A stretch of DNA of 21,959 bases from a virus. The position numbers and the translations under genes were made by a program. The notes under the pieces were generated by a model that worked only from the letters and a program-made list of their open reading frames with translations, was not told where the DNA came from and searched no databases. Location: IMG/VR virus record IMGVR_UViG_3300042429_000463, positions 1-21,959 of that record; one strand, 5' to 3'. Positions within the stretch are counted from its first letter, which is position 1. Every line of letters begins with the position of its first letter. This document shows, one piece after another, positions 1 through 21,959 of the stretch.

Positions 1-43
1 TACCCTCAATGTTTATACTAAAACCAACTACTGTATTTGCCAT
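1..43 (-). CDS. 5' end of a tail gene, possibly the tape measure protein (partial)
   Basis: An ATG at 43-41 opens a frame that stays open to the window edge and encodes MANTVVGFSINIEG. It begins 1 base after the stop codon of the 721-residue tail protein, as in the other tightly packed tail genes here. Only 14 residues are visible, so the function is inference. A long tape measure gene would fit the position after the tail chaperone and baseplate-like genes, and the opening is compatible with such proteins, but any tail gene is possible. Confidence 0.55.
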   Translation of the reverse strand, partial: MANTVVGFSINIEG

Positions 44-44
44 T

Positions 45-2210
45 TTAAACGTTTAATTTTCCTATTAACAAAGTGTTTCTAATTTGCGTCTGCTCCGTTC
101 CGTTTCCTAAATCGTCATAAATCAAATAGGTCTTTGTGGATTCATTACTTGTAACCGAAAAGCTATTTATTTCTTGTAAGATATAATTATCTCCATGAAT
201 CTTAACGCGCTTTCTAAAATCTAACTGACGAATCATTAAAGCATCCCAAAAGATGTAACACTCAACCTCTTTACCTGCCTGTCTTCTTATAAATTCAGCT
301 ATGTAAAAACGTTCTAATAAACCTTGAATCTGAAAGCCGTTAACCGTTTCACTTCCAAAACTAAGGCTCATGAAATCGCCCGTAGTATTATTATAGTCTA
401 CCATATAAGCGACAGGGGTATCGTACTCATTAGTAGTCGCGCCATCATTTATATTGATAGTACCGTTATACTCAGGGTCTGTTTTATCCGTAGCCAATAG
501 TCTTGGCATGATATCATAGTTCGCCTCCGTTACGCTTGTATTCTCTAAGTAGTTTTCAGACCAGATAATCGGCATCATTGGAGTTTTAGTTGTATTCGCT
601 CCCTGAATCGTACTATCGGCAATAACTAAAGTAGAACTGAAAAAAGGATTCTCAATTAGGTCTTCGTCTTTTTGAAATCTGTTAGGTATAAAAGTAAAAC
701 GCGCCTGATGTAAAGCGACAGCCTCTATACCGTTTAACGCTTCCAGTGTCGGGTCATTACTATCATACTGCCAACTAAATTTTACTAACTGGTTAATATC
801 AGAACGTGAGTAAATCTCACCTCCTTTGATTAAATCAACATCTTCTGTCAAGTCTAAGATAGTAGTCTCATAAAATCCCTGTTCATTATTTTGTACTGCT
901 GGTCTACTTTGGTTAAGGTAAGTATCAGCAGGTTCTATTGTTACGTTTCTATTATCTACATCCGTTTGGAAAGTAAGGTTAAAAGCATGAGCCAAACCTT
1001 TGATAAATTCAAGGCTATTCCATTCTTTGTTTAGGAAGTATCTAAAGTCTACTTGTAAACCAGAAGATACTTCAGCTTCTCCAAATATTTCTAATTTAAA
1101 TTCCCAAGTAGTTACATTTTGTCCAGTAGGTACTTCAGCATTTGCAATTCCTAAAGATAATTGAGTTCCTGCTGTTAAATAAACAACATCAGATTCTATA
1201 CTTGCATAAGCATTGCCTGAATATGGAGCAAATAATCCACCAAATAAAATAGTACTATTTGGAATTGGATTTGTAACATCATTATTTATAGCTACATTAA
1301 ACCAGCTTCTGTGAAATCCAGTTGAAACAACATCAACAGTTAACCTTGCATAATAATAACCTGTTACTGGAACTGTATAAAAACCAGTTCCTATGTTATA
1401 AGGAGTAGCTAAATTTGGCTGAACAATATTTGTAAATAGAAAAGGAGTTACTAAATATGGTGGCGTAGGAATAAAATATTCTAAATTTGTTGGCGGTTCG
1501 CTTAAAGTTACATTTAAATAATCTTTACCATATTGAGGGTCATCAATCTTATCAGCTAAAGGTACTGGCATAATTAAACGCTCTGCACTATCTAAGCTGA
1601 AAAAATTACTTGTATATGTATAGCTTATATCGCTAAAGATTCTGTCTAAAATAGCTTTAACGAATAATGCAGGGGTAAATTCAGACCATTGAACCTCTCC
1701 ACTCACAGACCAGTTTTTCCACTTAATAAGAATGTACTTATAGATGTCAGTATAAACATTACTAAAGCTACTTAAAACCGTTCCTGAGTCAAAAGTGTGA
1801 GTACCGAAGTCATATTGGTAAATATACTTATCTTTTAACTGAGCGACCCAGTCAACGTTATTACCATAAAAACCAACTTTGTAAGTCTTACCCTTCCAGT
1901 AGTACAAATCTGGTTCTATCGTTGTACTTGTTAACTGTGCCAAACCGCTAAAGAATGGTAAGCCGTTAACCTCAATACTTGCAGTTAACAAAACCTGTTT
2001 GTTTCCTGTCTCTTCACTTACATCGTAAAACCTGCTAAAGATAACATCGTTGTTATGAGTACTCGGAAGTTCAAAGGAATACTCAGAACGTGAGCCTGTA
2101 TTGACAGCGAATCCATCTCTATCTTTTAAAGAATAGGTAAGGTTTAAATTCAAGTCATTAACTGGTAAATCAACAACCTGATTATCTATGATTATCTTAA
2201 TATCAGCCAT
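45..2210 (-). CDS. Large tail/baseplate-like structural protein (721 aa)
   Basis: This protein of unproven function probably belongs to the distal tail or baseplate. The N-terminus (residues 38-60) has a motif of the kind RSEYSFELPSTHNNDVIF, which I recall from tail-region proteins of Bacteroidota phages. Residues about 256-378 look like a beta-rich jelly-roll (C1q/TNF-like) insert with the pattern GFYTVPVTGYYYARL near 276-290 and a VYLTAGTQLSLGI strand near 343-355; the flanking parts (100-240 and 385-721) read as one continuous structural protein. The start ATG overlaps the stop of the upstream 441-residue gene in a TAATG junction, which fixes it. DNA coding for the insert lacks CpG dinucleotides (see findings). 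There is no signal peptide or membrane segment. The tail role comes from context and remembered family resemblance. Confidence 0.8.
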   Translation of the reverse strand: MADIKIIIDNQVVDLPVNDLNLNLTYSLKDRDGFAVNTGSRSEYSFELPSTHNNDVIFSRFYDVSEETGNKQVLLTASIEVNGLPFFSGLAQLTSTTIEPDLYYWKGKTYKVGFYGNNVDWVAQLKDKYIYQYDFGTHTFDSGTVLSSFSNVYTDIYKYILIKWKNWSVSGEVQWSEFTPALFVKAILDRIFSDISYTYTSNFFSLDSAERLIMPVPLADKIDDPQYGKDYLNVTLSEPPTNLEYFIPTPPYLVTPFLFTNIVQPNLATPYNIGTGFYTVPVTGYYYARLTVDVVSTGFHRSWFNVAINNDVTNPIPNSTILFGGLFAPYSGNAYASIESDVVYLTAGTQLSLGIANAEVPTGQNVTTWEFKLEIFGEAEVSSGLQVDFRYFLNKEWNSLEFIKGLAHAFNLTFQTDVDNRNVTIEPADTYLNQSRPAVQNNEQGFYETTILDLTEDVDLIKGGEIYSRSDINQLVKFSWQYDSNDPTLEALNGIEAVALHQARFTFIPNRFQKDEDLIENPFFSSTLVIADSTIQGANTTKTPMMPIIWSENYLENTSVTEANYDIMPRLLATDKTDPEYNGTININDGATTNEYDTPVAYMVDYNNTTGDFMSLSFGSETVNGFQIQGLLERFYIAEFIRRQAGKEVECYIFWDALMIRQLDFRKRVKIHGDNYILQEINSFSVTSNESTKTYLIYDDLGNGTEQTQIRNTLLIGKLNV

Positions 2211-3535
2211 TAGTTTTGTTGTACGCTTATATTATTAGATTCTGTAAACTTAACAGTCACGTTTATCAGTTCATTAGTTTCTTCAATCTTTATCTGACTG
2301 TCAGTAATTACAACTGATACCAAACCGCTCGGAGTTTCCATATAGACCTCTGGACTACTTAACAACTCTGCTAACCATTCGCCCCAACTAACATCATAAA
2401 AAGTGCTTTCTACTTCATACTCTTTTAATACTGTCTGTTGTATCTTATACCTACCTTTGTCCCATGTATAAGTAGATGGCGATGGTGGTGTAGCTTGAAT
2501 CCAAGTTTGCATCTTTTGCGCTATCTCACTTGCATTAGATTCTAATACTGTTTTCTTATTCGTGAAAGTGTAAGCATCCGAACCGCCTAATCTATTAAGC
2601 CAGTGAAGCCTTACTTTATTAGCACAACAGTCTACAACTTTGAACATATATTTAACACCTTGTAAAGTGAACGTACTTGGTGCTATTAGATTTCCTGCCT
2701 GTATAGAGTAATAATAACCTTCTGGAATATTTGCTAAAGCTAAACCAAACAAAGGATTAAAAGCCGTATAAGTTGCGACTGCTAACTGTGGTATCCCTAT
2801 GCCTAAAGTTCGAGGTGTAAGCGTACTATTTGGAGTCAATGTAATAAACCCAGCAGAACCTACAACGGTCTGGCTACTATCATAAATAATAACTCTTAAA
2901 GCGTTAGTTCCTGCCGTTGGAATATAAGACATTGTCTGGTTATCCGTTCTGCAAATAGGAATAGGATTGTTAGTCTTTGCTGAAGCCTGTGGTAAAACGT
3001 ACGGAAGTTTAGTAAGCCAATATCTATCGTAAACATTTGGGACAGCAGGATAGTCAATAGCGTAATTATCTAAACCCATGTAGTCCAAAGTTTGACGCGT
3101 TCCTATTGTGGCAAAGAAACCAGTTCCGATAGTATCTAAAACTGGTGAACCGCCTGAAGTTAACTGAGTCAATAGATTTGTAATAGGGTCTATATAATAA
3201 TAAGATATAATTAACCCTACTGAAGTATGACAGTCTGAATTTAAAACATTATAAACAACATTTAAATCCTTTGCAAATACCGAAGTAATTGTCTTTGGAT
3301 TTGGAGCAGAAACTGTCTGCAAAACCTTAGATACATCAAACTCGAAAAAAAACGTAGTTGGTGCGCTACCTGTTGTATAAGCTGGTTGTTTTCTTATCGT
3401 AGTAACTACAATAGAATCCACAACAATTGAAGCTACAGCCAAAACCAAATTTTCAGTAGTTGTTTGAGACGTAACAAAGACATTAGGTCTGTACATCGAA
3501 TTAGGACTATATGGAGGTGTGTATATTACAGCCAT
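2210..3535 (-). CDS. Tail-associated structural protein (441 aa)
   Basis: No enzymatic motif is visible. The protein is rich in Thr, Ser, Val and Tyr, has few charged residues in its first 300 positions and reads as a beta-rich structural protein. Near residues 306-325 it has CCANKVRLHWLNRLGGSDAY; a 'W-L-N-R-x-G-G-x-D' core of this kind is familiar from tail or baseplate proteins of Bacteroidota phages next to the large protein seen here downstream. A more charged C-terminal part (about 330-441) may be a separate domain. The ATG start lies 6 bases after the upstream gene, and the stop overlaps the next start (TAATG), so the two are probably translationally coupled. The exact place in the virion is unknown. 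Confidence 0.75.
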   Translation of the reverse strand: MAVIYTPPYSPNSMYRPNVFVTSQTTTENLVLAVASIVVDSIVVTTIRKQPAYTTGSAPTTFFFEFDVSKVLQTVSAPNPKTITSVFAKDLNVVYNVLNSDCHTSVGLIISYYYIDPITNLLTQLTSGGSPVLDTIGTGFFATIGTRQTLDYMGLDNYAIDYPAVPNVYDRYWLTKLPYVLPQASAKTNNPIPICRTDNQTMSYIPTAGTNALRVIIYDSSQTVVGSAGFITLTPNSTLTPRTLGIGIPQLAVATYTAFNPLFGLALANIPEGYYYSIQAGNLIAPSTFTLQGVKYMFKVVDCCANKVRLHWLNRLGGSDAYTFTNKKTVLESNASEIAQKMQTWIQATPPSPSTYTWDKGRYKIQQTVLKEYEVESTFYDVSWGEWLAELLSSPEVYMETPSGLVSVVITDSQIKIEETNELINVTVKFTESNNISVQQN

Positions 3536-3540
3536 TATGG

Positions 3541-3849
3541 TTATCCGTTTAAATAATTATTTAATTCTTGGTCAGTTGACACTTGACTATCAAAGCTACT
3601 AACAAAGTCATCAGCAGTTGTATAAGGTAAAACCAAAGTTTTAATGCTTACTCTTGCAAAAGCTAACTGTACGGATTCGCTTGCATTGTCATAATCTGTT
3701 TCGTACTTTGTAGGAATCAATACTGTTTGATATTGCTTTTTATATTGAGTGTCCCAAAGAGCAAAAACTTTAAACATGATAGAAGTTAAATACTCTGTCA
3801 ATATTTCGTTTAAAAATCCTGCTTGTAATTCAGCTGTTTCTTGGTCCAT
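3541..3849 (-). CDS. Small tail-module protein of unknown function (102 aa)
   Basis: I do not recognise this protein. It is acidic, has no signal peptide or membrane helix, and looks largely alpha-helical at the N-terminus (residues 1-45), followed by a mixed region. It sits between the gp10-like gene and the 441-residue tail protein, with 1 base to the upstream stop and 5 bases to the next start, so it is cotranscribed with them. By position it could be a small connector or tail completion protein. The ATG start at 3849 is the only one that fits the tight spacing. Confidence 0.7.
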   Translation of the reverse strand: MDQETAELQAGFLNEILTEYLTSIMFKVFALWDTQYKKQYQTVLIPTKYETDYDNASESVQLAFARVSIKTLVLPYTTADDFVSSFDSQVSTDQELNNYLNG

Positions 3850-3850
3850 T

Positions 3851-4414
3851 TTATTTAATATTTACTTTTAGGTTTTTAGAATTTTGTTTACTTATTTCTG
3901 CAAAGGCTGAAATCATGATACTATCAATTACCATAGGAAAGTATTTAGAGATAGCCTCGTTTACTTTTGGAGTTGCTTCAGCTATACCTTCAGTAATCCA
4001 GTTTAACCTTCTGCCGTTCTTACTATAACTATAACTACCTTTCGTTGGCATTCCTTCCGTTTTATGTTTACGAGCAATAGCAAAAGCAATACGTTCCGCC
4101 TCTTTGCCTGACTTACCCATTCTATTCTGAACGAACTTAACTAATCCATCAATATACTTACTTTTCTTTGCTCCACTACCAGCGCTAAACGGAATCCTAT
4201 CCGCTTTAATACCGTAGTTTTGCACCATACCATAATCCAAAAAGGAATAGTCAATTATTACTTTACTTGCCTCACTTCTTATTTCGTACTTAATAGAGTT
4301 ATAAAGGTCGCCAGTCATCTTATGACCTTGCGCTTCCAGTTCTGCCTTAACAGAAATTAGAACAATTTCAGCGACCTCTGAACTCAATGTATTTAATGCT
4401 TCTTCCTGTGTCAT
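3851..4414 (-). CDS. HK97 gp10-like tail completion / head-tail joining protein (187 aa)
   Basis: The overall pattern fits the HK97 gp10-like family of head-tail or tail completion proteins. The N-terminal helix is followed by AEGHKMTGDLYNS-type residues (about 28-42: A-x-G-H-K-M-T-G-x-L-x-N-S-I), a beta segment, and an FLDYGMVQNYG stretch near 58-68, which is the usual place of the conserved '[YF]G-x-x-x-x-[FY]G' element. A basic region (about 80-130) follows. Function in the family: the protein acts at the head-tail or tail-terminator interface during assembly. The gene overlaps its upstream neighbour by one base (TAATG). I am fairly sure of the family and less sure of the exact role in this phage. 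Confidence 0.7.
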   Translation of the reverse strand: MTQEEALNTLSSEVAEIVLISVKAELEAQGHKMTGDLYNSIKYEIRSEASKVIIDYSFLDYGMVQNYGIKADRIPFSAGSGAKKSKYIDGLVKFVQNRMGKSGKEAERIAFAIARKHKTEGMPTKGSYSYSKNGRRLNWITEGIAEATPKVNEAISKYFPMVIDSIMISAFAEISKQNSKNLKVNIK

Positions 4415-4986
4415 TATTCTTGCTCTAAATCAATAATCGGAGGGGGTACATCTGCAAAGTCACCAGTCAATGTAGAAATGTCAGCCACGTCAATAGGACA
4501 ATCCCATTGATACCAGATACTGAAACTCGTATCTAACAAAACTAAGCTGTTATTGTGAGCGTCACTAAGGTAATCAATAGAGATAGGAGTTGTTATTCCA
4601 CATTGATAGTCCTTTGTTCTGCCTATCCTATTAAATTCGCTCAATACATTTACAGCCAAGTCCTCTAAATCGCTTTGTACTTCGATTATAGAACGCTGAT
4701 TAGTGCTTGCATCGTTATTGTAATATTGTAAGTCTGAGAATATCAAACGACAGTTAAGCGTTCCCCTTACTGATTTCTCTTTAATCTCTACGGAAGCCGT
4801 AGGATATAGCAACTGAACGCTCGGATAAATAACACCTACTGTGTTCTGACCAGTCCAGTTGTTTTGTACATTAGTGTTTACATCGGAATACCAACCATAG
4901 TGATAGAATCCAATTCTGCCAGCCGTACTTTGATTGATAGCTAAACAGATTTGGTTAAAAAGATTTGAGATTTGTACTAATTTCAT
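4414..4986 (-). CDS. Putative tail terminator-like structural protein (190 aa)
   Basis: No firm family recognition. The length, soluble alpha/beta look, and place directly upstream of the gp10-like gene suggest a tail terminator or neck protein; in many siphophages gp10-like and terminator genes are neighbours. The opening residues (MKLVQISNLFNQICLAINQS) form an amphipathic helix, the middle (about 50-90) has alternating hydrophobics typical of a beta sheet, and the tail (about 160-190) is acidic and Pro-rich. The start ATG is 3 bases after the stop of the frameshifted chaperone extension, and the stop overlaps the next ATG. The role is inferred from order only. Confidence 0.65.
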   Translation of the reverse strand: MKLVQISNLFNQICLAINQSTAGRIGFYHYGWYSDVNTNVQNNWTGQNTVGVIYPSVQLLYPTASVEIKEKSVRGTLNCRLIFSDLQYYNNDASTNQRSIIEVQSDLEDLAVNVLSEFNRIGRTKDYQCGITTPISIDYLSDAHNNSLVLLDTSFSIWYQWDCPIDVADISTLTGDFADVPPPIIDLEQE

Positions 4987-4989
4987 TAT

Positions 4990-5295
4990 TTAACGTTTAT
5001 TCATTAAAACATCTTGATAGCGTTTCTGGTAATCATTCTCAGCTGCGACACTACTAAGGTAAGTATAAGCCTCATAAAGATTAGCCAGTTCTGCGCTTCT
5101 CATAGGTGTTGCATCTGGTCTATTAAAAATACCGCTCTCTGCTATTTGTTTTATCGTTAAATACCAACCAAACCCCTCGTTTAATTGCTCAATTCCTGCT
5201 TTAATCGCATCAAATTCTGCGCGTTTGTATAGATTGCTGAACTTATTGCGTATTTCTCGATTTGCTTCGACAAAAAAAAAGCTACTGTCCAACAA
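4990..5295 (-). CDS. -1 frameshift extension of the tail assembly chaperone (gpT-like part)
   Basis: This open frame follows a TGA at 5298-5296 directly. It has no ATG near its beginning; the first possible start is a TTG touching that stop. It overlaps the end of the 255-residue gene by 115 bases in the -1 frame. Where the two overlap, the coding strand has nine T residues that allow slippage. Joining residues 1-225 of the upstream protein to the 94 residues read from base 5274 onward gives a 319-residue fusion. The extension is helical and charged. This G/GT layout is known for tail assembly chaperones, where a minority of ribosomes make the long form. I infer that this segment is expressed mainly as a C-terminal extension, not as a free protein. 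Confidence 0.7.
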   Translation of the reverse strand: MLDSSFFFVEANREIRNKFSNLYKRAEFDAIKAGIEQLNEGFGWYLTIKQIAESGIFNRPDATPMRSAELANLYEAYTYLSSVAAENDYQKRYQDVLMNKR

Positions 5296-5948
5296 TCATA
5301 TAAGTTCCAAGATAAGAATAATTCTTCACGTTTTAATAACTTATCAGAATATGGCTCATCTTTTTTTCTAACAAGTACGCACATCATTTTCGCCAGTGCC
5401 TTCCATTCTCCCCCTTCAACCTTTGCCATGTTAGCTTGAAATTGTGCAGCTTCTGCAAATTCAATAACCGTGCTATTAGCCATGAATCGCTCTGGCAAAT
5501 ACCAAAGTTCGTCATTAACCTCTAAGATGTTTGTATATTCGACTTCAGGTAAGTTATTAAAGATGTTTATAGTCTGAGCGTATAGCCATTGAAGATGGTC
5601 TACTCGCATTCCATTGCCACCATCCTGACCTAAGATAAAAGCAACATCTAAACCGCTGAAGTAAGAAATAACGCGCGCATAGTAAGGGAATAACTGCTGG
5701 TATTTAACAACGTCATCTATACTATCAATACTTGCAGTTAATTCATTTTTTGCTATTTCAAGTCCTTTGTTATCGCGACCCTCAATACATTCCTGAATCT
5801 TAATATTTGCCTTGTCAATACCCTTTAAGACCTGTGGCTTTGTAGGCTCAACAAAATCCAAATATTCAATATATTGTTTTAAAGTAATATCGTGTAAGGA
5901 TTCAGGATATTTAAATTTAACTCCGTTGTCTGTGGTAAGACTAATCAT
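5181..5948 (-). CDS. Putative tail assembly chaperone, gpG-like (255 aa)
   Basis: By context this is the short form of a tail assembly chaperone, which in siphophages and myophages binds the tape measure protein while the tail tube forms. The protein is soluble and mostly helical. It opens with MISLTTDNGVKFKYPESLHD, then has a region with DDVVKYQQLFPYYARVIS (about 77-94) that I recall from conserved proteins of Bacteroidota phages annotated as tail chaperones. The decisive evidence is the overlapping -1 frame and the T heptamer at codons 223-225. The ATG at 5948 overlaps the 108-residue gene by 8 bases. Unusual is its position: two genes after the large terminase, far from the possible tape measure gene. 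Confidence 0.65.
   Translation of the reverse strand: MISLTTDNGVKFKYPESLHDITLKQYIEYLDFVEPTKPQVLKGIDKANIKIQECIEGRDNKGLEIAKNELTASIDSIDDVVKYQQLFPYYARVISYFSGLDVAFILGQDGGNGMRVDHLQWLYAQTINIFNNLPEVEYTNILEVNDELWYLPERFMANSTVIEFAEAAQFQANMAKVEGGEWKALAKMMCVLVRKKDEPYSDKLLKREELFLSWNLYDCWTVAFFLSKQIEKYAISSAIYTNAQNLMRLKQELSN
5274..5280 (-). other. Candidate -1 ribosomal slippery site (T TTT TTT)
   Basis: In the frame of the 255-residue gene the coding strand reads GCT TTT TTT TTG, so the first seven T residues form a canonical X XXY YYZ heptamer (T TTT TTT). Slipping back one base after codon 225 moves ribosomes into the 94-codon extension. The whole run is nine T residues (5280-5272), so transcriptional slippage could also contribute. 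I see no strong downstream hairpin. Confidence 0.7.
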
Positions 5949-6267
5949 TGTTTTTTGGTTTTCGTGTTCTCTTTATGTTTTCGCTATGAGCCAATATTTG
6001 TCCAGATTCATTATCTTGACTTTCCTCATTTAACCTCTTTGCTTCCATAAGAGATACGCGCTTATCTTCAATGATTTGACTTTGAGTCTTTGGTTCTGGT
6101 GCTAAGATACCACCGTTGGTATTCCTAACAGATTTGAATCTGTTGCCAGAGTTATTATTTAGAATCCTTTGAATCTGTTGCAATAAACTTTTAGCTTGGT
6201 AGTTTGTCGGGTACTTACTCAAAATAGGTAGTAGTTCTGAAATCTGCTTTAAATCTTCGTTTGTCAT
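5941..6267 (-). CDS. Small charged protein of unknown function, after terminase (108 aa)
   Basis: I do not recognise this protein. Residues 1-40 form a likely helical domain (MTNEDLKQISELLPILSKYP), and residues 45-108 are rich in Asn, Lys, Glu and Gln and probably disordered, ending in a basic RTRKPKNND tail. There is no membrane segment. It is the first gene after the large terminase, behind a 61-base gap with an AT-rich leader but without a recognisable promoter or terminator, and overlaps the chaperone start by 8 bases. A role in assembly is suggested by position only. Confidence 0.7.
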   Translation of the reverse strand: MTNEDLKQISELLPILSKYPTNYQAKSLLQQIQRILNNNSGNRFKSVRNTNGGILAPEPKTQSQIIEDKRVSLMEAKRLNEESQDNESGQILAHSENIKRTRKPKNND

Positions 6268-6328
6268 AATATATTTATTTAGATATAAAAAAAGAATTTT
6301 GTTTGTGTTTATATGTATATGAATATAG

Positions 6329-7762
6329 TTAGTTGCTGAATGCCATTAAGCCTTTGTTATCCTCTGTTAGATGCCTGACTATATAACGTAAAGCGTCAAG
6401 CGTGTGGTCATGTTCTTCTATCGGTTCGTTGGTAGCGTTCCCATCCTTATCCTCTTTAAAGCGATACATTCCTATCTCTCGAATCAAATTATTAGAACTA
6501 TTAACAATCAATAACTCGTATTCTAAAATCTTCAGGATGCCAAAATAAATACTATTCGCCCCCTTTGGAGTTGGTTTAATATTATAGAACTTTTTTAGTT
6601 CAGCTATAATTTCTGGTCTGGCAGAATCCGCTATGATTTCGCTACCCCTTGAAATATTCAAGCGTCTCAATTCGTCAGTTATTCCCTGACTTGTCAAACC
6701 GCTCTTATATAGCTTTTCGCAAATATACAGCTTTTTATTTAATTTATCTAATTTACAATGTATTAAGGCTGTAGGGTCATTAAATCCAAAGTCTAAGCCG
6801 TAACCAGATAAACCTTTAGCGTTCTCAAATTCGCCTATTGAGATAGTCTTAAACTTAGGATAAACTAAACCGCCCTCGAATGGTTTAGGGTCTTGTTGGT
6901 AAAGCGCATGGAACGCTCGCGGATTTGCTCCCTTAATTTCATTCAATCGTTTTAAACTATGTTTATCTTCCCAAAGTGCTTGTCCTATTTCGCGCGGGTC
7001 ATTCTCATTAACATTCCCCTCACAGATTGCAGGAAGTGAAAGAATAGTCCAGCTGTTGTCATGGTTAAGATGTTTAAGGATTCGCCCTGAAAGGTCATCT
7101 AAGTTCCAACGGGTCTGTGTTACTATTATTTGTGAATCGTTATGTAGCCTTGTCATGAATACTTGAGTAAACCAATCCCAAACTCGCGCTCTATACGTTG
7201 CAGATTCCGCTTCGACTGCATCCTTTACAGGGTCATCAATTATGCCTATATCCGCAGGCGTTCCTGTAAGCGAACCACCAACACCAACAGACTTATAAAA
7301 GCCTCTATGATTGACTATCTCGAAAAGGTCTGAGTTTCTAAGGTAGTTACCTTTTGCAGCCGTTCTAACGTTTGAACTATTTAGTAATGTATCTGGAAAT
7401 ATAGCATTATATTTCTCATCGTCTATGATTCTCTGAACATCTCTATTGAATGAAGTTGCAAGGTCAGCAGAATAAGAGCAACCTATTATTTTAGCTTTTG
7501 GGTTTAGTCCTAATATGAACGCTGGCAGTCTTCTTGAAGTTAGTTCTGACTTTCCATGCTGAGGTGGCATGAATACCATTAGCTTTTTGATTTCGCCTTT
7601 TGCAAAGCGTTGTAAGTAATCAATGAGCAGTAAATGATGCCAGTTAAAAACGTAGTCATCCTTTGTATATTTAACGAAGTCTTTAAAAGATTTACTTGCT
7701 ATCGCTGCTCGAATCTTCGTTAAGTCTGTTAGCGATTCGTTCAAGTTCTTTAAGTTCGTCAA
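6329..7762 (-). CDS. terL: Terminase large subunit (477 aa)
   Basis: This is the packaging motor ATPase and nuclease that translocates and cuts phage DNA at the portal. The Walker A motif is MPPQHGKS at 65-72, Walker B is DIGIIDDP around 171-178, and the coupling motif is TQTRWN at 215-220. The C-terminal RNase H-like nuclease shows Asp324 in GYGLDFGFNDP, Asp379 in IIADSARP, and Asp452/Asp456 in HDHTLDALRY. The length is normal for the family. The start is uncertain: no ATG precedes Met62, so initiation must use TTG at 7762 or TTG at 7744 (or a rarer codon); the first overlaps the small subunit by 71 bases. Both terminase genes are adjacent, as usual. Confidence 0.95.
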   Translation of the reverse strand: MTNLKNLNESLTDLTKIRAAIASKSFKDFVKYTKDDYVFNWHHLLLIDYLQRFAKGEIKKLMVFMPPQHGKSELTSRRLPAFILGLNPKAKIIGCSYSADLATSFNRDVQRIIDDEKYNAIFPDTLLNSSNVRTAAKGNYLRNSDLFEIVNHRGFYKSVGVGGSLTGTPADIGIIDDPVKDAVEAESATYRARVWDWFTQVFMTRLHNDSQIIVTQTRWNLDDLSGRILKHLNHDNSWTILSLPAICEGNVNENDPREIGQALWEDKHSLKRLNEIKGANPRAFHALYQQDPKPFEGGLVYPKFKTISIGEFENAKGLSGYGLDFGFNDPTALIHCKLDKLNKKLYICEKLYKSGLTSQGITDELRRLNISRGSEIIADSARPEIIAELKKFYNIKPTPKGANSIYFGILKILEYELLIVNSSNNLIREIGMYRFKEDKDGNATNEPIEEHDHTLDALRYIVRHLTEDNKGLMAFSN

Positions 7763-8066
7763 GTGATAATTTTTTTAAGTCAATCTCTTTGTTCTGTGTT
7801 GTTATTTCTCCGACTATTTCAGTCTTTTGTGTTGCTTTGCCATAGTAATAGTCCAGTAGCATCTGTGAGGCTTTTAAATCGCCTTTTACAGCCTTTGATA
7901 GTAATACCTTAAAGATAGCATCCACTCCTGTAATACCGTTCTTTTCTTCACCTAAAGTCTTTTCTATAAGTTCTTTTATCGGTGGTAGCTTTTTAGGTCT
8001 TCCGTTTCCCTCGCGTCTGGAATCATATCCTTTTTTAAATGGTTTTAAGCTATCTGGATTTGCCAT
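7692..8066 (-). CDS. terS: Terminase small subunit-like protein, DUF5681-type (124 aa)
   Basis: The protein recognises phage DNA for packaging if it acts as the small terminase. The opening MANPDSLKPFKKGYDSRR and the following GNGRPKKLPP basic segment fit the DUF5681-type proteins that lie directly upstream of large terminase genes. A helical part (about 28-75, with KAVKGDLKASQMLLDYYYGK) and a charged C-terminal coil follow. I take the ATG at 8066; a GTG three codons earlier would give 127 residues, but the ATG matches the family opening. The 3' end overlaps the large subunit by up to 71 bases. I see no separate cos or pac site. Confidence 0.8.
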   Translation of the reverse strand: MANPDSLKPFKKGYDSRREGNGRPKKLPPIKELIEKTLGEEKNGITGVDAIFKVLLSKAVKGDLKASQMLLDYYYGKATQKTEIVGEITTQNKEIDLKKLSLDELKELERIANRLNEDSSSDSK

Positions 8067-8087
8067 AGAAATCACTTTTAAATCACA

Positions 8088-8273
8088 TTATTGTTTAGCC
8101 TTTTTTTCTTTCATAGCCTTATACTCTTCTCTTCTTGTTTCTTCAAACGATAGATTGCAAACAGCGAATCTTTGCCCTGCTATTCTGTATTCATTACTCA
8201 TAACATCGTCTGTCATACAACGATTGAGAAAGTCATTTTTGCGCTCGTTCTTTTTAGGTTTAGGTATAGGCAT
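8088..8273 (-). CDS. Small basic phage protein with QRxAVC motif (61 aa)
   Basis: The layout MPIPKPKKNERKNDFLNRCM, then DDVMSNEY, then GQRFAVC is that of a short phage protein frequently found near terminase, portal or protease genes: 'P-x-P-K-K-N-E-x-x-x-x-F-x-x-R-C-M-x-D-x-V-M-x-x-E-Y ... Q-R-x-A-V-C'. Its function is not established. Two Cys residues (19 and 39) are spaced as in that family. The C-terminus is Lys/Glu-rich. It lies 10 bases downstream of the SSB-like gene and 21 bases upstream of the small terminase ATG, inside the late operon. Confidence 0.75.
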   Translation of the reverse strand: MPIPKPKKNERKNDFLNRCMTDDVMSNEYRIAGQRFAVCNLSFEETRREEYKAMKEKKAKQ

Positions 8274-8283
8274 AATCTATTAT

Positions 8284-8577
8284 TTAAAAGGGTAAATCTT
8301 TATTGTTAGTATTTTTTGTAACGCTCGTTGCGACAATTGAAGTGTAATACTTGTCATTGTATTTTCTGCCATTCAGATTGAAGATAACAGTTACTTCGTC
8401 TTTTAGCAGGATGTCATCTATTAAACTTACATTATCTCCTGATAGTTCAAATTTAATCTCTTGAACCCATTTAGCAGTAGGGTCTGGACTTACTACAAAT
8501 TCTCTTACTGGGTAAGCCTTAACGCCTCTTGTTTCTGTTTGTCCTTTGTGTGTTAGTGTTCCTTTGAAAGTGTACAT
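8284..8577 (-). CDS. SSB-like OB-fold protein, DUF3127-type (97 aa)
   Basis: Residues 1-85 read as a five-stranded OB fold: MYTFKGTLTHKG, then REFVVSPDP, WVQEIKFELSGD, DEVTVIFNLNGRKYNDKYYTSIVA. The order 'V-x-F-x-x-x-G-R-x-Y-x-x-x-Y-Y-T-x-I-x-A' resembles DUF3127 proteins of Bacteroidota. The C-terminus NNKDLPF looks like the acidic-hydrophobic tip of single-strand DNA-binding proteins (DDDIPF in E. coli SSB) that recruits partners. The likely role is binding single-stranded DNA. Oddly, it sits in the late operon between the ParB-like and terminase genes, not in the replication block. ATG at 8577 is preceded by an AC-rich leader. Confidence 0.7.
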   Translation of the reverse strand: MYTFKGTLTHKGQTETRGVKAYPVREFVVSPDPTAKWVQEIKFELSGDNVSLIDDILLKDEVTVIFNLNGRKYNDKYYTSIVATSVTKNTNNKDLPF

Positions 8578-8596
8578 GATTTGCTTTGTTTGTTTG

Positions 8597-9103
8597 TTAA
8601 TTTATTTCTTGATTACAACAAGGGCATATTTCCTTTGTTGTTTTACTATTATCCTTTTCAGGCTCTATATCGTCATTATCAAAATCGCTCTCAGGATTTG
8701 GAATTTCTAATCCCCAGTCTTCCAGTTCTAAAGCATCCCACTCATTTGCTAAAGCATCAAAGTCATCGTCTCCAAAACTGATATTATCTTTTATTATGAT
8801 AGCCTTAATTTGCTCTATGCTGAAGTATTCAGGAATTACTTTACAAGGTATAGAATCGAATCCTAACTCTTTAGATGCTCTATATCTCATATTGCCACAA
8901 AGTACAACATATTTGCCGTTGTATTCATGAACTATTAACTCACGCGCTCCTAAAAACTCTGGATTATCCTGTATAGACTTAACCAGCTTTGAATAGCGTT
9001 CATTTTTTATGAATCTTGGATTCTTAGGAATGCCTTCTATCTGTCCATTGTTAGCAGTCAATTTTGAAAGTGGTATCTGTTTAGAGTTTAATATTTCTAT
9101 CAT
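8597..9103 (-). CDS. ParB/Srx-fold protein (168 aa)
   Basis: The N-terminal half is a ParB/sulfiredoxin-like nuclease fold: an IPLSKL strand (10-15), NPRFIKNERYSKLVKSIQ (28-45), a beta pair ending in VVLCGNMRYRA (66-76; the G-N-x-R-x-x-A motif binds phosphate or nucleotide in this fold) and SIPCKVI. After it comes IIKDNISFGDDDFDALANEWD (about 107-127) and an acidic linker. The C-terminus CPCCNQEIN (160-168) is half of a zinc finger-like motif. Phage proteins of this kind often sit next to terminase or DNA methyltransferase genes; their job is unsettled. There is no HTH as in true segregation ParB, so a plasmid-partition role is unlikely. Confidence 0.8.
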   Translation of the reverse strand: MIEILNSKQIPLSKLTANNGQIEGIPKNPRFIKNERYSKLVKSIQDNPEFLGARELIVHEYNGKYVVLCGNMRYRASKELGFDSIPCKVIPEYFSIEQIKAIIIKDNISFGDDDFDALANEWDALELEDWGLEIPNPESDFDNDDIEPEKDNSKTTKEICPCCNQEIN

Positions 9104-9123
9104 AGTGTAAAGATAAGATTTTT

Positions 9124-9978
9124 TTAATACATTTTTCCTTCAGCCAGAAAACAATCCTTCCATACGTTAACCTGCTCTACATAAAATTCGCCATCGTCAT
9201 TGATATTAACTAAGGCAAAGCCATTCGCCCATGTCTCGCGTTGAAATCTTGGCATATAGGTAAAGCCTTTTGAGTTTATATCATATAAACCTCCTATATT
9301 ATAAGCTGCCTTATTTCCTGAATGGTGGCATTGAACTCTGTGAGTATGTCCAAACATTACAGAATGATTAGTTTTGTCTAAGTGCGTTTTCGCAGCGTGA
9401 ACGCTCGTATAGATTCCATGAATAACGTCTAAATGATTCCCTAAAGTAAAGAAATCAGACATCCAGTCCGTTTTTACTTCCCACCCTTTTTCATGTAAAT
9501 AAAGAGCCTCTATCGGATTTAATAGCGCACCGCCATACTTAGCGTTATCCTTCTCTTTTATATGCCTAAAATATCTATCTTCATGATTCCCAAATAAGAA
9601 TAACTTTTTAGCCTTTTTATGAAGTGCTGTTGTTAAGTCATCAATTCCCTCTAAACCATCAATATATTCGTCTTGAAGTGTTAAGCCTGAAAGATTTGCA
9701 AGGCTTTCTGTGTTGTAAGAACCTAAAGTGTAAAGGTCTAAGTAATCGCCAGCAACCACTATTCCATGTAGACCAGTTCCCATGTCTTTGATTAACTTTA
9801 AGACTTTGCTCCAAAGAACTTTATTATGAAACGGTCTGTGAACATCTGAAATTACTATCCACTTTTCGAGTTTCTTTTTACCCCTATTTGTTGGTGTTCT
9901 TAAAGAGTCAATAGCTTCTTGGAACTTTAACAGTTCAGCATCTGTGTTATAGTATATTTTGGGTCTAAATAATTTCAT
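9124..9978 (-). CDS. Calcineurin-like metallophosphoesterase (284 aa)
   Basis: All motifs of the calcineurin-like metallophosphatase fold are in order: Asp45-x-His47 (VISDVHRP), Gly-Asp78-x-x-Asp81 (VAGDYLD), Asn131-His132-Glu (FGNHEDR), His187 (VIHG) and Gly-His211-x-His213 (FGHTHR). These ligate two metal ions, so the enzyme should hydrolyse phosphoesters; the substrate (DNA end, nucleotide or signalling nucleotide) cannot be told. I start at ATG 9978 because it forms an ATGA overlap with the upstream gene; a longer reading from a non-ATG codon at 10044 would only add a translation of the neighbour. The gene lies between spanin-like and ParB-like genes in the late operon. Confidence 0.9.
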   Translation of the reverse strand: MKLFRPKIYYNTDAELLKFQEAIDSLRTPTNRGKKKLEKWIVISDVHRPFHNKVLWSKVLKLIKDMGTGLHGIVVAGDYLDLYTLGSYNTESLANLSGLTLQDEYIDGLEGIDDLTTALHKKAKKLFLFGNHEDRYFRHIKEKDNAKYGGALLNPIEALYLHEKGWEVKTDWMSDFFTLGNHLDVIHGIYTSVHAAKTHLDKTNHSVMFGHTHRVQCHHSGNKAAYNIGGLYDINSKGFTYMPRFQRETWANGFALVNINDDGEFYVEQVNVWKDCFLAEGKMY

Positions 9979-10430
9979 TTTACTATAAGAAATATTGAGG
10001 TTAATATAGTAGCTGAAATAGCGCCCCACCCTATACCATTCCAAAGTTTAGTCTTTCTATGCTGTCGCTTTAAATCTTTTTGAAGTTGCTTATTGTAAAT
10101 GTCTAAGTTATTATAGGATTCTGCCAGTTCCTCTCCATACATAACTTGTTTATGTAAGTTTAGGATTAAGTCATCCTGGTTATTAACTATGTTCTTATAG
10201 TTATCGCGAACCTTTGCGCAATCTGTTAGTACATCAGCACAGTCAAAGAATGATTGTTTAAAGTGTCTCAGGCTGTCAAACTTGTTTACTAATAAATTAG
10301 CATAGGATTTATTGAATACAAATAGAGTATCGTTGTTAATAATTTTAATCTCTATCTCTGGCTTATTTTGGCTGTAGCAATTTGAGTAAAGCAATAGAAC
10401 TGCTATCGCTAACATTACGGATTTGTGCAT
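9975..10430 (-). CDS. Exported coiled-coil protein with C-terminal membrane anchor; spanin candidate (151 aa)
   Basis: The N-terminus (1-21, MHKSVMLAIAVLLLYSNCYSQ) is a secretion signal. A Cys at 18 could be lipidated, but YSNC is not a good lipobox; cleavage after YSQ, common in flavobacterial signals, is the alternative. Residues about 50-128 are charged and helical. Residues 133-150 (GIGWGAISATILTSIFLI) form a membrane anchor at the C-terminus. A lipidated N-terminus plus C-terminal transmembrane helix is the plan of unimolecular spanins (T1 gp11). Position after the endolysin and overlap (68 bases) with another spanin-like gene support a lysis role. The function is inferred. Confidence 0.65.
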   Translation of the reverse strand: MHKSVMLAIAVLLLYSNCYSQNKPEIEIKIINNDTLFVFNKSYANLLVNKFDSLRHFKQSFFDCADVLTDCAKVRDNYKNIVNNQDDLILNLHKQVMYGEELAESYNNLDIYNKQLQKDLKRQHRKTKLWNGIGWGAISATILTSIFLIVK

Positions 10431-10698
10431 CTTTTTTGTTGTTTATTCGTTGAATGTTTGTGTTAAGTTGTATATCTTTTTTATCAATGTAATTCTTTAG
10501 GCTATCAATTACATTATCTATTTTAACGCTTTCAGATTTAAGACTGTCAAGTTTACGTTCTATCTTTTTGATGTTTTCGCGCTCTTTATTTTGTAACTCA
10601 TTTATAAATTTATTAGTCAGGTTCTGCTCACTTACAAAGTAGATAAGTATAGCTATAATGACTATTGCAAAGCATAGGTATAAATAAAAGTCTTTCAT
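10363..10698 (-). CDS. Rz-like inner-membrane spanin candidate (111 aa)
   Basis: One N-terminal transmembrane helix (about 4-23, FYLYLCFAIVIIAILIYFVS) is followed by a long charged coiled coil (about 25-90) predicted to lie in the periplasm, the topology of Rz-type i-spanins. It directly follows the amidase gene (TAATG overlap), and its 3' end overlaps the next exported coiled-coil protein by 68 bases, as Rz and Rz1 genes often overlap. Spanins fuse inner and outer membranes at the last step of lysis in Gram-negative hosts, which fits a Bacteroidota host. Sequence alone does not prove the role; it could be another small membrane protein. Confidence 0.6.
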   Translation of the reverse strand: MKDFYLYLCFAIVIIAILIYFVSEQNLTNKFINELQNKERENIKKIERKLDSLKSESVKIDNVIDSLKNYIDKKDIQLNTNIQRINNKKDAQIRNVSDSSSIALLKLLQPK

Positions 10699-11351
10699 TA
10701 TGCTAATCGCGTTTTTAGAGTTTCTACCATTGTATTCGCTAAAGTAGTTCTAAAAGTAGGGTTAACTAACAGGTCAGCGTTGTTAGGATTATCAAAGAAT
10801 CCGAGTTCTAAAAGTATAGCAGGCATATTAGTATAAGTAGTAATATGTAAACTGTTATCCAGAACCAAAGAGGCGCGTCTTCTTGAGCCATATTTATCAA
10901 ATATTTTTTCTAACTCCTTAGTCATTACCTGCGCAAGGTTTGCCGTTTCTGTTCCTAACTTATAGACGAATGAACAAACACCTTCAGCACTTGTCTGTGG
11001 TGCAGTTCCAATACCAGCAGCATTAGCATGGAATGATAAGAATAAAGATTTTTGGTTAAGCTGTTTATTTATGGTATTAGCCGTATCCGTACGCTCGTTA
11101 AGGTTATTATCTTGGAATGGGTGAAAGACTGGGACACAATGAAAGCCTGCTTTAGTTGCAAGTGCTATAAACTCATTAGCTATCTGTCTGTTAAAATGTC
11201 CTTCGTAAAACCAGCCGTTATAGTGGTAAGCCTTACCGTTAGTGTGTAGAGTCTTCTTACCAATCTTTGGGTCTGTTAAATACTCTTTTGTCATAGGGTC
11301 TAAGCCTCCATGACCTGCGTCAATAAATAGAACTGTCTGTTTCTTTGCCAT
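10698..11351 (-). CDS. Endolysin: N-acetylmuramoyl-L-alanine amidase, Amidase_3 type (217 aa)
   Basis: The enzyme cleaves the amide bond between muramic acid and L-alanine in peptidoglycan. Zinc ligands and catalytic residues of Amidase_3 are present: His14 (IDAGHGG), Glu50 (FYEGHFN), His108 (SFHANA) and catalytic Glu182 (LLELGFFDNP). The domain fills the whole protein; no signal peptide or wall-binding domain is present, so release depends on a holin. An insertion around 20-48 between His14 and Glu50 is somewhat longer than usual. It is the first gene of the late operon behind a Bacteroidota promoter 18 bases upstream of the ATG, and is followed by the spanin-like pair. Confidence 0.93.
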   Translation of the reverse strand: MAKKQTVLFIDAGHGGLDPMTKEYLTDPKIGKKTLHTNGKAYHYNGWFYEGHFNRQIANEFIALATKAGFHCVPVFHPFQDNNLNERTDTANTINKQLNQKSLFLSFHANAAGIGTAPQTSAEGVCSFVYKLGTETANLAQVMTKELEKIFDKYGSRRRASLVLDNSLHITTYTNMPAILLELGFFDNPNNADLLVNPTFRTTLANTMVETLKTRLA

Positions 11352-11368
11352 ATATCAAATATTTAAAA

Positions 11369-11399
11369 CAAATATATTTAATTTATTTGTATTTTCAAA
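11369..11399 (-). promoter_or_regulatory. Late promoter of the amidase operon (Bacteroidota type)
   Basis: The minus strand has TTTG (11399-11396), 19 bases, then TATATTTG (11376-11369). This matches the known Bacteroides/Flavobacterium housekeeping consensus TTTG-N17-23-TAnnTTTG without a mismatch. Transcription would start near 11362, leaving a leader of about 10 bases before the amidase ATG. The palindrome of the two early promoters is absent here. Confidence 0.75.
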
Positions 11400-11436
11400 C
11401 AAATTGTTTTATTTTCACTTATCGTGTGTTTGTGTG

Positions 11437-11470
11437 ATACCCCCTAAGAAATCTCAATCTTTGGGGGTAT
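11437..11470. terminator. Strong hairpin between early and late operons
   Basis: ATACCCCC (11437-11444) pairs with GGGGGTAT (11463-11470), and AAGA (11446-11449) with TCTT (11458-11461) inside, with one T-T mismatch. It starts 7 bases after the stop codon of the last early gene. The T-rich tract (TTTATTTT) follows on the plus strand, so a classic intrinsic terminator would work for rightward transcription; on the minus strand no U-tract follows. It may end or stabilise the early mRNA, or stop antisense transcription. Confidence 0.55.
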
Positions 11471-11476
11471 TTTATT

Positions 11477-11722
11477 TTAATCGTATTTGTTAAGGTCTAT
11501 ATGATAGTCAGAAAGTAATTCAAAGAAGCGTTCATAGACTAACTCAATTACTTCATATTTATCTACTTCTTTATTATCTAATGACCACTCAAGACCCTTC
11601 TTTGAATTTCTCGCAAATTCCCAAAGTACCATGTACATATTATGAGCATCCAATGACATACCAAGTCTACGCTCGTCATCAATATCAAAGTTGTCAAGGT
11701 CATAGTTTATCGTTACTTTCAT
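11477..11722 (-). CDS. Small acidic phage protein of unknown function (81 aa)
   Basis: The function is unknown. The protein opens with MKVTINYDLDNFDIDDERRL and continues with AHNMYMVLWEFARN (about 26-39), then a helical region rich in Glu and Tyr. The 'A-x-N-M-Y-x-V-L-W-[ED]-F' segment is one I recall in small proteins of unrelated tailed phages, so the family is probably widespread. It is the last gene of the early small-gene operon; its start overlaps the previous stop (ATGA), and a strong hairpin follows its stop codon after 6 bases. Confidence 0.7.
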   Translation of the reverse strand: MKVTINYDLDNFDIDDERRLGMSLDAHNMYMVLWEFARNSKKGLEWSLDNKEVDKYEVIELVYERFFELLSDYHIDLNKYD

Positions 11723-12039
11723 ATAGCTTTTGGATTACAAATTGAACAATTATAAATTAAATCATTTTTTCCATACCAACCTTCCAAATATCCGCATTCA
11801 GTACATTTTATTATATAGTTTTCATTATAATAACCCTGTGCTTCTTTATAAAGATTTTCATATGAATTACCATCTAATAAATATCCTTTGCTTACATATG
11901 AATGTATTATCTGAGCCTCTTCCATTGCTAACGCATTTTGCATCCATTCCATTAACATATGCCATTCATAACTATGTAAACTTATTGAAGAATCTAATTG
12001 TTCATTCAACCATTGTACTGCGGTTTGTTTCTTATTCAT
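11719..12039 (-). CDS. Paralogue 1 of the QTA-family small proteins, with C-terminal zinc ribbon (106 aa)
   Basis: The opening MNKKQTAVQWLNEQL and the later ALAMEEAQIIHSYVSKGY and EAQGYYNENY are the three landmarks shared with the three related genes upstream. Unlike them, it continues with a ribbon: C79-x2-C82 (CTEC) and C98-x2-C101 (CSIC), a likely zinc-binding site. The function is unknown; such proteins are common in Bacteroidota phages, where a start like 'K-Q-T-A-x-x-W-L' is typical. I start at ATG 12039 because a longer reading would overlap the upstream gene by 80 bases and lose the family start. The remaining overlap is 8 bases. Confidence 0.75.
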   Translation of the reverse strand: MNKKQTAVQWLNEQLDSSISLHSYEWHMLMEWMQNALAMEEAQIIHSYVSKGYLLDGNSYENLYKEAQGYYNENYIIKCTECGYLEGWYGKNDLIYNCSICNPKAI

Positions 12040-12220
12040 GGCTTTCTGATTTAAACGTATTATCATAATAATTATACGGAATGATATCCTGTATTCCTGC
12101 ATGGTAAGCATCTGTTATTTGTCGCTTCTCCATTTCTTTAGCTTTGTTCAAAGTTTGTTCATAACCTTTAAGATTTAAAACTTCGATAAGCCATTCTAAA
12201 GCTGTTTGTTTCTTTGTCAT
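12032..12220 (-). CDS. Paralogue 2 of the QTA-family small proteins (62 aa)
   Basis: The shortest member: MTKKQTALEWLIEVLNLKGY, then AKEMEKRQITDAYHAGIQD, then YNYYDNTFKSE. These landmarks match the neighbours in the same order. The 'A-x-E-M-E-K-x-Q-I-x-x-A-Y' block is the most conserved. It is small, soluble and charged, without known function. ATG 12220 lies 1 base after the stop of the upstream paralogue, which supports this start over the earlier ATG at 12262 that would overlap it. Confidence 0.75.
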   Translation of the reverse strand: MTKKQTALEWLIEVLNLKGYEQTLNKAKEMEKRQITDAYHAGIQDIIPYNYYDNTFKSESHE

Positions 12221-12221
12221 A

Positions 12222-12467
12222 TTACTTTGATTTATATGTTTCGTTATAATAATCTTCTGCATCTTGGTCTGAGCATGGATATCTATCAGATTGATAAGCG
12301 ATAACTATCTGCTCTTTTTCCATTTCGAGTGCTTCCATACATTCTTCCAAAATTTTATACAAATATAACCTACAATCTGGAGTATTATACTTTTCAATAT
12401 ATGGTGATTGCCTGTCAATTCTTTTCTGTATTTTTTCTATAATACATTCAATAGCAGTTTGTTTCAT
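12222..12467 (-). CDS. Paralogue 3 of the QTA-family small proteins (81 aa)
   Basis: The family landmarks are MKQTAIECIIEKIQKR at the start, ALEMEKEQIVIAYQSDRY in the middle and DAEDYYNETYKSK at the end. I start at ATG 12467, where the family begins; a reading from 12602 would run through the palindromic element and into the methyltransferase end. This gene lies directly downstream of the methyltransferase cassette, with element 2 in its leader. Its function is unknown. Confidence 0.75.
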   Translation of the reverse strand: MKQTAIECIIEKIQKRIDRQSPYIEKYNTPDCRLYLYKILEECMEALEMEKEQIVIAYQSDRYPCSDQDAEDYYNETYKSK

Positions 12468-12502
12468 AGTATTTTTGTAACAAATTAAACAATAATTTTG
12501 TA

Positions 12503-12562
12503 GCGCATATACATTTGTATTGGTTGTATTGGAGCATTGCGTGTATATATTAGTTATGTGCC
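12503..12562. repeat. Palindromic element 2, left border of the methyltransferase cassette
   Basis: On the plus strand ATATACA (12507-12513) pairs with TGTATAT (12542-12548). The loop contains a tandem 9-mer TTGTATTGG (12515-12523 and 12524-12532). The element ends in GTTATGTGCC (12553-12562), the exact inverted copy of the 10-mer at 13085-13094 on the other side of the methyltransferase. Outside that, TATATA precedes the 10-mer in both elements. Confidence 0.6.
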
Positions 12563-12565
12563 ATT

Positions 12566-13054
12566 TTAAGAAACAGCATCGTCCTTTATAAAGCATATCC
12601 AATGTGTTTGCATTTTAATACCGCTTTTATGCCCATATAAAGGTTTTTTATCGGTAAGTTTTAGTATTTCTTTTACTGGAAATTTAACTTCATTCCATTT
12701 GAATATTAGCGTTCCATTTGGTTTTAAAACTCTAAAACATTCTTCAAATCCTTTGCGTAACATTTCACGCCAATCGCCTTGCAAAGCACCGTATTTCTTT
12801 GTTATTTGGCTATCATTCATTTGTTCAATGTGTGGCGGGTCAAAAACAATATGCCAAAATGAATTATCAGGCTGTTTAATGTCTGTAAAATCACCAATAA
12901 TATCAGGTGCAATAATATTTGTTTTTGTTCCACAGGGGTAAGTATCAATATGAGTTTCAAACCTCCTATCTAAAAACAATGCTCTTTCATCCTGCTTATC
13001 AAACCACATTCCTTTTGGTCCACAACAAACATCTAAAACTTTTTTCTCTTTCAT
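12566..13054 (-). CDS. SAM-dependent methyltransferase of a phage-borne family (162 aa)
   Basis: A class I methyltransferase: motif I is LDVCCGPKGMWF (7-18), an acidic residue ends strand 2 (LDRR, 28-31), GDFTD (54-58) is the next loop and FDPPH (71-75) is motif IV, the place of DPPY in adenine/N4-cytosine methylases. LKPNGTLIFKWNEV (110-123), a GHKSG loop and THWICFIK near the end complete a layout I recall from many phages, including those of Firmicutes. The substrate is probably DNA but is not proven. No restriction enzyme is adjacent. It sits between two members of a paralogue row, flanked by inverted palindromic elements, which suggests insertion as a unit. A role in protecting phage DNA from restriction is plausible. 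Confidence 0.85.
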   Translation of the reverse strand: MKEKKVLDVCCGPKGMWFDKQDERALFLDRRFETHIDTYPCGTKTNIIAPDIIGDFTDIKQPDNSFWHIVFDPPHIEQMNDSQITKKYGALQGDWREMLRKGFEECFRVLKPNGTLIFKWNEVKFPVKEILKLTDKKPLYGHKSGIKMQTHWICFIKDDAVS

Positions 13055-13084
13055 ATTTCTAAATTAAATTAGTGAATAAAAAAC

Positions 13085-13176
13085 GGCACATAACACCGTA
13101 TATAAAACATGGCTTGATAGGTTCGTACTAACTTGAAACATTTGAGCAAAGCCACGTTTCATATACGAACCGTTAT
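13085..13176. repeat. Palindromic element 1, attC-like fold, right border of the methyltransferase cassette
   Basis: Two 19-base arms (13097-13115 and 13149-13167) pair at 17 of 19 positions, around a 33-base loop. Outside, ATAAC (13090-13094) pairs with GTTAT (13172-13176), leaving small internal loops. The outer half contains the stop codon of the upstream gene (TAA at 13175-13173). A competing structure pairs GGTTCGTA (13120-13127) with TACGAACC (13164-13171). The shape resembles an integron attC site, but the core boxes do not match the consensus fully. It carries the 10-mer GGCACATAAC (13085-13094). Confidence 0.6.
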
Positions 13177-13391
13177 ACAAAGGTTTTATCAAAATATTCT
13201 TCTCCAGTTCTTAGATTCCTTTCTTGCTGGTCTATCGCCCTTTGTTCATAGGCTTTGACTATCAGTTCGCGTTCTAAGGTTTGAAGCTGCATGATTTTTT
13301 CCGCTAATCTCATGCAAAGAACGTCATAAGGCATTCTATTTTGAGATACTTTATAGAACTCAATCAGTTCCGTTAGTGCTGTCTTTTTCAT
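13173..13391 (-). CDS. Paralogue 4 of the QTA-family small proteins (72 aa)
   Basis: A more distant member: MKKTALTELIEFYKVSQ at the start, LQTLERELIVKAYEQR in the middle and GEEYFDKTFV at the end fit the pattern of the three paralogues on the far side of the methyltransferase (T-A-x-x-x-L-I-E; E-x-x-I-x-x-A-Y; E-x-Y-[YF]-[DN]-x-T-[YF]). The function is unknown. The start ATG at 13391 overlaps the upstream gene by 32 bases, and the stop codon lies within palindromic element 1, as gene ends often do in cassette structures. Confidence 0.7.
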   Translation of the reverse strand: MKKTALTELIEFYKVSQNRMPYDVLCMRLAEKIMQLQTLERELIVKAYEQRAIDQQERNLRTGEEYFDKTFV

Positions 13392-13728
13392 TCTTTATCT
13401 CTTTTATGATTTCAAAAACTAATTGATTCACTCTATCTAAAAAAGGCTCAATGTGAGTTAGTGGAACGTGGGCCAGCATACTCATAGTTTCAACCATTGC
13501 GCCTACATTCTCAAAGTTTGTATCTAATAACTTTTTTCTTTGCTCTACTTCCGTTTTAAGTTGCATGGAGTTAAGAAAGTTTTCAATATTAGCCTTTAAG
13601 TTTTTATACTTTACCTTACCCTGCGATGGCATAGAGTCAGGATTTAGTTCTGTAATCGCATATCGAACACAATTAAGTGAGGCTATCAATAGCCAAATAT
13701 CGGCAAGTGTTTTTTGCTTAGTATTCAT
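13360..13728 (-). CDS. Helical protein of unknown function (122 aa)
   Basis: I do not recognise this protein. It looks entirely alpha-helical, with a hydrophobic first helix (ADIWLLIASLNCVRYAI, about 9-25) that is amphipathic and too short and polar for a clear membrane anchor. The ending IKEIKNEKDSTNGTD is charged. It is coupled to the upstream gene (TAATG at 13728) and overlaps paralogue 4 by 32 bases. Context says only that it is an early accessory protein. Confidence 0.65.
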   Translation of the reverse strand: MNTKQKTLADIWLLIASLNCVRYAITELNPDSMPSQGKVKYKNLKANIENFLNSMQLKTEVEQRKKLLDTNFENVGAMVETMSMLAHVPLTHIEPFLDRVNQLVFEIIKEIKNEKDSTNGTD

Positions 13729-13979
13729 TACATAAATCTTTTAAAGCGTTCGATAATAATTTTAGTATTAAAAGGTTCGTTATTGTAGACCATATCCATG
13801 AAGTTCTCAATTAGTTCGTCAGTTGGTTCTGGGTTAACTAAGTGAATACAGTTTTCTATTAGCCTATCGACAAATTCATCAAGTAGCTGAATAGATAAAA
13901 ACTTGTTTGCCTTTTCTGACCTATACTGCTGAATGAGTATAACGTTTTTGTAAATCTGGTGTGCTGTGTTCGTGTTCAT
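13728..13979 (-). CDS. Small helical protein of unknown function (83 aa)
   Basis: I do not recognise this protein. It is helical, with FLSIQLLDEFVDRLIENCIHLV (about 27-48) as its most hydrophobic stretch, and it is soluble by composition. The gene lies 20 bases after an intrinsic terminator-like hairpin but has no promoter of its own between the hairpin and the ATG. Its expression therefore probably depends on read-through (see findings). Its stop overlaps the start of the 122-residue gene. Confidence 0.65.
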   Translation of the reverse strand: MNTNTAHQIYKNVILIQQYRSEKANKFLSIQLLDEFVDRLIENCIHLVNPEPTDELIENFMDMVYNNEPFNTKIIIERFKRFM

Positions 13980-13998
13980 AAAATTGTGTTTGTATGTG

Positions 13999-14026
13999 AA
14001 AAAAATACGGTTTAAGGTTGACCGTA
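13999..14026 (-). terminator. Intrinsic terminator or attenuator
   Basis: In the minus-strand RNA UACGGU (14026-14021) pairs perfectly with ACCGUA (14011-14006), loop of 9, followed by seven U residues (14005-13999). It begins 13 bases after the stop of the 72-residue gene. The flanking AGGUU can pair with AACCU in the loop, and GGUUU with AAACC, giving a competing structure. No promoter follows before the next gene. Confidence 0.7.
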
Positions 14027-14039
14027 AACCTATATTTTA

Positions 14040-14258
14040 TTATCTATAATTTAAACAAATATAATCATCTGGCATTTCATCATATACAGGCATTGTTTCC
14101 TGTCCGTATTTAATTAGCATATAAATAAAATCTTCGCATTCATTCCAAAGGTCATTATTAGCAAAGTTATTTTCAACTTCTTGTCTTTGAGTTGCTCTAA
14201 GTTCTGCAATTCTGTTTTCGATTCTGATTTGTTCTTTGATTTTTTTAGTAATTCTCAT
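14040..14258 (-). CDS. Small charged protein of unknown function (72 aa)
   Basis: I do not recognise this protein. Residues 1-35 are a basic/charged helix (MRITKKIKEQIRIENRIAEL), and the C-terminal half is acidic with aromatic residues (DDYICLNYR end). It is the first gene behind the palindrome-bearing promoter at 14290-14319, with a leader rich in CA repeats (AACACACAAACACACACAG), and is closed by a terminator-like hairpin. The first position suggests strong early expression. Confidence 0.65.
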   Translation of the reverse strand: MRITKKIKEQIRIENRIAELRATQRQEVENNFANNDLWNECEDFIYMLIKYGQETMPVYDEMPDDYICLNYR

Positions 14259-14289
14259 GACTGTGTGTGTTTGTGTGTTAATGATGAAT

Positions 14290-14319
14290 CAAAGATAAGG
14301 CTATTTTCTATAAAACAAA
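14290..14319 (-). promoter_or_regulatory. Early promoter P1 with palindromic operator
   Basis: Minus strand: TTTG (14319-14316), 18 bases, TATCTTTG (14297-14290), a good Bacteroidota promoter match. The TTTG lies inside the 15-bp palindrome AACAAAACTTTTGTT (14314-14328). A run of nine A residues follows upstream. The 28 bases 14312-14339 are identical to 20081-20108 at promoter P2. Confidence 0.7.
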
Positions 14320-14339
14320 ACTTTTGTTATCTTTTTTTT
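14312..14339. repeat. 28-bp repeat, copy 1 (operator/UP element)
   Basis: These 28 bases are identical to 20081-20108. They comprise the palindrome AACAAAACTTTTGTT and a T-run on the plus strand (A-run upstream of the promoter). The same placement over the TTTG element at two promoters marks a shared regulator or activator site. Confidence 0.75.
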
Positions 14340-14343
14340 TAAA

Positions 14344-14820
14344 TTATTTATACTTTTCGTAAAGTAAGGCAATTTTAAAAGCATCTCTTTTATCCTGTTC
14401 GCCCTTTAAACCTTTGTAATTAGCAACAGTCATATTCATAGTAAGTGCCTTAAAGGTCTCATGTTCTAACTTTGCTCCCTTTTGCTTAGGACTTATTTCG
14501 ACTACTTCAAAACCGCGTCTTTTAAGCAGGTCGCAGGTTAACTGAGAGACTGCCTGATTCATTCCTACGTTCCTACTTTTTCGAGCCAGTATGCCCTTAT
14601 TACCTTTCATGTCAAAGGATAGGTTCTGGAGGTTACTATTTTCGACTGCAAATACATATTCTCTAAAATTGTTTACATCGTATTTTTTCAAGGACTCTGT
14701 ATAAATAATAAAGTCTACAAAGTCCATAATTAGAAAGTCAACTGTCTTATTGATAGTATCATAAAAACAAAGAGCAAAGCCGTTTTTTCTGATTGCTGGG
14801 TCTATTCCTATTACTACCAT
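14344..14820 (-). CDS. RuvC-like Holliday junction resolvase (158 aa)
   Basis: The enzyme has the RNase H-like fold of RuvC-type crossover junction nucleases, which cut Holliday junctions and branched DNA before packaging. Acidic residues are in the expected order: Asp7 (IGIDPAIRKNGFAL), Glu60 (FAVENSN), and Asp143/Asp146 in QDKRDAFKIALLY. RKSRNVGMNQAVSQL (80-94) matches the conserved helix of phage RuvC-like proteins (N-V-G-x-N-x-A). The length is typical. It ends the replication operon; its start overlaps the upstream gene by 7 bases. Together with the ERF protein it makes a recombination pair. Confidence 0.85.
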   Translation of the reverse strand: MVVIGIDPAIRKNGFALCFYDTINKTVDFLIMDFVDFIIYTESLKKYDVNNFREYVFAVENSNLQNLSFDMKGNKGILARKSRNVGMNQAVSQLTCDLLKRRGFEVVEISPKQKGAKLEHETFKALTMNMTVANYKGLKGEQDKRDAFKIALLYEKYK

Positions 14821-15038
14821 TCTTTTAATATTATAGGATTGCGAGATTTGTAACGCTCTAAAGTTTCAGCCAGCTGAAAGTCAAAACAAGTAATCTTCAA
14901 CCTCTTTGGTTCTTCAAACTTGTTAACCATTCTTTGCTCATCTATTTCTATCATGATTCTTTTATTCCCTTTGATTTTCACGCTCGGAATAGTAGGTCTG
15001 TAAATCATTTGCGATTTGATAAATTCGTCTTTTTTCAT
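14814..15038 (-). CDS. Small basic protein of unknown function (74 aa)
   Basis: I do not recognise this protein. It is rich in Lys, Arg and Ile. Residues 15-35 (PTIPSVKIKGNKRIMIEIDE) look like two beta strands, and the C-terminal part is helical. No membrane segment or metal motif is present. It lies between the glucosaminidase-like gene (3 bases upstream) and the RuvC-like gene (7-base overlap), so it may assist DNA metabolism, but that is only position. Confidence 0.65.
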   Translation of the reverse strand: MKKDEFIKSQMIYRPTIPSVKIKGNKRIMIEIDEQRMVNKFEEPKRLKITCFDFQLAETLERYKSRNPIILKEW

Positions 15039-15041
15039 AAT

Positions 15042-15506
15042 TTAATTTTGTGTTTTGTGGTTATCTAATAAATAAAGTTTTTTGTTTTTAGCTATTTTAC
15101 AAATATGCTTCCAGTAACCTTTCTCTGCATATCCGTTCAATGTTGACCAGTGGCTGTAATCTTTAAAACAGGCACGCCTGTAATGTTTATGTAAGAATTT
15201 AGCGTGGTCAATATAAGATTCATAAACGGAATCGTACGCTCTCCATTTTATTCCTTTACGGTCTATAAAGTAGTGACCTTTGTAAGCGTTCTTATAATAC
15301 TTTATACCGAAGTGGTTATTTGAGTTTTTAGCTATGTTTGACTTCCCGCCTCCTGACTCCTGTAATGCCTGAGCTAATTGTATTGATACCGGAACTCCAT
15401 AGGCTATTTCGCAAAGGTAAGCAATAGGATAGTATTTTTGGCAGTATTCGCTCTGGGTCTGTGGTTCTAAAAATAGAACTAAAGCGATGCTATAAAGTAT
15501 GTTCAT
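15042..15506 (-). CDS. Exported glucosaminidase-like peptidoglycan hydrolase (154 aa)
   Basis: Residues 1-18 (MNILYSIALVLFLEPQTQ) are hydrophobic and may be a signal peptide or anchor. The rest fits the FlgJ/GH73 mannosyl-glycoprotein endo-beta-N-acetylglucosaminidase domain: AYGVPVSIQLAQALQESGGG with catalytic Glu50, then KNSNNHFGIK (60-69), and WRAYDSVYESYIDHAKFLHK (88-107). The family cleaves the glycan strand of peptidoglycan. The phage thus has a second cell-wall enzyme besides the amidase. Its place in the replication block, about 4 kb upstream of the lysis genes, is unusual and suggests early expression or another job. The start ATG follows the upstream gene after 11 bases. Confidence 0.85.
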   Translation of the reverse strand: MNILYSIALVLFLEPQTQSEYCQKYYPIAYLCEIAYGVPVSIQLAQALQESGGGKSNIAKNSNNHFGIKYYKNAYKGHYFIDRKGIKWRAYDSVYESYIDHAKFLHKHYRRACFKDYSHWSTLNGYAEKGYWKHICKIAKNKKLYLLDNHKTQN

Positions 15507-15517
15507 AGTATTTAATT

Positions 15518-15802
15518 TTATTTACCTAAATATTCTCTAACTTTTTTTAATGTATATTTACTTTGCTCTATTGGTTTAAAACTTAATTCATCAAATTTTT
15601 CCCAATATTCATTTTTTCTTATTTTTTTCCAGTCTTCAATATCTAAATATAAAGTTTCAATAAAAAGAAGTTTATGCCAATATGATAAAATATATTCTTT
15701 TTTTAAACCAGTTTTATCTATTTCATTTTTAATATCTTTATCAAATCTATCAATAATTATTTGAATTGATTTTTTTTTACTTATATCATAATTATATTTC
15801 AT
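15518..15802 (-). CDS. AT-rich small protein of unknown function (94 aa)
   Basis: I do not recognise this protein. It is very rich in Lys, Ile, Tyr, Asp and Glu, helical and probably soluble (KYNYDISKKKSIQIIIDRFD at the start; RKNEYWEKFDELSFKP in the third quarter). The coding DNA is far more A+T-rich than its neighbours and holds no CpG dinucleotide at all, which suggests later acquisition. Its leader is a CA repeat (AAAACACACACACT before ATG). It sits inside the replication operon between the 249-residue protein and the glucosaminidase. Confidence 0.65.
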   Translation of the reverse strand: MKYNYDISKKKSIQIIIDRFDKDIKNEIDKTGLKKEYILSYWHKLLFIETLYLDIEDWKKIRKNEYWEKFDELSFKPIEQSKYTLKKVREYLGK

Positions 15803-15814
15803 AGTGTGTGTGTT

Positions 15815-16564
15815 TTATTTTAAAAATTCCCAAACGTACAATTTACCATAAAGAACCTCTGTCTTTTCTCTTATAGTCTTCTGACCGTTTGTTTCAATAT
15901 TCTTAATCATTTGTCGCGCTCCTTTAGCCTCGTAGATGTTATCATAATTTGTAGCTGTCATCCTTAGTTTTTTCATGACTAATTCTTTGGCTTCATTCCA
16001 TAATTCGCGCTTTCTTGATTCTGGAAGTTCAATGATTCCCTTGTCAATTAAAATACGAGGCCAGTGGATTCTTATATCGTCAACTGTTTTATATTTTAAT
16101 TCTTTGCCGTTTCTTTTTTTCTCAATTTCAGCTTTAAACTCTGCGATTACTTCCTGTCTGGCTACATAGTTTTTATGTTCTATAATATCCATAAATGATT
16201 CGCCAGAGATAGCGCGTTCGTGTTCATTCAGTATCTTATTTAAAACCTTATTCCTTTCAGATTTATAAGCGCTTAAAATATCGCCTAACATTGAAACGTT
16301 AAATTGACCGAAGTACGCTCTCATGTTTACCTTTTCAAATTTGTTATTAGCGCACATTTCAAAAGCCTCGCGGATTTCTAACAGGCCCAAATCCTTATAA
16401 TATTTATAAACGAACTTAGAACATTCAATAAGGATATTTTGGTTAAGAGTATTTTCTTTGATACCACAATAAACTTCAGCGCAAATAGATAAAGCTGCAC
16501 CTAAAGCTGGCCCCAGTTCTGTATCATTCTGGTTTCGCATTGGATATTCGTAGCCAAAAATCAT
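15815..16564 (-). CDS. Conserved phage protein next to replisome organizer (249 aa, start uncertain)
   Basis: The function is unknown. Residues from GPALGAALSICAEVYCGIKE (about 18-37) through EIREAFEMCANNKFEKVNM and YFGQFNVSMLGDILSAYKSERN form a helical domain that I recall from replication regions of Bacteroidota phages. The C-terminal half is charged, helical and may bind DNA or a helicase. No Walker motif is seen, so it is not a DnaC-type ATPase. An ATG at 16672 would overlap the organizer by 149 bases. I prefer ATG 16564 (41-base overlap); ATG 16540 (17-base overlap) is equally possible. Position suggests a helicase-loading or replication partner. Confidence 0.7.
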   Translation of the reverse strand: MIFGYEYPMRNQNDTELGPALGAALSICAEVYCGIKENTLNQNILIECSKFVYKYYKDLGLLEIREAFEMCANNKFEKVNMRAYFGQFNVSMLGDILSAYKSERNKVLNKILNEHERAISGESFMDIIEHKNYVARQEVIAEFKAEIEKKRNGKELKYKTVDDIRIHWPRILIDKGIIELPESRKRELWNEAKELVMKKLRMTATNYDNIYEAKGARQMIKNIETNGQKTIREKTEVLYGKLYVWEFLK

Positions 16565-17417
16565 CTCTTTCGCCGTTTCTGATTGCACGGATAGCGTCTG
16601 CTGCACCTTTTGCAACGTTAGCATGAAACAACTTTCTACCCTCATCGGTCTTTGCGTAATTTCCATTGTCATCGATTAAATTATTTGTGTTGTTAGAAAT
16701 AGGTTTAATTTGAATTTGTGTAAGATACTTCTCAAAATTAGATTTTCGGAATAGCGTATCTGGAACTAAGTAAGATATAAATTTAGTATTTATCCACTCA
16801 TTATATTTATACTCTATGATATTGACAAAGTCTTCTAAGATAGCGCCATCTTCAAAGCGTTCTTTGATTAGCTTATAAACTCCATAGCGTAATAATAGTG
16901 ATTTAGTTTTTGGTATCTTATATTTCGCTCCTGTTTTTTCTGTTAGCAGTTCTAAGATTTGGTTAGTTTCAAAATAATACTTAACAGATTCAATTTCGGA
17001 TTCAGAAACAGAAACGCTTTCTTTATTATTACTTGTATTATTCATACTTGTATATTCTTCTTCATAATATTCTTTTGTATAGAACGGTTGTTCAGGTGGG
17101 GTAGAACCGCTGTTCATGCCCCCTATAGAACGGCTGTTCACCCCCGATAGAACGATACGTCTAAAAGTGCCACTTTGATTCCTAATAATTTGAATCTCAA
17201 TAAATCCAAATTCAGACAATTCTTTAAACCATTTTGTAATTGCTCTTTCACTCACTTCATATAATTTAGCAAAGTAAGCATTGGTTGCATGGCAGTAACC
17301 ATTTTTATTTGTTAAGGCGGAAAGTTCAGTATAAAGTATTTTTGCATGAGGGTTTAATTTTTTGCAATACCTTACTGATGCTGGCAGTATGCCATAGTAA
17401 TTTGGGGATTCTTCCAT
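16524..17417 (-). CDS. Replisome organizer / replication initiator, Phg_2220_C type (297 aa)
   Basis: The protein should bind the phage origin and recruit the helicase loader. Residues about 20-90 form a winged helix-turn-helix: KILYTELSALTNKNGYCHAT, then FAKLYEVSERAITKWFKELS (recognition helix) and the wing. A Ser/Gly/Pro-rich linker (92-140) follows. Residues about 153-232 match the conserved phage C-terminal domain: VNIIEYKYNEWINTKFISYL, then VPDTLFRKSNFEKYL ('Y-L-x-P-x-T-L-F-x-x-x-x-F-E-x-Y-L'). The linker-coding DNA (17080-17160) holds three iteron-like repeats and a half copy, so the gene probably contains the origin, as in lambda O. ATG 17417 follows a 155-base non-coding leader. Confidence 0.85.
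   Translation of the reverse strand: MEESPNYYGILPASVRYCKKLNPHAKILYTELSALTNKNGYCHATNAYFAKLYEVSERAITKWFKELSEFGFIEIQIIRNQSGTFRRIVLSGVNSRSIGGMNSGSTPPEQPFYTKEYYEEEYTSMNNTSNNKESVSVSESEIESVKYYFETNQILELLTEKTGAKYKIPKTKSLLLRYGVYKLIKERFEDGAILEDFVNIIEYKYNEWINTKFISYLVPDTLFRKSNFEKYLTQIQIKPISNNTNNLIDDNGNYAKTDEGRKLFHANVAKGAADAIRAIRNGERDDFWLRISNAKPE
17080..17160. other. Iteron-like repeats; candidate replication origin
   Basis: Three 15-bp copies on the plus strand (17080-17094, 17102-17116, 17126-17140) follow TAGAAC-[GC]-G-[CT]-TGTTCA, and a half copy TAGAACG begins at 17148. Starts are 22, 24 and 22 bases apart, about two helical turns. Each copy has the dyad GAAC-N4-GTTC, and a G- or C-tract follows each. 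AT-rich DNA (about 17000-17079) lies next to them. The arrangement is that of lambda-type origins within the initiator gene. Confidence 0.65.
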
Positions 17418-17572
17418 AGTTATAAAAAATTAGCCTCTGCAAAACTAAACGTAGTAGAGAATACGCTTAGCCGCAAAGGCTTATAAATTGTTTATTAGAA
17501 CTTATTATCTACGTCTCTACTCATAAATAATAAGGAATGATTTAACTATTCACAAATATAAAAAATTATCTG
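17418..17572 (-). promoter_or_regulatory. Leader of the replisome organizer: promoters and repeats
   Basis: In this 155-base gap the minus strand has two promoter-like sites: TTGG-N20-TATATTTG (17584-17553), and TTTG-N20-TACGTTTA (17477-17446), each with one mismatch to consensus. GTAGAGA (17454-17460) and TCTCTAC (17514-17520) form an inverted repeat, with ACGTAG and CTACGT beside them. GCC-GCAAA-GGC (17470-17480) is a small dyad. Operator or origin-accessory roles are possible. Confidence 0.45.
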
Positions 17573-18163
17573 TTAATATCCCAATTTTCTTAAAGTTTTT
17601 CCTAAATCTTTTTTACAGTCATCAATATTATCAAAGTATCTTTTGGCATAGCGACTATCGCAGATGTTTTTACCGCGACTATCGCAATGGTAGTACCAAC
17701 CAAAAACAGGATGGTCTACTAATTCAATGTATAACAGCTTAGACTTAACAAAATTATAGTGCTTATAAACTTTCTGGTCTTCTGCTCCAGTATGGCTGTA
17801 AACATAGTTTAAATTAAATATGAGATAAACTATATCGCTTGCAAGTATTTGCTCTATTCCTTTGTCTGGGTTCTCCATGTACTCAATAAATTCTTTGTTA
17901 TATAAAATTCGCTTAACATAGTCAACAGAAATACCGTATTTGATAGCTAACTTTCCATGAGTCAAACCTAACTCTGCTCTATCCTTTTTAACCTTCTCAT
18001 AGATGTTAGTTTCTTTTCTCTTTTGCTTTAAGCCTTCAGTAATTTTATAAAGAGTTACAGTTGAAATCTTATATTTTGTTAGAAGATATCTTACAGTTAA
18101 CCCCTTTATAAAGTCTTTTTTTATACCATCTACCATTTCAGGTGTTAACTTACTATGATTCAT
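17573..18163 (-). CDS. DNA-binding regulator with two helix-turn-helix motifs (196 aa)
   Basis: Two HTH segments are visible. The first, in about residues 4-44, reads LTPEMVDGIKKDFIKGLTVR followed by YLLTKYKISTVTLYKI, as in recombinase/transposase-type HTHs. The second, about 64-92, reads AELGLTHGKLAIKYGISVDYVKRIL. The C-terminal half (about 100-196) is not recognised; it is rich in Tyr and has WYYHCDSRGKNICDSRY near 160-177. I start at ATG 18163, since the frame farther upstream offers only a TTG at 18169. It follows the XRE-like gene after 59 bases. The role is probably regulation, perhaps of the replication or late genes; an Mor/antiterminator-like role cannot be excluded. Confidence 0.65.
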   Translation of the reverse strand: MNHSKLTPEMVDGIKKDFIKGLTVRYLLTKYKISTVTLYKITEGLKQKRKETNIYEKVKKDRAELGLTHGKLAIKYGISVDYVKRILYNKEFIEYMENPDKGIEQILASDIVYLIFNLNYVYSHTGAEDQKVYKHYNFVKSKLLYIELVDHPVFGWYYHCDSRGKNICDSRYAKRYFDNIDDCKKDLGKTLRKLGY

Positions 18164-18222
18164 CTTCAAAGAAATTTAAATACCAGTTCAATAGTACCAT
18201 AACAAAAATTAAGAATAATATA

Positions 18223-18429
18223 TTAAGCATTTTTCTTGTTTTTATTCATAAAGTCTATTATATCAATCAAAGTTTCTATACTCTGGGGGTTTTTCTTTGC
18301 CCACGTTTTGCGAAATCCGACATCTGTAATATCAATAGAACTATAAAAGTCTTTAATTCTAATATTATTCTCTTTGCAGTATTCCATAACCTGCTCATAA
18401 ATCAATTTTTTATCGTTTAAATCTATCAT
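18223..18429 (-). CDS. Small XRE-like (Cro/CI-type) DNA-binding protein (68 aa)
   Basis: The length and pattern fit a single HTH domain: YEQVMEYCKENNIRIKDFYSSI (first helices), DITDVGFRKTWAKK (recognition helix region), then PQSIETLIDIIDFMNK (closing helices; the 'P-x-x-x-x-L-x-x-I-x-x-F' ending is typical). It would bind an operator as a Cro-like repressor. The gene lies behind a promoter with direct repeats and a large dyad (18506-18583), which are candidate binding sites for this protein. The match is by pattern only; the classic Gln-rich recognition helix is not obvious. Confidence 0.6.
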   Translation of the reverse strand: MIDLNDKKLIYEQVMEYCKENNIRIKDFYSSIDITDVGFRKTWAKKNPQSIETLIDIIDFMNKNKKNA

Positions 18430-18505
18430 AAAAATATTCGTTTTAAGCTATGCTTTTTGTTTGTGTTATATATTTTATTTATTCAATAATAATCTTTTAA
18501 AATAA

Positions 18506-18541
18506 GGCGGTTTTTGTTACAAATATAACATAGTGACCGCC
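18506..18541 (-). terminator. Hairpin after the ERF gene; terminator or operator dyad
   Basis: GGCGGT (18506-18511) pairs with ACCGCC (18536-18541), with GTTA/TAAC inside (18516-18519 and 18526-18529). On the minus strand TTATTTTAAAAG follows, a weak U-rich tract, 40 bases beyond the ERF stop codon. The -7 element of the next promoter lies in the loop, so it could also be an operator. Confidence 0.55.
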
Positions 18542-18550
18542 GTATTAAAA
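18520..18550 (-). promoter_or_regulatory. Promoter of the XRE-like regulator gene
   Basis: TATATTTG (18527-18520) is a perfect -7 element. Nineteen bases upstream is TTTT (18550-18547) in place of TTTG. It would give a leader of about 80 bases before the ATG at 18429. The direct repeats 18546-18583 overlap its -33 side. Confidence 0.5.
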
Positions 18551-18583
18551 CTATATTTAGCTGTTGTACTAAAATTATATTTA
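18546..18583. repeat. 14-bp direct repeats, period 24, at the regulator promoter
   Basis: TAAAACTATATTTA (18546-18559) and TAAAATTATATTTA (18570-18583) differ at one base and start 24 bases apart. The first overlaps the -33 region of the promoter at 18520-18550, and the second overlaps the ERF stop codon. They look like a pair of regulator-binding sites. Confidence 0.6.
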
Positions 18584-19189
18584 CATGGTGCGATTCTGAA
18601 TCTCCATATTTAACCATTCAAACTGACCTTTGTCTAAGTCATAAAACTGGTTAACCTTTTCGTGCCTGCTCAAATCCTCCAGAACCCAGTCAACAATTTT
18701 ATTTAATTGCTCAATACTTTCTACTTTTTTCTTTGCTGGTGATTTCTTTAGCTGTTCGCTTTTAAGTTTACTATCCTGACCGTCATTATCTATATCAACT
18801 GATATTTGTAGTAAGGCTGAAAGCGAATAACGCTTTGCGTATGTAATACCACCGCCTAACTCCTGTAAAGCATTTGTTCCCTTGTTTCCAGCCATTGGGT
18901 TAAATGGCATATTAGCACCTATATATTCGCCTGATACATGATAAATAACAGTAGTAAGATATTCCCCTGCTAATTGTTGTACCACTACCAAACCGCAGTC
19001 AGATAGTATCGGTCTAATAACGTGAAGTAAGTTGTCTAAACTTACATAGGAATTTCTTAGATGTTCATTCTTTGCATCTTTTTTAAGGCTTGAATTTTGA
19101 AACCCTACTTGGAATGTAACCAATCCAGGAATAAGACTGCTAATTGATTCGCTCTGAAAATAATCCGCTGTGATGTGTTGTGTTTGCAT
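18581..19189 (-). CDS. erf: ERF-type single-strand annealing protein (202 aa)
   Basis: The protein should anneal complementary single strands for phage recombination. The ERF landmark GGGITYAKRYSLSALLQISV with DIDNDG after it (112-137) is clear; SYVSLDNLLHVIRPILSDCG (47-66) and GLVVVQQL are the usual preceding strands and helix. The C-terminal part (140-202) is charged and variable, as in the family. It ends the first early operon, together with three small genes, behind promoter P2. A RuvC-like resolvase is encoded about 4 kb downstream. ATG 19189 is the natural start. Confidence 0.9.
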   Translation of the reverse strand: MQTQHITADYFQSESISSLIPGLVTFQVGFQNSSLKKDAKNEHLRNSYVSLDNLLHVIRPILSDCGLVVVQQLAGEYLTTVIYHVSGEYIGANMPFNPMAGNKGTNALQELGGGITYAKRYSLSALLQISVDIDNDGQDSKLKSEQLKKSPAKKKVESIEQLNKIVDWVLEDLSRHEKVNQFYDLDKGQFEWLNMEIQNRTM

Positions 19190-19207
19190 GATAAAAATAT
19201 TTAAAGA

Positions 19208-19474
19208 TTAAGAATTGAATTTAATATATTGGTCTAAGTCCTCGTTTAACATAGCGTTTAAATCCGCTTCAAGTTCGTACCAAGTGAAATAGTTTAACAT
19301 TGTAGCCGTTTCGTCAAGGTCATCAATCTCAATATCTTGAATCCAGATTCTTTCAATGTCCCATCCTGCTGGTTCTGCTGGCTCTTCTAAGCTACCTTTA
19401 AAACCTTTCCAATATTCAGCTTCAACAGTTACTTTTAAGCCGTTAATAATAAAATCGTGTGTGATTGCGCTCAT
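19208..19474 (-). CDS. Small early protein, duplicated pair member A (88 aa)
   Basis: The function is unknown. HDFIINGLKVTVEAEYWKG (6-24) followed by WDIERIWIQDIEIDDLDETA (38-57) forms beta strands that are closely mirrored in the 70-residue neighbour upstream (TDYVNGFKVTLQIS ... FEIDSIHIEDIFIEDF). The protein is strongly acidic at its end. The two genes are 2 bases apart, so they probably arose by tandem duplication. Very acidic small early proteins can be DNA mimics or inhibitors of host enzymes, but nothing here proves that. Confidence 0.7.
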   Translation of the reverse strand: MSAITHDFIINGLKVTVEAEYWKGFKGSLEEPAEPAGWDIERIWIQDIEIDDLDETATMLNYFTWYELEADLNAMLNEDLDQYIKFNS

Positions 19475-19476
19475 GA

Positions 19477-19689
19477 CTAATTTAATCTATAATAATTGTT
19501 AATAAATAATTGAGTAAACTCTACTACATCCATGTTTAAAACATTTAACGCTCTTTGGAAGTCTTCAATAAAAATATCTTCAATGTGAATGCTGTCTATT
19601 TCAAACTTTGACATATCAGTTTTTTTATTGTGTTTGCAACTTATTTGAAGCGTTACCTTAAAGCCGTTAACATAGTCTGTAATAATCAT
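19477..19689 (-). CDS. Small early protein, duplicated pair member B (70 aa)
   Basis: The function is unknown. Residues 4-18 (TDYVNGFKVTLQISC) and 30-45 (IDSIHIEDIFIEDFQR) align with member A downstream without large gaps, and both end in a helical Leu/Asn-rich tail. It lacks the Pro/Gly-rich loop that member A has between the two halves. It overlaps the upstream gene by 4 bases (ATGA). Confidence 0.7.
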   Translation of the reverse strand: MIITDYVNGFKVTLQISCKHNKKTDMSKFEIDSIHIEDIFIEDFQRALNVLNMDVVEFTQLFINNYYRLN

Positions 19690-20027
19690 TTCAAAAGCCA
19701 GTTTTCATATTCATTTAATTGGTATTCATTCTCTATTCTATCCTGCTCTTCATTTAACATTATAATCTTTTGCTCTGGAGTGTAATCTGGTTCGTAATAC
19801 TTAGCAAACTCTTTTCGGTCATTGTAGTATTTATTCATTAGCCATTGATTAACTTCAGGCATCTCTATTGCATCGCCTACAACGTAAGCATTTCTAACCT
19901 CAATCTTTGTATCGTAACAAGTAATAAAAGAATTTGAATAATCGCAGTAACAGCAAATAGAGAATTGAGCATCCAAAGCTACAAAATAAAATTTACCGTG
20001 TTCAAAAGTTCTGTTTTCGTTTAGCAT
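19686..20027 (-). CDS. Acidic early protein of unknown function (113 aa)
   Basis: I do not recognise this protein. The first half (FYFVALDAQFSICCYCDYSN, then NAYVVGDAIEMPEV) looks like a small beta sheet, and the second half is a charged helix (YTPEQKIIMLNEEQDRIENE) ending in NEYENWLLK. It is the first gene behind promoter P2, with an A-rich leader (AACACAAAAACACTAATATT before ATG). First position suggests early, strong expression. Confidence 0.65.
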   Translation of the reverse strand: MLNENRTFEHGKFYFVALDAQFSICCYCDYSNSFITCYDTKIEVRNAYVVGDAIEMPEVNQWLMNKYYNDRKEFAKYYEPDYTPEQKIIMLNEEQDRIENEYQLNEYENWLLK

Positions 20028-20057
20028 AATATTAGTGTTTTTGTGTTATTGATAGGA

Positions 20058-20088
20058 CAAATTTAAAACCTTATATTTACAAAACAAA
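20058..20088 (-). promoter_or_regulatory. Early promoter P2 with palindromic operator
   Basis: Minus strand: TTTG (20088-20085), 19 bases, TAAATTTG (20065-20058), matching the Bacteroidota consensus fully. The TTTG lies in the palindrome AACAAAACTTTTGTT (20083-20097), as at P1. Start of transcription would be near 20051, about 24 bases before the ATG at 20027. Confidence 0.75.
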
Positions 20089-20108
20089 ACTTTTGTTATC
20101 TTTTTTTT
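20081..20108. repeat. 28-bp repeat, copy 2 (operator/UP element)
   Basis: Identical to 14312-14339. It covers the palindrome and the A-run upstream of promoter P2. No third copy was seen in the window. Confidence 0.75.
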
Positions 20109-20140
20109 AATAATTTGTAAAATAAATTATCTCTAATCTG

Positions 20141-20176
20141 TAAAACAAAAAAGGATAGCCTTACGGGGCTACCCTT
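20141..20176 (-). terminator. Intrinsic terminator after the holin gene
   Basis: In the minus-strand RNA AAGGGUAGCC (20176-20167) pairs with GGCUAUCCUU (20160-20151) through 10 pairs including one G-U, with a 6-base loop. UUUUGUUUUA follows (20150-20141). On the plus strand the G-U position is an A-C mismatch, so the minus strand is the functional one. It ends the structural/holin operon before promoter P2. Confidence 0.85.
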
Positions 20177-20204
20177 CATTCATGGTCTAAAATGCAGATT
20201 TGTC

Positions 20205-20669
20205 TTATTGTTTGTCTTCGTTGAAGTTCTTTAAATCGTTCTTTATATCGTTCGCCTTACCTATCAATTCCTTAACGCTCGTGAAGATACTTTTACCTTT
20301 GACTATCGTATAACTCTCATCTATCGAAGTGAACTCTATAAAGATAAATACTAAACTTAATAATTTAGTCATAAAATATTCAATCTTTACCAAATTAACA
20401 AATAAACTATTCAAAATAAATTTATCCATTAAGAAAAAAAGAATAATCAAACTAATATAAGTGATAGACTTATTTATCAAACCTACTCTTAACTTTCTAC
20501 TTGTCCACTTCATACCTACCTTCTTAACCCTCCAGTAAGCGAATAGAGTGTCAATAGTGACAAAGCTAATAACAGTCAAAATAACCCCTGCAATAGGATT
20601 TAAAAAGACTAATATAGTAAGTAGTACCGAATGTAAAACGTTAAGAACGTCTGATAGTAAAGTCTTCAT
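20205..20669 (-). CDS. Holin, phage_holin_4-like (154 aa)
   Basis: The protein should form the membrane lesion that releases the endolysin. About four hydrophobic segments (about 8-23, 26-46, 69-84, 100-116), a basic loop WRVKKVGMKWTSRKLRVGL (46-64) after the second, and IEFTSIDESY (111-120) fit the phage_holin_4 (toxin secretion/phage lysis) family, where 'E-x-x-S-x-x-E-N' follows the last helix. The C-terminus (130-154) is charged and cytoplasmic. It is placed after the tail-fibre genes, about 9 kb from the amidase, with a strong terminator directly behind it. Confidence 0.8.
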   Translation of the reverse strand: MKTLLSDVLNVLHSVLLTILVFLNPIAGVILTVISFVTIDTLFAYWRVKKVGMKWTSRKLRVGLINKSITYISLIILFFLMDKFILNSLFVNLVKIEYFMTKLLSLVFIFIEFTSIDESYTIVKGKSIFTSVKELIGKANDIKNDLKNFNEDKQ

Positions 20670-20678
20670 TATTTAAAT

Positions 20679-20978
20679 TTAATCAATTATAACATTATAC
20701 CCTAACAATATAAATTCGTTTTGCATATAAATTAAAGCCGTTTCTAAACTTTGAGTCTCAGTTGGTAAGATAGCAAAGTTATAAGTCAAATTTACAATAT
20801 TTGTACTTAACTCTTTACCCTCTAAAAAGCTATCATAGTTTAAATAGGTTTTATAGTTTACTGTTAGCGTTCCGTCTAAATTGCAAGTAAAAACAATTCT
20901 AACATAAATAGAGGTAAGTTCAATATCAGTATTTTGAACTAAAATAGGTGTAGTGTTTTTTGATAATAATAGTGCCAT
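20679..20978 (-). CDS. Small beta-rich protein next to tail fibre (99 aa)
   Basis: I do not recognise this protein firmly. It is beta-rich (LTSIYVRIVFTCNLDGTLTV, about 21-40; KTYLNYDSFLEGKEL) and ends with a helix (ETQSLETALIYMQNEFILLG). Short proteins of this kind often accompany tail fibres in Bacteroidota phages, perhaps as part of the fibre or its assembly. It starts 4 bases after the tail-fibre stop and is followed by the holin after 9 bases. Confidence 0.65.
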   Translation of the reverse strand: MALLLSKNTTPILVQNTDIELTSIYVRIVFTCNLDGTLTVNYKTYLNYDSFLEGKELSTNIVNLTYNFAILPTETQSLETALIYMQNEFILLGYNVIID

Positions 20979-20982
20979 AGTT

Positions 20983-21959
20983 TTAATCTAATCTTTTGTA
21001 TTTTAAAATTGTTCCTTTACAAGTTCTGGCTGTTCCAGATGCTCCAGTTGCTAAAGCAAATTGAAATTTAAATATACCATTATTTGTCGCATAGAATCCA
21101 AAATCAATAGTCCCAGTTGTTATTCCATTTAAATTTCCTATTTGACCTATAGGGATAGCATTTGTTATACTTGCACCAGAGACGTTTATAGCAGTTACAA
21201 CAGCAGAATTTGCAGCATTTCTACAAATAGCATTTCCAGAACCAGTCATCGTACCTGCACTAACAGCATATCCAAATTTGTAATCATTTAACGTACTATC
21301 TCCAGCTGTAGCTAAAACCATTTGAATCATATAGTTTCCACCAGCTACTACAGAAAATTGAAGTTCTGTATCATCTACCAAAGTTGAACTATTAACTACA
21401 TTTTGATTTGCACTTTTTACAATAACTGTCCATCCTTCGCTTTGAGCAGGGGTATAACCTAAAGCTGTCGCTATCGTTTTGTTCTCCCAAACTAAAGTAC
21501 TTGAGTTGTAAGCTATAATATCATTATTTGATAAAGTACCTGTGTTTATATCTACGTTATGCAATTCGTTAAGTTCATAACCGTTGTCTATCTTAACGTA
21601 AATCTTGCCATTTATAGCGTGAGCATATTCGACATAACCAACCCTAACCTCGTGAAATGGTGCGCTCGGTTTTACATTTGTAACTGCTCCAAAAGTTGAC
21701 GGACTTAAATATAATAAGTCGCCATCGTTCCAAGTCTCACCCTGTAAACTTCCAGTTGTATTGATTTTAGTTAACTGACCTACTGATACAATAAAACCCT
21801 CTTGATTAACTGCTATATTCTCACAAACAATTCCTAAAGTCCCAGCACTATTAGCGTCATTGTCAGCCTTTGCTAACTTAACAGATAACCTCTGACCAGT
21901 AGCACCTGAAACAATAACAACCTGATAACCTGCCTTAGTCAAAGGAACTAAAGGAGATG
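20983..21959 (-). CDS. Tail-fibre-type protein, C-terminal part (5' end outside the window)
   Basis: The reading frame is open to the window edge: SPLVPLTKAGYQVVIVSGAT at the border continues the protein, so the TTG at 21942 is not a real start. The visible 325 residues begin with a beta-rich domain typical of phage tail fibres and decorations (VVIVSGATGQRLSVKLAKAD; GETWNDGDLLYLSP; AHAINGKIYVKIDNGYELNE). Next come ATALGYTPAQ, a common fibre linker, and a C-terminal jelly-roll-like domain (about 170 residues, ending in TILKYKRLD) that may bind the host surface. The position upstream of the holin fits the end of a structural operon. Confidence 0.8.
   Translation of the reverse strand, partial: SPLVPLTKAGYQVVIVSGATGQRLSVKLAKADNDANSAGTLGIVCENIAVNQEGFIVSVGQLTKINTTGSLQGETWNDGDLLYLSPSTFGAVTNVKPSAPFHEVRVGYVEYAHAINGKIYVKIDNGYELNELHNVDINTGTLSNNDIIAYNSSTLVWENKTIATALGYTPAQSEGWTVIVKSANQNVVNSSTLVDDTELQFSVVAGGNYMIQMVLATAGDSTLNDYKFGYAVSAGTMTGSGNAICRNAANSAVVTAINVSGASITNAIPIGQIGNLNGITTGTIDFGFYATNNGIFKFQFALATGASGTARTCKGTILKYKRLD

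Follow-up and report, generated by a model that had tools for sequence, protein, structure and literature searches.

Phages of Bacteroidota Appear to Exchange a Hairpin and Methyltransferase Unit in the Way Bacteria Exchange Integron Cassettes

Introduction

In the pdif modules of Acinetobacter plasmids and in other Xer-exploiting elements, gene units are flanked by inverted Xer-like sites, which are conserved double-strand sites of 28 bp; the units described here likewise hold genes between inverted Xer-like sites, with the difference that their cores are variable and self-complementary and that a structured hairpin is added. We know of no XerA-like enzyme that serves as a cassette recombinase. 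In the reverse integron, the array follows the integrase gene, and the canonical neighbours examined in this work agree with that order. Integrons are known as bacterial devices; at the same time, attC sites and integrons in phages have already been described (PMC9892861), and in the Polaribacter phage P12002L attC sites were reported, one of which was recombined by IntI1 in vivo (PMC9892861). The accepted view is that hairpin recombination requires the I2 helix (PMC7790495), a view that a phage-borne version of the integron would put to the test; such a version would also explain rapid swaps of small genes (anti-restriction and unknown) in near-identical phages. A search of the open-access literature found no description of a phage integron with its own Xer-like recombinase.

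The locus analysed here lies in a viral contig of 21,959 bases, the whole of which is referred to as the window, with large phage genes on the minus strand. With the phage integron cassettes and CALIN of Qi et al. 2023 (PMC9892861) it shares one-gene cassettes, hairpin sites, complementary core boxes and methyltransferase cargo, as well as the occurrence in lytic phages, including a Polaribacter phage with a hairpin of the present architecture; however, activity is attributed there to a bacterial IntI, whereas some of the present phages encode a recombinase without I2; here, in addition, each gene has its hairpin on the 5' side and is directed toward the attI-like site, and G.T mismatches stand at fixed places. 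The reverse integron of the Treponema denticola type (PMC4909258) similarly has a recombinase gene that is co-directional with the cassette genes, but in the present phages the array precedes the recombinase gene and the hairpin is 5' of the gene. Sequence comparison makes it very probable that the window unit is one gene cassette belonging to an integron-like system in phages of Bacteroidota. As judged from its sites and genes, the system works like an integron, yet it lacks two of the tested defining features, namely an IntI with I2 and an attC site 3' of the gene.

Anatomy of the Cassette

The features of the locus, all on the minus strand, are as follows.

12554..13172, minus: mobile unit (cassette) of about 619 bp, made up of hairpin, core, methyltransferase and complementary core end
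13095..13171, minus: attC-like hairpin, with 4-nt spacer, 7 bp, G.T, 4 bp, G.T, further stem and 2-nt spacer
13085..13094, minus: R'-like core box, GTTATGTGCC on the minus strand, which begins the coding part
12566..13054, minus: cargo DNA methyltransferase of 162 aa, with motifs DVCCG and DPPH
12553..12562, minus: R''-like core box, GGCACATAAC on the minus strand, complementary to the cassette's own start
12537..12552, minus: attI-like site TAATATATACACGCAA (consensus TAnnnTATAnnCGCAA; score 11/11)
13173..13391, minus: paralogue 3, the upstream neighbour, whose stop codon TAA overlaps the AAC target
12222..12470, minus: paralogue 4, the downstream neighbour (MKQTA...), outside the unit

A preliminary description of this locus had started from an exact 10-mer pair, GTTATGTGCC and its reverse complement at 12553-12562 and 13085-13094, and the pair was re-located at these positions. 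Taken by itself, the pair is no evidence and its significance was rejected, because exact 10-nt inverted pairs at a spacing of 100-1500 nt number 82 in the window and 82.7 in simulated sequence; the inverted match does grow to 15 nt with one mismatch (12553-12567 / 13080-13094), an extension (15/14) that is rare, arising in 1 of 40 simulations. The methyltransferase is the sole ORF between the 10-mers, as had been proposed, but the proposed unit of 542 bp was too short, since about 619 bp, from 13171/13172 to 12553/12554 and with the right hairpin included, belong to it. These limits were inferred from two IMG/VR relatives (L021 and L022) in which the unit is alike and the flanks are different, together with the exact occupied and unoccupied sites of L068/L140 and of the Freya phages, and they place the crossover inside AAC at both unit ends (AA|C or AAC|).

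Larger hairpins had been described beside both 10-mers, which holds on the right only. The right hairpin (13095-13171) folds as DNA at -14.2 kcal/mol with a z of -3.4, and 0/200 shuffles were as good; a second hairpin on the left was rejected, its fold being not better than shuffles (z about +0.3 to +0.9). The left element is rather the putative target site, because its AAC end scores 11/11, the top and sole such score among the 962 AACs of the window. A unit bounded by inverted palindromic elements, as first portrayed, is therefore the wrong anatomy: the sole hairpin is within the unit, on the 5' side of its gene, and an attI-like target forms the other border. The unit has what is expected of a cassette in its attC-like hairpin, its core boxes and an R'' complementary to its own start; it departs from a canonical cassette in that the hairpin lies 5' rather than 3' of the gene and the genes point toward, not away from, the attI-like site.

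The unit splits a row of small paralogues (KKTA/KQTA proteins), two members of which it separates, in accordance with the preliminary description. Small KQTA-type paralogues (window 11719-12470 and 13173-13391) recur beside such cassettes at three other loci (L070, L075, L135), and in L135 the cassette also lies between two of them. A protein search found no relatives of paralogue 4.

The Hairpin Family and the attI-like Motif

With the genes written from left to right, the general unit reads AAC | G-hairpin - GTT core - gene - complementary core ending in AAC. Distinct hairpins, defined by the quality of their stem, number 50; in 48 of them a G.T mismatch occupies a fixed place, always with the G in the 5' arm, and these fixed mismatches of constant polarity stand in place of clear extrahelical bulges; exactly this architecture, common to 48/50, is that of the window hairpin. 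About a dozen stem columns contain several pair types across the distinct hairpins, i.e., they covary, and a comparable stem is formed at 2.8% of random GTT sites.

The unit ends fall into two kinds. Inside arrays, AAC is followed by the G of the next hairpin in 19/19 ends, and at terminal ends of arrays AAC precedes TAnnnTATAnnCGCAA or a sequence related to it, and 19 of these 35 ends score 8 or more of 11; among 6,428 control AACs, 0.6% reach that score, a comparison that is descriptive because the motif was derived from these same ends. Moreover, the attI-like motif alone is not diagnostic, since the pattern CACATAACTnnnnTATAnnCGCAA also matches an unrelated conserved stretch (L155, L157, L159, L160, L162 and L163).

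One Shell with Many Genes

Two relatives of the window methyltransferase in IMG/VR are 97% (L021) and 93% (L022) identical as proteins, and both are carried in one shell, hairpin-GTTATGTGCCGTTTT-gene-AAAATGGCACATAAC, outside whose AAC the sequence is unrelated on both sides; more distant homologues of the methyltransferase are mostly without such flanks. A scan for GTTATGTGCCGTTTT returned 95 stretches, many with hairpins and some of them chance matches. A search for the borders with other cargo between them had been proposed, and it succeeded in IMG/VR, where at least ten different genes, at 18 loci in all, are preceded by one near-identical hairpin with GTTATGTGCC. In a DNA search of a phage collection, the window region and the commonest hairpin gave methyltransferase matches only, or none. 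Comparison of the loci shows a module that carries many different genes and is inserted at different genomic sites. One observation counts against the explanation preferred below: nearly the same methyltransferase is found in two different hairpin/leader shells (window 12566-13054 as against L021, L022, L081 and L153), for which simple cassette exchange does not account.

The window methyltransferase matches the PHROG 954 DNA methyltransferase with an E of 3.6e-62, and its Pfam N6_N4_Mtase match is weak. Among 29 representative cargo proteins, five have matches to MT-A70, five to N6_N4_Mtase, and one each to Dcm, Dam and DnaJ, many being without a match. Protection of phage DNA from restriction was proposed for phage cassettes by Qi et al. 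(PMC9892861), and the cargo types found here, as read from their sequences, fit that proposal; the probable role of the window methyltransferase is to methylate the phage DNA and so guard it from host restriction. In several cargo ORFs the shell encodes the last residues (VS, VAL), or the start is in frame with the core (MCRF).

Occupied and Unoccupied Sites

Two viral contigs, L068 and L140, are 99-100% identical around the insertion site. L140 has four hairpin-gene units exactly between GCTAAC and TATTATATGTA, and in L068 GCTAAC abuts TATTATATGTA; a recombinase follows the site in both, and one cassette has moved place. Similarly, the cultured Polaribacter phages Freya_1/2/5/7/8/10 hold inserts of 0/842/1744/2216/4040/4942 bp, respectively, at AAC|ACCCCTATAAC, just before the integrase gene, and the flanks of the six isolates are 100% identical over 1.6 kb. 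The Freya hairpins are less uniform, because only some in these arrays pass the stem test applied to other phages. Juxtaposition of such genomes shows insertion that is precise at an AAC adjoining the attI-like sequence, and it shows close phage relatives that gain, lose and reorder cassettes before a recombinase.

The paper describing the Freya phages reads the integrase as pointing to temperate potential, and it uses neither the word cassette nor the word integron. These Polaribacter phages, in which the insert at one site ranges from 0 to 4.9 kb of cassettes, suggest that an integrase gene there need not mean lysogeny, and as cultured phages they make phage-cassette exchange directly testable. 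As co-isolated genomes that differ in cassettes at one integrase-side site (L248-L259, Freya_1-10), they constitute a natural experiment, one that the paper describing them does not mention.

For the window phage itself, cassette-free relatives had been called for, and they exist in part. L260 and L261 are syntenic with it, at about 75-80% nucleotide identity in aligned stretches, and in both paralogue 3 is directly followed by the orthologue of the 11477-11722 gene (MKVTINYDLDN), with no cassette; the empty site is not exact, because paralogues 4, 2 and 1 are also absent from them. Relatives found by the terminase of the window phage were too distant to yield an empty site. The earlier proposal of a non-autonomous mobile cassette is nevertheless borne out, given that other genomes have different cargo in the shell and that cassette-free relatives exist; the adverse outcome, in which relatives have no empty site and the 10-mer is absent elsewhere, was looked for and did not occur.

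The Phage Recombinase

Where a recombinase is present, its gene immediately follows the cassettes and shares their direction. Relatives of one such recombinase were found at 27 viral loci, preceded by AAC and a TA[CT]TATATGTA-like motif, the gene following an AAC-TA[CT]TATATG-like motif at recombinase loci; in 18 of 23 recombinase loci an exact inverted match to the terminal R'', at least 10 nt long, lies upstream, and the cores vary by locus. A primary site next to the integrase, at which cassettes enter as they do at the attI of an integron, is seen in the exact insertions of L140 and of the Freya phages, and the window has the attI-like motif with no recombinase. Comparison of these loci shows, in a subset of phages, an attI-like site directly followed by a dedicated XerA-like gene, with arrays of one to several cassettes upstream that point toward the gene.

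The closest family of the recombinase is XerA (NF040815), with 184-206 bits against a cut-off of 220, and the enzyme aligns contiguously to the archaeal XerA-like 4A8E; the difference from that family lies in its linkage here to phage cassette arrays. With the integron integrase model TIGR02249 it reaches 149-155 bits (cut-off 265), and it aligns to IntI4 (2A3V) in two blocks that leave out about 48 aa of IntI4. The distance between GxRxxE and HxLRH is 86-94 aa in the phage recombinases versus 133 in IntI, and an IntI with I2 is accordingly not what these phages encode. In a tree, IntI forms a separate clade (100/100), and the phage enzymes form a well-supported group of 22 plus a pair, the union of which is weakly supported. 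On these alignments the recombinase is XerA-like and without the I2 insertion of integron integrases. Host XerA-like recombinases were rejected as a source, being about 38% identical, with no linked motif plus pair among those checked.

Two further observations count against the preferred explanation. No tyrosine recombinase was found in the 22-kb window record, or in most contigs with GTTATGTGCC cassettes, such a gene being present in 3/35 viral records with cassettes (a set to which L068 and L140 do not belong). Moreover, the motif TA[CT]TATATGTA of the recombinase-bearing phages differs from the TAnnnTATAnnCGCAA of window-type ends.

Proposed Mechanism

Once the cassette is free, its ends GGCACATAAC and GTTATGTGCC would close the hairpin into an attC-like folded site, of which the recombinase would exchange one strand with attI at AA|C; exchange of a single strand is suggested by the structure and because only 3 nt are common at the junctions. 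An orphan cassette such as that of the window would have been placed by a recombinase from a co-infecting phage, from the host or from an unsequenced part of the phage. We favour, by a modest degree of belief, the more general reading that Bacteroidota phages encode their own mirror-image integron, in which a XerA-like recombinase that evolved apart from IntI recombines folded hairpins without I2 and keeps in circulation a pool of small genes that is specific to phages and rich in methyltransferases.

Alternative Explanations

An improbable alternative, albeit the best of those considered, is that these are canonical integron cassettes from host chromosomes, inserted by a bacterial IntI, with the phages as passive carriers. 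The phylum searched (that of G027) is rich in true IntI genes, with an integron integrase over the cut-off in 70/247 genomes, and the attC of P12002L recombined by IntI1 (PMC9892861) comes from a phage in which, as in P12002S, hairpins of the present type occur: the scan found one of the G.T architecture in P12002L (L263), which may differ from the IntI1-recombined attC, and several in P12002S (L262). However, viral contigs contain the cassette start far more often, at 35 places, than do 257 Gb of bacterial and archaeal genomes, in which 8 stretches were found and one of these is a CRISPR spacer; an origin of the cassettes in host chromosomes was rejected on that scan. In the canonical arrays beside IntI, which served as controls, the hairpin is on the 3' side of the gene and the array comes after intI, whereas the phage arrays terminate at a recombinase of the phage's own that is without I2. 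In three examined genomes of the same phylum, the first cassette is downstream of intI, i.e., in reverse-integron order.

Slightly less credible still is ordinary double-strand Xer-like recombination at dif-like sites, in the style of IMEX or pdif modules, with the hairpin as a terminator or regulatory element. It would agree with the XerA-like nature of the recombinase and with TTGCGnnTATAnnnTA-GTTATG, which, read in reverse, bears what we take to be a likeness to a dif site. Two-strand exchange by tyrosine recombinases proceeds over an overlap of 6-8 bp, for which the sites that recombine would offer too little, because they have AAC alone in common and their next bases vary by cassette and match their own partner only; in addition, the hairpin moves together with the unit, and it keeps both its architecture and the polarity of its mismatches, with covariation in the stem.

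The last alternative, a MITE-like transposon that is non-autonomous, has terminal inverted repeats and is moved by a DDE or HUH transposase, is suggested by the short inverted repeat that closes the 542-bp core unit, but it can hardly be credited. The hairpin stands beyond that repeat on a single side and yet belongs to the mobile unit; insertion occurs only at AAC beside the attI-like motif; the arrays run head to tail; and the linked enzyme is a tyrosine recombinase. The occupied and unoccupied sites contradict it, with no duplication beyond AAC at the junctions, and the unit ends in a hairpin on one side and a core box on the other.

Hosts

The cassette family is assigned to phages of Bacteroidota because of a CRISPR spacer match in a Bacteroidales MAG, cassettes in MAGs named Bacteroidetes and the cultured Polaribacter phages, an assignment made for the family as a whole. 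In the lytic Polaribacter phages P12002S and P12002L, the G.T hairpins lie within gene blocks that hold methyltransferase genes. A 44-kb contig in a Nitrosotalea MAG (JAHEYD010000008; L153/L154) contains the common hairpin in two cassettes, of which one carries a methyltransferase like that of the window, and is probably a misbinned Bacteroidota phage contig.

The spacer is that of a Bacteroidales MAG (L150, JAFGVU010000015.1, 4643-4677), where TTGCTTATACACGGTGTTATGTGCCGTTTTTATT matches the hairpin arm, core and leader of the cassette family, so that this bacterium appears, from the match, to have been immunised against the common shell rather than against one phage gene. The spacer next to it, GTGTTATGCAATCG, may match another core.
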